Of a stretch of DNA of 64,000 nucleotides, positions 1-64,000 are shown piece by piece (position 1 is the first letter of the stretch; each line of letters opens with the position of its first letter). The notes beneath the pieces were generated by a model. That model saw only the letters and a list, made by a program, of their open reading frames with translations. It ran no database searches and had not been told where the DNA came from. The position numbers and the translations under genes were made by a program. The stretch covers positions 1-64,000 of the forward strand of contig JANXTY010000047.1 of assembly GCA_025352145.1 (NCBI GenBank), in the 5' to 3' direction. The stretch comes from Oxalobacteraceae bacterium. GTDB lineage: Bacteria; Pseudomonadota; Gammaproteobacteria; Burkholderiales; Burkholderiaceae_D.

Positions 1-108
1 GTCGTGGCTCACCTCTCCTTCTACCATCGCAGATAGTCCAGTTGCAGTTGCAGATCCAAAGGTGCTCAGCAAATAGTCGGTGTATAAATCAAGGTTAGCT
101 TTTTTCAT
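1..108 (-). CDS. Transposase, N-terminal part only (IS701-like), cut by window edge
   Basis: On the minus strand an ATG at 108 opens a frame that runs off the left edge of the window and gives 36 residues (begins MKKANLDLYTDY, then STFGSATATGLSAM and EGEVSHD). From memory this matches the N-terminus of IS701-type DDE transposases, which start with a lysine-rich stretch followed by YTDYL and a GLS segment. It would act on the terminal repeats of its own element. The element's outer end should lie between 109 and about 190, but I cannot pick a terminal repeat without its other end. The reading frame is intact as far as visible. Confidence 0.7.
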   Translation of the reverse strand, partial: MKKANLDLYTDYLLSTFGSATATGLSAMVEGEVSHD

Positions 109-194
109 CCGGCAAGCCTAGCAGATGTGGCGTGCGTAACATCAGTCAATAAGTGAAGCGTATGAAAGACACTGCATGCCGGTGCGATCACTAA

Positions 195-1436
195 TCATGC
201 GTCCAAGGCTTGGCGGAAATCCTCGAGCAGATCAATGGGATCTTCAATCCCAACTGACACTCGAATCAATGATTCGGCAATCCCCATACTGGCGCGTCGC
301 TCGGGTCCCATCTCGTAAAAAATAGTATGTGCTACAGGGATTACCAATGTACGCGTATCACCCAAATTACTGGCGGGAACAGCCAGCTTCAAACGGTTCA
401 TGTAATCAAAGCAGTCGATACCATCCTTCAATTCAAAGCTGAACAACGAGCCATAGGAACGAAACAGCTCTGTTGCGATGCGGTGCTGTGGATGTGACGA
501 TAAGCCCGGATAGTGGACAGCAGCCACCCGTGAATCCGCCTCCAACATGCGTGCTACTGCCACCGCATTAGCACATTCGCGCTCCATTCTGAGAGCGATA
601 GTTTCTGCGCCGACGGCGATATGATGTGCTGCCTCGGGCGCTAAGCTTCCGCCAAAATCACGCAAGCCCTTGGCGCGAATTTGCGCCAGGCCCCATTGTG
701 TCGGGACATTGCGTTTATAGGTGTCAAAAATATTCGGGAACATCGTCCAATCGTACAGGCCTGTATCGGTCAGGCTGCCGCCTAACGCATTGCCATGACC
801 AGCGATCGATTTTGTTAGCGCATTCATGACCAATCCGGCAAAAACTGTTTTCGGCTGAAATAAATAAGGTGAGGTCATCGTGTTATCGACGATGTACAAA
901 ATTCCACGCTCACGACACAGTTCGCCAATGCGTCGCAAATCGGCAATCTGCGTGCGAGGATTCGCAATTGTTTCGACAAATACAATACGAGTTTTTGCTG
1001 TCAGCGCTGTTTCGACGTGTTGAACATCGGTGGCATCCACAAAAGAAACGTCAATACCTTGCCCACTCACTGTTTGCCATAAACTGTTAGTGTTACCGAA
1101 CAAAAAAGCCGACGATACCACGTGATCACCCTGGCGCAATAACGCTTGGAATAGTGCGCCAATTGCTGCCATGCCGGTTGCAAAACAAATCGAAGACAGG
1201 CCATCTTCCATTCGGGTAATTTTTTCTTCTAGTGCGGAAACCGTTGGATTCCCTTGGCGCCCATAACGATAACCGGATTGCTTACCCTGAAAAACGGCAG
1301 CCAGTTCTCGTGCATCCCGATAGCCAAAAGTCACTGAGGTATGGATGGGTTTATGCAAAGATCCATGCTCAATCGATTTTTGGCGATCACTATGCAGGAT
1401 AGTAGTGGTAAACCCGTATTTTTTTGTATCGTTCAT
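195..1436 (-). CDS. Cystathionine gamma-synthase family PLP enzyme (Cys/Met metabolism)
   Basis: A cytosolic fold-type I PLP enzyme of the Cys/Met-metabolism family. Visible features are the N-terminal YRYGRQGNPT segment, FATGMAAIGA near the cofactor phosphate site, DNTMTSPYLF carrying the PLP-contacting Asp, and NALTKSIAGHGN with the Schiff-base lysine. The C-terminus ends in the family's SVGIEDPIDLLEDF pattern. It could be an O-succinyl- or O-acetylhomoserine sulfhydrylase or a gamma-lyase; the sequence alone does not decide. It lies 88 bases downstream of purF on the same strand, a usual arrangement in Burkholderiales. An earlier ATG at 1457 exists, but the ATG at 1436 has a GGA-type ribosome site about eight bases upstream and gives the family-like start MNDTKKYGFTTT. 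Confidence 0.85.
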   Translation of the reverse strand: MNDTKKYGFTTTILHSDRQKSIEHGSLHKPIHTSVTFGYRDARELAAVFQGKQSGYRYGRQGNPTVSALEEKITRMEDGLSSICFATGMAAIGALFQALLRQGDHVVSSAFLFGNTNSLWQTVSGQGIDVSFVDATDVQHVETALTAKTRIVFVETIANPRTQIADLRRIGELCRERGILYIVDNTMTSPYLFQPKTVFAGLVMNALTKSIAGHGNALGGSLTDTGLYDWTMFPNIFDTYKRNVPTQWGLAQIRAKGLRDFGGSLAPEAAHHIAVGAETIALRMERECANAVAVARMLEADSRVAAVHYPGLSSHPQHRIATELFRSYGSLFSFELKDGIDCFDYMNRLKLAVPASNLGDTRTLVIPVAHTIFYEMGPERRASMGIAESLIRVSVGIEDPIDLLEDFRQALDA

Positions 1437-1524
1437 AGTTTTTTTCCGGGCGTGCATTATTGGACAATGCGTCGACGAGAAATTCTTTCGATATCATTAT
1501 TAATTCAGGATTCAGCCCGCCGCC

Positions 1525-3042
1525 CTAATCAACATGGGCTAGATTCAGATTTAATTGAGAGCGGGCCATATCTTCTATTTTCGGTTTTGGATTGTTGCGT
1601 GCAAATTCAATGCGGTCCAAATAATCGCGCGAAACGTCGCCGGTCACATAGATACCATCAAAACAGGATGCTTCAAAATTTTTCAGAGCTGGATTCACAT
1701 CGGAAATGGAGCGTTTAAGAGCATCGATATCCTGATATACCAAGGCATCGGCAGTAATCTCCCGGCAGATTTCTTCTTCGGTTCGGTCATATGCAATCAA
1801 CTCATTACGTGTCGGCATGTCGATGCCATACACGTTTGGAAAAATGACAGGTGGCGCAGCCGAGGCGAAAATAACGCGCTTGGCACCCGCTTCGCGCGCC
1901 ATTTGGACGATTTCACGACTTGTGGTACCTCGTACAATTGAATCGTCTACTAGAAGTACGGTTTTTCCTTTGAACTCCGAACCAATCGCATTGAGCTTCT
2001 GGCGTACCGATTTTTGACGGATGGCTTGCCCCGGCATCAAAAACGTGCGGCCGATATAACGATTTTTAATAAATCCTTCGCGATAATCTAAATTGAGTTT
2101 CAAAGCCAGTTGCATTGCCGCCGGGCGTGAGGAATCGGGAATCGGCATGACGACGTCAATCTCGCCATCAGAAAATTGCTTGGCTACTTTCTCAGCCAAA
2201 TATTCACCCATTTTTAATCGGGTAGCATATACCGATGCGCCATCAATTACGGAGTCGGGCCGCGCAAAATAGACGAATTCGAAGGCGCACGGTGTGAGGA
2301 TGGGATTCTCCGCACATTGTCGGCTGTAAAATTTCCCCTCTATATCGATAAATATCGCCTCGCCAGGAGCTACATCACGTAAGAAGCGAAAACCAAGGCC
2401 TTCCAATGCTACTGATTCGCTCGCCACCACGTATTCCATGCCCTGGTCGGTATCGTTAACACCGATGCACAGAGGGCGAATGCCGAATGGATCTCGAAAG
2501 GCTAGTAAGCCAAATCCAGCGATCTGCACCACTGCTGCGTAGGCACCGCGCACCCGTTTATGCAGAACCGACACTGCCTTAAACAGCGCAGCAGGATCGA
2601 GTGAATAGCCACTAGTTGCTTCCTGAATTTCATGTGCCAGCACGTTGAGTAACACTTCAGAATCGGAGTCGGTATTAATGTGACGCCGATCATTTTTGAA
2701 CATCTCAGTCTTGAGTTGCTCCCAATTAGTTAGGTTGCCGTTGTGGGCTAACGTAATGCCAAAAGGGGCATTCACGTAAAACGGTTGGGCCTCTTCCTCG
2801 CTCGATGAGCCAGCGGTTGGGTAACGTACGTGACCGATGCCAGAATTACCTTGCAAAGAACGCATATTGCGCGTGCGGAACACATCGCGCACGAGACCAT
2901 TGGCCTTGTGCATAGAAAACATGCTTCCATGACTAGTTGCAATCCCAGCTGCATCTTGACCGCGGTGCTGTAACAACAGTAATGCGTCATACAGCAGTTG
3001 ATTGACAGAGGAATGAGAAACGACGCCAACAATCCCACACAT
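1525..3042 (-). CDS. purF: Amidophosphoribosyltransferase
   Basis: Catalyses the first committed step of purine synthesis: PRPP plus glutamine gives 5-phosphoribosylamine. The protein starts MCGIVGVV, so after methionine removal Cys2 is the N-terminal nucleophile of the class II glutaminase domain (about residues 2-230), with LLLQHRGQDAAG nearby. The C-terminal phosphoribosyltransferase domain carries the PRPP-binding motif VLLVDDSIVRGTT, followed by GAKRVIFASAAPP. The 505-residue length is normal. It follows cvpA with a 22-base gap, as in E. coli and most proteobacteria, and probably shares its transcript. Confidence 0.97.
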   Translation of the reverse strand: MCGIVGVVSHSSVNQLLYDALLLLQHRGQDAAGIATSHGSMFSMHKANGLVRDVFRTRNMRSLQGNSGIGHVRYPTAGSSSEEEAQPFYVNAPFGITLAHNGNLTNWEQLKTEMFKNDRRHINTDSDSEVLLNVLAHEIQEATSGYSLDPAALFKAVSVLHKRVRGAYAAVVQIAGFGLLAFRDPFGIRPLCIGVNDTDQGMEYVVASESVALEGLGFRFLRDVAPGEAIFIDIEGKFYSRQCAENPILTPCAFEFVYFARPDSVIDGASVYATRLKMGEYLAEKVAKQFSDGEIDVVMPIPDSSRPAAMQLALKLNLDYREGFIKNRYIGRTFLMPGQAIRQKSVRQKLNAIGSEFKGKTVLLVDDSIVRGTTSREIVQMAREAGAKRVIFASAAPPVIFPNVYGIDMPTRNELIAYDRTEEEICREITADALVYQDIDALKRSISDVNPALKNFEASCFDGIYVTGDVSRDYLDRIEFARNNPKPKIEDMARSQLNLNLAHVD

Positions 3043-3064
3043 GGTGGACTCCTAACAAAACAAT

Positions 3065-3553
3065 TTAAAACTCTACGTGCTGAGCAACGCTGCCAGGTAA
3101 ATAGGGCTTGACAGTGCGTGCAGCGGCTTCTGCTATTGGGCTAAGTAACGCATTTTTCCAAAAATCTTGCTTAGGAATGGAGGTCATTCCACATACCAAG
3201 ACTGCGGCTAGAACGAGCACGATCCCACGCGCGAGTCCGAACAATCCGCCTAGGCCACGATCAGCCATCGTTAAACCTGTAGCGTTAATCATGGCTTGCA
3301 TCGCCAAAATGACCAGCTGCATTAATAGTCTTACCGCAATAAATAATGCTATGAACCCAATAATCATGCGAATCGCATTGCCAGGTATCATGTCTGGCAA
3401 TAATTTTGCGAGTGCGGCGCCATAGGCATTGGCAACCACAAAAGAGACTATCCATCCCAACAGCGATAGCATCTCTTTAATAAGTCCCCGCATCGTGCTA
3501 ATCACAATGGAGCAAACAAGAATTAACAACACTACATAGTCAAAAAGAGTCAC
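3065..3553 (-). CDS. cvpA: CvpA family membrane protein
   Basis: A 162-residue inner-membrane protein of the CvpA (colicin V production) family. About four hydrophobic segments are visible: residues 4-22, 28-48, 62-85 and 100-125, with a short polar tail. The family is known for colicin V export and envelope or bile-stress phenotypes; its exact biochemical role is unclear. The MTLFDYVVLLI start and the GWIVSFVVA stretch are typical. It sits between the SPOR-domain gene and purF, all on the minus strand, matching the classic folC-dedD-cvpA-purF order. Confidence 0.92.
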   Translation of the reverse strand: MTLFDYVVLLILVCSIVISTMRGLIKEMLSLLGWIVSFVVANAYGAALAKLLPDMIPGNAIRMIIGFIALFIAVRLLMQLVILAMQAMINATGLTMADRGLGGLFGLARGIVLVLAAVLVCGMTSIPKQDFWKNALLSPIAEAAARTVKPYLPGSVAQHVEF

Positions 3554-3575
3554 GGCATACTTTCAATACCGCTTC

Positions 3576-4499
3576 TTAAACAGGAACCAAGGTGCCACTC
3601 AAGCCAGACTTGATCAATTTTTTCCGCATCCGTTCGGCTTCTTCTTTTGAGGCAAAGGGACCGACACGAACCCGAATACGCTCTCCGTTTTGGGTCGCAA
3701 TTTTTTGTGTAAATGATTTGATCGCGGCGCTACGTAACCTGTTCTGCAATTCGCTTACTTTCTCCTGGGTAGCCAGTGCCGCCACTTGAATCACAAACTT
3801 TCCTGATTTTTGTTCGACAGAGATTTTGGGTTCGCCAGGTTTGAAATCGGCCTTCACATCCGTTTTGTTTTCCAAGATGGCTTTTGCACGGTTGCTTTCC
3901 GTGTGGGTATTGGTGACATTTGATACTGGCTGATTCGTCTCGTTTTTTTGGTCTATTTTTGAATCGCTTGGAATGGGTTGGAGTGATTTTTCCGCGCCGG
4001 ACGAGGCGGGCGCATCCTTTGATTTTTTGATCTCTGTGACTATTCCTGCAGTACCTGCTACTGGAGCAACAGGATTTTCACTGCCAGAGATTGTCGTGTC
4101 ACCAGCCTGTATTTTGGGTACAGACACGATTAACGTCTCGTTAGATGCGGGAATCGCCGGTACTTGCGCTTTGCGTTCTTGAAATATCTTATCCTTGGAA
4201 GGAATTTGAATCTCGATTTCACCAGAGATGGGCTTGGGTACAGAATCCAAAATCATCGGCAACACGATAACCACCCCCAGTACTAGTGCAATTGCCCCAA
4301 CCAACCGCCGCCGCGCACGCTTCTTTTCGGGCAGAACAGGATCCACTGGTTCACCAACTTGCTTGCCGACAGCACCTTTAATACTGCGCTTGTTACGAGC
4401 CCGTGTTAGGTTCGACGCTTCTTCGGCATGCGAATAAAACCCGCCTTCCTTAGAAGTAGATTCTTGCTTGTTTTTACGGAAGAACGAGAACAAACCCAT
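3576..4499 (-). CDS. SPOR domain-containing protein (DedD-like)
   Basis: A bitopic inner-membrane protein of 307 residues. A basic cytoplasmic N-terminus (KKRARRR) precedes one membrane helix at about residues 67-87. A long low-complexity periplasmic linker rich in Lys, Ser, Asn and Pro follows, and then a C-terminal SPOR domain (about 230-307) beginning GKFVIQVAALAT and ending SGLSGTLVPV. SPOR domains bind denuded glycan strands at the division septum; DedD helps cell constriction. Its place between folC and cvpA agrees with dedD. The linker has no recognisable domain and its length varies widely in the family. Confidence 0.88.
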   Translation of the reverse strand: MGLFSFFRKNKQESTSKEGGFYSHAEEASNLTRARNKRSIKGAVGKQVGEPVDPVLPEKKRARRRLVGAIALVLGVVIVLPMILDSVPKPISGEIEIQIPSKDKIFQERKAQVPAIPASNETLIVSVPKIQAGDTTISGSENPVAPVAGTAGIVTEIKKSKDAPASSGAEKSLQPIPSDSKIDQKNETNQPVSNVTNTHTESNRAKAILENKTDVKADFKPGEPKISVEQKSGKFVIQVAALATQEKVSELQNRLRSAAIKSFTQKIATQNGERIRVRVGPFASKEEAERMRKKLIKSGLSGTLVPV

Positions 4500-4517
4500 G
4501 CGATAAATAATGTTTCG

Positions 4518-5822
4518 TCAGTGATGTGTGGATTTTCGAACTTCCATTACGCCAGCCACTGTGCGTAAAGAGCCGAAAACCACAATTCTATCATTCTCGT
4601 TAGCTCGGCTCACTGCATTTGCAAATGCATGGGCGGGCGAAGGAAAATTTTCTATAGTGAATTCTGCATCTGGCTTCTCACCAGGCTTCACGCCTACCTC
4701 CAATAATTTTTTCCTCAGCTCGATGGTCGATGCACCACGGGGCAAGGGTAAATCTGTAATGCACCAATGGTGGATGCAGTCTTTTAATGCGGTGATTACA
4801 CCACCGATATCTTTGTCGTGCATTGCACCGAATACAGCATATGTGTTGGGATAAAAGCCCATGTTGTCCAAATTCTGCGCCAGAGTAGCGGCAGCGTGTG
4901 GATTGTGTGCGACATCGAGGATGACCGTCGGCCGCCCAGGTAACACTTGGAAACGCCCAGGTAGATCGACCATCACCAGACCGCTGCGAACTTCTTGTGC
5001 ACTTACTGGTAAACGCAAATGAAGAACCTCCAAAGCGGCAAGTGCTGCGGCAGCATTCAATAATTGATTTGCACCGCGCAAACTTGGATATGCCAGTGCA
5101 TTGCGGCGTTGCGTTCGTCCGCCATAATTCCACTGTTGTTTGTCACCGGAATAGTTGAAATCACGCCCCAATAGCCATAAATCAGCACCAATGGTTTCAG
5201 CATGTTTGACGAGCGACAGCGGCGGCACCGGATCGCTACAAATAGCGGCCACTCCTTTACGGAAAATTCCGGCTTTTTCAAAACCTATTTTCTCTCGGCT
5301 ATCACCTAAATAATCGATATGGTCAATGTCTACGCTCGTGACGATGGCTACATTGGGATCAATCACATTGACAGCATCGAGGCGACCCCCTAAACCGACC
5401 TCCAGAATGACTACATCTAGCTTCGCACTAGCCAATAAATGCATAATCGCGAGCGTAGTAAATTCAAAATAAGTGAGGTCTATTCCTCCTCGCATCGCCT
5501 CCACCGCTTCAAAACTAGCGACCAGTGCGGGATCCGGTGCCATTTCGCCACAGATACGTGCCCTTTCATTAAAATCCAAAAAATGCGGTTTAATATAAAG
5601 TCCGACCCGATATCCCGCTTGCAGCAATATCGATTCCAGCATTGCACACGTTGAACCTTTGCCATTGGTACCAGCAACGGTAATGACCGGACACGTGAAA
5701 TACAGGCCCAAATTCTCTTTCACTTGCCTGACACGTGCCAAACCCATATTAATCACAATTTCGGCGTGTCTCGTTTCAAGTAGCGCAAGCCATTCAGTGA
5801 GGGTGGTAGGAAAGTTAGGCAT
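4518..5822 (-). CDS. folC: Bifunctional folylpolyglutamate/dihydrofolate synthase
   Basis: Adds glutamate to dihydropteroate (making dihydrofolate) and extends the polyglutamate tail of folates, using ATP. The Mur-ligase fold is shown by the P-loop ITVAGTNGKGST at about residue 45, the YFEFTTLAIMHL segment, LEVGLGGRLDAVNV, and the C-terminal domain beginning near PTVILDVAHNPHAA. At 434 residues it is full length. It is the first gene after the accD terminator, so it may have its own promoter in the 98 bases before its start. Confidence 0.96.
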   Translation of the reverse strand: MPNFPTTLTEWLALLETRHAEIVINMGLARVRQVKENLGLYFTCPVITVAGTNGKGSTCAMLESILLQAGYRVGLYIKPHFLDFNERARICGEMAPDPALVASFEAVEAMRGGIDLTYFEFTTLAIMHLLASAKLDVVILEVGLGGRLDAVNVIDPNVAIVTSVDIDHIDYLGDSREKIGFEKAGIFRKGVAAICSDPVPPLSLVKHAETIGADLWLLGRDFNYSGDKQQWNYGGRTQRRNALAYPSLRGANQLLNAAAALAALEVLHLRLPVSAQEVRSGLVMVDLPGRFQVLPGRPTVILDVAHNPHAAATLAQNLDNMGFYPNTYAVFGAMHDKDIGGVITALKDCIHHWCITDLPLPRGASTIELRKKLLEVGVKPGEKPDAEFTIENFPSPAHAFANAVSRANENDRIVVFGSLRTVAGVMEVRKSTHH

Positions 5823-5871
5823 CGTATAAAAATAAAAAATGCGGGCATTAAAATTAAAAAATGCGGCTAAT

Positions 5872-5903
5872 AAAAAAGCCCGGATTGACTACCATCCGGG
5901 CTT
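5872..5903 (-). terminator. Rho-independent terminator after accD
   Basis: A perfect 10-base-pair stem (AAGCCCGGAT pairing with ATCCGGGCTT) with an 8-base loop, followed on the minus strand by a T run and starting 17 bases past the accD stop. It separates accD from folC transcription, at least in part. Confidence 0.9.
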
Positions 5904-5920
5904 AACATAAGAATGATTGA

Positions 5921-6793
5921 TCAGGCTAATGCTTCAATCGCCTGATTTTGCAATAGTGCTAAAAGATGGGCGATTTCTTCACGCATTTTTCGGCGGTCGA
6001 CGATCATATCGACCGCACCTTTTTGCACTAGGAATTCGGCACGTTGAAAACCCTCGGGAAGTTTTTCACGTACCGTATTTTCGATTACGCGTGGCCCTGC
6101 GAAACCAATCAGTGCTTTGGGTTCAGCAATTACGACATCACCCATGAAGGCAAACGAAGCAGACACACCACCCATCGTCGGATCAGTTAACACGCTAATA
6201 AAGGGCAGTTTTTTCTCAGACAATTTGGTGAGCATCGCTGTGGTTTTAGCCATCTGCATTAGGGACAATAAACCCTCCTGCATACGGGCCCCACCAGTTG
6301 CGGTAATACAGATGAATGGGATTTTTTGCTCTAATGCAACCTGCGCGCCACGCACAAAACGCTCGCCTACCACCGAACCCATAGAGCCGCCCATAAATTC
6401 AAACTCAAAACAGGCAACGACCACTGGCAGGGTCATGATCGATCCACCTAACACAATAAGTGCGTCCGTTTCACCGGTCGCTTCTATGGCCGCTTTTAGC
6501 CGATCGGGATATTTTTTACTGTCTTTGAATTTAAGGGTGTCCACCGGCAGAGTTTCTTGCCCAATTTCATAGCGTCCCCCTTCATCCAATAAGGCATCTA
6601 GCCGATGACGCGCCCGAATGCGCATATGGTGACTACATTTCGGGCAAACATGAATATTGGCTTCCAAATCAGTACGATATAAGACAGCCTCGCAGGAGGG
6701 GCATTTTACCCATAGTCCTTCGGGAACAGATTTGCGCGTCGCACTTTCAGAACGCTGAATACGTGGGGGGAGTAGTTTTTCTAACCAACTCAT
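5921..6793 (-). CDS. accD: Acetyl-CoA carboxylase carboxyltransferase subunit beta
   Basis: With AccA (encoded at 44561-45535) it forms the carboxyltransferase that moves CO2 from biotin on AccB to acetyl-CoA, making malonyl-CoA for fatty acid synthesis. A four-cysteine zinc ribbon is visible at C31/C34 and C50/C53. The crotonase-like carboxyltransferase core follows, with [15 protein letters not shown] and [12 protein letters not shown]. The 290-residue length is normal. A strong GGAGAATTC ribosome site precedes the ATG. In relatives trpA often lies just upstream; here there is instead a 678-base gap with no gene. Confidence 0.97.
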
Positions 6794-7471
6794 GATGAAT
6801 TCTCCTGTCGCAACCCGTAGCGGGGTTTTTCAATTTAGCGTGAGTGTAGCTGTTCATGCGGCAGTTGTCGAACCAATGTCCACGCATTTTAGCGCTGTAT
6901 TAATTCCATTTGGATATCGCCAACCTACAAAAAAAAGTCCGTAATGTTCAACGGACCCTCCACAGGAACTCTAGTTCGTAGGGGAATATTTGCCGATTGA
7001 ATCTGAGTCAAGTAATGTTAAATAAATATTTATAATTAGGAGGAGCATGTGACAGCTTATAATCGGGTAATTAATTTTCGCTAAAGCAGTTTAACTTAAC
7101 TCACCCCAAGCTTTTTTTGTCACTAGCGAGATTGATAATTTGCCAGCGAGATTTAATCCACGCATTCGCTATACAAACTGGGAGCTTCGTCCAGATCATA
7201 AATAAAGATAATTTTGTGTGCGGGACAAGTTTAAGGGCGATGCGTACAATAGAAGCTAGTTAGCGGTACGAACAGGATTCGCGGGTTGGCATTTCTCATT
7301 TATGATGAAAATGAGAAATTTCTTTGAACAGAAGAGTAACCCCGAAGGCGAAAAGAATTAATCATGAATCTCGCCGTGAAAAGCCTAATCCAAAAAAGAT
7401 ACTGCACTGTGTCCTGTACCTAACATCGTACGTGTCAGTGAGATAAAACTTCCTTAACATTAGGCGTTTAA
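6794..7471. other. Gene-poor intergenic region of 678 bases
   Basis: No convincing protein gene is visible. The stretch holds the accD leader at its left end, a minus-strand terminator-like hairpin at 6929-6956, an AT-rich patch with a strong AGGAGG before an 11-codon frame at 7049, and an 11-base-pair hairpin at 7291-7319. Short frames such as a 33-codon one on the minus strand near 7110-7215 look like chance or decayed sequence. Confidence 0.6.
6929..6956 (-). terminator. Terminator-like hairpin with T run, no gene in front
   Basis: A GTCCGT/ACGGAC stem of 6 base pairs with an 8-base loop, followed on the minus strand by eight T residues. No protein gene on that strand ends here: the next minus-strand sequence upstream is empty to 7471. 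It could end a short non-coding transcript or be left over from a lost gene. Confidence 0.6.
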
Positions 7472-7474
7472 TTG

Positions 7475-7660
7475 ATGAACAATAGTACAACCAATCCGGT
7501 AATTCCACCGCCACTACAGATTACTGAAAAGCGATTCTGTTACCACCACCAAGGCGAAGTAGCAGTCAACGCCGGTAGCTATGTAGTGCGGAACAATAGG
7601 CGGCGATGGATTTGCGCCCGTTGCCAGGATAATATCGCAAAAGCGCTACGTCAAAGCTAA
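7475..7660 (+). CDS. Small CxxC protein of unknown function
   Basis: A 61-residue basic protein. After a proline-rich start (NPVIPPPLQ) it carries RFCYHHQGEVA and, 30 residues later, WICARCQDN: one Cys-Tyr-His-His group and one Cys-x2-Cys pair, which could form a single zinc site. No membrane segment or signal peptide is present. I do not recognise a named family with certainty. A TTG at 7472 is in frame, but the ATG at 7475 is the natural start. It lies alone, 136 bases before tpiA, so co-transcription is possible but tpiA has its own promoter. Confidence 0.6.
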   Translation: MNNSTTNPVIPPPLQITEKRFCYHHQGEVAVNAGSYVVRNNRRRWICARCQDNIAKALRQS

Positions 7661-7739
7661 AAAAATAAAGTAGCCCCCGATTTTTCCGCCGGAGGACTCA
7701 CAAAGTCTGACCATGTGCTGAATTGGCTCAGAGCTATGT

Positions 7740-7769
7740 TTGACCGCTCGGGCTGTGTCACGCTAGAAT
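7740..7769 (+). promoter_or_regulatory. Sigma-70 promoter for tpiA
   Basis: TTGACC at 7740 and TAGAAT at 7764 with an 18-base spacer, ending 27 bases before the tpiA ATG. Both hexamers are close to consensus. Confidence 0.7.
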
Positions 7770-7796
7770 GCAGGGTTCCTCAAAACATGGGTTACT

Positions 7797-8546
7797 ATGC
7801 GTCGCAAACTGGTAGTGGGAAACTGGAAAATGAATGGTAGTTTGGTTTTTAATGCTGCTTTATTAGCTGGCATTAAGGATCGTGTTGACTCGAGACAATG
7901 TGATGCAGCAGTTTGCGTACCGGCACCTTATTTGGCACAGTGTCAGACGCAATTGTCGGATAGCGGTATCTTCTGGGGGGCGCAGGATTTGTCTGCGTAT
8001 GATGCTGGCGCCCATACCGGTGACGTATCGGCAGCAATGTTAGTTGATTTTTCTTGTAAGTACGTGATTGTAGGACACTCTGAACGGCGTGCCTTGCATA
8101 GCGAAAGCAATGAGTTGATTGCCATGAAGGTTGTTCGGGCTTTGGCGTCTGGCTTGACGCCAATTATCTGTGTTGGCGAAACTTTGGAGCAGTATGATGC
8201 CGGACTGACGAAGGTTGTTGTGGGGAAGCAAATTGATGATGTGCTTGCGATGATTAGTGTAGAAGACATAGAGAAAATAGTGATTGCTTATGAGCCGGTG
8301 TGGGCTATTGGCACAGGAAGAAATGCAACGCCACAGATTGCGCAAGATGTTCACAGTAGCTTGCGTGCAAAACTCGCTCTTAAAAATCCAATAGCTGCTG
8401 TGGGTGCAAGGATTCTTTATGGGGGCAGTATGAAACCAGATAACGCAAAAGAATTGTTATCTATGGCGGATGTTGATGGCGGTTTGATTGGTGGTGCAGC
8501 GCTAAAGGCAGCAGATTTCTTGGCCATTGTCCACGCCGCTGGGTGA
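7797..8546 (+). CDS. tpiA: Triosephosphate isomerase
   Basis: Interconverts dihydroxyacetone phosphate and glyceraldehyde 3-phosphate in glycolysis and gluconeogenesis. The TIM-barrel active site is complete: K11 in GNWKMNG, H94 in IVGHSERR, and E166 in [11 protein letters not shown]. The phosphate-binding GGSMKPDN is near the C-terminus. Length 249 is normal. It begins the tpiA-secG-tRNA-Leu-nuo series common in betaproteobacteria. Confidence 0.98.
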
Positions 8547-8586
8547 TTAATAAAATAATTAGAGTTAACTTGGAATTGGAATCGGA

Positions 8587-8997
8587 ATGATGAATTCGTT
8601 ATTTACTATTGTCGTGATTGTGCAGGTATTGTCTGCGTTGGTTATCATTGGGCTTGTGTTATTGCAGCATGGAAAAGGTGCTGACATGGGGGCTGCTTTT
8701 GGTTCTGGCGCATCCGGCAGCTTATTTGGTGCTACTGGATCGTCTAATTTTTTGTCCAAGTCTACGGGTATTGCGGCTGCGATTTTTTTCTCGGCTACGT
8801 TGGCGTTATCTTTCTTCGCTAATAAGCATTCTGTTGGTGGTGGTGTCATGGATAATTTGCCAGCGGTTTCTGTTTCTCCGCCGGCGACTGTTTCACCTTC
8901 AACAGGTTCTGCCCCAGCGAGTTCTGCAGTCTCCTCAGCCTCAACGCCAGCATCTAATGCGGCCTCGGCAACGCAAGGAAATCAAATTCCGAAATAG
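8587..8997 (+). CDS. secG: Preprotein translocase subunit SecG
   Basis: The small SecYEG channel subunit that assists SecA-driven export. Two membrane helices are visible: about residues 4-25 and 54-74. The family loop between them has LLQHGKGADMGAAFGSGASGS in two parts, with the conserved GSGASGSLFG. A tail of about 45 residues rich in Ser, Ala and Pro follows, as in many betaproteobacterial SecG proteins. Start: two adjacent ATGs at 8587 and 8590; the first is taken. Confidence 0.95.
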   Translation: MMNSLFTIVVIVQVLSALVIIGLVLLQHGKGADMGAAFGSGASGSLFGATGSSNFLSKSTGIAAAIFFSATLALSFFANKHSVGGGVMDNLPAVSVSPPATVSPSTGSAPASSAVSSASTPASNAASATQGNQIPK

Positions 8998-9052
8998 CGG
9001 ATATTTTTTATGGCGTTTTGTGATTTTCTCCTTGTTTTAGTGGAATTGTGCA

Positions 9053-9082
9053 TTGAGTAAAAACACTAAAGCAGAGTAGAAT
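9053..9082 (+). promoter_or_regulatory. Probable promoter for tRNA-Leu and nuo genes
   Basis: TTGAGT at 9053 and TAGAAT at 9077 with an 18-base spacer, 11 bases before the tRNA 5' end. The -10 hexamer is the same as that of tpiA. It would start transcription at or just before the tRNA and could also feed nuoA. Confidence 0.6.
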
Positions 9083-9093
9083 GTCGCTCTTGT

Positions 9094-9178
9094 GCCGACG
9101 TGGTGAAATTGGTAGACACGCTATCTTGAGGGGGTAGTGGCGAAAGCTGTGCGAGTTCGAGTCTCGCCGTCGGCACCA
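9094..9178 (+). tRNA. tRNA-Leu(GAG)
   Basis: An 85-base class II tRNA including an encoded CCA. The acceptor stem is GCCGACG/CGTCGGC. The anticodon stem CTATC/GGTAG encloses loop TTGAGGG, so the anticodon is GAG (reads CUC and CUU). A short variable arm and GTTCGAGTC T-loop follow. It sits between secG and nuoA, as in many Burkholderiales. Confidence 0.95.
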
Positions 9179-9298
9179 AAATTTGTGAGGCCAGCTAAGG
9201 GGTATATTCTTGGCTGGCTTTTTATCGAGAATGATAGATGTTTGCGTTTATCGACTATGTGTAATCTGGTCGATCCTTCCACCTACTTGCGCCGAATT

Positions 9299-9658
9299 GT
9301 GAATCTCGAAAATTACTTCCCTGTACTCTTATTTATTCTTGTCGGTATCGGCGTAGGTGTCGTTCCGCAAGTGTTGGGCCGTCTTCTTGCGCCATTCAAG
9401 CCTGATGCCGCAAAAAATTCCCCTTATGAGTGTGGTTTTGAGGCATTCGAAGATGCGCGCATGAAATTCGATGTACGCTACTATCTCGTTGCCATCCTTT
9501 TTATTTTGTTCGATCTGGAAACGGCCTTTTTCTTCCCTTGGGGTGTTGCCATGCGTGACCTCGGATGGTACGGGTTTTTGGTGATGCTGAGCTTTATTGT
9601 CGAGTTTGCCGTGGGCTTCTGGTATATCTGGAAAAAAGGTGCCCTTGATTGGGAATGA
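9299..9658 (+). CDS. nuoA: NADH-quinone oxidoreductase subunit A
   Basis: A membrane-arm subunit of complex I, 119 residues with three helices (about 8-28, 62-82, 90-110). The conserved loop [17 protein letters not shown] links helix one to two. The GTG at 9299 gives [11 protein letters not shown] and the family's normal length; the open frame extends back into tRNA-Leu, so upstream starts are not credible. An ATG at 9257 would add 14 residues. First of 14 contiguous nuo genes. Confidence 0.93.
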
Positions 9659-9661
9659 TTT

Positions 9662-10138
9662 ATGTCAATTGAAGGCAAATTTAACGAAGGTTTTGTCACC
9701 ACGACGCTTGATTCGGTCATTAACTGGACGCGTACCGGATCAATGTGGCCGATGTCGTTTGGCTTGGCCTGTTGTGCGGTAGAGATGATGCACGCGGGTG
9801 CTTCCCGTTATGACTTGGATCGTTTCGGGGTTGTCTTTCGCCCATCTCCGCGCCAGTCGGATGTAATGATTGTTGCCGGGACCCTGTGCAACAAGATGGC
9901 GCCAGCCTTGCGTAAGGTTTATGACCAGATGGCGGAGCCGCGTTGGGTCATTTCGATGGGTTCCTGCGCCAATGGCGGTGGTTATTATCACTACTCCTAC
10001 TCGGTAGTGCGCGGCTGTGATCGTATTGTTCCAGTTGATGTCTATGTTCCCGGTTGTCCGCCGACTGCGGAAGCGCTGCTCTACGGCATTATGCAATTGC
10101 AGAACAAGATCAAACGCACGAATACGATCGCACGCTGA
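9662..10138 (+). CDS. nuoB: NADH-quinone oxidoreductase subunit B
   Basis: The 20-kDa subunit of the peripheral arm, which holds 4Fe-4S cluster N2, the last carrier before quinone. The ligands are visible as C37-C38 (LACCAVEMM), C102 (MGSCANGGG) and C132 ([11 protein letters not shown]). 158 residues, normal. Starts three bases after nuoA ends, implying translational coupling. Confidence 0.98.
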
Positions 10139-10154
10139 GAGGGCCATTTTTAAA

Positions 10155-10751
10155 ATGACGACAAAACTGGAAGCACTCGAAGCCGCTTTACGCAATTCGC
10201 TGGGTGATCATATTCAAAGCCTCTCGCTGGCTCTAGGCGAGTTTACGCTGGTGGTTAAATCTTCCGATTATCTGTCTTCGATGCGGGTTTTGCGTGACCA
10301 TGTCGATTTGCGTTTTGAGGAACTGATCGATTTGTGTGGTGTTGATTTTTCGACTTACGGCGAGGGTGCGTGGGACGGCCAACGTTTTGCTGTGGTCTCC
10401 CATCTGTTATCGATCGCGCATAATTGGCGACTCCGTGTTCGCGTGTTTGCACCCGATGATGAAATGCCCGTGCTCAATTCGGTTACCGAGATATGGCGTG
10501 CGGCGAATTGGTATGAGCGGGAAGCTTTTGACTTGTATGGAATTTTGTTCGATGGACACAACGATCTGCGCCGCATACTGACGGATTATGGTTTCATTGG
10601 ACATCCATTCCGCAAAGATTTCCCTATCTCTGGTTATGTCGAGATGCGTTACGATTCCGAGCAAAAGCGCGTGATTTATCAACCCGTTACGATCGAGCCG
10701 CGCGAGATTACGCCGCGTGTGATTCGCGAAGAACATTACGGGATGAAGTGA
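10155..10751 (+). CDS. nuoC: NADH-quinone oxidoreductase subunit C
   Basis: The 30-kDa peripheral-arm subunit, which packs against NuoD. The family signature [15 protein letters not shown] and [19 protein letters not shown] is present around residues 120-155. The ATG at 10155 gives 198 residues and [12 protein letters not shown], like relatives; the open frame runs further back into nuoB but out of frame with it. It is separate from NuoD here, not fused as in E. coli. Confidence 0.97.
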
Positions 10752-12004
10752 TGGCTGAGATTAAGAACTACACATTAAATTTCGGGCCGCAACATCCAGC
10801 GGCGCATGGTGTATTGCGCCTTGTGTTGGAGCTGGACGGTGAGGTGATTCAACGTGCCGATCCGCACATCGGATTGCTGCATCGCGCAACTGAAAAGCTG
10901 GCCGAGCAAAAAACATATTTGCAATCCATTCCTTACATGGATCGCCTCGACTATGTGTCGATGATGTGTAATGAACACGCTTATGTGATGGCGATTGAGA
11001 AAATGCTCGGCATTGAAGTGCCGTTGCGTGCACAGTACATCCGGGTTATGTTCGATGAAATCACACGCTTGTTAAATCATTTGTTGTGGCTGGGTGCGCA
11101 TGCTCTTGATGTGGGTGCAATGGGGGTATTCCTCTATGCTTTCCGCGAGCGCGAGGATTTGATGGATTGCTATGAAGCGGTTTCCGGCGCGCGCATGCAT
11201 GCAGCGTATTACCGTCCGGGCGGCGTTTATCGCGATCTTCCTGATCGGATGCCCCAGCACAGCGCATCCCTTATGCGTAATGCTAAAGCCATCGCCGCAC
11301 TCAATGAAAATCGCCAGGGTTCTTTACTTGATTTTATCGAAGACTTTACTGTTCGTTTTCCCAAATATGTGGACGAATACGAAACCTTGTTAACGGACAA
11401 TCGTATCTGGAAGCAGCGTTTGGTTGGTATTGGCGTGGTATCGCCCGAGCAGGCAAAGGCGATGGGTTTTACGGGCGCGATGCTGCGCGGATCCGGTGTC
11501 GAATGGGATCTGCGCAAGAAGCAGCCCTACGAAGTATATGACTTGCTCGATTTCGATATTCCAGTTGGCACCAATGGCGATTGTTATGACCGTTATTTGG
11601 TTCGCGTGGAGGAAATGCGTCAGTCCAATCGCCTCATTAAGCAATGTATTGAATGGTTGCGGAACAATCCAGGTCCGGTGATGATCGACAACCATAAAAT
11701 TGCACCGCCCAGCCGTGTTGGCATGAAATCGAATATGGAAGATTTGATTCATCATTTCAAACTCTTTACAGAAGGTTTTCATGTGCCGTCGGGTGAGGCT
11801 TATTCTGCGGTTGAACATCCCAAAGGCGAGTTTGGCATCTACCTGATTTCCGATGGTGCCAACAAGCCCTATCGTCTCAAAATTCGTGCCCCCGGTTTCG
11901 CCCATTTGCAGGGTCTCGATGAAATGGCAAGAGGCCACATGATTGCCGATGCCGTAACGATCATTGGTACGCAAGATATTGTTTTTGGTGAAATCGATCG
12001 ATAA
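10751..12004 (+). CDS. nuoD: NADH-quinone oxidoreductase subunit D
   Basis: The 49-kDa subunit related to NiFe hydrogenase large subunits; together with NuoB it shapes the quinone-binding site. [15 protein letters not shown] near the N-terminus and [13 protein letters not shown] are family signatures. 417 residues. The ATG at 10751 overlaps the nuoC stop by one base (TGATG), so the two are translationally coupled. Confidence 0.98.
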
Positions 12005-12076
12005 ATTGATAGTGTAGTTATAGAGTCGCGACCATGAAGTTCACCGCATGATGCGGGTTGCTAGTTAAGGCAAAAA

Positions 12077-12568
12077 ATGTTGTTATCAGAGCAGACATAC
12101 AAAAAAATCGATCGTGAACTGGCAAAATTCCCGCAGGATCAGAAGCAGTCTGCGGTGATGTCTGCGCTTGCGATTGCGCAGGACGAGAAGGGCTGGCTTG
12201 CGCCAGAAGTGATGCAGGAGGTTGCCGATTATCTGGGCATGCCTGCTATCGCCGTGCAGGAAGTGGCCACTTTCTACAATATGTACAATACCAAGCCTAT
12301 TGGAAAATTCAAGATATCCGTTTGCACCAACTTGCCCTGCGCCTTGTCGGGCGGCGAAAAAGCTGCGCATTATATGAAGCAAAAACTTGGCATTGACTAC
12401 AAAGAAACCACGGCTGACGATCAGTTTACGTTGGTCGAGGGCGAATGTATGGGGGCTTGTGGAGATGCGCCGGTCATGCTGGTCAATAACAAGCGCATGT
12501 GCAGCCATATGTCGAATGAAAAAATTGATGCTTTGGTCGATGAACTCAAAGGCGGAGCGACAAAATGA
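12077..12568 (+). CDS. nuoE: NADH-quinone oxidoreductase subunit E
   Basis: The 24-kDa subunit with the 2Fe-2S cluster N1a, part of the NADH-oxidising module. Cluster ligands are visible as VCTNLPC and GECMGAC, a Cys-x4-Cys and Cys-x3-Cys pair in the thioredoxin-like domain. 163 residues. A 72-base gap before it contains a small palindrome (CCGCAT/ATGCGG at about 12044-12056) that may affect relative expression; nothing else is visible there. Confidence 0.97.
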
Positions 12569-13860
12569 CGTCTCTTCACAATCGCCATATTAAGCCTCTT
12601 ATCCTTGCTGGACTTGATGGAAAAAATTGGCATTTGGCCGACTATGTTAAGCGCGGTGGTTACTCGGCGCTAAAACGTATTCTGGAAGAGAAGATCACTC
12701 CTGAGCAAGTCATTGCGGAACTGAAAGCATCTTCCTTGCGCGGTCGGGGTGGCGCCGGTTTTCCGACGGGTTTGAAATGGAGTTTCATGCCGCGCCAGTT
12801 CCCAGGTCAAAAATATCTGGTTTGTAATTCCGATGAAGGCGAGCCAGGTACTTTCAAAGACCGCGACATTATTCGTTATAACCCGCATGCATTAATCGAA
12901 GGTATGGCGATCGGTGCTTATGCAATGGGTATCACGGTTGGCTATAACTACATTCATGGCGAAATCTGGGCCGATTACGACCGTTTCGAAGAGGCGCTGG
13001 AAGAAGCGCGTGCCGCTGGCATGCTGGGGGACAGAATTAATGGTAGTGAATTTTGCTTTCAGCTGCATGCTTTTCATGGGTACGGTGCGTACATCTGTGG
13101 CGAGGAAACTGCCTTACTCGAATCGTTGGAAGGTAAAAAAGGTCAGCCACGATTCAAGCCGCCTTTCCCGGCGAGTTTTGGTTTATATGGTAAACCGACG
13201 ACCATCAACAATACTGAAACCTTTGCGGCGGTTCCATTCGTTCTGAATCTAGGCGGGGAAAAATATGCGGCATTAGGCAAGCCCAATAATGGAGGTACTA
13301 AAATTTTCTCGGTCTCCGGCGATGTTGCTTTGCCCGGTAATTATGAAGTCCCCATGGGCACACCGTTTTCCACATTGCTGGAACTGGCAGGCGGGATGCG
13401 TGAAGGCAAGAAAATCAAGGCGGTTATACCGGGTGGTTCGTCTATGCCGGTATTGACAGGCGAGGTCATGATGGCCACCGATATGGATTACGATTCCATC
13501 GCAAAGGCTGGATCGATGCTGGGTTCCGGCGCAGTGATCGTGATGGATGAAACACGCTGCATGGTGAAATCCTTACTGCGCTTATCGTATTTCTATTTTG
13601 AAGAATCTTGTGGTCAATGTACCCCATGCCGTGAAGGTACCGGGTGGCTTTATCGCATGGTGCATCGTCTTGAGCATGGCCAAGGTCGCGTCGATGATTT
13701 AGAGATGCTCAATTCGATTGCAGACAATATTCAGGGCCGTACTATTTGTGCATTGGGGGATGCTGCGGCGATGCCGGTGCGTGCGATGATTAAGAATTTT
13801 CGTGAAGAATTTGAATATCACATCGAACACAAGTGTTGCTTGGTGCCCGTTTACTTATAA
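12565..13860 (+). CDS. nuoF: NADH-quinone oxidoreductase subunit F
   Basis: The 51-kDa subunit that binds NADH and FMN and carries 4Fe-4S cluster N3. [14 protein letters not shown] is the FMN-binding loop, [15 protein letters not shown] the NADH/FMN region, and [12 protein letters not shown] gives three cluster cysteines, with the fourth in TICALGDAA. 431 residues. It overlaps nuoE by four bases (ATGA). Confidence 0.98.
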
Positions 13861-13894
13861 TCGCGAGCCCGCTTAGGTCAAGTCAAAGAAAATC

Positions 13895-16228
13895 ATGGTC
13901 GAAATCGAAATAGACGGTCAAAAAGTCGAAGTGCCAGCCGGTAGCATGGTGATGGATGCTGCCAATAAGCTGGGTACTTACATCCCCCATTTTTGTTATC
14001 ACAAAAAATTGTCGATAGCAGCGAATTGCCGGATGTGTCTGGTTGAAGTGGAAAAAGCGCCGAAGCCTTTGCCTGCGTGCGCCACGCCGGTGAGCGCGGG
14101 AATGATTGTGCGTTCCAATAGTGACAAGGCAGTGCAGGCGCAAAAAAGCGTCATGGAATTTTTATTGATTAACCATCCGCTTGATTGTCCGATTTGTGAT
14201 CAGGGCGGCGAGTGTCAATTGCAGGATTTAGCAGTTGGTTACGGCAAGTCTTCTTCTCGCTACGCCGAAGAAAAGCGGGTGGTATTCCACAAGAATGCGG
14301 GTCCGCTGATTTCGATGGAGGAGATGAGTCGTTGCATACATTGCACACGCTGTGTTCGCTTTGGGCAAGAAATCGCAGGAGTGATGGAACTGGGCATGCT
14401 GGGACGTGGTGAGCATGCTGAAATTACCTCGTTTGTCGGCAAGACTGTCGACTCTGAATTGTCGGGCAATATGATCGATCTTTGTCCGGTGGGAGCGTTG
14501 ACCTCCAAGCCTTTCCGCTACAAAGCACGTACTTGGGAACTATCACGTCGTAAATCGGTGAGCCCACACGACGGCTTGGGTGCCAATTTAATTGTTCAGG
14601 TAAAAAACAATAAAGTCATGCGTGTATTGCCGCTTGAAAATGAGGCGGTGAACGAATGCTGGTTGTCCGACAAAGACCGGTTTTCGTATGAAGGTTTGAA
14701 TAGTGATCAACGCTTGACTATGCCTATGCTGAAACAAGGCGGACAGTGGCAAGAAACGGATTGGCAAACCGCACTCGAATACGCCGCACATGGTTTGAGA
14801 AATATTAAACATGAGCATGGTGCTGCAGCCATTGCAGGGCTGGCAACGCCGCATTCCACGCTGGAAGAGTTATCGCTGTTGCAAAAATTAGTGCGCGGCT
14901 TGGGGTCGGATCATGTTGACTTTCGTTTGCGTCAAACCGATTTTTCTTTCGATAACGATGTCAAGCCTTGGCTGGGTATGTCGATTACCGAATTTGGCCA
15001 ATTGAATCGTGCGTTTATCATTGGCTCGTTTCTGCGTAAAGATCATCCTTTGCTTGCGGCGCGTTTGCGGCAGGCAGTCAAGATGGGGGCAAAACTGAAT
15101 GTGCTGCATGCGACCGACGACGATTTGCTGATGCCGATTGCCAATAAAATGATCAAGGCGCCATCTGCATGGTTGTCTGCATTGAATGAGGTGGTTGTTG
15201 CGGTTGCAAAGGCAAAGGGTGTTTTGGTCCCGCCTGGTTTTACCGATTACGAACCGTCGCAAGAGGCTATGCAAATTGCCGCGAGCTTGTTGTCCGGCGA
15301 ACAGAAAGCCGTATTTCTCGGTAACGCTGCTGCGCAGCATCCACAAGCGTCCCAGCTGCACGCTGCCGCGCAATGGATTGCCCAAAATACCGATGCGAAA
15401 TTGGGATATTTAACCGAGGCGGCCAATACTGTGGGGGGATATCTGGCAAACGCGCTGCCATCCAACGATGTCAATGCCGCCCAGGTTTTTGCGCCGGAGC
15501 GCAAAGCCTACCTATTGCTCAACGCGGAGCCAGAATTCGATTGCGCTAATCCGCAAGCCGCTCGTGCTGCCTTGGATCAGGCGGAAATGGTCATTGTGCT
15601 GTCAGCGTATAAGCATGGCATGGACTACGCCGATGTATTGTTGCCCATCGCGCCATTTACGGAAACCTCCGGTACCTTCGTTAACTGCGAAGGTCGAGTT
15701 CAGAGTTTTAATGGCACCGTGAAACCTTTAGGCGAAACCCGCCCGGCTTGGAAGGTCATGCGGGTATTGGGCAATTTACTGGGTTTGAGCGGTTTTGAAT
15801 ATGAAACCTCCGAAGAAATTCGTAATGAAGTATTGGGTTCGAACGATGGCACCGTTGCCGATGCTTCCTCGCGTTTGAATAATCTCTCCAAGCAGTTGCC
15901 GCAAGTGGCGCCCGTAGCTGCACAGAGCTTGGAGCGCGTTGCAGACGTGCCGATTTATTTTGCCGATGCGATTGTTCGTCGTTCTGAGTCTTTGCAAAAA
16001 ACCAGCGATGCTAAAGCGCCAAAGGTCTGGATGGCGGCTACCTTGTTGCAAAAAATCGGTATCGTTGAGGGCGACAAAGTAAAAATCTCGCAAGGTCTCG
16101 GAACTGGTGTGTTTACGGCGGCACTGGGCTTAAACTTGCCCGCCAGTGTAGTGAGGCTAGCGGCAGGGCATGCATCAACGGCGGCGCTCGGCCCTATGTT
16201 TGGTGCTATCACGGTGGAGCGCATGTGA
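13895..16228 (+). CDS. nuoG: NADH-quinone oxidoreductase subunit G
   Basis: The 75-kDa subunit carrying several iron-sulfur clusters. The N-terminal 2Fe-2S ferredoxin domain has [16 protein letters not shown] and PACATPV. The His-ligated region [14 protein letters not shown] and the 4Fe-4S motif [14 protein letters not shown] follow. The remaining 500 residues form the molybdopterin-oxidoreductase-like domain, which has no known cofactor in complex I. 777 residues, usual for betaproteobacteria. Confidence 0.97.
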
Positions 16229-17340
16229 TGGGTGAACTGATGGGTGAACTACTAGCGACGATGAATGCGTTTGGTAACGGATTGCTGGGGGCATGGTGGC
16301 CCTTGTTGGTAACGTTGTTGTGGACATTAATCAAGATTCTATGCATCGTGCTGCCGGTCATGGGCTGCGTTGCCTACCTGACATTATGGGAACGCAAAAT
16401 GATTGGATGGATGCATATCCGTCTTGGCCCCAATCGCGTAGGACCGGCAGGTTTGTTGCAACCGATTGCCGATGCCTTAAAGCTCCTGCTCAAAGAAATC
16501 ATCATCCCTGCTAAGGCAAATAAAATTCTGTTTGTGATTGCGCCGATCATGACGATTATGCCAGCCCTTGCCGCCTGGGCGGTGGTGCCATTCGGGCCAG
16601 AAACGGTGTTAGCCAACGTCAACGCAGGATTATTGCTGATCATGGCGATCACCTCGATGGAAGTGTATGGCGTGATCATTGCCGGATGGGCCTCCAATTC
16701 CAAATATGCTTTCCTCGGCGCGATGCGTGCTTCGGCGCAGATGGTGTCCTACGAAATTGCGATGGGTTTCGTGCTGGTCGTCGTATTGATGGTATCGGGC
16801 AGCCTCAACTTGATCGATATCGTCATGGGCCAATCGAAAGGATGGGGCTTTGATCATGGTATCAATTTCTTGTCGTGGAATTGCGTTGCTTTGCTTCCCA
16901 TGTTTGTGGTCTATGTGATCTCCGGTATCGCCGAAACTAATCGCCATCCCTTTGATGTGGTCGAAGGCGAGTCTGAAATTGTGGCGGGGCATATGGTCGA
17001 ATATTCGGGCATGTCCTTCGCCATGTTTTTTCTGGCGGAATACGCCAACATGATCCTCATTTCTGCTTTGGCTTCGCTGATGTTCCTCGGTGGTTGGGCA
17101 TCGCCGATTGGGCATCAGGTTCCTGTCCTTGGCTTGTTGGCTTATTTGCCGGGGTGGATCTGGTTGGGCATGAAAACTTTTGTGGTCGTATCGATGTTCA
17201 TTTGGGCGCGTGCTTCTTTTCCACGCTACCGCTATGACCAGATTATGCGGCTCGGTTGGAAGGTGTTTATCCCACTCACGCTAAGCTATTTGGTCATCGT
17301 TGCAGCTTGGATGCAGACGTCCTGGAATATTTGGAAGTAA
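16228..17340 (+). CDS. nuoH: NADH-quinone oxidoreductase subunit H
   Basis: A membrane subunit at the junction of the two arms, forming part of the quinone chamber. Eight or so helices are visible, with [33 protein letters not shown] and the acidic loop [17 protein letters not shown]. Start choice: ATG at 16228 overlaps the nuoG stop; a GTG just before and ATGs at 16240 and 16261 are possible. The 16261 start would match the family length better. The first bases contain a direct repeat of ATGGGTGAACT. Confidence 0.94.
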
Positions 17341-17362
17341 TGAAAGTAAGAGGCTCAAACAG

Positions 17363-17863
17363 ATGGAAGCCAAATTAGTCGCAATTAAAGATTTCTTCGG
17401 CAGCTTTATGCTGCTGGAATTAATCAAAGGCATGGCATTGACCGGACGCTATATGTTTGCGCGCAAAATTACGGTGTTGTTTCCCGAAGAGAAAACGCCG
17501 ATGTCGCCCCGTTTTCGTGGATTGCATGCCTTGCGTCGCTACCCGAATGGGGAAGAGCGTTGCATCGCCTGTAAATTGTGCGAAGCGGTGTGTCCGGCAA
17601 TGGCAATCACGATTGAATCTGAGTTGCGCGAAGATGGCTCTCGCCGTACTACACGCTACGACATTGATTTGACCAAGTGTATATTTTGCGGATTTTGTGA
17701 GGAATCGTGCCCAGTTGATTCGATCGTAGAGACGCATGTGCTTGAATATCATGGGGAAAAGCGCGGTGATTTGTATTACACCAAAGATATGTTGTTGGCG
17801 GTAGGTGATCGCTATGAAAAAGAAATCGCAGCTGCCCGTGCAGCCGATGCCGCGTATCGTTAA
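17363..17863 (+). CDS. nuoI: NADH-quinone oxidoreductase subunit I
   Basis: The 23-kDa subunit with two 4Fe-4S clusters, N6a and N6b, passing electrons toward N2. Both ferredoxin motifs are intact: [16 protein letters not shown] and [19 protein letters not shown] at 17363 gives 166 residues; the open frame continues upstream inside nuoH, so an earlier start is unlikely. Confidence 0.97.
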
Positions 17864-17886
17864 TCTGGTTTTTTATTTGGCTTGAT

Positions 17887-18540
17887 ATGGAATTTACTAC
17901 GTTCTTGTTTGGCGCATTTTCAGTGATATTAATATTCGCTGCGCTGTGTGTGATCACTGTGCGCAATCCGATCCATGCGGCGTTGTTTCTGGTGCTGTCG
18001 TTCTTCTCGGCAGCGGCAATTTGGATGTTGCTCAGAGCTGAGTTTCTCGCCATTGTGCTGGTTTTGGTGTACGTGGGTGCGGTGATGGTGCTGTTCTTGT
18101 TCGTGGTGATGATGTTGGACATCAATATCGACAAAATGCGTGAAGGATTTTGGTCTTATCTTCCACTGGCAGCAGGGATTGGCGCTGTGATTATTTTGGA
18201 AATGGCGACGGTACTGTTGCGTGGATTTTGGAAGCTTGACGGGGCTGCACCAATCAGTGAGGCAAATATTGGCGGAACCAAAGAACTTGGATTATTGATT
18301 TATACCGAATATGTGTACGCTTTCGAAGTGGCCGCAGTCGTGCTGTTGGTCGCGATTATCGCGGCCGTTGCATTGACGCTACGCCGTCGTAAGGATAGTA
18401 AATATTTTGATCCGGCAGATGCTGTCAGAGTTAAACGGGCAGACCGGATCCGTCTGGTAAGTATGAAAGCTGAGTCGGAACGGGCCAGCGCAATTCCTGT
18501 ATCGGCTGCGGTTGTAGCAGTCGCAGCAGAAAAAGAATAA
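17887..18540 (+). CDS. nuoJ: NADH-quinone oxidoreductase subunit J
   Basis: A 217-residue membrane subunit with five helices. The family motif around residue 60 ([19 protein letters not shown]) is part of the central water-filled axis for proton transfer. The C-terminal tail after the last helix is polar and of variable sequence, ending in an Ala/Val-rich stretch. Confidence 0.96.
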
Positions 18541-18551
18541 GGGAACGCACG

Positions 18552-18860
18552 ATGGCTTTATCTCTCGCACACTACCTGATTCTCGGTGCCATTTTATTTG
18601 CGATTTCGATCGTAGGCATTTTTCTCAATCGTAAAAACATCATTGTTCTGTTGATGGCTATAGAGTTGATGTTGTTGGCCGTGAATATTAATTTCATTGC
18701 CTTTTCGCATTATCTGGGCGATCCCGAAGGACAGATCTTTGTTTTCTTTATTCTGACGGTTGCAGCGGCAGAATCGGCTATTGGCCTAGCCATTTTGGTT
18801 GTCTTGTTCCGTAATCTGGACACGATTAACGTCGAAGATCTAGATCGATTAAAAGGGTAG
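18552..18860 (+). CDS. nuoK: NADH-quinone oxidoreductase subunit K
   Basis: A 102-residue membrane subunit with three helices, homologous to MnhC-type antiporter subunits. Conserved glutamates lie in [13 protein letters not shown] and [13 protein letters not shown]. Eleven bases after nuoJ. Confidence 0.97.
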
Positions 18861-18876
18861 TAGACGGGCATAATTT

Positions 18877-18895
18877 AGCCCGCTTCGAGCGGGTT
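18877..18895 (+). other. Hairpin between nuoK and nuoL
   Basis: A stem of about 8 pairs (CCCGCT/AGCGGG core) with a tiny loop in the 71-base nuoK-nuoL gap. It lacks a T run, so it is more likely an mRNA processing or stability element than a terminator. Confidence 0.4.
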
Positions 18896-18931
18896 CATTC
18901 GACATCACAAAAACATCAATTAAGGTTCATC

Positions 18932-20977
18932 ATGGCGGGGCAACTTAACCCTAACCTCCTACTAGCCGTACCCTTGGCCCCACTCGCTGGTGCAATCATT
19001 GCGGGTTTGTTTGGCACCAAATTTTTTGGTAATAAAATTGGCCGCGTCAGTTCGCATAGCGTCACCATTTTGGGTGTCCTGATCGCCTTCGTTATTTCTG
19101 TAATGACTTTGCAGGATGTGATCGGCGGTGCAAAATATAACGGCGTTGTCTATAACTGGATGACCGTTGCGGGGCTTAAACTGGAGGTTGGTTTTCTGAT
19201 CGACAGTCTGACGGCAATGATGATGTGCGTTGTCACCTTCGTTTCATTGATGGTGCATATTTACACCATCGGTTATATGAAGGACGATGAAGGTTATAAC
19301 CGCTTTTTTTCTTACATTTCTTTGTTCACTTTTTCGATGTTGATGCTGGTGATGAGCAACAACTTCCTGCAGTTATTTTTTGGTTGGGAAGCGGTGGGTC
19401 TTGTCTCCTATCTCTTGATCGGTTTTTGGTACACCCGCCCGACCGCAATCTACGCGAACATGAAAGCCTTTCTCGTGAACCGGGTCGGCGACTTCGGTTT
19501 TATCCTGGGTATAGGCTTGATTTTGGCTTACGCTGGGTCGATGAACTATGCTGAAGTGTTCGCACAAAAAGAAGTGCTGGCACAAGCGGTTCTGCCTGGT
19601 ACGCATTGGATGTTAATTACGGTGGCATGTATTTGTCTTTTCATCGGCGCGATGGGGAAATCGGCACAATTTCCGCTGCACGTTTGGTTACCGGATTCGA
19701 TGGAAGGCCCAACCCCGATTTCTGCACTGATCCATGCCGCAACGATGGTCACCGCAGGTATCTTTATGGTGGCCAGGATGTCGCCTCTGTTTGAATTGTC
19801 AGATACGGCTTTGTCTTTCGTATTGATCATCGGTTCAATTACTGCGTTGTTCATGGGTTTTCTGGGCATTATCCAGAACGATATCAAGCGCGTAGTAGCG
19901 TATTCAACCTTGTCCCAACTTGGGTATATGACGGTGGCACTGGGCGCTTCAGCATACTCGGTGGCAGTGTTTCATTTGATGACCCACGCTTTCTTTAAGG
20001 CACTGTTATTTCTCGCGGCAGGCTCCGTCATCATCGGCATGCATCACGATCAAGACATTCGCAATATGGGCGGCTTGCGCAAGTACATGAAAATCACTTG
20101 GCTGACTTCTTTATTCGGCTCGCTCGCACTGATAGGCACCCCATTTTTCTCTGGTTTTTACTCTAAGGACAGCATTATTGAAGCGGTGCATAACACCCAT
20201 ATCGCAGGTGCTGGTTTTGCCAATGTTGCGGTATTGGTCGGAGTATTCGTTACTGCCTTCTATTCGTTTAGGATGTATTTCCTAGTATTTCATGGTGCCG
20301 AACGTTTTGGAAAACACCACGATGATCATCGTCATGATGCACACCATGCTGCCGATGACCATGATGCACATCATCATGGTTTAGCCCCCGGCCAGAAGCC
20401 CCATGAGTCGCCGCTGGTGGTAACTGTACCTTTAATTTTGTTGGCAGTTCCCTCGGTATTGATTGGCTATTTCACTATTGGGCCGATGTTGCATGGTGAA
20501 TTTTTTAAAGATGTTATTACCGTTGCCCAGTCGCATCCTGGGATGGAAGAACTCACTAAAGAGTTTCATGGTGCTTTAGAAATGGGTTTGCACGCTTTCT
20601 TGTCGCTACCGTTCTTCTTGGCACTGGCAGGGGTGGCCTCGGCCTATTATTGCTACCTGGTGAATCCACGGGTACCTGCTTGGTTTTACAAAAAATTCCA
20701 TGCGATCCATACGTTGTTTGACAACAAATATTATCTTGACCGTTTCAATGAAATTGTTTTCGCCGGTGGCGCTCGTTTGTTGGGTAATGGGTTATGGAGT
20801 GTCGGTGATAAGGGATTGATTGATGGCTTACTTGTCAACGGGAGTGCAAAGCTGGTGGGGTGGGGTTCTCGTGTCGCACGTACGATGCAAACGGGTTACA
20901 TCTATCACTATGCATTTACCATGATTTTAGGGATTGTCTTGTACCTCGGTTATTTATTGATGTTCCCTAAAACCTGA
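18932..20977 (+). CDS. nuoL: NADH-quinone oxidoreductase subunit L
   Basis: The distal antiporter-like membrane subunit with the long lateral helix. The proton-translocation core shows FFGWEAVGLVSYLLIGFWY, MGKSAQFPLHVWLPDSMEGP and LIHAATMVTAGIFMVARM. A histidine-rich insertion lies at about residues 460-490 (HHDDHRHDAHH and HDAHHHGLAPG) in a loop between helices; similar inserts occur in other betaproteobacterial NuoL. 681 residues. Confidence 0.97.
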   Translation: MAGQLNPNLLLAVPLAPLAGAIIAGLFGTKFFGNKIGRVSSHSVTILGVLIAFVISVMTLQDVIGGAKYNGVVYNWMTVAGLKLEVGFLIDSLTAMMMCVVTFVSLMVHIYTIGYMKDDEGYNRFFSYISLFTFSMLMLVMSNNFLQLFFGWEAVGLVSYLLIGFWYTRPTAIYANMKAFLVNRVGDFGFILGIGLILAYAGSMNYAEVFAQKEVLAQAVLPGTHWMLITVACICLFIGAMGKSAQFPLHVWLPDSMEGPTPISALIHAATMVTAGIFMVARMSPLFELSDTALSFVLIIGSITALFMGFLGIIQNDIKRVVAYSTLSQLGYMTVALGASAYSVAVFHLMTHAFFKALLFLAAGSVIIGMHHDQDIRNMGGLRKYMKITWLTSLFGSLALIGTPFFSGFYSKDSIIEAVHNTHIAGAGFANVAVLVGVFVTAFYSFRMYFLVFHGAERFGKHHDDHRHDAHHAADDHDAHHHGLAPGQKPHESPLVVTVPLILLAVPSVLIGYFTIGPMLHGEFFKDVITVAQSHPGMEELTKEFHGALEMGLHAFLSLPFFLALAGVASAYYCYLVNPRVPAWFYKKFHAIHTLFDNKYYLDRFNEIVFAGGARLLGNGLWSVGDKGLIDGLLVNGSAKLVGWGSRVARTMQTGYIYHYAFTMILGIVLYLGYLLMFPKT

Positions 20978-21012
20978 AATAGAAATAGCGGCGAGTCTCG
21001 AAAAGAAAAACT

Positions 21013-22500
21013 ATGATGCAGTTATCTTCCCACCTTTTAAGTTTAGCGATTTGGTGCCCAATAGTATTTGGCGCACTGATCTTGGTGTTCGGCCGCGATA
21101 GCAATCCGGGCCTGGTACGATTTGCGGCATTGATTGCCTCGATAGTCAGCTTTGCTGTTACTTTGCCTTTGATCAGGCAATTCGACAATTTGGTTCATGG
21201 CGTGCAATTCGTCGAAAGAATGCCCTGGATCGAGCGCTTTAATATTCAATACTATTTAGGAATTGACGGCCTGTCTTTATGGTTTCTTCCCCTGACTGCT
21301 TTTATTACTGTCATCGTCGTGATTGCCGGTTGGGAAGTGATTGAGAAAAAAGTATCCCAATACATGGGGGCTTTCCTGATCATGTCTGGCCTGATGATCG
21401 GGGTTTTTAGTGCGCTGGACGGTTTGTTGTTTTACGTATTTTTTGAGGCGACCCTTATCCCGATGTTTATCATTATCGGTATCTGGGGCGGTGCCAATCG
21501 TGTGTATGCTGCTTTCAAGTTTTTCCTCTATACCTTGCTAGGTTCCTTGCTCACGTTGGTTGCCATTATTTACCTGTATCACAGGACCGACAGCTTTGAA
21601 ATTCTTAGCTGGCACAAACTGGCACTGCCATTAGATGTACAGATTATGTTGTTCTTTGCATTTCTAATGGCATTTGCAGTTAAGATCCCGATGTGGCCGG
21701 TGCATACCTGGTTGCCTGATGCGCACGTTGAGGCCCCCACCGGTGGATCGGTGGTATTGGCTGCCATCATGTTGAAGCTGGGTGCCTATGGCTTTTTGCG
21801 TTTTTCATTGCCGATTGCACCCGGTGCGAGCCATTATTTATCGGGTTTTATCATCACCTTGTCCCTGATTGCAGTGATATACATTGGTTTGGTGGCGCTG
21901 GTACAGGCCGATATGAAAAAGCTGGTGGCATATTCGTCCATTGCGCACATGGGTTTCGTGACGCTGGGATTTTTCATGTTTAACGACATGTCGATGCAGG
22001 GCGGTATTGTGCAAATGATTTCGCATGGCTTTATTTCAGCCGCCATGTTTTTATGTATTGGTGTGCTTTACGACCGCATGCATTCGCGCCAAATCGTCGA
22101 TTACGGCGGAGTGGTTAATACGATGCCAAAGTTCTCCGCATTTTTCGTATTGTTCTCTATGGCTAATTGCGGTTTGCCTGCGACATCTGGATTTGTTGGT
22201 GAGTTCATGGTCATTTTAGGCGCGGTTAAATTTAATTTCTGGATCGGCATGCTGGCGGCCAGCGCGTTGATTTTTGGCGCAGCCTACTCTTTGTGGATGG
22301 TCAAACGTGTCGTATTTGGCGCAGTCGCCAACCCGAAGGTTGCTGAGCTCAAAGACATTAACAATCGGGAATTTGCCCTATTGTCGTTGCTTGCGATTGC
22401 TGTTATCGGCATGGGTTTATACCCCGCGCCATTTACCGATACGATGCAAACTTCAGTCGCTGATTTACTCAATCATGTCAAAATAATTTTGCCGAACTGA
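21013..22500 (+). CDS. nuoM: NADH-quinone oxidoreductase subunit M
   Basis: An antiporter-like proton-pumping subunit, about 14 helices, 495 residues. Conserved features are FFEATLIPMFIIIG with the key Glu, KIPMWPVHTWLPDAHVEAPT with the key Lys, and AYSSIAHMGFVTLG. Two adjacent ATGs at the start. Confidence 0.97.
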   Translation: MMQLSSHLLSLAIWCPIVFGALILVFGRDSNPGLVRFAALIASIVSFAVTLPLIRQFDNLVHGVQFVERMPWIERFNIQYYLGIDGLSLWFLPLTAFITVIVVIAGWEVIEKKVSQYMGAFLIMSGLMIGVFSALDGLLFYVFFEATLIPMFIIIGIWGGANRVYAAFKFFLYTLLGSLLTLVAIIYLYHRTDSFEILSWHKLALPLDVQIMLFFAFLMAFAVKIPMWPVHTWLPDAHVEAPTGGSVVLAAIMLKLGAYGFLRFSLPIAPGASHYLSGFIITLSLIAVIYIGLVALVQADMKKLVAYSSIAHMGFVTLGFFMFNDMSMQGGIVQMISHGFISAAMFLCIGVLYDRMHSRQIVDYGGVVNTMPKFSAFFVLFSMANCGLPATSGFVGEFMVILGAVKFNFWIGMLAASALIFGAAYSLWMVKRVVFGAVANPKVAELKDINNREFALLSLLAIAVIGMGLYPAPFTDTMQTSVADLLNHVKIILPN

Positions 22501-22521
22501 ACGACCAAGTAAATAGCCTAA

Positions 22522-24021
22522 ATGAATAACATAAACTTAGCCTCCATCAATTTGGTTCCGGCCTATCCTGAGATTTTCTTGTTGATCGCGGCATGTGTGA
22601 TTTTGCTGATCGATATGTTTTTGTCGGATTCTAAACGGTTCATTACGTATGGATTGTCGCTTGCCGCGCTAGCAGGTTGTGCGGCTCTCAGCATGGTGGA
22701 CGTTCATTCGGGCGCTACGGCGTACACCTTTCACAACATGTTTGTATCTGACCCGATGTCGAGTTTGCTTAAGGTTCTTTCTTATCTGGCGGTAGGCCTG
22801 ACGCTTGTTTATTCACGCCAATACGTCAGCGATCGAGGCATGATCAGCGGCAAAATGGGTGGCGAGTTTTACGTGTTGGCATTGTTCGCGCTTTTGGGGC
22901 AGATGGTCATGATTTCGGGAAATAATTTCCTGAGCATTTATCTCGGCCTTGAGCTGATGTCCCTGTCCTTATACGCGTTGGTTGCCTTGCGTAGAGATCA
23001 TGCCATTTCGACAGAAGCGGCGATGAAATATTTTGTGTTGGGTGCGTTGGCTTCCGGTTTTCTTTTGTACGGAATCTCCATGTTATACGGTGCCACCGGC
23101 TCGCTCGATTTAACCCTGGTTGCAAAGGCGGCGGCCTCTGGTACGGTGAAGCCGATTGTGTTGATTTTTGGCTTGGTATTTTTGGTGGCGGGTCTTGCAT
23201 TTAAGTTAGGCGTCGTTCCTTTCCATATGTGGGTCCCTGATGTTTATCAGGGAGCACCTACTGCAGTTACTTTGTTGCTGGGCGGCGCACCTAAACTGGC
23301 AGCCTTTGCTATTTGTTTCCGATTGTTGGTGGAAGGCTTGTTTCCCATGGTGGAGCATTGGCAGCAAATGCTGGTTGTGCTTGCGGTATTGTCTATGGCC
23401 ATCGGAAATATCACGGCAATTGCACAAACCAATTTAAAACGAATGCTGGCGTACTCGACCATTTCGCAAATGGGTTTCGTGCTGCTTGGCTTGCTGTCCG
23501 GTCATGTTGCCGACAATTCGTTGGCAGCGCCGAGCGCCTATAGTTCTGCGATGTTTTACGTTATCACCTATGTCCTAACGACGCTGGGAACCTTCGGTGT
23601 CATCCTCCTGTTGTCTCGTGCAGGTTTTGAGGCGGAGAATCTGGAGGATATCAAAGGCTTGAATCAACGCAGCCCCTGGTTTGCCTTGGTGATGTTGATA
23701 TTGATGTTTTCCCTGGCGGGTATTCCGCCGATGATGGGGTTTTACGCCAAGCTTTCGGTACTGCAAGCAGTGCTGGGGACGGGCCAAGTGTGGTTGGCGG
23801 TGATTGCGGTGCTGTTTTCGCTTATTGGTGCTTTTTACTATTTGCGGGTAGTGAAATTGATGTACTTTGATGAACCGAATGATGTGTCGAAAATTGTCGT
23901 GAACTTTGATATGCGTATTGCCCTGAGCATGAATGGCGTTGCCGTGCTAGTGCTTGGATTAATGCCAGGGTCACTGATGAGCGCCTGTTTGACAGCGATC
24001 GTGAAGACCTTAGAGTCTTAA
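22522..24021 (+). CDS. nuoN: NADH-quinone oxidoreductase subunit N
   Basis: The third antiporter-like subunit of complex I, 499 residues. [16 protein letters not shown] carries the key Glu, [23 protein letters not shown] the key Lys region (in two halves), and [15 protein letters not shown] follows. Last of the 14 nuo genes. Confidence 0.97.
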
Positions 24022-24037
24022 TCGACACGGTTCTCCG

Positions 24038-24339
24038 GTGGATGTTTCCCTCTTAAGCTGGTTCTTTATTCTGGTGGCAATTTGGGGGGATTTGCCGTTC
24101 TGGAACGAGCGTATATTCGGCATAGTTTCTTTTAATCGTCCTCAAAAGCCATTCTGGTTGAGATTGTTAGAGTGATGCGTGTTGTGTGGATTGATAGGCT
24201 TGGTCGCTTATTATCTTGAGTTCAGTGAGGGAAGGGTGACTCCGCAAGGATGGGAATTTTACGCACTCACAGGATATTTTTTATTGTGCTTGCCTATCCT
24301 GGATTTGTATTTCGTTACCTTCGTAAAAAGCATGACTAA
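24038..24339 (+). pseudogene. Broken DUF2818 membrane protein gene
   Basis: A GTG at 24038 opens 45 codons resembling the N-terminus of DUF2818 proteins, which follow nuoN in Burkholderiales (WFFILVAIWGDLPFWNERIFG, then RPQKPFWLRLLE). A TGA at 24173 stops it. The same frame then resumes the family pattern (CGLIGLVAYYLE, TPQGWEFYALTGYF). After the T-rich run near 24275-24285 the match shifts by one base to LAYPGFVFRYLRKKHD and ends at TAA 24337. Two lesions, a nonsense codon and a one-base loss in a T run, make a real pseudogene more likely than a sequencing error. Confidence 0.8.
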
Positions 24340-24500
24340 TGTGATCCGTTCATTGTCCATCTCAGCACGACTGAGGTAACAACGAATAAGTGGAGGGACA
24401 TTGCGCACCACTGCTGGATTGGCAGGTATCGCAACGGTTGCGCAGAGTTCTCAGTTGGTAGCCGCGTACTCTTCAACATATTTTTCAGGATAAGCACACG

Positions 24501-25052
24501 ATGGATTCTCATTTGAAGGAAACCAGAATCGCAGGTGAAGTGGTCTATGAGGGCCACATCCTTAAAATTCAACGTGATTCTGTGTGTTTGCCCGACGGAA
24601 AAACTGCTGCGCGTGAATACATAAAGCATCCGGGTGCAGTTGTTATCCTTCCCCTCTTCGATGATGGCTCTGTACTTTTAGAGCGTCAATTTCGCTATCC
24701 CTTGAATCAGGTGTTCATCGAATTTCCAGCAGGGAAAATCGATGCAGGGGAAGACCCCCTGGAGTGTGCCAAGCGGGAACTAAGAGAAGAAACAGGTTAC
24801 ACCGCCAGTCATTGGCAGTTCGTTTGTACGATCCACAATGCCATCGCGTATTCCGATGAGCACCTTGAAATTTATCTTGCGCGTGGACTTACTGCTGGCC
24901 AGAGTCATTTGGATGAGGGGGAGTTCTTAGAGACATTTACTGCGCCAATTGCCGATGTTATCGCATGGATACGGGATGGAAAAATTACGGATGTGAAGAC
25001 GGTGATTGGCACATTTTGGGTGGAGAAAATTTTGTCAGGGAGTTGGCTGTAA
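24501..25052 (+). CDS. Nudix hydrolase, ADP-ribose pyrophosphatase type
   Basis: Hydrolyses nucleoside diphosphate-linked compounds, probably ADP-ribose or ADP-sugars. The Nudix box is complete at about residues 78-100: GKIDAGEDPLE then KRELREETGY. 183 residues with the N-terminal beta-rich dimerisation part typical of NudF-like enzymes (VYEGHILKIQRDSV). It follows the DUF2818 remnant as in related genomes. The stop overlaps the next gene by one base. Confidence 0.9.
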   Translation: MDSHLKETRIAGEVVYEGHILKIQRDSVCLPDGKTAAREYIKHPGAVVILPLFDDGSVLLERQFRYPLNQVFIEFPAGKIDAGEDPLECAKRELREETGYTASHWQFVCTIHNAIAYSDEHLEIYLARGLTAGQSHLDEGEFLETFTAPIADVIAWIRDGKITDVKTVIGTFWVEKILSGSWL

Positions 25053-25771
25053 TGGCGAGTAAATTTTCTCTCGATCGTATTTTGCAATCCCAAGGCTTCG
25101 GTACCCGCAAATATTGCCGTGGCCTGATCGACGATGGCGAGGTTAGCATCGGGGGTGAAATTATCGGGGACTATCGCTTGGGCATGGATACGGACCATCT
25201 TATTTTTAATATTTTTGGCGAAGAATGGACGTATCGAGAACATCTGTATATCGCTTTGAACAAGCCGGCTAATTTTGAATGTTCCAGAAAGCCGAGCCAC
25301 CATCCGGGGGTGCTGACTTTGTTGCCGGAACAATTTTCCTGGCGCGATGTACAGCCCGTCGGACGCCTCGATCATGATACGACTGGCTTGCTATTGATGT
25401 CCGATGATGGGCCGTTCATTCATGCGCAGTCCTCGCCCAAACGACATATTCCGAAAGTCTATGCTGCCACCACACACGACACAGTGACACCAGAATTGGT
25501 AGAGCGTTTATTGAGTGGGGTGCAGTTACATGATGAACCGGGGCCGCTGGCTGCCATCACCTGCAAAAAATTGGGTGATCATCAGCTTGAAATCGTTCTG
25601 GAACAGGGAAAATATCACCAGGTTAAACGCATGCTGGCCGCCGCCGACAATCATTGCGTTGCATTGCAGCGCGTGGCGATTGGAGGGTTGATACTAGAAG
25701 CACTGGATTTGGACGAAGGTGAATGGTGTTATTTGGACGCAGAGCAGCTGGCGTTGTTGGTGCCTGCTTGA
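25052..25771 (+). CDS. Pseudouridine synthase, RsuA/RluB/E/F type
   Basis: Isomerises uridine to pseudouridine in rRNA; best guess is 16S position 516 (RsuA). An N-terminal S4-like RNA-binding domain (about 5-50: DRILQSQGFGTRKYCRGLI) precedes the catalytic domain with GRLDHDTTGLLLMSDDG, the catalytic Asp being D107, and GKYHQVKRMLAAADNHC near the C-terminus. ATG at 25052 overlaps the Nudix stop (TAATG) and gives 239 residues. Codes for cytosolic protein. Confidence 0.9.
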   Translation: MASKFSLDRILQSQGFGTRKYCRGLIDDGEVSIGGEIIGDYRLGMDTDHLIFNIFGEEWTYREHLYIALNKPANFECSRKPSHHPGVLTLLPEQFSWRDVQPVGRLDHDTTGLLLMSDDGPFIHAQSSPKRHIPKVYAATTHDTVTPELVERLLSGVQLHDEPGPLAAITCKKLGDHQLEIVLEQGKYHQVKRMLAAADNHCVALQRVAIGGLILEALDLDEGEWCYLDAEQLALLVPA

Positions 25772-25991
25772 AGTTCTGTGGGCATTGAGCCTGTAAATAA
25801 ATTTTTGTGTGTACCCGGCTTGATTCCACCATTCAAAAAAAGCCTCTGCACAACCACTGCGTGATGAAATATTGAACCTGTGATGCTCACCGCATAGTCA
25901 ATCGGGTGTGCTTCTCGATCCACTATTTTGCCGATCGCTATGGTTGCGAAGAGATCTCAAAATGAAGTCTCTTCAGTAGAACGTTAACACT

Positions 25992-26417
25992 TCAATTTTT
26001 ACATTCCAAGGCATATTTTTCTTGTGCGCGCAGCGATTTGCGTTTTGTTTTGGCTGCCGATTTTCTGCTTGCTTTATTCGCATCTTCTTCCGCCCATTTT
26101 TTCTTTAGCGCTAGTCCGGCACATTTTTTTTGCATTTTCTCAGCGTGGCGGCTAGCTTGCTGTTGAATTTTCTCTTCTCTTTCTTCTCGTTTCAGGCGCT
26201 CTTTTTCGAGATGCTTCAATGTCAGTGCTTGCTGCGTTAACAAAGCTTTTGCCGCAGTAGCATTATCCGGTGGGGCTGGCTCACGCAGCTGTTGTGATTT
26301 TCCGTTAGTGCAGGGCATTTCGCTGTAGGCGACGCCACCGTTGGACTCACATTTATTAATAGCAAATACGTTTAATGGAAATGCAAAAAATAATAGGGAT
26401 AGTAAAACTGATCGCAT
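25992..26417 (-). CDS. Secreted DUF4124-type protein
   Basis: A 141-residue protein with a signal peptide (MRSVLLSLLFFAFPLNVFA) and then INKCESNGGVAYSEMPC, the DUF4124 pattern of a Cys, a Gly-rich turn and a second Cys. The rest (about 60-141) is very rich in Lys, Glu, Arg and Ala and probably forms a charged coiled coil. The role of the family is unknown; it is expected in the periplasm. It stands alone between rsuA-like and the FAD oxidase gene. Confidence 0.75.
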   Translation of the reverse strand: MRSVLLSLLFFAFPLNVFAINKCESNGGVAYSEMPCTNGKSQQLREPAPPDNATAAKALLTQQALTLKHLEKERLKREEREEKIQQQASRHAEKMQKKCAGLALKKKWAEEDANKASRKSAAKTKRKSLRAQEKYALECKN

Positions 26418-26492
26418 CGGTGCTTTCTTATTTTTGGCCGTTCGTTAAACAATAAATTTCACATCTAGTGATAATTGGGCTTAGGATTTGCC

Positions 26493-27899
26493 TTAAATTA
26501 CTTTGCCCGGATTCATCAGGTTGATAGGATCCATCGCTTTTTTGATCGTTCGCATTAAATTGATTTCTATTTCAGATTTATACCGGCTTAGTTCTTCGCG
26601 CTTTAAAGCGCCTATTCCATGCTCAGCGGACATGGATCCTCCGAATTGATCTACGCTGTCGTATACCAATCGGTTGACATTGGTTTGATGAAAGAGAAAA
26701 TTGTCTGTCGATTCGCCTGCAGGGGGAGAAACGTTGTAATGCAAATTGCCATCGCCGAGATGACCGAAAGTGACGCTGCGGCAGCCGGGAAAGTGTTGCT
26801 CCAGCAAGGCATCCGTGATGCGGATAAATTCACCAATGCGTGAAATGGGTACTGATATATCATGTTTGATATTCTTGCCTTCTAACGCTTGCGCTTGGGA
26901 AATATGTTCGCGAAGATGCCATAGGGTTTTTGATTGCGCGATGGAACCCGCGACAATCGCATCTTCGATAGCGCCTTCTTCTAAAGCATGCCCCACACAA
27001 CCTTCTAATATTGATCGGGCGTGTGTTTCTGATTCCGTGTCGGATATTTCCAGTAAAACGTATTGTTGATGAGGGCGGCAAAAGGGTGCCTTCATATCTG
27101 GGAAATGTTTCAAGACCAGCTGCAGGCAAAAATCGGACATCAACTCGAATCCGGTCAGCGCGGTGCCACAATGATTCTGCGCTAGCGATAAAAGGCGCAG
27201 CGCATCGTCAGGTGTTTGCATAGCCGCCAGTGCGGTGGTTTGTGCTTTCGGTGGTGGGAAAAGTTTGAGCACGGCGGCGGTGATGATGCCCAGCGTGCCT
27301 TCCGCACCGATAAAAAGATCGCGTAAATCGTAGCCCGTATTGTCTTTGCGCAGACCGCGCAGGCTACTCCATAGTTCGCCTTGCGCAGTGACTACTTCCA
27401 GTCCAAGACAAAGCTCGCGCATATTGCCATAACGCAGCACAGCCGTGCCGCCTGCGTTGGTAGACAGATTGCCGCCGATAGTGCAACTGCCTTCTGCGGC
27501 TAGCGACAGTGGGAAAAGTCGCTCCGCCGTGGACGCGGCTAATTGTATATGTTCCAGTATGCAGCCAGCTTCTACGATCATCGTATTGTTGACTGGATCA
27601 ATCGCACGAATTTGATTTAATCGGGTGAGCGACAACACGATGGCGTTACCACTGACATCGGGAATGCTGCCGAGGACGAGGCCAGTGTTACCCCCCTGGG
27701 GAACGATAGGCACCTCAAATTGATTGCACAAACGGACGATTGCCACGACCTCATCGACACCGGCTGGTTGGATGACTGCGAGTGCATTGCCAGTAAAGCG
27801 CTTGCGTCTGTCGGTCAGATAGCTGGCTATGTCTGCAGGATCGGTCAGCACATGGTCTGCCCCAATTGTGCTACGACATTGCGCCAAAAACGTTTTCAC
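26493..27899 (-). CDS. FAD-linked oxidase (D-2-hydroxyacid dehydrogenase type)
   Basis: A flavoprotein of the GlcD/D-lactate dehydrogenase/D-2-hydroxyglutarate dehydrogenase family. The PCMH-type FAD-binding half has PQGGNTGLVLGS and AEGSCTIGGNLSTNAGG, then GAEGTLGIITAAVL. The C-terminal half has VTFGHLGDGNLHYNV and AEHGIGALKREEL, both typical. 468 residues. Substrate cannot be fixed from sequence; D-2-hydroxyglutarate or D-lactate are plausible. It starts four bases inside the end of the DUF2069 gene (ATGA), so both are translated from one transcript. Confidence 0.88.
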   Translation of the reverse strand: MKTFLAQCRSTIGADHVLTDPADIASYLTDRRKRFTGNALAVIQPAGVDEVVAIVRLCNQFEVPIVPQGGNTGLVLGSIPDVSGNAIVLSLTRLNQIRAIDPVNNTMIVEAGCILEHIQLAASTAERLFPLSLAAEGSCTIGGNLSTNAGGTAVLRYGNMRELCLGLEVVTAQGELWSSLRGLRKDNTGYDLRDLFIGAEGTLGIITAAVLKLFPPPKAQTTALAAMQTPDDALRLLSLAQNHCGTALTGFELMSDFCLQLVLKHFPDMKAPFCRPHQQYVLLEISDTESETHARSILEGCVGHALEEGAIEDAIVAGSIAQSKTLWHLREHISQAQALEGKNIKHDISVPISRIGEFIRITDALLEQHFPGCRSVTFGHLGDGNLHYNVSPPAGESTDNFLFHQTNVNRLVYDSVDQFGGSMSAEHGIGALKREELSRYKSEIEINLMRTIKKAMDPINLMNPGKVI

Positions 27900-28303
27900 T
27901 TTGATGCCTTGTGTATCGCTTGTTGCGCTAATTGTTTGGCTATTTTTTTGAAGGGGCGTAAATAAAGAATGCTACAGAGAAAATAGATGATAACGAGGCC
28001 GACTTCAATCCATCCCAAGGCAGCCGAGAAAACATTCTTGTCGCTAAATCCTCGCACTATACCTTCGGTGAAATACAGCAGAATAAGCATGGACGACCAT
28101 TGCAGCGTATAGACATCGCGTTTAATCACGCCGCGCAATGGCACCAGGAGAGGAATGACCTTGAGTACCATCCATGATCCGTTTGGACGCAATGGTGCCA
28201 GCCACATTTCCCATAGAATACACAGGAAAATCAAGGTGATTAGGCTGGCGACAGCCCCGACATAGTAGATTTTTTGGGTGGGATGGGGCGTTGAATTTTC
28301 CAT
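27896..28303 (-). CDS. DUF2069 family membrane protein
   Basis: A 135-residue protein with four hydrophobic segments (about 13-33, 41-53, 68-82, 95-112) and a basic C-terminus. The pattern RRDVYTLQWSSMLILLYFTEG in two parts (KRDVYTLQWS, LLYFTEGIVRGF) fits DUF2069, a family of small inner-membrane proteins of unknown role often next to wrbA in betaproteobacteria, as here. Upstream of and overlapping the FAD oxidase gene. Confidence 0.85.
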   Translation of the reverse strand: MENSTPHPTQKIYYVGAVASLITLIFLCILWEMWLAPLRPNGSWMVLKVIPLLVPLRGVIKRDVYTLQWSSMLILLYFTEGIVRGFSDKNVFSAALGWIEVGLVIIYFLCSILYLRPFKKIAKQLAQQAIHKASK

Positions 28304-28377
28304 TAAGATGTCTTTAGAAAGGGGCTTCTCTTGTCAGCGAATGCGGTAGCCATGATGTTTAAGAGGGTGAGCACTGA

Positions 28378-29085
<708 letters not shown>

Positions 29086-29164
29086 TCAGTTTGGATTTTT
29101 TCGGTTTGGACTTTTTCGTGTTTCTCCTGTTTTACGGACTTTAGTTTTTTTATTTATTGATACC

Positions 29165-30427
29165 ATGTTTTCATTTACTTTATCCGTGTTGCACGGCCTG
29201 TCCTGGACTCAATTTCGAAATTTAATTCGCTTTGCACGACGTCGTCTTTATGAAGAGCGCCTGCCACAGGTGGCCGGTAGTTTGACCTTTACGACGGTAT
29301 TGGCGCTGGTGCCGATTTTGACTATTGCACTGGCAATTTTTACTACGTTTCCGCTGTTTAATAATTTCCGTACTGCTCTCGAAGCGTATTTCATCAAAAG
29401 TCTGATGCCCAAGGCAATCGCCGGCACGATATTGGGTTATCTCAATGGATTTGCCAGCAAAGCTACACGCTTGTCGGCGGTTGGTGCAGTGGCCTTGATG
29501 GTGACTGCAGTGGCGACGATGGCAATGATCGATCGCACCTTTAACCAGATATGGAGGGTTAAGAAGGCGCGTCCTTTGGCACAGCGTATCCTGGTTTATT
29601 GGGCGATTGTGACGCTAGGGCCTCTGCTCATTGGGGGCTCAATTAGTATTTCATCTTACCTTTTTATGCCTACGGATGGGCTGTTTGGTACGGTGCCCTT
29701 GTTAGGTGTTCTGGTGTACACCTCGATTTCTATTTTGCTTACGACGGGTGCCTATACTTTGTTGTATGTAGCCATTCCTAATCGCTCTGTGAATTGGGAA
29801 GACGCTGCATCGGGCGGTTTGTTAGCTGCGATCGTATTTGAAATATCCAAGCGGTTATTTGCAGTGTTCATTGCAAAATTTCCCACGTATACGATGATTT
29901 ACGGCGCTCTGGCAGCGATTCCGATTTTTCTGGTGTGGATTTATCTATCGTGGCTAATCACGCTGATGGGTGCGGTGGTGGTCGCTGCATTACCGGTTAT
30001 TAAATACGAACGCTGGTGGCATGTGCCAGGACCGGGAGGCGAATTTATAGATGCAATTGCGTTGCTAAAGGTGCTCTACCAAGCGCGTGCATATGGTACG
30101 ACGGCGATGGTTACGGCAACAGAAATTCGGGCGCAGACCCGACTTGGTTTTGATGAAATGCAAAATCTTATGGAGAGGATGCTCGATGCCGGCTGGGTGG
30201 GACGTTTTAAAATGGAGAGTCCCGGTCGTTTGCGATGGGGAGAAAAAATTACTGAAGGTATGGATAGCTGGACCTTATTAAGTAACCCTGAAAATTTGAC
30301 GTTGGCGCAGGTGTATCGCTTGTTTGTTTTTAATGTCGCCGAAAAAAGCGACCTTGCCAAGCAAGTTGAAACAATAGTCGAGCAAGGTTTGAATGAAACG
30401 CTCGTCACTTATTTTTCGCACAGCTAA
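29165..30427 (+). CDS. YihY family inner-membrane protein
   Basis: A 420-residue membrane protein with about six helices, formerly called ribonuclease BN by mistake. Family signatures: AGSLTFTTVLALVPILTI, FNQIWRVKKARPL and TMIYGALAAIPIFLVWIYL. A cytosolic C-terminal part of about 110 residues looks like a winged-helix domain, as in betaproteobacterial members. ATG at 29165 (MFSFTLSVLHGLSW) is chosen; the frame is open back to 29042. Confidence 0.9.
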   Translation: MFSFTLSVLHGLSWTQFRNLIRFARRRLYEERLPQVAGSLTFTTVLALVPILTIALAIFTTFPLFNNFRTALEAYFIKSLMPKAIAGTILGYLNGFASKATRLSAVGAVALMVTAVATMAMIDRTFNQIWRVKKARPLAQRILVYWAIVTLGPLLIGGSISISSYLFMPTDGLFGTVPLLGVLVYTSISILLTTGAYTLLYVAIPNRSVNWEDAASGGLLAAIVFEISKRLFAVFIAKFPTYTMIYGALAAIPIFLVWIYLSWLITLMGAVVVAALPVIKYERWWHVPGPGGEFIDAIALLKVLYQARAYGTTAMVTATEIRAQTRLGFDEMQNLMERMLDAGWVGRFKMESPGRLRWGEKITEGMDSWTLLSNPENLTLAQVYRLFVFNVAEKSDLAKQVETIVEQGLNETLVTYFSHS

Positions 30428-30463
30428 TTTTCTTACAGCGCATGTGCTCACAGCTAATAAGGG

Positions 30464-31306
<843 letters not shown>

Positions 31307-31398
31307 CTACCTGGTTGCGGTGATGCTGTAGAGAGCGTTTCAGTAGACGCTTATTACTGCAAAGTCGATTGAAATGTGTAGAAGAAAATTGCGTAGGA

Positions 31399-32256
31399 TC
31401 AGCTTGTGGAATAGGCGAGCCGCACGTAGATAGGTGCAAAAGGTTCGGCCTGCGTGATTTCGATCAGTGTTTCCTTGGCCAATTCCAGTAACGCTATGAA
31501 ATTGACCACCAGTACAGGCACACCGCGCGAGGTATCGAAGAGATCGCAAAATTCAACAAATTTCGCTGACTGCAATTGGCGCAAGATGCTGGACATGTGT
31601 TCACGCACTGACAATTCTTCGCGGCTGATCTTATGATGTTCGGTTAGTTTTGCGCGTTTGAGAACATCGGCCCAGGCGTCTTGCAAATCAGACGCATTTA
31701 TTTCAGGCCATGTCGGTACCAGACTTTGCTCGATAAAAATTTGGGTACGTATGAAGTCGCGTCCAAGCTGGGGAAGAGTATTGATTTCATGCGCAGCGAG
31801 CTTCATTTGTTCATATTCCAGCAAACGACGTACCAACTCTGCACGTGGATCCAAACCTTCTTCGCCTCCTTCACTTTTCCTTGAGGGCAATAGCATGCGC
31901 GATTTGATTTCAATTAGCATCGCTGCCATCAGAAGATATTCTGCAGCCAGTTCAAGATTGCGAACGCGGATTTGGTCTACGTATTTGAGATATTGCAGGG
32001 TGACCTGCGCCATCGGAATGTCAAGGATATTGAAATTTTGCTTGCGGATTAAATACAGCAGCAAATCGAGCGGGCCTTCGAACGCTTCGAGAAAAATTTC
32101 TAGCGCATCGGGTGGAATGTACAGGTCTGTCGGCAGGCGGAACAACGGTTCGCCATACAAGCGAGCGAACGCAACGCCATCGATCACATCGGGCGTAGTG
32201 TCGTGCGAGCCAACGAGACCTAGCTCAAGTTCTTCAGTGATGTAAGCCGAACTCAT
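31399..32256 (-). CDS. scpA: Segregation and condensation protein A
   Basis: The kleisin subunit of the SMC-ScpAB condensin complex. EAFEGPLDLLLYLIRKQNFNI and LAAEYLLMAAMLIEIKSRMLLP (shown in parts) are diagnostic of the N-terminal SMC-neck-binding part, and the C-terminal winged helix ends near AEPFAPIYVRL. ATG at 32256 (MSSAYITEELELG) gives 285 residues; the frame runs on to 32370 through non-coding-looking sequence and the DUF3460 stop. Confidence 0.93.
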   Translation of the reverse strand: MSSAYITEELELGLVGSHDTTPDVIDGVAFARLYGEPLFRLPTDLYIPPDALEIFLEAFEGPLDLLLYLIRKQNFNILDIPMAQVTLQYLKYVDQIRVRNLELAAEYLLMAAMLIEIKSRMLLPSRKSEGGEEGLDPRAELVRRLLEYEQMKLAAHEINTLPQLGRDFIRTQIFIEQSLVPTWPEINASDLQDAWADVLKRAKLTEHHKISREELSVREHMSSILRQLQSAKFVEFCDLFDTSRGVPVLVVNFIALLELAKETLIEITQAEPFAPIYVRLAYSTS

Positions 32257-32266
32257 GGCCCGTATC

Positions 32267-32476
32267 TCAGCCCTTATTTTGATAAACGTAAGCTTGTTGT
32301 TTAATGCGTGATGCTTTGGCGCGTTCCTGTGCATCCAGGGAGATTGGCTCTTTGTCCCACAACAAGGCACGACCTTCGCGTTGTTGCGCTTCGAGATCGG
32401 GTTGTTGTTGTTTGAGTTGCTTGATGAATTGGGTAGCTTCAGATTCGTACTGCGAAAACTGCTTGGAAAATTTCAT
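32267..32476 (-). CDS. DUF3460 family protein
   Basis: A 69-residue soluble, charged protein. It has the DUF3460 pattern: ESEATQFIKQLKQQQPDLE, then QREGRALLWDKEPI and a KQQAYVYQNKG end. Role unknown; the family is nearly confined to Burkholderiales and commonly lies just before scpA, as here. The ATG at 32476 is preferred over one at 32509 because it gives the family length. Confidence 0.85.
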   Translation of the reverse strand: MKFSKQFSQYESEATQFIKQLKQQQPDLEAQQREGRALLWDKEPISLDAQERAKASRIKQQAYVYQNKG

Positions 32477-32580
32477 AGGGTCTTTAATCGAAAAATGATT
32501 GCAGACCATATTCTATCCGGTCTGATACCTGACGGGTTTCGGGTTGACAATAGGAAAATACGGCGAATGCTCAGACTGCC

Positions 32581-33420
32581 CTAAACTGCTCTACGCATTT
32601 TTTTAATGACGTAATTTTTTTCTTCTTTAGGCGGCTCAACTAGTTTGACGATCGCCAGCGTGCAATTGTCGCCATAGCCGTTGGCTCGTTCTGCTGCCTT
32701 TTTGATGAACATTTCTGACGCGTCGCGCGGGCTATTCATTGCGACAATGGCTCCCAATTCCATTTCTGTGAAATAGTGCCAAAGACCATCCGAACACACG
32801 AGAAATGAATCGCCTGCAGCCAAGCTATCATAATGACCAATGGTCAGAAAGGGGTCATTCTTACTGCTGCCTAGGACATTGATAAGGAGGTTCGATTGCG
32901 GGTGTTTCTTGGCTTCTTCTCTGGTGATTTTTCCTTCTGCCACCAAAGTTTCTACATACGAATGATCAATGGTATGTTCGGCGAAATTGGGGCCGTTAAA
33001 TCGATATAGGCGTGAATCGCCAATATGCGCCCATATGGCTTTTCTTTCAGGGGTAATGACCAGTACGACCATCGTGCTATGAGGTTCGCTTTCGGAGGAC
33101 ATCGCGCTAAGTTTGATAATCGTGTGCGTTTCCATGGCGATGGTTTCCAGCATGGATTCGACATTATGTGTGTTGGGTGAAAACTCATTGAATAACTGCT
33201 TGGCTGAATGCACAACCTGTTCTGCAGCAATTGCGCCGCCTTTGAGTCCTCCCATGCCATCGGCCAGCACGGCCATCATGTAGCCTGGTGCTTTCGGGGC
33301 CGCAAATAGGGCAGTGCGGTCTTGTTGCTCGGGGCGGTTGCCGATGTGCTGTCCGGTGCCTGCTTCGATCTTATATTGGCTCATACGTCTGGGTAGATTA
33401 AACTGTGTGTTGGTAGCCAT
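32581..33420 (-). CDS. PP2C-type serine/threonine protein phosphatase
   Basis: A metal-dependent phosphatase of 279 residues. The metal-binding acids are in GNRPEQQDR, VLADGMGGLKGG, CSDGLWHYF and GDNCTLAIV, in the usual order, and HIGDSRLYRF is present. No extra sensor domain or membrane helix is seen. An internal ATG at codon 13 (MSQYKIEAGTGQ) gives a more typical start. The target is unknown; no kinase gene is nearby. Confidence 0.9.
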   Translation of the reverse strand: MATNTQFNLPRRMSQYKIEAGTGQHIGNRPEQQDRTALFAAPKAPGYMMAVLADGMGGLKGGAIAAEQVVHSAKQLFNEFSPNTHNVESMLETIAMETHTIIKLSAMSSESEPHSTMVVLVITPERKAIWAHIGDSRLYRFNGPNFAEHTIDHSYVETLVAEGKITREEAKKHPQSNLLINVLGSSKNDPFLTIGHYDSLAAGDSFLVCSDGLWHYFTEMELGAIVAMNSPRDASEMFIKKAAERANGYGDNCTLAIVKLVEPPKEEKNYVIKKMRRAV

Positions 33421-33519
33421 TTTTTGCCTGAAACCAACGAATATTATATGCCAATGCCCGCTTGAGAAGTAGTTGTGTTTTCTTTGTTGTAGGTTGCCCT
33501 AAGTCACGGATAAAAAACG

Positions 33520-33720
33520 ATGAGCCATCCTCAAGATATACAGCGCCGCATTATCGAACTGGAAGTTGAACACCGAGATCTGGATGCGGTGATCGATGCA
33601 TTAATCCTCGAGGGACATCCTGATGAGTTGCAGTTACGTCGCCTTAAAAAGCGCAAATTACAGCTTAAAGATCATATAACTTTGTTGAAGATGCAATTGA
33701 TTCCTGATGTTCCCGCCTAG
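33520..33720 (+). CDS. DUF465/YdcH-like small protein
   Basis: A 66-residue, highly charged helical protein. The DUF465 pattern is clear: a first helix with IIELEVEHRDLDAVID, a turn with EGHPDELQL, and a basic second helix RRLKKRKLQLKDHI. It should form an antiparallel helical hairpin. Function unknown. It precedes the helicase gene by 23 bases, so the two are probably co-transcribed. Confidence 0.88.
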   Translation: MSHPQDIQRRIIELEVEHRDLDAVIDALILEGHPDELQLRRLKKRKLQLKDHITLLKMQLIPDVPA

Positions 33721-33743
33721 TTTCCCCCCATATTTTTTTGAAA

Positions 33744-35789
33744 ATGCTGTTAGCCCATTCCCCCCATTTGCCTATTTTGACTGAAGATACTGATGCTGCA
33801 TCCTCACTACCTGCCGGTGAGCATGATGCCGAGCTTGATCGGCTATTTGGTGCAGGCGGACCTTTAGGGCCGGTAGTGGGCAGTTATCGTCCCCGCTCTT
33901 CGCAGATGGCTATGGCTAAAGCGATAGGACAGGCCATTTCCGAACAAAAAACCTTGATTGCAGAAGCCGGCACGGGTACTGGTAAGACTTTTGCCTACCT
34001 AGTTCCAGCTTTGCTGTGGGGGGGTAAAGTGATCGTCTCGACAGGGACAAAAAACTTGCAAGATCAGCTTTTCTTGCGTGATATTCCCACCGTGCGTAAA
34101 GCGCTCAATGCGCCAGTTTCGGTGGCTTTGCTGAAGGGACGTGCCAATTACGTTTGCCACTTCCATTTGGAACGTACTCAGCAAAATGGTCGCATGACCT
34201 CGCGGGATGATGTCGGATACCTGCGTGAAATTTCCCGTTTTATCAAAACCACGAGCTCGGGCGACAAGTCCGAGTTGTCGAAGGTGCCTGAGACTGCCCT
34301 GATCTGGAATCTGGTGACATCGACCCGCGATACCTGCCTGGGTGCGGAATGTCAGTATTACCAGGATTGCTTTGTAATGAAGGCGCGCAAAGAAGCGCAA
34401 AATGCTGACGTGGTTGTCGTTAATCATCATCTGTTTTTTGCGGATGTGGCATTGAAGGATACAGGCGTGGCGGAGCTGCTGCCATCTGCGAATACCGTTA
34501 TTTTTGATGAGGCGCATCAACTGCCTGATACGGCCACGCTGTTTTTTGGCGATACCGTTTCTACTTCCCAAGTGCTGGAATTGTGTCGCGACGTGCTGGC
34601 AGAAGGTTTGTCGCATGCGCGTGATGGCGCGGATTGGGCGAAGGTGGTGATGCCGGTGGAGCGTGCGGCACGCGATTTACGTTTGGCATTTCCGCAGGAT
34701 GTAGTGCGTTTGGCACTCAATCAAATTGCCCTGTCGAGCGAGTTCTTTCCTGCACTGGAAAAATTAAAAGACGAATTCAAAAGCATGATAGTCACGCTGG
34801 AATCCCAGGCCGAGCGTGCCGAAACGATTGAACTATGCCGTGTACGCGCCATTGAATTAGGGCAGAGCATTGAGAACTGGAATGGCAAAAAGAACAGGGC
34901 CAAAGGCGATAATAAATTCGGCGATGCCGAGACTGTCCTGTGGGTAGAGGCATTTTCATCCTCGCTCCAATTGCATCAAACACCACTCTCGATCGCTCCG
35001 ATTTTTAACAAACAGCGCGAAGGTACGCCGCGCACTTGGATTTTCACCTCCGCGACATTGGCTGTGAAAAATGACTTTCACCACTTTGCTTCACAGATGG
35101 GCTTAAGCGGTGAGCCGTCGCAATCCTGGCTGAGTCCTTTTGACTATGAACGCCAGGGTTTGCTCTACGTTCCCAATAATATGCCGTTACCCAATTCCTT
35201 TCAGTATACCGACGCTGTGCTCGATGCGGCACTGCCCGTGATTGAAGCTGCAGGTGGGCGCACCTTTTTACTATGCACCACGATACGTGCCGTCACTCGT
35301 GCTGCCGAGCGTTTGCGTGAAGAATTCGAGAAGCGGAAATTACCTTTTCCTTTGATGGTACAAGGTGAGGCCGGACGTACTGAGTTATTGGATCGTTTTC
35401 GTGCGGCTGGCAACGCTGTATTGATCGGTAGCCAGAGTTTTTGGGAAGGCGTCGATGTCCGTGGTGAGGCACTGTCGCTGGTCATCATCGACAAATTGCC
35501 GTTTGCCCCGCCTGATGATCCCGTATTGGCAGCCCGTATCGAGGTGATGGAAAAAAATGGCTTGAACGGTTTTATGCACCATCAGTTGCCGGAAGCGATC
35601 ATCAATTTAAAGCAGGGAGCAGGGCGGCTGATTCGCGACGAAACAGATCGTGGGGTATTGATGATCTGCGATCCCAGGATTATTTCTAAGCCTTATGGCA
35701 AGCGGATTTGGCAGAGTTTGCCGCCCTTTAAAAGAACGCGGGAATTAGTCGATGTGGAAAGTTTTTTTGCGGGCAAGGCGAAGGCCTGA
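33744..35789 (+). CDS. ATP-dependent helicase, DinG/YoaA (XPD-like) family
   Basis: A superfamily 2 iron-sulfur helicase. Walker A is AEAGTGTGKTFAYL, followed by KVIVSTGTKNLQDQL, the DEAH box VIFDEAHQLPD, and C-terminal QSFWEGVDVRGEALS and QGAGRLIRDETDRG. The cluster cysteines are visible as NYVCHFH, DTCLGAECQYYQDC, four in total as in XPD. Likely acts in replication-fork or repair work. The frame opens with a TTG at 33738; the ATG at 33744 (MLLAHSPHLPIL) is more credible. Confidence 0.92.
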   Translation: MLLAHSPHLPILTEDTDAASSLPAGEHDAELDRLFGAGGPLGPVVGSYRPRSSQMAMAKAIGQAISEQKTLIAEAGTGTGKTFAYLVPALLWGGKVIVSTGTKNLQDQLFLRDIPTVRKALNAPVSVALLKGRANYVCHFHLERTQQNGRMTSRDDVGYLREISRFIKTTSSGDKSELSKVPETALIWNLVTSTRDTCLGAECQYYQDCFVMKARKEAQNADVVVVNHHLFFADVALKDTGVAELLPSANTVIFDEAHQLPDTATLFFGDTVSTSQVLELCRDVLAEGLSHARDGADWAKVVMPVERAARDLRLAFPQDVVRLALNQIALSSEFFPALEKLKDEFKSMIVTLESQAERAETIELCRVRAIELGQSIENWNGKKNRAKGDNKFGDAETVLWVEAFSSSLQLHQTPLSIAPIFNKQREGTPRTWIFTSATLAVKNDFHHFASQMGLSGEPSQSWLSPFDYERQGLLYVPNNMPLPNSFQYTDAVLDAALPVIEAAGGRTFLLCTTIRAVTRAAERLREEFEKRKLPFPLMVQGEAGRTELLDRFRAAGNAVLIGSQSFWEGVDVRGEALSLVIIDKLPFAPPDDPVLAARIEVMEKNGLNGFMHHQLPEAIINLKQGAGRLIRDETDRGVLMICDPRIISKPYGKRIWQSLPPFKRTRELVDVESFFAGKAKA

Positions 35790-35882
35790 CATGGTTAGGC
35801 CAGCTAGCGGATATAAGATGAGCGAGGTTCGATTTTCTGGAGGGGCAAGTTAATGTAGTTTACTCCCTTGTCAGGAGAATCT

Positions 35883-35975
35883 ATGAATCCCATTCCACGT
35901 CGTATTTATACTGAGGAATTCAAACGCGCAGCGATTAAGTTGGTCACTGAACAGAAGTTGAGCGAGATGCGGGTC
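35883..35975 (+). pseudogene. IS3-type transposase orfA remnant
   Basis: The N-terminal 30 codons (MNPIPRRIYTEEFKRAAIK, then LVTEQKLSE) match the start of IS3-family OrfA, a helix-turn-helix protein. The match ends after about 90 bases; the rest of the element is missing. The upstream bases, including GTCAGGAGAATCT before the ATG, look like the element's own leader. It lies in one continuous open frame (35868-36209) with the next remnant, which is a chance fusion. Confidence 0.7.
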
Positions 35976-36032
35976 GCGGGTAGGGACGACGGTTATCCCT
36001 GCCCACTCATTTCCACGCAACGAAACCATCCC

Positions 36033-36231
36033 ATGTCCCGCACTCAACGTCTGCTTGATCTGATTCAGATCGAGCGGGAACCGGGTTATCTGCTCCGTCC
36101 CGGATTTATGCTGCCGCCGCTCCTGTTTTCGGAAGAAGAAAGCGAAGCGCTCGTACTCGGTGTGGGCCACGGCAACGACCTGAAACCTCAAGCTCGCTTA
36201 TCAAGGTGACGCGGCGCTCGGCGCCGAATAA
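36033..36231 (+). pseudogene. YafY/WYL-type transcription regulator remnant
   Basis: MSRTQRLLDLIQ at 36033 is the start of YafY-like HTH regulators. It jumps directly to REPGYLLRPGFMLPPLLF and SEEESEALVLGV, skipping about 38 residues that normally hold the recognition helix. Beyond that the frame shifts: LKLAYQGDAALGAE in another frame resembles the next family segment and ends at 36231. An internal deletion plus at least one frameshift and the lack of the WYL domain show that the gene is dead. Confidence 0.7.
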
Positions 36232-36255
36232 TGACATCGTAGCGACGGGGAAGCA

Positions 36256-37533
36256 TTAAATAAGATCTCGCAACACGATCGACACAACTCTTTCCACGCC
36301 ATCGGTGCCGCGCAAATGCAGCGTCAGCAACGCGCCCGCCGGACCACGCAAGGCGGCACTCATCTGCTCGGGGACTTGCAATAGCTTGCCGTCCGCTTCA
36401 ATGGCTACGGCGGTGTCACCGACTTGCACACCTGCCTGTGCTGCAGGGCTACCAGGCACCACCTGGATCACTTTCATTTTTCCCTGATCCAGCGGTGCGA
36501 CCAGACCGGCACGCGGTCCGTCGAATGATTGGGTGTAAGCGTTATTGGGTTTGAGGTACAACATGCCGCCAGCAACGTCGATGGTAACCGTAAAGCGATG
36601 CCACAATTCGCTCCCCAGATTGCCTACGGTGTTATCCAGCGGATGGGCAAAGGCCCCATCGGTAGCGGACGATAATTCAGCCACGACTTGGCGCATCTGG
36701 AGAGTACCTAACCGTAATTCCGGCAGGCGTACCAAATCGCCTTCGGTGATGCCGCCTGCGCTGATGCCGGTCACGACATGCAACAGCGGCGACAAGGTGG
36801 AACGTAAGGCATATTTTTCAACGGTGGGCGTAAACAAAGTGACGCTGCCGCTGGCGCCGGTATCGACCACATACCACCCCGGAACGCCCGCTACATTGGC
36901 GTTGACCAACAGTTTATTTGCCAGGATATTTAGTGGCAGCGTGGTAGCATCTACTGGCGCAGAAAAGTCCTGCTTCAGAGAAAGCCGAAGTTGTGCCTGC
37001 TGATAATCCATCTGAACCACAAATGCCTGGAAAAATGGAAAACCAAGCAGACCGTCAAAAGTAACCTCCTCCGGCAAAGGAATGATGAATGCGGCTTGAT
37101 GTGGCAATTTGGCGCTACCGATCCGCATCTCGGGAATGTCGACCCAATGCACCTGATCATACGACCCCGCGGCACCCTTGCCGCTGACCGTCTGTACGCT
37201 CAGCGGCAAGCCTAACTGGGCAGCGGCGCGGGCGCTCATGACATTTTGGTCTGCGCCGGAATCGAGCAGGAAATTAAATGTTTGCCCATTGATGAGTACC
37301 TTGACCGAAGCGTGGTTTTTATCCACGCTCATTGGAATGGCCTCATTGCTCAAGCCTACATCGGGGTGCCCCAGAGTTTGCCCGTTGCCGCTACCGCAGG
37401 CCGACACCAGACTCATCAGCATGACCATCAGGCACATGCGTAACTGATGTACATGACATAGCCCACGCCCCTCAAACACCCCTAATTTCAAGCCTGTCGG
37501 GGCAGGAAAAATGGTTAAAATAAAAGTTTTCAT
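36256..37533 (-). CDS. Retropepsin-like aspartyl protease with PDZ domain, probable lipoprotein
   Basis: About 425 residues. Two aspartyl-protease-like domains are visible, each with its own motif: FLLDSGADQNVM near residue 90 and YVVDTGASGSVTLF near 225. A C-terminal PDZ domain follows (VIQVVPGSPAAQAGVQVGD). Near residue 40 LMSLVSACGSG looks like a lipobox, which would anchor it in the envelope. The start is uncertain: AAAGGA lies six bases before the ATG at 37533 (another at 37539), but an internal ATG near 37437 gives a normal-length signal peptide (MCLMVMLMSLVSAC). It is divergent from the next gene across an AT-rich gap. Confidence 0.8.
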   Translation of the reverse strand: MKTFILTIFPAPTGLKLGVFEGRGLCHVHQLRMCLMVMLMSLVSACGSGNGQTLGHPDVGLSNEAIPMSVDKNHASVKVLINGQTFNFLLDSGADQNVMSARAAAQLGLPLSVQTVSGKGAAGSYDQVHWVDIPEMRIGSAKLPHQAAFIIPLPEEVTFDGLLGFPFFQAFVVQMDYQQAQLRLSLKQDFSAPVDATTLPLNILANKLLVNANVAGVPGWYVVDTGASGSVTLFTPTVEKYALRSTLSPLLHVVTGISAGGITEGDLVRLPELRLGTLQMRQVVAELSSATDGAFAHPLDNTVGNLGSELWHRFTVTIDVAGGMLYLKPNNAYTQSFDGPRAGLVAPLDQGKMKVIQVVPGSPAAQAGVQVGDTAVAIEADGKLLQVPEQMSAALRGPAGALLTLHLRGTDGVERVVSIVLRDLI

Positions 37534-37631
37534 AAACATCCTTTAATAACGATAAAATTATTTAATACAATAAAATATTATTGTTTAACAGAAATTAAAT
37601 GAAATATTACGCGTTCTTTTTGGAGAAGTAA

Positions 37632-38222
37632 ATGAAATTTTCGTTAAATGTTTTCGTTATTCAAAAAAATGCGCCAGCCAAAGCGCCGACTATTGTGGTG
37701 CCACGTATAAAGCATTTAAATTTTCTAAAGGCAATGGACGCTATTCCGGGCATTACAGATCGCTCAAGGCCCATAAGTGAACCACTTGTAGGCGATCTTT
37801 TTTTAACCTACGCCATCGACATTGGGGCTAGCTACGAGGCAGTAAATCAAGCAACATTGGAAAAATACAACCTTCAACAGAGCGGCTTGCAATCATTAGC
37901 CAAAGCCAATGCGCTGATTGCCCTGAGCAAGATCAAAACTAAAACCGATGGTACTGTGCATGAACTCACCGCCGGCGACAACATGGCGGCATGCAGCATT
38001 CTTTTTCCTGAACTATGGCAACAGATTGAACAGCAAATAGGCGGGGACATTATCGCGGCATTTCCGCATCGGGATGCGGTGTTCTACGTGCGTGCAGACG
38101 CGCCCAATGCGGTGGAAGCGCTGAAGAAAGCCATCAGCCAGATCAATTTCGCCGAGACGCACGCACTTTCACAATTACTGTATCGCCGTGTCACTGGTCA
38201 ATGGTGTACGTTCGAGTCCTGA
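37632..38222 (+). CDS. DUF1444 (YtpQ)-like protein
   Basis: A 196-residue soluble protein. GDLFLTYAIDIGASYEAVN, the LEKYNL helix, AACSILFPELW and GGDIIAAFPHRDAVFYV follow the order seen in DUF1444 proteins (B. subtilis YtpQ), whose function is unknown. A good ribosome site (TGGAGAAG) lies five bases before the ATG. It faces the Imm49-like gene tail to tail and shares its terminator hairpin. Its place beside two immunity-like genes suggests, but does not show, that it is also an immunity or accessory factor. Confidence 0.7.
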   Translation: MKFSLNVFVIQKNAPAKAPTIVVPRIKHLNFLKAMDAIPGITDRSRPISEPLVGDLFLTYAIDIGASYEAVNQATLEKYNLQQSGLQSLAKANALIALSKIKTKTDGTVHELTAGDNMAACSILFPELWQQIEQQIGGDIIAAFPHRDAVFYVRADAPNAVEALKKAISQINFAETHALSQLLYRRVTGQWCTFES

Positions 38223-38223
38223 C

Positions 38224-38263
38224 AAAACAAAAGAGGGAACAAAACAGCGTTTTTGTTCCCTCG
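38224..38263 (-). terminator. Terminator after Imm49-like copy A
   Basis: A 12-base-pair stem, GAGGGAACAAAA with TTTTGTTCCCTC, and a 6-base loop. On the minus strand it is followed by TTTTGTTTTG. It lies between two convergent genes and may act in both directions, though the T run favours the minus strand. Confidence 0.85.
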
Positions 38264-39240
38264 TCATGTCCGGCACAACCGGATTTCCCCCTACCAAAGC
38301 ATCGCATTCGTTGCAATCGCCTTGTCTACATTGCCGTATCCGCTTTGATGACCGTTATTTTAAAAAGCTAAAGTGATTATCGTACTGCGCGAGTGGCTCC
38401 ATCGGCAGCCACTCTTGCGGGACAAAAGGTGAATCGACTTTAACTTCGTATCCATGCCGCCATGCGATCTTGGCGTAGATGACCGCCGAGGTGGAAATTA
38501 AATCTTTCGTGTAGCCGCCGTTCTCCTCATACAGCGCACCCAATATTTTGGGTGTCACCATTTGCTGTAAAACCTCTTCCATTTTGGCAATGTCGCCATG
38601 AGCGAGGGCAAGGTAAAAATGGTGTGCTGTTAGGCGTCGCTTCAGGCCACTGTCTTTGGGTGAATCACTGATTATTCTCTCACAACGCTCAATCAGCCGT
38701 TGCCATTCACCGCGCAAAGCAAGAACTCCTTGATATGCCCAGAAATCCCAAGTCTTATGACTTTCCACTCGCTTCATGTCGTAACGTTGGTCGAGGCGGG
38801 AGAACCAATCAATCAGCGCTTCATTATTTGATATTAGCGGTCTTAATAATTCTAGAAACGCCGCGCCAGGATTTATCGTGCTACCCCCTCCCATCTTATA
38901 GTACATTTGCAGGAGTTTTGCAGATACGTGCCACCATTGCCGCATCGCATTTAAGTCGTGGTTTTCAAACCATGCCAGCATGGCATTTGCTTCAGAATAG
39001 TCTGACAAACTCGTTACGCATGCTCTAGGATCACCCTGATTGTGCTCAATATTATATATAGGGCGATCAATATTTTTTCCATCACGATGCCCCCTAATAT
39101 GTGCGATACGATGGATTTGTTTCTCGGTATACATATTTGTATTCATTTAAATATCTCTCTTAAAACGAACTTGCGAGGCGAACCATCGATAATGCCCCAG
39201 TATTGCGGTCGATGCCTATTACCCCTTTTATTAAGGTGCC
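38251..39240 (-). repeat. Tandem cassette copy A (toxin tail, Imm49-like gene, terminator)
   Basis: Aligns with 39691-40680 at a constant spacing of 1,440 bases at both ends. It covers the 3' end of the toxin-tail gene, all of the Imm49-like gene, and the downstream sequence including the half-site of the terminator and the stretch TGTCCGGCACAAC.GGATTTCC. Confidence 0.85.
38355..39146 (-). CDS. Imm49-like immunity protein, copy A
   Basis: A 263-residue soluble protein, mostly helical by composition. The C-terminal block (AVIYAKIAWRHGYEVKVDSP then PQEWLPMEPL) and the HHFYLALAHGD helix fit the Imm49 family of polymorphic-toxin immunity proteins, recognised from memory. Such proteins bind and block a partner toxin. 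It starts 13 bases after the stop of the toxin-tail frame and ends in its own terminator, so the pair forms a two-gene unit. Compared with copy B its last 68 residues differ at only six positions while the first half is far more divergent. Confidence 0.75.
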   Translation of the reverse strand: MNTNMYTEKQIHRIAHIRGHRDGKNIDRPIYNIEHNQGDPRACVTSLSDYSEANAMLAWFENHDLNAMRQWWHVSAKLLQMYYKMGGGSTINPGAAFLELLRPLISNNEALIDWFSRLDQRYDMKRVESHKTWDFWAYQGVLALRGEWQRLIERCERIISDSPKDSGLKRRLTAHHFYLALAHGDIAKMEEVLQQMVTPKILGALYEENGGYTKDLISTSAVIYAKIAWRHGYEVKVDSPFVPQEWLPMEPLAQYDNHFSFLK

Positions 39241-39396
39241 ACTTTCTCGCGCTGCATCCACAGCTTTATATGCGGCGGAATTTTCGTCCAAGCTAGCAAG
39301 TACTTTGCGCACCCAAGCATCTGACATCTGGACTACTCCTTCCGCATTTACTGACAATCTAGTCGCCCCATTGACAATCTGCTTGGACTCAAACAA
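39160..39396 (-). CDS. Toxin-tail fragment, copy A (3' part, frameshifted from 39389-39649)
   Basis: A 78-residue frame, starting MFESKQIVNGATRLSV and ending VIGIDRNTGALSMVRLASSF. The last 30 or so residues recur in the copy B tail at 40600-40740. No catalytic motif is recognised. Its start overlaps the end of the next upstream frame by eight bases, and a TTTG tandem repeat at the junction suggests that the two were one gene. Directly followed by the Imm49-like gene, as expected for the C-terminal end of a polymorphic toxin; the toxin role is inferred from position. Confidence 0.55.
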   Translation of the reverse strand: MFESKQIVNGATRLSVNAEGVVQMSDAWVRKVLASLDENSAAYKAVDAARESGTLIKGVIGIDRNTGALSMVRLASSF

Positions 39397-39649
39397 ATAA
39401 ACCTATCGGCATACTGAAATAATCAGGAAGTGTTTTTACCAGCACCGATCCAACCGCGCCTGCCGCTGGCTTAAGTAACTCCCCGCCAGCCAAAAACAAT
39501 GCTAATTCCCGTGGATCACCAGGCAAAAGAAGTTGCAATATCGTGTGTCGAATGCCAGCGCTCATAAGCGCAGCATCGTCGCCTTTACGCACGGCTTCCA
39601 TCGCTTCGATATCAATGGATTCCATTGAACCTTTTTTGAAGTCATGCAT
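39389..39649 (-). CDS. Toxin-tail fragment, copy A (5' part)
   Basis: A frame of 86 residues from the ATG at 39649 (or 78 from 39625, which has AAGG just upstream). It reads MESIDIEAMEAVRKGDDAAL, then RHTILQLLLPGDPREL and a hydrophobic Gly/Ala stretch AAGAVGSVLVKTL. The open frame runs back to 39757, but those first codons lie on the terminator of copy B and are not real. There is no signal or trafficking domain, so this is at most the C-terminal end of a larger effector. Not recognised as a known toxin family. Confidence 0.5.
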   Translation of the reverse strand: MHDFKKGSMESIDIEAMEAVRKGDDAALMSAGIRHTILQLLLPGDPRELALFLAGGELLKPAAGAVGSVLVKTLPDYFSMPIGLFV

Positions 39650-39667
39650 GAAGTAAACTGCATCCGC

Positions 39668-39702
39668 AAAAAAAAGGAACAAGAACACCATTTTTGTTCC
39701 TT
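39668..39702 (-). terminator. Terminator after Imm49-like copy B
   Basis: AAGGAACAA pairs with TTGTTCCTT, extended by three weaker pairs, with a 5-base loop, followed on the minus strand by eight T residues. It is a diverged copy of the hairpin at 38224-38263. Confidence 0.85.
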
Positions 39703-40680
39703 CACCCCTCGCAATGTCCGGCACAACAGGATTTCCCTTACAAAGCGCTTCATTCATTGCAAGTGCCTTCTGTGCGCTTACGCATTTGCTTTGATTGCCG
39801 TTACTTTAAAAAACTAAAGTAATTATCGTATTGCGCGAGTGGCTCCATCTGGAGCCACTCCTGCGGGATAAAAGGCGAATCCACTTTGACCTCGTATCCA
39901 TGCCGCCATGCTATCTTGGCGTAAATGACCGCCGAGGTGGAAATTAAATCTTGCGTGAAGCCGCCGTTCTCCTCATACAGCGCACGCAATATTTTGGGTG
40001 TCACCATTTCCCGCAAAATCTCTTCCATTTTAAGAGTATCGCCATGGGCGAGGGCAAGGTAGAAATGATGCGCTAATAAGCGTCGCTGCTGGGCACCTTT
40101 GGGTGGATCGTTAATTACTTTCTCGCAGCGCTCGATCAGCCGGGGCCATTCGCCACGCAGTGCCAGAGCGCCCGAATAAGCCCAGAAATCACCGGTCTTA
40201 TGACTTTCCACTCGCTTCATGTCATAGGTTTGATCGTAGTGGGCGAACCAGTCAATCAGCGCATCATTATTCGATAATAATGGCGCCAATAGCCTCAGAA
40301 GCTTATTGCCGCCGTTGAGTATGTCCGGCTGTATCTGGTACCACATCTGATCCAGTTTCGCAGATACATACCACCATTGGCGCATCGTATTTAAGTCGTG
40401 GCTTTCAAACCATGCAAGCATGGCTTTCCCCTTTGCAAAGGAAGACAATCCCATCGCGCATGCTATAGGATCACCTTGGTTATTTACAATATTACTGACG
40501 GCGTTAAGAGAGGGGCCTTCATCAACGTGCGATTTAACATGTGCGATACGCTTGATTTGTTTATCAGAGTGGATCATGGTATTCATTTAAATATCTTTCT
40601 TAAAACGAACTTGCGAGGCGAACCATCGTTAATGCCCCAGTATTGCGGTCAACGCCGATCACGCCTTTGACTAAAGTATT
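39691..40680 (-). repeat. Tandem cassette copy B (toxin tail, Imm49-like gene, terminator)
   Basis: Second copy of the unit at 38251-39240. The 3' tails, the Imm49-like genes, the 13-base gap with AAGAAAGATATTTAA before the immunity start, and the toxin-tail ends all correspond. Confidence 0.85.
39801..40586 (-). CDS. Imm49-like immunity protein, copy B
   Basis: A 261-residue paralogue of copy A in the same orientation. It keeps MRQWWYVSAKL, YDMKRVESHKT, HHFYLALAHGD and the C-terminal block AVIYAKIAWRHGYEVKVD. The first 110 residues differ strongly from copy A (for example LNAVSNIVNNQGDPIAC against RPIYNIEHNQGDPRAC), which is the pattern expected if the N-terminal half decides toxin specificity. 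It follows the short tail gene by 13 bases and ends in its own terminator. Confidence 0.75.
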   Translation of the reverse strand: MNTMIHSDKQIKRIAHVKSHVDEGPSLNAVSNIVNNQGDPIACAMGLSSFAKGKAMLAWFESHDLNTMRQWWYVSAKLDQMWYQIQPDILNGGNKLLRLLAPLLSNNDALIDWFAHYDQTYDMKRVESHKTGDFWAYSGALALRGEWPRLIERCEKVINDPPKGAQQRRLLAHHFYLALAHGDTLKMEEILREMVTPKILRALYEENGGFTQDLISTSAVIYAKIAWRHGYEVKVDSPFIPQEWLQMEPLAQYDNYFSFLK

Positions 40681-40740
40681 GTTGTCCACAGCGGCTTTTA
40701 CGGCCTGATATGTGTTGCCGATCACTTGAAACTGAGCCAT
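40600..40740 (-). CDS. Short toxin-tail gene, copy B
   Basis: A 46-residue frame from ATG at 40740: MAQFQVIGNTYQAVKAAVDN, then LVKGVIGVDRNTGALTMV and RLASSF. It matches the end of the copy A tail but lacks everything before it; an in-frame TGA-free upstream is absent and the bases beyond 40741 lead into phage remnants. It may be a truncated toxin end or a free-standing small protein; no good ribosome site is visible. Confidence 0.5.
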   Translation of the reverse strand: MAQFQVIGNTYQAVKAAVDNNTLVKGVIGVDRNTGALTMVRLASSF

Positions 40741-40810
40741 TTCCACAATAAATTATCGACGTGCACTGACCCAGAAAATTGCCATGAAAGAGAGCAGGGA
40801 CGCGGTCTTA

Positions 40811-40921
40811 CTACAACGTCAAGCGGGTCACCATAATGTGAAAATCCTGGGTCAATCTGAGTCGATATTTAACAACCGTACCTCCGATAGCGAACGCAGC
40901 CGGAACAGGATCAAACGCCAT
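40811..40921 (-). pseudogene. Holin-like gene start, truncated
   Basis: A 36-codon frame beginning MAFDPVPAAFAIGGTVV, which resembles the first residues of phage holins of the three-helix type (MAFDP.TA...IGG). It then turns into unrelated sequence and stops, with no membrane helices left. Its ATG overlaps the stop of the M15 peptidase frame (TGATG), the arrangement expected in a phage lysis cassette. Confidence 0.45.
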
Positions 40922-41217
40922 CACACCACCTTCTTTCCGCTTTGGATATCTGGCAAGGTCAAACCGCCAGTGTATTGGCAGTGCGCCATCTCTCGCAGCC
41001 TGCCGGTCCAACGTCCCGCCCATGCCAGTCCGGTCGATTCTGCGATTGCGCCACATCGATCAAAGGTGTGCGGATCATCCCATTGCGCTTTGCCATTGAC
41101 GATCGGCACAAAGTCGAACGCGCATCCGTAGTTATGGAAAGATTGTCCCGCTTGGGCATTGGTGACGATTTTTCCTAATGTGGTGCGCCCTTGCGCATAG
41201 AGCAAAGTTCTTACCAA
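40921..41217 (-). pseudogene. M15 peptidase (phage endolysin type), N-terminally truncated
   Basis: About 95 residues of a VanY/CwlK-like L-alanyl-D-glutamate or D-Ala-D-Ala peptidase. The zinc site is complete: QSFHNYGCAFDFVPI supplies a His and an Asp, and RLREMAHCQYTGG the catalytic Glu and third ligand His. The protein starts abruptly at LLYAQGRTT, which is mid-domain in relatives; about 40-50 N-terminal residues are missing, and the frame opens with a TTG. Homologues cut peptidoglycan for phage lysis. It begins 57 bases from the 3' end of tRNA-Arg. Confidence 0.75.
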
Positions 41218-41233
41218 TAGTCCAAAAACCAGA

Positions 41234-41265
41234 AAGGGGTTACAAGCCTAAACTTGTAACCCCTT
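41234..41265 (-). terminator. Hairpin terminator after tRNA-Arg
   Basis: A perfect 13-base-pair stem (AAGGGGTTACAAG with CTTGTAACCCCTT) and 6-base loop, nine bases beyond the tRNA 3' end on the minus strand, followed by TTTCTGGTTTTTGG. Confidence 0.75.
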
Positions 41266-41273
41266 GATATTAC

Positions 41274-41350
41274 TGGTGCGGCTGGCAGGAATCGAACCCA
41301 CGACCCCTTGGTTCGTAGCCAAGTACTCTATCCAGCTGAGCTACAGCCGC
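41274..41350 (-). tRNA. tRNA-Arg(ACG)
   Basis: A 77-base tRNA with encoded CCA. Acceptor stem GCGGCTG with CAGCCGC; anticodon stem CTTGG/CCAAG around loop CTACGAA, giving anticodon ACG (inosine-modified in bacteria, reads CGU/C/A). T-loop GGTTCGATTCC. Phage-derived remnants start just past its 3' end, so it is a likely past integration target. Confidence 0.96.
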
Positions 41351-41535
41351 GAAAAGTAAAATTATAGCATAAGCCCTCTTAATTCTTGAAGCGCTATTCT
41401 CGACTGCGTAACTAAAATTAACAATTTTACGCAAAGTAATTTTACGTTTAAAAACGACGCTACTTCATGAATTTGGAAGGTAATTTAGCCAAATTTTTAC
41501 TTTAATACTCTGCGTTATACAAAGTATGGTAACTC

Positions 41536-41628
41536 TGGCGGAGACTGAGGGATTCGAACCCTCGATACAGTGTTAAGCCATATGCTTCCTTAGCAGGGAA
41601 GTGCCTTCGACCACTCGGCCAAGTCTCC
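41536..41628 (-). tRNA. tRNA-Ser(GCT)
   Basis: A 93-base class II tRNA with encoded CCA. Acceptor GGAGACT with AGTCTCC; anticodon arm CTTCC/GGAAG around CTGCTAA, so the anticodon is GCT (reads AGC and AGU). A long variable arm and GGTTCGAATCC T-loop are present. It follows lysC as in related genomes. The 185 bases between the two tRNAs hold no gene. Confidence 0.96.
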
Positions 41629-41735
41629 ACGCTCAAACGATATTACTTAGTTCGTTTGAGCAAGAGCAGGATAATATCTTTTTGTGCGGTTCTGGTCAAT
41701 CAACTATACGGGAACCCGACAAATTTTTTCTTTCG

Positions 41736-42986
41736 TTAGGCTTTTTCGAGCTCGAAGGCTTTATGCAATGCGCGAACAGCTAATTCCATATATTTTTCAT
41801 CGATCAACACAGAAATTTTAATTTCAGAAGTAGAAATCATCAGGATGTTGATATTTTCTTCGGATAGGGTGCGGAACATTTGTGAGGCAACGCCCACATG
41901 GCTACGCATGCCGACACCCACTACGGATACTTTGGATACTTTGGCATCACCTAAAATACTGGCGGCACCAAGTGTTGCCTTAACGCTGTTATTCAGCACA
42001 TCCATCGCCTTAGCATATTCGCCACGGCTTACGGTGAAGGTGAAGTCGGTTTTTCCTTCCACCGATTGATTCTGGATAATCATGTCTACTTCGATGTTGG
42101 CATCCGAAATTGGGCCAAGAATTGAATAGGCAATGCCTGGTTTGTCAGGTACGCCTAAGACGGTGATTTTTGCTTCATCGCGATTGAACGCGATACCTGA
42201 AATGACAGCTTGTTCCATATGGGTATCTTCCTCAAACGAAATCAGGGTGCCGGAATTTGCTTCTTCTTCCAGCGGCATTAATGGGTCGGTCAGCGAGGAC
42301 AATACTCGGGTCGGGACTCTGTAATTGCCTGCGAATTCGACGGAGCGACTTTGCAGAACTTTTGAGCCGAGTGAGGCTAGTTCCAGCATTTCTTCAAATG
42401 TCACGGTTTTCAAACGCCGTGCATCGGATACTACGCGCGGGTCGGTGGTGTAGACGCCATCCACATCGGTATAAATGAGACATTCTGCTGCTTTGAGTGC
42501 AGCGGCGACTGCTACGGCGGAGGTATCGGAACCACCCCGTCCCAGCGTTGCAATGTTGTCGTTTTCGTCGACGCCCTGGAAGCCGGTAATGATCACGATC
42601 TTGCCCGCATCCAAATCGCCACGGACTTTGGCATCATCGATGGACTGGATACGTGCTTTAGTAAACGCAGAATCGGTTTTGATGGCAACCTGCCAACCGG
42701 CATAGGACACTGCTTGTTTTCCGATTGCCAACAATGCCATTGACAACAATCCAACTGAGACCTGTTCGCCGGTGGAGGCGATCATGTCGAGTTCGCGTGG
42801 ATCGGGGTTGGGCATGATTTCTTTGGCTAAACCAATGAGACGATTGGTTTCTCCTGACATGGCTGAGGGGACAACGACAATCTGGTGGCCTGCATCATGC
42901 CATTTGGCGACGCGCTTGGCGACGTTTTTGATGCGGTCGGTGGAGCCCATCGAGGTGCCGCCGTATTTGTGAACAATTAAAGCCAT
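41736..42986 (-). CDS. lysC: Aspartate kinase
   Basis: Phosphorylates aspartate, the entry step to lysine, threonine and methionine. ALIVHKYGGTSMGS is the N-terminal nucleotide-binding motif; GRGGSDTSAVAVAAAL and FEEMLELASLGSKVLQ follow. The last 150 residues form two ACT domains for feedback control (VLGVPDKPGIAYSILG and VVGVGMRSHVGVA). ATG at 42986 gives 416 residues; the frame is open to 43034 without homology. Confidence 0.96.
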   Translation of the reverse strand: MALIVHKYGGTSMGSTDRIKNVAKRVAKWHDAGHQIVVVPSAMSGETNRLIGLAKEIMPNPDPRELDMIASTGEQVSVGLLSMALLAIGKQAVSYAGWQVAIKTDSAFTKARIQSIDDAKVRGDLDAGKIVIITGFQGVDENDNIATLGRGGSDTSAVAVAAALKAAECLIYTDVDGVYTTDPRVVSDARRLKTVTFEEMLELASLGSKVLQSRSVEFAGNYRVPTRVLSSLTDPLMPLEEEANSGTLISFEEDTHMEQAVISGIAFNRDEAKITVLGVPDKPGIAYSILGPISDANIEVDMIIQNQSVEGKTDFTFTVSRGEYAKAMDVLNNSVKATLGAASILGDAKVSKVSVVGVGMRSHVGVASQMFRTLSEENINILMISTSEIKISVLIDEKYMELAVRALHKAFELEKA

Positions 42987-43097
42987 AGGGAATAGGTAGA
43001 TGTGGGCTTCGGGATGCGAAGGAGCAAAAAACAACCCTAAACTTTACATGTTGGAGAGAAAAATAACAAGCGGGATGACGCAGAAATGGCGCAACAA

Positions 43098-44558
43098 CTA
43101 CGATATTGACGATTGTAATGGGGAGAATTGCCATCTCAATTGAATTTTTGGTCCTGGGGTTGAGCTTAGATGATGGCAATCGAATCCAATTCCAGCGGCA
43201 AAGATCAGATGATTTGATGCAAAAATGAGCGGTAGACGTTCGCGTTCCCACGGTGGGACATCAAAAACCTGATAGTGGTATTTCAGGCTTTTGGTAGGGC
43301 GATTTGATGCAAGTTTGAGCCGCTCTCCCCCCTGACGAAAACGAATCTCCAGGAGGTGGGAACGGAGTTGTTCGCTGTCTGCCCCTGTCTCTGCCTCATC
43401 GAAATATAAGGTGCCATGGAAGGCGGAGAAATGTATTTGTGATTCGCCGTTCCATCGAAATGAATAGGGTGTTACGCCGAACGTATCTTCATCAAATTTT
43501 GGTGTGATGAATAGGCGATTGCGGTATCGCCGGAGGTGGCAATTGGGGTGCGTCACGCAGAGTTGCGCATCTCCCTTGGCTTCAAATAGTTGGGTTTGCA
43601 ATTCGCTTAACCAAGCGGTAGATGGCATGCGTAGATTACGTGTGCCAAACCAGTAACGCAGTAAGTTACTGGCGCGATCGGCGCCCAGTTTCTGGAGTGT
43701 GATCACATTCAGGCAATCGCCATCCAGGCAGATAGCGAGATCTTGCGCGGCTAGTTCAATGAGCAAGCGTTGTGCTGATTGTGCATGCTGTGCGGTACGG
43801 GAAAAACGTTGTTGAAACGCTGGGAAAAGTCTTTCCAGTGATGGCATTACCTGATGCCGCAAGGCATTGCGTGCGTAACGTGGGTCGGTATTGGATTCGT
43901 CTTTAACGTAGCCAATCTTTTTGGTATGGACATAGTATTCCAATTCCGTGCGGGAGATGGAAAGTAGTGGTCGTGCCATGATCAGGCTGGCATTGTTGAG
44001 CAGTTTGGGAGCGGTGTTAGCGATATCCATGCCCGATAATCCAGCCACGCCTGAACCCCGCAAAAGTTGTAGTAGCACTGTTTCTGCCTGGTCATCTTGA
44101 TGATGGGCGGTCAACAGCAATGGTACATGATGCTCGCGACATAAGTCGCCTAGAGCGGCATAACGTTTGATTCGGGCCGCTTCTTCTATTCCGTTCTTAT
44201 CGTTTAAGGAGAGATTGATGTGACGGGCTTCAAAATGAATGTGGCGTTCCTCACATTCTTGCTGGCAATGCGTGAGCCAGCTATCGGCATTTTTACTGAT
44301 GCCGTGGTGAACGTGAAATGCGAATAATCTGGTGGGGTGATACGTAGCGTATTCATGCACTAAGTGAAGCAGGGCAGAAGAATCGAGCCCACCGCTATAA
44401 GCGATGGCAATTGCGGGCGCTAAGCAAGTATCAGGATTTTCAGTATTATTTCTTGCGTTTGAGGGGGCGGAGGGTAGTTTGGCCGAAATAAAAAAGCGCG
44501 CTAGGATTTCCTGTAGCGCGCCTTCGAAGGTTTCGGTCAGCGATACGTTCTTAGTCAC
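43098..44558 (-). CDS. tilS: tRNA(Ile)-lysidine synthase
   Basis: Puts lysine on C34 of the CAU tRNA-Ile so that it reads AUA. The PP-loop IAYSGGLDSSALLHL marks the ATP pyrophosphatase domain, with HHGISKNADSW and LLTAHHQDDQAETVLLQLL, then TilS substrate-binding and C-terminal domains (RFRQGGERLKL). 486 residues. It starts two bases after the accA stop, implying translational coupling. Confidence 0.95.
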   Translation of the reverse strand: MTKNVSLTETFEGALQEILARFFISAKLPSAPSNARNNTENPDTCLAPAIAIAYSGGLDSSALLHLVHEYATYHPTRLFAFHVHHGISKNADSWLTHCQQECEERHIHFEARHINLSLNDKNGIEEAARIKRYAALGDLCREHHVPLLLTAHHQDDQAETVLLQLLRGSGVAGLSGMDIANTAPKLLNNASLIMARPLLSISRTELEYYVHTKKIGYVKDESNTDPRYARNALRHQVMPSLERLFPAFQQRFSRTAQHAQSAQRLLIELAAQDLAICLDGDCLNVITLQKLGADRASNLLRYWFGTRNLRMPSTAWLSELQTQLFEAKGDAQLCVTHPNCHLRRYRNRLFITPKFDEDTFGVTPYSFRWNGESQIHFSAFHGTLYFDEAETGADSEQLRSHLLEIRFRQGGERLKLASNRPTKSLKYHYQVFDVPPWERERLPLIFASNHLIFAAGIGFDCHHLSSTPGPKIQLRWQFSPLQSSIS

Positions 44559-44560
44559 AT

Positions 44561-45535
44561 TTACTCCGTCGCTGCGATTTCCTTGAACTTGCCGTAGCTC
44601 ATTAGTTTTTGGTGGCGTGTTTCCAATAACTCTTTGGTTTTCATACCTTGAAATTGGCGCAAGGTATCGGCTAGTGCGCGCTTGAGCAATATCGCCATTT
44701 GTTTAGGATCGCGGTGCGCGCCGCCGAGTGGTTCGTTGATGATTTTATCGATCAGGCCCATTGCTTTGAGTCGGTGTGCGGTCAGTCCTAACGCTTCTGC
44801 CGCATCCGACGCTTTTTCAGCAGTTTTCCAGAGAATTGATGCACACCCTTCGGGTGAGATGACTGAATAGGTTGAGTATTGCAGCATTAACACAGCGTCG
44901 CCAACAGCGATCGCCAATGCGCCGCCAGAACCGCCTTCGCCAATAATGGTGGCGATGAGAGGCACTTTTAGTTCGGCCATTACATACAGATTATGGCCGA
45001 TGGCTTCTGACTGGCCACGCTCTTCGGCATCGATGCCGGGAAAGGCGCCAGGCGTATCGACAAATGTAAAAATGGGAAGCCCGAATTTTTCGGCTAGCTT
45101 CATTAATCGCATCGCCTTGCGATAGCCTTCTGGTTTGGGCATACCGAAATTGCGTAAGGCGCGTTCTTTGGTGTCGCGCCCTTTTTGATGGCCGATCACC
45201 ATGCAAGACTGACCGTTGAAGCGTGCCAGGCCACCCACAATGGATAGATCGTCGGCGTAACTGCGGTCGCCATGCAGCTCATGGAAATCGGTGAAAATTT
45301 GGTTAACGTAATCCATCGTATAGGGACGTTGGGGATGACGTGCAATTTGAGAAACCTGCCAAGGGGTGAGCTTGGTGTATATCTCTTTGGTTAATAATTG
45401 ACTTTTCTTTGCCAGGCGATCAATTTCTTCTGAAATATCTACTGCGGAATCGTCTTGTACAAAGCGCAGTTCTTCAATTTTAGATTCAAGTTCCGAGATC
45501 GGTTGTTCAAAATTTAAAAAAGTTGTTTTACTCAT
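44561..45535 (-). CDS. accA: Acetyl-CoA carboxylase carboxyltransferase subunit alpha
   Basis: Partner of AccD in the carboxyltransferase of fatty acid synthesis. [20 protein letters not shown] near residue 60 and [20 protein letters not shown], with [11 protein letters not shown], are family signatures. 324 residues. A strong AAGGAG lies five bases before the ATG. Next in order: tilS, lysC. Confidence 0.97.
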
Positions 45536-45587
45536 CGCTTCTCCTTTTTTACTGCGAAATGCTGTGGATATCGAGGTTCGGATGTAT

Positions 45588-46247
45588 TTAATACTCTACT
45601 GGAACTGGGTCCAGGCTACGCCAAAGATACCAAGTCGCTACGGTGCGCCAAGGTTCCCAGTTGGCTGAAACTTCTCGTGCATCGCTGCGTGAGACGGGTT
45701 CTCCCGAGAAGTAATTGATGCTGATGCCTTTGATCAATCCCATATCATCCAAAGGAAAAACATTGGGGCGTCGCAGATTAAATATCAAAAACATCTCAGC
45801 TGTCCACCGACCGATCCCGCGAATCTGGATTAATTCAGCAATCACTTCCTCGTCCGCCATTTCGGACCATTTATTAACATGCAGAAGTTTGGCTTTAAAA
45901 TGCTCGGCCAGATCCATGATGTATTCGGCTTTGCGTTTAGACAGTCCGCAGGCAGCAAGATTCTCGGTACCTGCTTTCAATACTTGTGTCGGCAAACATT
46001 TGGGACAAACCAACAAGAATTTTTGCCAGACAGTTTCTGCTGCCTTGACTGAAATTTGTTGTCCGATAATGGATCGTGCCAAGGTATTGAAGGGGTCGCT
46101 GCGGCCCACCAGATGCAAGTCACCGAATTGGGGAATCAATTTTTTTAGAATGCGGTCGCGCTTCATTAATTCGACCTTTGCCTGCTCCCAATAATCGGGG
46201 ATATCGGGCGTACTTGCTTTACCATTTAAAATCATATGCGACGCCAT
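45588..46247 (-). CDS. DNA-3-methyladenine glycosylase II type (AlkA-like)
   Basis: A helix-hairpin-helix base-excision glycosylase of 219 residues. [19 protein letters not shown] begins the HhH-GPD core; [18 protein letters not shown] is the hairpin, and [12 protein letters not shown] holds the catalytic Asp. It removes alkylated bases such as 3-methyladenine. The AlkA N-terminal domain is absent, as in the short bacterial form. Its last 16 bases on the left side overlap cysS's end region by strand-sharing (46232-46247). Confidence 0.9.
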
Positions 46248-47632
46248 TCAGTAAGCCCGCCGGGTTTATCCTCAAGAATAATTCCCTGGCTAAGCAGTTC
46301 AATGCGAATACGATCGGCATCCGCAAAATTTTTCATTTTTTTAGCTGCCGAACGTGTTGCAATTTGGGACTGAACCCAGGTTTCTATGTCTTCAGCATGG
46401 CTATCTTCATCCGCCGACCGCGCTTGCAAAAAATCTTGCGGCGGGCGTTGCAAGATTCCGATTGTACCTGCCAGCGCCTTTAATTGGCGAACCAGTTTGG
46501 CAGATTTTGTTTTGTTGACCTGGCTGGACAAATCAAATAATACTGCAATGGCTAAAGGTGTATTGAAATCGTCATTCATGGCATGAGCAAAGCGGACTGC
46601 ATGAGGTTCAGACCAGTCTAGAGCAAGCTCATCGCTCATGACGTCCTTTGCAGCAGTATAAAGTCGCGCCAAGGCAACCTTGGCGTCATCAAGGTGAATA
46701 TCGGAGTAATTGAGTGGGCTGCGGTAGTGCGCTCGTAGAATGAAAAATCGAACGACTTCTGCATCATATTTTTTTAATACGTCCCGAATCGTGAAAAAAT
46801 TTCCCAAAGATTTGGACATTTTCTCATTGTCGACGCGGACGAAGCCGTTGTGTATCCAGTAATTGACGAAAGGGCGTTTTGATGCGCCCTCCGACTGGGC
46901 AATTTCATTTTCATGATGGGGGAATTGCAAATCAGCTCCACCTCCATGGATATCAAATTGCTCGCCCAACAATGCGCATGCCATTGCGGAACATTCAATA
47001 TGCCATCCGGGGCGACCGTTGCCCCAGGCAGAAGGCCATTTTACTTCCTGAGGCTCGGATTCCTTAGAGGCCTTCCATAGAACAAAATCCAGCGGATCGT
47101 GTTTACCGGTATTTACATCGACGCGTTCGCCGGCACGCAGATCATCTAGCGACTTTCCCGAAAGCTTGCCGTAACCTGGGAAATTGCGGACGGAAAAATT
47201 AACGTCTCCATCCGAGGCTTTATATGCCAAACCGTTTTTTTCGAGTTCCTTAATCAATTCAAGCATCTGTGGCACGTATGCAGTTGCACGTGGCTCATGG
47301 TCCGGGGGCAAGATACCTAGAGCATGGATGTCTTCGTTCATTAAGGAGATGAAGCGCGTAGTCAACTGGGAAATGGATTCGCCATTTTCTACTGCCCTTT
47401 TGATGATTTTATCGTCGATATCCGTGATGTTGCGCACGTATGTGACCTGGTAACCAGAGGCCTTAAGCCAGCGATAAACAACATCGAATGCCATCATCAT
47501 TCTGGCATGTCCGATGTGGCAATAATCGTAGATTGTCATGCCGCAGACATACATGCGGACTTTACCCGGTTCCATTGGAATAAAGGTTTGCTTTTCACGC
47601 GCTAGCGTGTTGTAAATCTTTAAGTTGATCAT
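46232..47632 (-). CDS. cysS: Cysteinyl-tRNA synthetase
   Basis: Charges tRNA-Cys. The HIGH motif is [18 protein letters not shown] is [11 protein letters not shown], and the zinc ligands lie in [17 protein letters not shown] and FPHHENE. The C-terminal DALR/anticodon region ends near [14 protein letters not shown] at 47632 ([13 protein letters not shown]) gives 466 residues; the frame is open upstream to 47782 but not family-like. Its stop overlaps the start of the glycosylase gene. Confidence 0.97.
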
Positions 47633-47794
47633 GCGAAGAAATTTCGGGGATAGAGTTCGGCTAATAGCTTGTCGGGGTAAAAAATCGGCGCTTGAAATCA
47701 CAAGGGAACGACATCGATGTGGGGAGGAAATCAACCCCCTTTTTGCCATACTTATTTGATAGAATGGAATTTTTCGACACAAAGTATAACATTG

Positions 47795-48865
47795 ATGAAA
47801 TCCTTGATAACCTCACGCCATCGTTCTATATGTCAAATCATGCTGCGTGTCGCCAGGCCCGTTGCCATGTTATGCGCTGTGGTGCCAATGTTTTTTGTGG
47901 TGCCGGCATTTGCCGATGACAATGCCGATGTAAGCAAGCTGATGAAGAGTGGTCAGTTTGCCGACGCGCTTGTTAAAGCGGATGCTGCCTTGGTGCAGCA
48001 TCCACGCGATCCCCAACTGTTGTTCTTGAAAGGCTTGATTCTGACAGAGCAAAATAAGACCACGGAAGCGATTGCAGTGTTTGTTAAGCTCACGGAGGAA
48101 TTCCCCCAATTGCCTGAACCGTATAATAATCTTGCCGTGTTATTTGCTTCCAACGGTCAGTATGACAAGGCCAGGGCTTCTTTGGAGATGGCCATACGAA
48201 CCAATCCGACTTATGCAACTGCCCATGAAAATTTGGGTGATGTCTACGCCAAACTGGCTAGTCAAGCCTACGATAAGGCGTTGCAACTTGATTCCAATAA
48301 CTCTGGCGCCAAGTCGAAATTAACGTTGGTGCGTACTTTAGTAGGAAACCCAACGGGCAACGTTGCTCCTAAAGCGATTGCCGGGGCAACAAAATCGGTT
48401 GTTACTGCGGCGGCTTCGGTACAGCAAGAGCCAGCTAAAATCGAGGCCAAACTTGATGCGAAGGCGGTGGCAAAAGTCGAGCCAAAAGCATCCGCCAAGG
48501 CAGTTGTGAAAGTAGATGCCGACAGCGATCATGACGATGTATTAAAGGCAGTCAATGCGTGGGCCAGTGCTTGGAGTGCGAAAGATATGAAGGCCTATCT
48601 TGGTGCTTATGGTAGTGCTTTCCAGACACCGGATGGTGTGTCACGGACGAAATGGGCTGATGAGCGTCGCTCCCGAATTGAAGGGAAGGGCCATATTCAT
48701 GTTCAGGTGGAATCTCCTCAGGTAACCATGAACGGCAACACTGCGTCCGTAAGGTTTCGCCAAATATACGCCTCAGATCGGTTGACCGCCAATAGCAAGA
48801 AGACATTGGTATTGGAAAAACAGGGCAGCAAGTGGCAAATCAAGCAGGAGCGCACGGGTAATTGA
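47795..48865 (+). CDS. Exported TPR protein with NTF2-like C-terminal domain
   Basis: About 356 residues: a signal peptide ending near FFVVPAFA, three or so tetratricopeptide repeats (about 35-175, including [20 protein letters not shown]), an Ala/Lys/Val-rich linker, and a C-terminal domain of about 110 residues starting [16 protein letters not shown]. That domain resembles the NTF2-like fold at the end of L,D-transpeptidases, including the next gene. It may dock with or recruit that enzyme. Start is uncertain: ATG 47795 or 47840. Confidence 0.82.
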
Positions 48866-50118
48866 TGTTCGGCTTTACACAAATCAAGCGCCTGAGGAGT
48901 AATTCTGTTGGCTGCGTTATACCTGCCCATTTGATCTGTCTGCTGTTATGCGGCGCTATTCTCTCGCCTTGCTCCTGGGCGAAAAATAAGGGGGATGCCA
49001 ATGTCAGGTCAAATAGGCCCGACCCTGATGTTTTATTGATTAGCGTCTATAAAGATCTCGCGGAAAATCATCTGCAGGCCGCCCAGCTGAAGGCTGATGC
49101 TTTGGTTGAATCCTATCCTAATTTCCGGTTAGGTCATTTGATTCGGGGCGATTTGTTGCTGATGCATACGCACCCAGTGACATCGTTGGGTGGTGCATCG
49201 AATGCGTCCGCCGACAAGCTCAAGGATCTTCGTGACGAAGCGATGGTGCGTCTCAAATCGCTCAGTCAAAAACCGGATGTAGACATGATTCCGCTTGCGC
49301 TTCTCCAGTTGCGGGAAGATCAAAAATATGCCCTGGTGGTTGATGCAAAGCAATCGCGTTTGTACGTATATCAGCATGAAAATGGTCAGATTAAATTTGT
49401 GACCGATTACTACGTTTCACAAGGGAAGTTGGGCGTCAATAAATTGAAAGCCGGTGATCAAAAAACGCCGCTCGGGGTTTACTACATTACCAGCCGTGTT
49501 GCGCGGGCGAAGCTTCCGGATTTCTATGGCGCTGGGGCGTTGCCTATCAACTATCCCAATGAATGGGATAAATTAAATGGGCGTAGTGGCTCTGGCATTT
49601 GGCTACATGGCACGCCCTCTGATAGCTATAGCAGGGCACCGTTGGCGTCCGATGGTTGTGTGGTGCTGACTAATCCAGATTTGGAAAAATTGTCACTCTC
49701 GGTAGAGGTCGGAAAAACACCTGTCGTTATCAGTGATCAAGTTGAATTTGTCAACAAGACCAAATGGAATGCAGAACGCAATGCCGCTTTAAAGATGGTG
49801 GATGGGTGGCGAAGCGACATGGAGAGTTTGGATGCCGGGCGTGTTGTCAACAATTATTCGCGGCAATTTAAGTCGGGCTTGGGTGAGGATATCACTGTCT
49901 GGCTAAAAAAAAATATGCCTTCATTTCAAAATTCGAAGGCGCTTTCTATCCATGTACGTGATCTGACATTGATCCGCTATCCGGGGCAGGGAGACATGAT
50001 TGTCGGGACCTTTACGCAAGATACAATGATGGGTAAAACTAAAACCACTATTCGCAAGCGTCAGTATTGGGCGAGAGAAGGTACCCAATGGAAAATCATT
50101 TACGAAGCAAATATTTAG
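48865..50118 (+). CDS. L,D-transpeptidase (YkuD family)
   Basis: A periplasmic cross-linker of peptidoglycan or of lipoprotein to peptidoglycan. Signal sequence LICLLLCGAILSPCSWA, then a YkuD domain with ALVVDAKQSRLYVYQ at its start and the active site IWLHGTPSDSYSR..SDGCVVL (His and Cys visible). The end (about 300-417) is an NTF2-like domain related to that in the upstream gene. The ATG at 48865 overlaps the TPR gene's stop (TGATG). Confidence 0.9.
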   Translation: MFGFTQIKRLRSNSVGCVIPAHLICLLLCGAILSPCSWAKNKGDANVRSNRPDPDVLLISVYKDLAENHLQAAQLKADALVESYPNFRLGHLIRGDLLLMHTHPVTSLGGASNASADKLKDLRDEAMVRLKSLSQKPDVDMIPLALLQLREDQKYALVVDAKQSRLYVYQHENGQIKFVTDYYVSQGKLGVNKLKAGDQKTPLGVYYITSRVARAKLPDFYGAGALPINYPNEWDKLNGRSGSGIWLHGTPSDSYSRAPLASDGCVVLTNPDLEKLSLSVEVGKTPVVISDQVEFVNKTKWNAERNAALKMVDGWRSDMESLDAGRVVNNYSRQFKSGLGEDITVWLKKNMPSFQNSKALSIHVRDLTLIRYPGQGDMIVGTFTQDTMMGKTKTTIRKRQYWAREGTQWKIIYEANI

Positions 50119-50127
50119 GAGAAGATT

Positions 50128-50706
50128 ATGAGCTTATTTTTACGCCGTCATGTGGGACTACTGTTAGCGAGTTTCATTCTGCTTAGCGCTGGACATGCGG
50201 CGATGGCTGCTACCCACGTCTCGATGAAAACCACAATGGGCGAAATTGTCCTTGAGCTGTATCCAGAAAAAGCCCCCAAAACAGTGGCCAATTTCTTGCA
50301 ATATGTCAACGATGGCCATTATGCGGGCACGATATTTCATCGTGTTATTCCCGGCTTTATGATTCAAGGTGGTGGTTTTGATGCTGCGTTCCACCAGAAA
50401 CCAGTTCGAGCACCGATTAAGAATGAGGCGAATAGCAAGGGATTGTTGAATGCGCCCTACAGTGTTGCGATGGCACGGACTGGCGATCCCGATTCGGCAT
50501 CGGCGCAGTTTTTTATCAATGTCGCTAATAATGCGGTCCTTAATTTTCCAGGAACAGATGGTTGGGGTTACTGTGTTTTTGGCAAAGTGATTAAAGGCCA
50601 GGGCATTGTCGATAAAATTAAACGGGTAAGTGTGACCAACAAAGGCGAATATGAGAATGTTCCTGTGGTGCCTGTTGTAATCAAATCCATGTCGCTAATG
50701 AAGTAA
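50128..50706 (+). CDS. ppiA: Periplasmic peptidyl-prolyl cis-trans isomerase (cyclophilin)
   Basis: A cyclophilin of 192 residues with a signal peptide (LLLASFILLSAGHAAMA), so it acts on proline bonds in the periplasm. Core motifs: [35 protein letters not shown] and GYCVFGKVI. About 60 percent of its core reappears in the cytosolic paralogue that follows. GGAGAAG ribosome site. Confidence 0.93.
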   Translation: MSLFLRRHVGLLLASFILLSAGHAAMAATHVSMKTTMGEIVLELYPEKAPKTVANFLQYVNDGHYAGTIFHRVIPGFMIQGGGFDAAFHQKPVRAPIKNEANSKGLLNAPYSVAMARTGDPDSASAQFFINVANNAVLNFPGTDGWGYCVFGKVIKGQGIVDKIKRVSVTNKGEYENVPVVPVVIKSMSLMK

Positions 50707-50785
50707 ACCAGTGATTTTTTTGACGTCACCAGTATGAATTCGCAGTAATTCCAATCACCTACCACCTATTTTTTTAAGGACCATC

Positions 50786-51274
50786 ATGGCTGTTATTCTC
50801 ACCACTAACCACGGCAATATCAAAATTGATCTAGATGCGGAGAAAGCACCTAAAACAGTGGAAAATTTTCTTGCTTACGTTAATTCGGGCCATTACAGCG
50901 GCACAATTTTTCATCGTGTGATTGATGGATTCATGATTCAAGGCGGTGGTTTTGAACCCGGCATGAAACAAAAGCCGACCAATGATTCAGTCGAAAACGA
51001 GGCTAAAAATGGCTTGAAGAATATGCCTTATACCTTAGCAATGGCACGCACATCGGATCCGCATTCGGCCTCGGCCCAGTTCTTCATTAATATTAAAAAT
51101 AACAGTTTTCTAGACTATCCCGGTCAGGATGGCTGGGGCTATTGTGTGTTTGGAAAAGTCGTCGAGGGTATGGATGTGGTCGATAAGATCAAAGCCGTTA
51201 AGACTACGCGGAGTGGTATGTTTGCCGATGTGCCGCAGGAAGATGTCATCATTGAAAAAGCGGAAGTCGTTTAA
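50786..51274 (+). CDS. ppiB: Cytosolic peptidyl-prolyl cis-trans isomerase (cyclophilin)
   Basis: A 162-residue cyclophilin without signal peptide. [37 protein letters not shown] and [14 protein letters not shown] mark the fold. It sits 79 bases after its periplasmic paralogue and 48 bases before lpxH, a conserved order in betaproteobacteria. Confidence 0.95.
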
Positions 51275-51322
51275 TTTAATTCTGTGGCATGGCTATGACA
51301 TTTTTGATAGAACAACCCTGAC

Positions 51323-52126
51323 ATGGCAACGCAAGCGATAAAACAAAAAGCGCAATCGGAGCCGATTGCGCTTTTTGTTTCTGATTTACATTTACAGCCA
51401 TCGCATCCTAAAACGACCCAGGCATTCTTCGATTTTCTGCATCTGCACGCATGCAAAGTGAGGCAGCTGTATCTGCTGGGCGACTTGTTTGAGTCGTGGG
51501 TTGGCGATGACGATATCGTGGATCCTTACAATGCGGGTGTGATAAACGCACTGCGCCAAGTCAGCGATGCCGGGGTGGATGTTTTTTGGATGGGGGGCAA
51601 TCGTGATTTTTTAGTCGGCGAAGACTTTGTCAAGGCAGCCGGCTTAATGGCGTTGCCGGATCTTTTTGTCATCACGATAGCTGGCCAACGGATCCTACTT
51701 GCGCATGGTGATGCGCAGTGTACGGATGATCTGCCTTACATGACATTTCGCAATAGGGTGCGTCAGTCTAGTTGGCAAAAACAATTCCTTGGAATGCCGT
51801 TAGCTCAACGCAAAGCCATTGTTGCCGATATGCGCGTTGATAGCCGACAGGCGCAAGAGTCAAAATCTTACGACATCATGGATGTTAATTCTGAGGCGAT
51901 CAAGGCACTCTTCGTTGATACTCGATCCGAGGTGCTGATTCACGGCCATACCCATCGTCCGGGTTATCACCTGCACGAGGTGGGTGGCGCACGGCCTGCG
52001 AGCCGTTATGTACTGCCAGACTGGGAATGCGATGCGATGCCCACACGCGGCGGTTGGATTGAAGTAACGAGCGATGGCGAGATCAGGAGAGTCGGTTTGG
52101 ATGGCCAATCGCTGGCTTTTCCGTAA
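51323..52126 (+). CDS. lpxH: UDP-2,3-diacylglucosamine diphosphatase
   Basis: Cleaves UDP-2,3-diacylglucosamine to lipid X in lipid A synthesis. The calcineurin-like metal site is complete: FVSDLHLQPSHP, LGDLFESWVGDDD, GGNRDFLVG, LAHGDAQCTDD and IHGHTHRPG. 267 residues. A membrane-associated cytosolic enzyme. Confidence 0.95.
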   Translation: MATQAIKQKAQSEPIALFVSDLHLQPSHPKTTQAFFDFLHLHACKVRQLYLLGDLFESWVGDDDIVDPYNAGVINALRQVSDAGVDVFWMGGNRDFLVGEDFVKAAGLMALPDLFVITIAGQRILLAHGDAQCTDDLPYMTFRNRVRQSSWQKQFLGMPLAQRKAIVADMRVDSRQAQESKSYDIMDVNSEAIKALFVDTRSEVLIHGHTHRPGYHLHEVGGARPASRYVLPDWECDAMPTRGGWIEVTSDGEIRRVGLDGQSLAFP

Positions 52127-52188
52127 TTCCTGATCTTGTTGGTTCGGAGGCATGAACGATCATCTTGATGTCATCACGCGGTAAGGCC

Positions 52189-53643
52189 TCACGCCGTTTT
52201 CTTATTTGTTATTTCCGATGACGGCACGACCGTGAGCAGTCCCAATGCCAATGCACGGTGAAGTATTTTGTAACTGTCCAGATCAAAGCGATTTTTTGCA
52301 GGCGTGTCTTGTAGCAATAGACGGTGAGCATCAGCGTGTGTTTTGGCGCTGCCGAGATAGCACCATCGATCGATGCTATGAAAATCGCAGCGTTTGCCAT
52401 CTGCACTGAACTCCGACAAAACGACCGCGCCGGAGTAAGGCCAGCGTTGCACGCGCAAGTTGGATAATGATTGTGTGAATCGTAGCTGATGCGCAGCCGC
52501 TGTTTCCTTTCCAATACAGGCACCTCGGCACTGTCGGGAGGCGAAAGCACTGCAGGGCGCGTTGGATTGAGGTCGATTTTCCAGCCCCATGAGTACCAAA
52601 CATAATTGATCGGTAGCGGCCAGTTCTCGCAAAGCGGCCTCCGCTTTTTTTCTGGATCTGAAAAGACCATAAAGAGGGTCAGTTTGAGAAAAATCGAGAT
52701 TACTGGCCTGCATCAGCACCGGCAGATAGGTGCCGTCACCACCGGAGCGCAGTTGCCAGGTGCACAGGCCATTCTCGCGTAACACGCGATTGTGGCGCGG
52801 CTGTAAATCCTTGATTAAGTAGGCTTCCAATAAAGCTGCCCCGATGTCGCCAGCGCTTTCTTGCCATGCCACGCGCTTTACTTGGTGGGCGAATGCGGAA
52901 TTTTTTGCGTGCGCAGAGGGGTTGTTGAAATGCGATTGGGCATGTCGGCGCATGTGCGCGCTTTTGCTGATGTAGAGTGCTGTGTCGTTTTCATCGAAAA
53001 ATTGATACACGCCACACGTGTTGGGTATTTTTTGCAGCATATCGGGCGCCAGCGCACTGGGTGAATGCGGTGCTTTTACCAAACTACGGAAAACCTCTTG
53101 GAGCGTGTCCGCAGGAATATCTCGCTGTATTGTCTGCCAAAACTGCCACAGTACATCGGCGTCTGCCAAAGCACGATGACGTGCAGCCGCCGTCAACTGG
53201 TGCCGCTCAATCAGACTGCTTAAATTATGTTTGACCTCATCGGGATACAGCTTGCGTGATAATTTGACGGTACAAAGTACTTCGCACCGCAGTTCCTTAC
53301 CCATTCTTTTAAATGCATTCGTGAGAAAGCCATGATCGAAGCGGACGTTGTGCGCAATGAACAGTGCGCCATTGAGTTGGGTCCACAATTGTTCGGCAAG
53401 CGATTCAAATACAGGCGCATCACTGACCATGGCATCGGTGATACCGGTCAAGTTTTGGATAAAAGGGGGGATCGGCGTTTGCGGGTTAACCAGACTGGAC
53501 CATTGCGTTACTGTGCCATTGTCGACGCGGACGATGCCGATTTCTGTAATGCGATCGTCAGAGGGATTGGCACCTGTGGTTTCTAGATCGATAAAGACTA
53601 GTTTGTGGAATGTGTTTATGGGTGAGCATAATGGCATGGGCAT
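52189..53643 (-). CDS. DEDD exonuclease fused to UvrC-like GIY-YIG domain
   Basis: A 484-residue two-domain nuclease. The first part is a DnaQ-type 3'-5' exonuclease (FIDLETTGANPSDDRI, HNVRFDHGFL, RHRALADADVLW). The second (about 205-300) is a GIY-YIG domain like that of UvrC and Cho, with CGVYQFFDENDTALYISKS and LLEAYLIKDLQPRHN. The usual LYIGKS is LYISKS here. The rest is Cys-containing (SRQCRGACIGKE) as in Cho-like proteins. Probably works in DNA repair. Convergent with lpxH. Confidence 0.88.
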   Translation of the reverse strand: MPMPLCSPINTFHKLVFIDLETTGANPSDDRITEIGIVRVDNGTVTQWSSLVNPQTPIPPFIQNLTGITDAMVSDAPVFESLAEQLWTQLNGALFIAHNVRFDHGFLTNAFKRMGKELRCEVLCTVKLSRKLYPDEVKHNLSSLIERHQLTAAARHRALADADVLWQFWQTIQRDIPADTLQEVFRSLVKAPHSPSALAPDMLQKIPNTCGVYQFFDENDTALYISKSAHMRRHAQSHFNNPSAHAKNSAFAHQVKRVAWQESAGDIGAALLEAYLIKDLQPRHNRVLRENGLCTWQLRSGGDGTYLPVLMQASNLDFSQTDPLYGLFRSRKKAEAALRELAATDQLCLVLMGLENRPQSNAPCSAFASRQCRGACIGKETAAAHQLRFTQSLSNLRVQRWPYSGAVVLSEFSADGKRCDFHSIDRWCYLGSAKTHADAHRLLLQDTPAKNRFDLDSYKILHRALALGLLTVVPSSEITNKKTA

Positions 53644-53684
53644 AGTCTTACTGAGGTAGATACTGGAGTTGAATTTTCAGCTGT

Positions 53685-54851
53685 TCAAAGAAGCGCTAGC
53701 GCGGCTTCAATATCCGCAATCAAATCCACCGGATCTTCCAATCCAATATTAAACCGCACCAACTGCCCCTGCTCAGTCCAGTTGGCACGCATGGTTTGCA
53801 TGCGATAGGGAATACACAAACTGTTTGCACCCCCCCAGCTAAAGCCGATCTTGAAAAGTTGCAAGTTGTCGACAAAGCGGTCGGTTTGTTCTTCGGTATA
53901 GCGTGCATCAAACAGTACGGAAAACAAGCCTGCGGCACCGGTGAAGTCGCGTTTCCATGTCTCGTGTCCGGGGCAATCGGGCAGGGCGGGGTGCAACACT
54001 TTCGTAATTTCTGGGCGGGTCTTGAACCAGGAGGCGATGTGTCGGGCGCTGGCGTCGTGGGTGTCGAAGCGCAGTTTGAGCGTTGCCAGGCTGCGCAATA
54101 TGAGTGAGGTGTCGTCGGCGCTGACGCCTAGGCCCAATCGCATGTGGGTCAGGCTAAGTTTTTGCGACAGATTTTTTTCGCGGGTGATGACGGCACCCAT
54201 CAACACATCGGAGCCGCCCGATTGGTATTTGGTGAGGGCGTGCATGACGATATCGACACCGTGGTCGAAGGCGCGAAATGCGATGCCAGCCGACCAGGTA
54301 TTGTCGAGTGCGACGAGCACGCCTTTATCGTGGGCGGCTTGACAGATGGCGGGAATGTCGGGCATTTCCATAGAGACCGATCCGGGTGCTTCGGTCCAGA
54401 GGAGTTTTGTGTTGGGACCGATGAGTTCGGCGATGCCTGCACCGATTAGCGGATCGTAGTAGCGTGCGGTGATGCCGTAGGCGTCGGCCATCCAGTTGCC
54501 CAGATCGCGATTAGGGCTGTAGGCATTGTCGGGAATGAGTACTTCGTCACCGCTGTGCAGGAAGGCAAAATTGACCAACATTATGGCTGCCAGGCCGCTG
54601 GGTGCGAGCAGACAGTCGGTGCCGCCTTCGATGGCCGCCAGCCTTGCTTCGAGGGTGAAGGTGGTGGGTGTGCCGTGCAAGCCGTAAGTGTAGGCGGTTT
54701 TGTCGAGCCAATGACGCGAACGCATGGCGGCGACGTTTTTGAATAGGATTGTCGAGGCGCGCTGAACAGCGACCGGAAATGCGCCGAAACCTTCAGGGGC
54801 TTGGTAATCGTTGTGGATGAGCGCTGTCTGTGGCGAGAGTGGTCGTTTCAT
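53685..54851 (-). CDS. metC: Cystathionine beta-lyase
   Basis: A PLP enzyme that splits cystathionine to homocysteine, pyruvate and ammonia. The cofactor sites are visible: LAPSGLAAIML, VALDNTWSAGIAF and HALTKYQSGGSD with the Schiff-base Lys, and a MetC-like SWGGANSLCIP. 388 residues from the ATG at 54851; the frame is open to 54908 but the region up to there is hairpin-forming leader. A second Cys/Met family enzyme lies at 195-1436. Confidence 0.88.
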   Translation of the reverse strand: MKRPLSPQTALIHNDYQAPEGFGAFPVAVQRASTILFKNVAAMRSRHWLDKTAYTYGLHGTPTTFTLEARLAAIEGGTDCLLAPSGLAAIMLVNFAFLHSGDEVLIPDNAYSPNRDLGNWMADAYGITARYYDPLIGAGIAELIGPNTKLLWTEAPGSVSMEMPDIPAICQAAHDKGVLVALDNTWSAGIAFRAFDHGVDIVMHALTKYQSGGSDVLMGAVITREKNLSQKLSLTHMRLGLGVSADDTSLILRSLATLKLRFDTHDASARHIASWFKTRPEITKVLHPALPDCPGHETWKRDFTGAAGLFSVLFDARYTEEQTDRFVDNLQLFKIGFSWGGANSLCIPYRMQTMRANWTEQGQLVRFNIGLEDPVDLIADIEAALALL

Positions 54852-54883
54852 GGCTTTGCCTTTGAGATCGGGCTGGTCAGAAG

Positions 54884-54921
54884 GGTGGGGCCGTAGGATG
54901 CACCCCACCTATCCTACGGCC
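54884..54921 (-). promoter_or_regulatory. Nested inverted repeats in metC leader
   Basis: GGCCGTAGGAT pairs with ATCCTACGGCC (11 base pairs, 11-base loop). Part of the loop (GGTGGGG on the minus strand) is also complementary to CCCCACC right after the stem, so two exclusive hairpins or a pseudoknot could form. It lies about 33 bases before the metC start. It might instead be a dispersed repeat of the kind seen across proteobacterial genomes. Confidence 0.5.
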
Positions 54922-54971
54922 TTGACCTGGTATATCCAAGCGGGGAAGGTAGTTTCATTATTGAGGAGTGA

Positions 54972-56333
54972 TTATGCTTCGGCCCACAAATCATGTGCAT
55001 CGGCAGCAGTGACAGTGACGTCGAAGAACTCGCCGACGTTCAATTTTTTATGTGGTTCGTAAGGTGGCTTCACATAGACCACGCCATCGATTTCCGGTGC
55101 ATCGGCGGCAGAACGTCCTACGCCGCCATTGCTGGTGACCTCATCGATCAGGACGCGAATGGTTTTACCTACTTTGGCTTGCAGACGTTTTTTCGAAATA
55201 CTTTCTTGCAATTGCATCAGTCGTCCGCGCCGTTCTTCGCGTATTTCTTCGGGCACTGGATTGGCGAGCAGATTAGCAGTTGCGCCTTCTACGGGGGAAT
55301 AGCTAAAGCAGCCTAGACGGTCTATCTCTGCTTCTTTAATGAAGTCGAGCAGGTATTGGAATTCTTCTTCCGTTTCGCCAGGGAAGCCAGCGATGAAAGT
55401 AGAGCGGATCGTGATGTTCGGACACATTGCACGCCAGGCTAAAATGCGTTCGATATTTTTTTCGCCGCTGGCGGGCCGCTTCATCCGTTTGAGAACGTCA
55501 GGATGGGCATGCTGGAGTGGTACGTCGAGATAGGGCAATACCGCACCCTCGGCCATCAAAGGGATGATTTGATCGACGTGTGGGTAGGGGTATACATAAT
55601 GTAAGCGCACCCAGGCACCATATTGCGCCGCCAGTTCGCTGAGAGCGGTTACTAATTGGGTCATGTGGGTTTTGATTGGTTTCCCGTTCCAGAATCCGGT
55701 ACGGAATTTGACATCGACGCCATACGCGCTGGTGTCTTGCGAAATGACGAGTAGTTCTTTGACGCCAGCCTTGAACAAATTCTCAGCTTCCAGCATCACA
55801 TCGGCAACTGGGCGCGATACCAGATCGCCACGCATCGATGGGATGATGCAAAAGCTGCAGCGATGGTTGCAGCCTTCAGATATTTTTAAATAAGCGTAAT
55901 GCTTTGGTGTGAGCTTGACGCCTTGTGCCGGCACCAGATCCAGGAAGGGTGCATGCGGTTTGGGCAGATGAATGTGTACGGCATCCATGACTTCGGCCAG
56001 TGCGTGGGGGCCGGTGACTGCTAATACTTTGGGATGCACCTTCATGATGATGTCGTCACCTGCGGCATCTTTTTTGGCACCAAGGCAGCCAGTTACAATG
56101 ACTTTGCCATTTTCATGCAATGCCTCGCCAATAGCGTCCAGGGATTCCTGCACTGCAGCGTCGATGAAACCGCAGGTATTGACGATGACTAAGTCGGCAC
56201 CGTCATAAGATTTGGCTGTTTCATAGCCTTCGGCGCGTAGCTGCGTCAGGATTTGTTCCGAATCGACTAATGCTTTGGGACATCCGAGCGAAACAAAACC
56301 GACTTTTGGCGCAATTTGAGAAGAGTTGGACAT
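54972..56333 (-). CDS. rimO: Ribosomal protein S12 methylthiotransferase
   Basis: A radical SAM enzyme that methylthiolates an Asp of ribosomal protein S12. The N-terminal UPF0004 domain begins [15 protein letters not shown]; the radical SAM motif is [16 protein letters not shown]; a C-terminal TRAM domain follows. Three more Cys (in GCPKA, NTCGFID, VTGCLGA) hold the auxiliary cluster. 453 residues. Confidence 0.97.
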
Positions 56334-56448
56334 AGAAAATGTAAAGCGAAAGAGAGTAAAGCGAATCCGCTATTGTACCTCTTCGATGTCCTTTACTTGT
56401 GCCCGTGACGGACTGCGGGGTATCCCATTCACAATTTCCCGCGTCGCT

Positions 56449-57003
56449 TTATTTGGGTTTGTCGTTTGGATTGAATGGAAATGCACTAAACATCGTATTG
56501 CTTTGACTTTGCATTTTTTCTTGCATTTGGACGAACAGGTTCTTGCTTTGATCGATGTAGTTGCTCATCATGCCTTGCATCATCGGCCCTTGTACATTCA
56601 TGAACTGTGACCACATCTCCGGGCTAAATGGTTTGCCTTCATACAGGCCCTTGGAATTTTCCGTGAGTTTGTTTTGGATGTCGATGAAGGCCTGGATGTT
56701 TTTTTCTAAATAGGAACCCATCATGCCCTGCATTGCATGACCGTAATAACGAATGATTTGGGATAAAGCAATGCTGGAAAACATAGGTTCTCCGTTGGCT
56801 TCTTCTTCGAGAATAATCTGCATCAGAATGCTGCGCGTCAAATCTTCCTCGGTCTTGGCATCGACTACCGAAAATTCTTCGTTGCCGAGTACCAGCGCTT
56901 TGACATCTGTCAGCGTAATGTATGAACTTGTTTGCGTATCGTACAGACGGCGATTGGGGTACTTCTTGATCAAGCGCTCAGAAAGTTTTTTTGCACTATT
57001 CAT
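56449..57003 (-). CDS. phaR: PHA synthesis repressor
   Basis: A DNA- and granule-binding regulator of polyhydroxyalkanoate genes, 184 residues. RLIKKYPNRRLYDTQTSSYI is the PHB_acc_N DNA-binding domain, followed by two PHB_acc repeats around EEEANGEPMFSSIALSQIIR and GKPF region. A palindrome in its leader (TATTGCAATA at 57132-57141) is a possible own operator. It follows phaB on the minus strand. Confidence 0.95.
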   Translation of the reverse strand: MNSAKKLSERLIKKYPNRRLYDTQTSSYITLTDVKALVLGNEEFSVVDAKTEEDLTRSILMQIILEEEANGEPMFSSIALSQIIRYYGHAMQGMMGSYLEKNIQAFIDIQNKLTENSKGLYEGKPFSPEMWSQFMNVQGPMMQGMMSNYIDQSKNLFVQMQEKMQSQSNTMFSAFPFNPNDKPK

Positions 57004-57142
57004 CGAAATTCCAGTGGTGTGCGCCGCAACGCAATTCGGTTAAGAAATCTTACAAAAACGAACATTGGCCCGCTTTCAGGGCTGGGCCTATTATAGTGTG
57101 GAAAATTGAAAATTTACGGAAACTACGGGTATATTGCAATAC

Positions 57143-57169
57143 AAACGGGAGAGATTTTCTCTCCCGTTT
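57143..57169 (-). terminator. Hairpin after phaB
   Basis: A perfect 11-base-pair stem (AAACGGGAGAG with CTCTCCCGTTT) and 5-base loop, 45 bases beyond the phaB stop on the minus strand, with a weak GTTTGTATT tail. Likely ends the phaC-phaB transcript before phaR. Confidence 0.7.
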
Positions 57170-57213
57170 GGAATGTCTAGAATGACAGGCTCATGGTTGA
57201 ACCCGGCATCGCA

Positions 57214-57957
57214 TTACCCCATGTGCAGTCCACCATTAAGCGAAAAATCCGAACCAGTTGCGTAACCACCTTCTTCGGAGGCGATCCAGGCGATGATGGA
57301 AGCGATTTCTTCTGGTTCGCCTAAGCGTTTCAATGGAATCCCTGAAACAATTTTTTCAAGCACTTCCGGCCTGATTGCCTTGACCATATCGGTGCCTATA
57401 TAGCCAGGTGACACGGTGTTGACGGTCACTCCCTTGGTCGCCACTTCTTGCGCCAGTGCCATCGTAAATCCATGCAATCCTGCTTTGGCAGTTGAATAAT
57501 TGGTTTGACCAAACTGGCCTTTTTGACCATTGACCGATGAGATATTGATGATGCGGCCCCAGCCACGGTCAACCATACCTTCAATGACTTGTTTGGTGAC
57601 GTTAAACAAGGAATTGAGGTTGGTGTCAATCACCTCGCTCCATTGTTCGCGGGTCATTTTACGGAATTGACCATCCCGTGTGATGCCCGCGTTGTTGATC
57701 AGAATATCGATTTCACCGATTTCTGCTTTCACTTTGTCAAAGGCTGCCTTGGTGGAATCCCAATCTGATACGTTGCCCTCAGACGCATGCACGTTGTAAC
57801 CTGCTGCGCGCATATCGGCTAGCCATTTTTCTTTGCGGGGCGAATTGGGTCCGCAACCTGCGATCACGGTATAACCATCTTTACACAGACGTTTGCAGAT
57901 GGGACTGCCGATGCCACCCATCCCACCTGTTACGTAAGCAATACGTTTTGTCATCAT
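57214..57957 (-). CDS. phaB: Acetoacetyl-CoA reductase
   Basis: NADPH-dependent reduction of acetoacetyl-CoA to (R)-3-hydroxybutyryl-CoA, the monomer of PHB. Short-chain dehydrogenase motifs: YVTGGMGGIGSPI for the cofactor, NNAGITRDG, and the catalytic NISSVNGQKGQFGQTNYSTA with Ser, Tyr and Lys. 247 residues. A tandem start MM; either ATG is possible. Confidence 0.96.
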   Translation of the reverse strand: MMTKRIAYVTGGMGGIGSPICKRLCKDGYTVIAGCGPNSPRKEKWLADMRAAGYNVHASEGNVSDWDSTKAAFDKVKAEIGEIDILINNAGITRDGQFRKMTREQWSEVIDTNLNSLFNVTKQVIEGMVDRGWGRIINISSVNGQKGQFGQTNYSTAKAGLHGFTMALAQEVATKGVTVNTVSPGYIGTDMVKAIRPEVLEKIVSGIPLKRLGEPEEIASIIAWIASEEGGYATGSDFSLNGGLHMG

Positions 57958-58060
57958 GTTCTCTTTTACAGTTGGATTAAAAATACGTGTTCTGAAGAAA
58001 ATCTGTAAGCGATTCTATGTGTTATCGACAGCCTCGTCAAAGCGCATCGTTACGTCGCTT

Positions 58061-58097
58061 GGGCGGGCCATCCCTCCAACTGAGGGATGGCCCGCCC
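58061..58097. other. 16-base-pair hairpin between phaC and phaB
   Basis: A perfect inverted repeat, GGGCGGGCCATCCCTC against its complement, with a 5-base loop, in the 191-base phaC-phaB gap. It has no T run, so it is more likely an mRNA-stability or attenuation element, or a REP-like repeat, than a terminator. Confidence 0.65.
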
Positions 58098-58148
58098 CTA
58101 GATAATTCAGGCATTGGCCAAACGTAACATTGATTTCTGAACGAGGCC

Positions 58149-59867
58149 TTACTCTGCCCTCGCCTTAACGTAACGCCCAGGTGCTGGTTCGATGGGTTTA
58201 TTGCGCGCATTGCCCAGTTTGCTCGGTGCTGTTACTTGCTTGCCTGCGTGTTCCGTTAAAAAAGCAGCCCATTCTGGCCACCAGCTGCCAGGATGTTCAG
58301 TTGCTGTGTTGAGCCATGAATGGGCGTCGTGTATGGTTTGATCGTTGGTCCAGTAGCAGCGTTTGTTTTTGGATGGCGGGTTGATTACGCCGGCAATGTG
58401 TCCCGAGGCACCGAGGATATAGCGGTTTTTATTTTTCTTTTTGGGGTTTAATAATGTGATTGAAGCAAAGGCTGAGGTCCAGGGAACAATGTGATCTTCG
58501 CGTGAACCATAGATGAAAGTCGGCGCGTTGATTTTGCCCAGATCAATTTTTTCACCAGCTACGGTTAATTTCCCGGGTACTTTCAAACTGTTTTCAAGAT
58601 AGGTGTTGCGCAGGTACCAGCAGAACATCGGGCCGGGCAGATTGGTGCTGTCGGCATTCCAGTACAGCAGATCAAATGGCGGCGGTTCTTGACCTTTGAG
58701 ATAGTTGGATTGAACGTAATTCCATACTAAATCGTTTGAACGCAGACTTGAAAATGTGCTCGCCAATTCACGCCCCGTCAATAATCCACCTTGTGCCAGT
58801 ATCTGTTCGCGTAACTGGACTTGGGTTTCATCGATAAATATATCGAGAACGCCAGTATCGGAAAAATCGAGTAACGTGGTCAATAAAGTGAGGCTCGCAA
58901 TGGGCGCTTCACCACGCGCAGCCAATACCGCCAATGCGGTGGACAGGATGGTGCCACCGACGCAAAAGCCAAATGCATTAATTTTTTCCTGGCCTGAGAT
59001 TTCTTGAGTGAGGTGGATCGCCTTGATCACGCCATCTGCCACATATTGATCCCACGTTACTTGATGCATCGTTTCGTCGGGATTGCGCCAGGACACCAGA
59101 AAAACGGTGTGGCCTTGCTCAACGGCGTAACGTACCAAAGAATTTGCGGGTTGCAAATCGAGAATGTAGAACTTGTTGATACACGGCGGGACCATCAGCA
59201 GCGGCTTTTGATATACGGTTTTCGTTAAAGGCTTATATTGAATGAGTTGGAAAAGGGAATTTTCAAATACGATCGTGCCTTCCGTTGTGGCAACGTTTTT
59301 TCCTATTGCGAAAGCAGACTCATCTGACAGCGAGATGCGTCCTTTCTGTATATCCGATAGCATATTGCAGAGTCCTTTAGTCAGGCTATCGCCCTTGCTA
59401 TCGATTATTTTCTGCTGAGCTTCGGGATTCGTTGCGAGAAAATTGGCTGGCGACATCGCGTCGATCATTTGCTGTACGGAAAAGATTATTTTCTGTTTTA
59501 CTTTATCGGGTGCTTGCACGGCTTCAGCCAAGGCCATTAAAAATCGCGCATTTAACAGGTAAGATGCAGCATTAAAGGAGGGCAATGTGTGCGTTTGCCA
59601 GGCAGGGGAAGTAAAGCGGCGGTCGGAAATTGCGGGTGTCTTGTCGTGCAAGAAATCTTGCCAGAGCGCGTAAATTTGTTCGCTGTATTCATGTTGAAGC
59701 CGATTAGCGATTGCTGGGTCGATGGTGCCGCCGACCTCTTTGAGAATATCGCTTACTCGATTGGAGGGTGTTGCAGGCGCCACTTTCAACCAGGACTGCC
59801 ATGTTTCTGGATCACTAAATTGCGCCATCCAGGTAGAGGTCAGGGTTTGATAGTCAGGCGTATTCAT
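58149..59867 (-). CDS. phaC: Class I poly(3-hydroxyalkanoate) polymerase
   Basis: Polymerises (R)-3-hydroxyacyl-CoA into PHB at the granule surface. The lipase-like box AFGFCVGGTIL holds the catalytic Cys; GSREDHIVPW the Asp and ILGASGHIAGVINPP the His. The N-terminal PhaC_N domain is about residues 75-245. ATG at 59867 gives 572 residues; the frame continues to 59927 but the chosen MNTPDYQTLTSTWM follows a strong GGAAG. Confidence 0.96.
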   Translation of the reverse strand: MNTPDYQTLTSTWMAQFSDPETWQSWLKVAPATPSNRVSDILKEVGGTIDPAIANRLQHEYSEQIYALWQDFLHDKTPAISDRRFTSPAWQTHTLPSFNAASYLLNARFLMALAEAVQAPDKVKQKIIFSVQQMIDAMSPANFLATNPEAQQKIIDSKGDSLTKGLCNMLSDIQKGRISLSDESAFAIGKNVATTEGTIVFENSLFQLIQYKPLTKTVYQKPLLMVPPCINKFYILDLQPANSLVRYAVEQGHTVFLVSWRNPDETMHQVTWDQYVADGVIKAIHLTQEISGQEKINAFGFCVGGTILSTALAVLAARGEAPIASLTLLTTLLDFSDTGVLDIFIDETQVQLREQILAQGGLLTGRELASTFSSLRSNDLVWNYVQSNYLKGQEPPPFDLLYWNADSTNLPGPMFCWYLRNTYLENSLKVPGKLTVAGEKIDLGKINAPTFIYGSREDHIVPWTSAFASITLLNPKKKNKNRYILGASGHIAGVINPPSKNKRCYWTNDQTIHDAHSWLNTATEHPGSWWPEWAAFLTEHAGKQVTAPSKLGNARNKPIEPAPGRYVKARAE

Positions 59868-59949
59868 ACTTGCTTCCTTTCGTACTTTGTTTTTGTGCTT
59901 TATCGAGCACTGTTTGGTTGGAATCATTTAATTCATAAGGCAATATTTG

Positions 59950-60183
59950 ATGGTTATCGTCGCATCTGCCTGGATTTATGTGGTGCTCATGATGTCTATT
60001 GTGGAGACATCCATTGTTGCCGGGATCATGACCTTTTTATTTTATTGCGCATTGCCTTTGGGCCTTATTTTATACGTAATGAATACGCCCAGTCGTCGAC
60101 GTCACATGGCGGAAAAAGAATCTGCCAGGCTGACGCAAAATGAAATAAAAAATCCTGATGACTTGTCGCCCGATAAGGAGTGA
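59950..60183 (+). CDS. Small membrane protein beside phaC
   Basis: A 77-residue protein with two hydrophobic segments (about 3-20 and 26-44) and a charged cytosolic tail (RRRHMAEKESARL). Not recognised as a named family, although I recall similar small membrane proteins next to phaC in relatives. It is divergent from phaC and convergent with pgeF. Confidence 0.6.
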   Translation: MVIVASAWIYVVLMMSIVETSIVAGIMTFLFYCALPLGLILYVMNTPSRRRHMAEKESARLTQNEIKNPDDLSPDKE

Positions 60184-60196
60184 ACCCACGCTTGCA

Positions 60197-60970
60197 TCAG
60201 ATTTCGTTGATCCATATCAGCGATGCCATTCTGCCGGTAATCCCATCCCGACGATAAGAGTAGAAACGCTGTTGATCGGTCATGGTACATAATCCCCCGC
60301 CATAGATGCGATAGACATCGCTATTGTTCAGCCGTTTTTTTGCCAGAGCATACAGATCGGCGAGGAATTTCCCCGGCCTCTCCGGGATCGGTTTAAATGC
60401 TGAAATCGTCTCCCTATTGTCTGCCCAAAAAGCGTCGACGACTTCTTTCCCCACTTCAAAGCAGCCCGGTCCGATGGCGGGGCCAAGCCAAGCGAGGATT
60501 TCCTCTGCTCCTGCGTTGCGCATGTGCATAACCGTATTTTCAAGAACGCCCGCTAGCAGGCCACGCCATCCGGCGTGCGCGGCGCCGACCACATGCCCGT
60601 TTCGGTCGCAGAATAAGACAGGCAAACAATCTGCGGCCTGGATAATGCACACCACCCCAGCTTGGGTGGTAATACTGGCATCTGCTTCTGGAGGGAGGCG
60701 ACTTTCGGCGGCATTCATATCGGCGGCATTGATCACATCTGTGCCATGTACCTGGGTCAACCACAATGGTCTCCGTGGAAGGTAGGTTTGAAGTCTGGCG
60801 CGATTGTACTGTACGTGCTGTTCCAGGTCGCCTACATGCGACCCTAAATTCAAACCGCCGCTGCCAGCCCCATCATCGTATGGGCCGACACTAACGCCAC
60901 CTCGTCGCGTCGTAGAAAATGCGCTGATATTAGTTGGTGTACCAACCCAATTAGGAATAATCACGTCCAT
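60197..60970 (-). CDS. pgeF: Peptidoglycan editing factor / laccase-domain protein
   Basis: A 257-residue YfiH-family enzyme. HVVGAAHAGWRGLLAGV and WLGPAIGPGCFEVG are the family marks, with metal-binding His and Cys. The family removes wrongly placed amino acids from UDP-MurNAc precursors, and some members oxidise purine nucleosides. The stop of rluD overlaps its start by one base, so the two are coupled. Confidence 0.93.
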   Translation of the reverse strand: MDVIIPNWVGTPTNISAFSTTRRGGVSVGPYDDGAGSGGLNLGSHVGDLEQHVQYNRARLQTYLPRRPLWLTQVHGTDVINAADMNAAESRLPPEADASITTQAGVVCIIQAADCLPVLFCDRNGHVVGAAHAGWRGLLAGVLENTVMHMRNAGAEEILAWLGPAIGPGCFEVGKEVVDAFWADNRETISAFKPIPERPGKFLADLYALAKKRLNNSDVYRIYGGGLCTMTDQQRFYSYRRDGITGRMASLIWINEI

Positions 60971-62007
60971 CAGCTTGCATCAGTAGCGGTGATGCCAGCC
61001 GTTGCAATCAATGCGGAAAAATCAAAGGGTAATGGTACCGACCATTCACAAACACCACCCGTGGTTGGATGAAGCAATCCCAGGCGGCAAGCCTGTAAAG
61101 CCTGGCGCGGAAATGCCGATGTCAAATGCTGCTTTCCATACAAGGCATCGCCCACCAGTGGAAAGCCGATAGATAACATGTGTACCCGAATCTGATGTGT
61201 GCGCCCGGTTTCTAATCGGCATTGCAGCAAACTGACCGGACGTCGATCCAGCAGTCCGGTTGCCAGACGCTGATAATGCGTCACTGCCGGTTTAGCATTG
61301 GGTGTTTCCAATACGGCCATTTTGATACGGTCTCGGGGATGTCGACCCATGCCGGCATCGACTGTGCCATTGAGGTGGGGTGAACCCCAGACCAAAGCCA
61401 AGTATTCGCGCTTTACTGTGCGCGCCTGTAATTGTCGGACTAAATCGGTATGGGCTGCCAATGTTTTTGCCACTACCATCAGGCCGCTGGTATCTTTGTC
61501 CAAGCGATGAACGATGCCGGCACGTGGTACTCCCGCAATCGGCGGAAAATGATGCAACAGACCGTTTAACAAAGTGCCTGACCAGTTGCCAGCAGCGGGA
61601 TGGACTACTAAACCCGCTGGTTTATCGAGGACAATAATGACCTCGTCTTCATACACGATAGTCAGGTCCATCGCCTCCGGCTTAAAGGCTTCATCTTCGG
61701 GTGCTGACTGCGGCTGAACGACAATTGTTTCATCGCCGAAGGCGGTCATTTTTGTTTTCGCAATTTGTCCGTCAACAGTCACGTATCCGGCCTCGATCCA
61801 TTGCTGCATGCGGCTGCGGGAAAATTGCGGCACCAATCTTGAAATGACTTTGTCCAAACGTTCACCACATACAATGGGGGTCAATTTCAAGACGATAGCA
61901 GGCATGGTAAGTAATCCGCCGCTTCCTTCATCGATGTCATCCATATCGGCCTCCATTGTGGTATCGGCTATATTTGGCATCGGAGTTAATATCACAGTGA
62001 GTCCCAT
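60970..62007 (-). CDS. rluD: 23S rRNA pseudouridine synthase, RluD type
   Basis: Makes pseudouridines 1911/1915/1917 in 23S rRNA. An S4 domain (ERLDKVISRLVPQFSRSRMQ) precedes the catalytic domain with GIVHRLDKDTSGLMVVAKT, Asp being catalytic, and GRTHQIRVHML. About 345 residues from 62007, but internal ATGs at codons 10, 18 and 22 are as good. It pairs with pgeF downstream and bamD divergently upstream, as in many betaproteobacteria. Confidence 0.93.
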   Translation of the reverse strand: MGLTVILTPMPNIADTTMEADMDDIDEGSGGLLTMPAIVLKLTPIVCGERLDKVISRLVPQFSRSRMQQWIEAGYVTVDGQIAKTKMTAFGDETIVVQPQSAPEDEAFKPEAMDLTIVYEDEVIIVLDKPAGLVVHPAAGNWSGTLLNGLLHHFPPIAGVPRAGIVHRLDKDTSGLMVVAKTLAAHTDLVRQLQARTVKREYLALVWGSPHLNGTVDAGMGRHPRDRIKMAVLETPNAKPAVTHYQRLATGLLDRRPVSLLQCRLETGRTHQIRVHMLSIGFPLVGDALYGKQHLTSAFPRQALQACRLGLLHPTTGGVCEWSVPLPFDFSALIATAGITATDAS

Positions 62008-62180
62008 CGGCTATAATCAGCCTTTTAATCAGTCAGTTGTTTAAGCGTTAAAACCTAAAGTGCGAGGAAGTCTCAAATTTTCTATGCTGGCCTTATCTTG
62101 TTTCGGAAGGCTGGTTTGTTAAACTTCCATCGCTTGCTGTGGTCATAAGAACGACCTTAAACACATTCTTGCCAAACGTC

Positions 62181-62975
62181 ATGCAAAAAAATTTATTCAA
62201 GCTCGCCGCCATTCTTTTACTTGTCGCCTTATCTGCATGCAGTATTTTTTCCGATAAAAAAGAAGTCGGTAAAGATGTGGTCGCGGCGAAATTATACGCG
62301 GACGCGCACGATGAGTTGTCGAAGGGCGCTTATGAACAAGCGATTCATCTGTTTGAGCAGCTTGAGTCGAACTATCCATTCGGCGTCTATGCACAACAGG
62401 CGCAAATGGAAATTGCCTATGCCTATTATCGGAAGGGCGAACCCGTAGAAGCATTGGCCGCAGCCGAGCGCTTTATTAAACTCCATCCAAAACATCCGAA
62501 TGTCGAATATGTGTATTACCTGCGTGGTTTGATTAATTTTAGTGATTCGGGTAATTTTTTGAACGTGTTATTTAACCAGGATCTAACGGAGCGTGATCCT
62601 AAGGCTATCCGTGAGGCTTTTGACGCCTTCAAACAGCTCACTGAACGTTTCCCCAACAGTATTTATACCCCGGACGCGATTGCCCGCATGAAATACCTGG
62701 TCAATGCGATGGCGCAATATGAAGTGCACGTCGCCAAATATTATTACCGGCGCGGCGCTTATCTAGCCGCCGTCAATCGTGCGCAGACCGCAGTCAACGA
62801 TTATCAGGGCGCACCTGCGACTGAGGAAGCATTGTTTGTCATGGTACGTTCTTACGACAAGATGGGATTAAACACCTTGCGTGATGATGCAGACCGGGTC
62901 TTTAAAAAGAATTATCCCAACAGTGCTTTCCTGAAAAATGATGGTAACAAGAAGCCTTGGTGGAAAATTTTGTAA
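62181..62975 (+). CDS. bamD: Outer membrane protein assembly factor BamD
   Basis: A lipoprotein of the BAM complex that inserts outer membrane proteins. A lipobox (LLLVALSAC, C20) ends the signal peptide. Five TPR-like repeats follow (for example YEQAIHLFEQLESNYPFGVY and AAERFIKLHPKHPNVEYV). ATG at 62181 gives 264 residues; the open frame from 62139 adds no homology. Confidence 0.96.
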   Translation: MQKNLFKLAAILLLVALSACSIFSDKKEVGKDVVAAKLYADAHDELSKGAYEQAIHLFEQLESNYPFGVYAQQAQMEIAYAYYRKGEPVEALAAAERFIKLHPKHPNVEYVYYLRGLINFSDSGNFLNVLFNQDLTERDPKAIREAFDAFKQLTERFPNSIYTPDAIARMKYLVNAMAQYEVHVAKYYYRRGAYLAAVNRAQTAVNDYQGAPATEEALFVMVRSYDKMGLNTLRDDADRVFKKNYPNSAFLKNDGNKKPWWKIL

Positions 62976-63003
62976 AGATGTTTTGCTCGTATCGGAATAA
63001 AAG

Positions 63004-63028
63004 ATCCCTGGCACCCTAGGGATTTTTT
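63004..63028 (+). terminator. Rho-independent terminator after bamD
   Basis: ATCCCT/AGGGAT stem, 8-base loop, followed by a run of six T residues, 28 bases past the bamD stop. Confidence 0.85.
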
Positions 63029-63109
63029 GTTATGGTAGAACTGGCGATATCTGGCATGGCGACGATCCACCTGTCTTCAGGACATCGTTCTGGCATACCT
63101 CCTTCCAGC

Positions 63110-63137
63110 TTGACAACTGAGAGCAACTCTCTATAAT
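63110..63137 (+). promoter_or_regulatory. Strong sigma-70 promoter for tRNA-Gly cluster
   Basis: Perfect consensus hexamers: TTGACA at 63110 and TATAAT at 63132, 16-base spacer, 17 bases before the first tRNA-Gly. Confidence 0.9.
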
Positions 63138-63154
63138 ACGCACCTGTTGTTTCT

Positions 63155-63230
63155 GCGGGAGTAGCTCAGTTGGTAGAGCGCAACCTTGCCAAGGTTGAGG
63201 TCGAGAGTTCGAGACTCTTCTCCCGCTCCA
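63155..63230 (+). tRNA. tRNA-Gly(GCC), copy 1
   Basis: A 76-base tRNA with encoded CCA. Acceptor GCGGGAG with CTCCCGC; anticodon arm AACCT/AGGTT around loop TGCCAA type, anticodon GCC (reads GGC and GGU). A small hairpin with a T run follows. Confidence 0.97.
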
Positions 63231-63300
63231 GATTTGAAAGGGGAGCTAAGAAGGCTCTTTTTTTATTGTTGGAATTTATTGTAGATGTTGTGAGATATTT

Positions 63301-63376
63301 GCGGGAGTAGCTCAGTTGGTAGAGCGCAACCTTGCCAAGGTTGAGGTCGAGAGTTCGAGACTCTTCTCCCGCTCCA
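63301..63376 (+). tRNA. tRNA-Gly(GCC), copy 2
   Basis: Identical in sequence to copy 1 and 70 bases downstream. The bases just outside the two copies differ, so only the tRNA itself is duplicated. Its own strong terminator follows. Confidence 0.97.
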
Positions 63377-63381
63377 GATAA

Positions 63382-63412
63382 AAAAGGGAAGTGATAAGGC
63401 TTCCCTTTTTTT
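63382..63412 (+). terminator. Terminator after tRNA-Gly copy 2
   Basis: AAGGGAAG/CTTCCCTT stem, 8-base loop, followed by a T run. Confidence 0.85.
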
Positions 63413-63506
63413 ATTCTAAGACTTATTGGACTTGAAAAATAAGCGACTGAGAATGTATATTTTTCAGTCAGCACGGTTTGTATTTCGCAGTTACAATATG
63501 CCCCTT

Positions 63507-63580
63507 GGCGGGGTAGCAAAGTGGTTATGCAGCGGCCTGCAAAGCCGTTAACGCCGGTTCGATCCCGACCCCCGCCTCCA
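63507..63580 (+). tRNA. tRNA-Cys(GCA)
   Basis: A 74-base tRNA with encoded CCA. Acceptor GGCGGGG with CCCCGCC; anticodon arm CGGCC/AGCCG around loop TGCAAA type, anticodon GCA. T-loop GGTTCGATCCC. It follows the terminator at 63382-63412, so it may have its own weak promoter. The reverse strand here has an unrelated open frame. Confidence 0.97.
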
Positions 63581-63603
63581 TTTATTTTAAAAAATAGATA
63601 ACT

Positions 63604-63631
63604 TAGCTCGCTTTTTAGGGGGCTATTTTTT
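63604..63631 (+). terminator. Terminator after tRNA-Cys
   Basis: TAGCTC/GGGCTA stem of six pairs (one G-T), loop of ten bases, and a T run. Confidence 0.6.
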
Positions 63632-63736
63632 CGCCCATTTTTGCTTAATATTCACTGAATGAGTGTTTATCCACCCGTAGATAAATTGTGGCGGAGGGGG
63701 ATGGGACGGGGGAAGAGTGTCTAAAAATCTGATATA

Positions 63737-63776
63737 AAAAAAAGCGTATGGCCTCGAAAGGTATACGCTTTTTTAA
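63737..63776. terminator. Bidirectional terminator between tRNA-Cys and dksA
   Basis: AGCGTAT pairs with ATACGCT, loop of 13 bases, with an A run before and a T run after the stem, so it can stop transcription from both sides. It probably ends the dksA transcript on the minus strand. Confidence 0.8.
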
Positions 63777-63818
63777 GGATTAAAGGTGTTGCTCTGCTTT
63801 TTTCGTTCTTGTTATACC

Positions 63819-64000
63819 TCAGTCGCCATACAGCTTTTGCTTGAGTTCTCGGCGCTGCTGCGCTTCTAATGACAAGGTTGCTGTAGGGCGTGCCATCAAA
63901 CGTTGAACGCCAATGGCTTCACCGGTTTCTTCACACCAGCCATATTCGCCTGCATCAATACTGGCGATGGATTGCTGTACTTTCTTGAGCAATTTTCGCT
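63819..64000 (-). CDS. dksA: RNA polymerase-binding protein DksA, C-terminal part
   Basis: The last 59 residues of DksA, cut by the window edge. YGWCEETGEAIGVQRLMARP then TATLSLEAQQRRELKQKLYGD closely follow the betaproteobacterial DksA end. Only one Cys is left of the zinc-finger set (others replaced by Thr, Ser and Ala), as in non-zinc DksA variants. It works with ppGpp at the RNA polymerase secondary channel. Confidence 0.9.
   Translation of the reverse strand, partial: RKLLKKVQQSIASIDAGEYGWCEETGEAIGVQRLMARPTATLSLEAQQRRELKQKLYGD

Follow-up and report, generated by a model that had tools for sequence, protein, structure and literature searches.

A probable, fairly recent DUF2818 pseudogene behind nuoN in an Oxalobacteraceae genome

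DUF2818 genes in Burkholderiales

The closest counterparts of the locus described here are the intact DUF2818 genes (Pfam PF10993) of other Burkholderiales, which it resembles in sequence family and in its place directly behind nuoN. The literature searched contained no paper naming DUF2818 or PF10993 and nothing on a DUF gene downstream of nuoN in Betaproteobacteria, and on supernumerary complex I parts in Burkholderiales it gave off-topic papers only. Among 100 sampled genomes of the order, DUF2818 scored over the cut-off in 60, and in all 60 no more than 500 bp separated its match from that of NuoN; in most of the intact loci that were fetched, a NUDIX match also follows nuoN at a distance of up to 0.75 kb. 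Weak matches below the cut-off, found in many genomes inside open reading frames (ORFs) of mostly 530–790 codons, were set aside. The window analysed here is the whole stretch of 64,000 nucleotides from contig JANXTY010000047.1 of an Oxalobacteraceae bacterium (assembly GCA_025352145.1), and its genome is counted among the 60. A single open frame is found in 58 of these genomes, the other two being the window genome and G016; unlike the intact copies, that of the window is interrupted by a stop codon and a shift of frame, and it is one residue short.

NuoN itself was matched at an E-value of 1e-100 or better in 97 of the 100 genomes, and the three without it (G050, G077, and G088) all fall among the 40 that lack DUF2818, leaving 37 in which NuoN is present and DUF2818 does not reach the cut-off. 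Some of the genomes without DUF2818 are incomplete, and an absence there may reflect missing sequence, save at loci whose DNA downstream of nuoN was inspected directly. The gene was found in 44 of 60 sampled genomes of the window's family, as against 16 of 40 in the other families of the order, and in 268 of 294 genomes of a wider sample of the window's family, restricted to those at least 90% complete. The statement of an earlier note on this DNA, that the gene follows the nuo operon in most Burkholderiales, is thus borne out for the window's own family and for the position beside nuoN, but not for the order's other families.

The same note had proposed a survey of DUF2818 integrity in relatives, which was carried out and which revealed broken copies in G016 and G139 and a locus without any remnant in G021. 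Among 80 named nuoN loci, 66 carried an intact DUF2818 according to an automatic rule and 13 had no such gene; the remaining locus, L112, was called broken by the rule and was reset to intact after its frame had been read as open with an insertion. This variant, located at 7496–8014 of L112, carries its insertion near model position 30 and is open throughout. Insertion variants near model position 30 also occur in G262, G302, and G317 (loci L131–L133 and L138–L140), where the two parts of the match lie 168–177 bp apart and are both reported in open frames of equal length, 156–172 codons.

Anatomy of the remnant and its surroundings

In the window, the DUF2818 remnant lies between nuoN and a NUDIX hydrolase gene, immediately adjacent to the former, and 483 bp separate the nuoN and NUDIX matches. 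The features of the locus are as follows.

22522–24021, plus strand: nuoN, intact; ends 16 bp before the GTG of the putative pseudogene
24038–24172, plus strand: DUF2818 piece 1 (model positions 2–44); likely GTG start; matched by profile and Pfam; model positions 15–17 altered
24173–24175, plus strand: in-frame TGA at codon 46, seen in translation
24176–24282, plus strand: DUF2818 piece 2 (model position 47 to about 78–84); same frame as piece 1; end approximate; 28.8 bits with Pfam
24277–24282, plus strand: run of six T (T6) within the frame-change stretch; the lesion is not placeable to the base
24283–24339, plus strand: DUF2818 piece 3 (model positions about 79–99) in the other frame; ended by TAA at 24337–24339; start approximate
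24501–25052, plus strand: NUDIX hydrolase gene, intact; the next gene downstream of the remnant

The frame that opens with the GTG at 24038 runs into the TGA at 24173–24175, exactly at the codon given in the earlier note. With a profile based on 16 relatives whose copy is intact, the window sequence being excluded, three collinear pieces in two frames were recovered, namely model positions 2–44 at 24014–24172 (E 1e-9), positions 47–84 at 24176–24376 in the same frame (E 1e-8), and positions 79–99 at 24229–24336 in the frame one base back (E 6e-9). Judged from the sequence, three collinear pieces at such E-values are not a product of chance. With PF10993, pieces 1 and 2 each pass the cut-off of 25 bits on their own (27.7 and 28.8 bits, respectively), and the score becomes 67.8 bits when the TGA is read through. 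The sequence is otherwise collinear with DUF2818, as had been claimed, and the claim that two lesions inactivate the gene has support, the collinear pieces being split by a TGA and a change of frame that leave no single open frame of about 100 codons such as the intact relatives possess. The second lesion had been described as the loss of one base in a T run; a net change of one base does occur where pieces 2 and 3 overlap in the model, and the T6 run falls inside that stretch, but the exact base cannot be placed.

The surrounding operon is preserved, in that all 14 nuo genes are open with family matches running nearly end to end, and for 13 of them the curated score is passed with one or more NCBIfam models. 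The exception, nuoA, is matched over model positions 7–121 of 122 and falls below its curated score, and its listed ORF starts too early. DUF2818 is a single-copy gene in this genome; a second copy was sought elsewhere and none was found, leaving no other intact copy.

Damage is not confined to the two breaks. At model column 15, where each of the 94 intact rows covering it has a residue (95 rows were looked at), the window copy has a deletion, while the A found at column 16 in 94 of 94 intact rows is replaced by G, and the N found at column 17 in 91 of 94 is replaced by D. The deletion and the changes at these two strongly conserved neighbouring columns are absent from the earlier note. Thirty positions are at least 90% conserved among 67 intact rows; 5 of these 30 are changed in the window copy, compared with a median of 1 and a highest value of 6 among the intact rows; taken alone, this count is within the intact range, and the decay beyond the breaks is modest. 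Moreover, the identity of the window copy to its relatives is on average 0.104 below the expectation based on NuoN, the lowest of 69 rows, followed by the broken copy of G016 (0.099 below) and by that of L038, a near relative whose gene is intact (0.065 below). The 67 intact rows used in the divergence and codon-position tests were chosen by hand, by locus number, from the window's side of the NuoN tree, and both tests omit the window's piece 2 from model column 79 onward.

Differences by codon position in the window copy still resemble those of a coding gene and show no shift, and an old pseudogene is rejected on this ground. The excess divergence and the changed invariant residue would fit relaxed selection on the window copy, yet the codon-position pattern is unshifted; because that pattern is still coding-like, the inactivation is probably recent. 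Part of the divergence may predate it, since the intact copy of L038 also scores low, and constraint in the clade was perhaps already looser before the gene was inactivated.

Origin of the breaks and history of loss

The reading held with high confidence is that the window's DUF2818 is a genuine, fairly recent pseudogene, in which a loss that recurs in Burkholderiales has been caught midway. The gene normally found behind nuoN encodes DUF2818, a small membrane protein that this lineage would have stopped needing; the stop, the frame change, and the missense changes would then have accumulated with nothing to oppose them, the nuo operon meanwhile remaining intact. The window would represent a middle stage of this repeated loss and G021 its end stage, at which no remnant is left. 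From its sequence, the window copy would yield no working product; its loss was presumably neutral, and the lesions are taken to be real in the organism and not just in the assembly. By itself, the window case is an ordinary one: the gene is apparently dispensable and has been lost many times. The earlier proposal that complex I works without DUF2818 is reasonable in view of the open nuo genes, but the situation is not special to this lineage, given the 37 sampled genomes with NuoN and no DUF2818.

It is improbable that either break, or both, arose in an intact DUF2818 through a sequencing or assembly error. Such an error would be in keeping with the draft state of the genome (74 contigs, 97.47% completeness, 0.1% contamination), with the position of one break near the T6 run, and with the assembly sequence being the sole basis for both breaks, but the two breaks are of unlike kinds and lie within 300 bp. 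Of the 144 homopolymer runs in the window with a length of at least six bases, 101 lie in its 51 long open ORFs, whose frames are intact, and run-length errors thus do not seem widespread; the nuo genes are likewise open. Furthermore, two erroneous breaks would leave unexplained the unusual divergence, the deletion, and residue changes that no intact row shows, and the nearest relative found, G021, has no DUF2818. The genus of the window genome is represented by this one genome in the collection, with no second strain.

Less probable still is the production of a full DUF2818 through stop read-through combined with ribosomal or transcriptional slippage, for which a coding-like codon-position pattern and the T run at the frame change might be cited. 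Two separate recoding events would be required, and the read-through raised in the earlier note has no support: it would leave the later frame change uncured, TGA is an ordinary stop that ends 21 of the 51 long ORFs of the window (reassignment of this stop is ruled out), strongly conserved residues are changed, and DUF2818 is in a single open frame in 58 of the 60 genomes where it reaches the cut-off. It is similarly hard to credit that short pieces still work alone, either as the first 45 residues or as a 66-residue product from the GTG at 24179, for ORFs exist for both, but, judged by the model of an intact relative, piece 1 covers helix one and only the beginning of helix two, piece 2 goes out of frame ahead of the conserved PG..RYL end, and the other broken copies seen break at other places.

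A genuine loss can be followed in the window's relatives. G021 is the closest of those found (NuoN 83% identical, genome 86% complete) and shares with the window the order of nuoN and NUDIX; it differs in that the two matches are 70 bp apart instead of 483 bp and that a six-frame profile search found no DUF2818 remnant between them. G021 belongs to the 15 sampled genomes of the same family that have NuoN and lack DUF2818, and in none of the 16 nuoN loci fetched from these did the search give a remnant; the NUDIX match follows 13–141 bp behind the NuoN match in 13 of the loci, that of G021 included, and the other three have no NUDIX match in the stretch. The NuoN tree comprised 126 rows and was built by a quick method with SH-aLRT support only, leaving out the duplicates L008 and L014 and the re-fetched window loci L001 and L032. 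Within it, a starred group (95) unites the window, where DUF2818 is broken, with G021, where it is absent, and L038, where it is intact; the tree does not fix the branching order inside this group. The tree requires 13 changes of DUF2818 presence, of which at least 8 are forced by starred branches, and it cannot separate gain from loss; we infer that most of these changes were losses because the place behind nuoN is constant.

Other broken copies have been encountered in the survey. DUF2818 is disrupted by two frame changes in G016 and by one frame change in G139, a single-contig genome; both copies share with that of the window the family, the place, and a broken frame, and differ from it in their breaks, G016 lying on another branch of the NuoN tree and G139 not being in the tree. 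In G136, the middle of the gene is missing and the match to NuoN, too, falls into two parts (locus L135, G136:C50, around 643–738); this genome measures 1.7 Mb, against 4.7–5.9 Mb in the other genus members listed, which suggests genome reduction. The number of broken copies is a lower bound, as the re-examination covered, among the matches listed for the wider sample of the family, seven low-scoring genomes, with G327 among the low scorers left out, and one further genome without a match. DUF2818 is also missing from G041 (genus g42) and G125 (genus g4), whereas the other members listed in both genera have it; loss can accordingly be recent, and G125, in about 610 contigs, may be merely incomplete.

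Possible role of the protein and minor observations

An intact relative (L006, 1486–1788; model m797c6c8277f3) was modelled with good confidence, at a mean pLDDT of 89.8 and a pTM of 0.79, as four helices at residues 3–23, 40–65, 73–86, and 88–100. A 55-row profile gave no solved homologue by sequence at E-values up to 1, two intact relatives gave no NCBIfam family at E-values up to 1, and a fold search with the model gave no match at 0.001 or better. In a second-look fold comparison, the best Z score was 6.3, among chains of unlike kinds, and was taken as no identification; its better rows include 6wb9_6 (Z 5.6) and 7tut_9 (Z 5.1), which we take to be EMC6-type membrane insertion partners, but this resemblance is weak, falls below the level that shows kinship, and is no more than a lead. 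Since DUF2818, wherever it occurs in the sampled genomes, stands beside nuoN and has nevertheless been lost many times, it might tentatively be regarded as a conditional complex I accessory, for example a helper that inserts or assembles the membrane arm and is lost repeatedly when some condition is absent; this proposal is considered unlikely. The pattern of loss suggests that natural lineages whose nuo operon is intact can do without DUF2818, and the repeated changes of presence provide matched genomes that can be compared to ask what its role is.

Elsewhere in the window, two ORFs of the Imm49 immunity protein family lie 654 bp apart on the minus strand at 38355–40586, and the stretches beside them look alike by eye; the pair is possibly the remains of a toxin–immunity array. 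Between the Imm49 genes and a tRNA-Arg, a short minus-strand ORF resembling a D-alanyl-D-alanine carboxypeptidase occupies 40924–41247 (Peptidase_M15_4, E 8.9e-10). On the plus strand, the start region of a 116-codon ORF at 35859–36206 weakly matches a transposase helix-turn-helix (E 0.007, under the cut-off), and the ORF is perhaps an insertion-sequence remnant.
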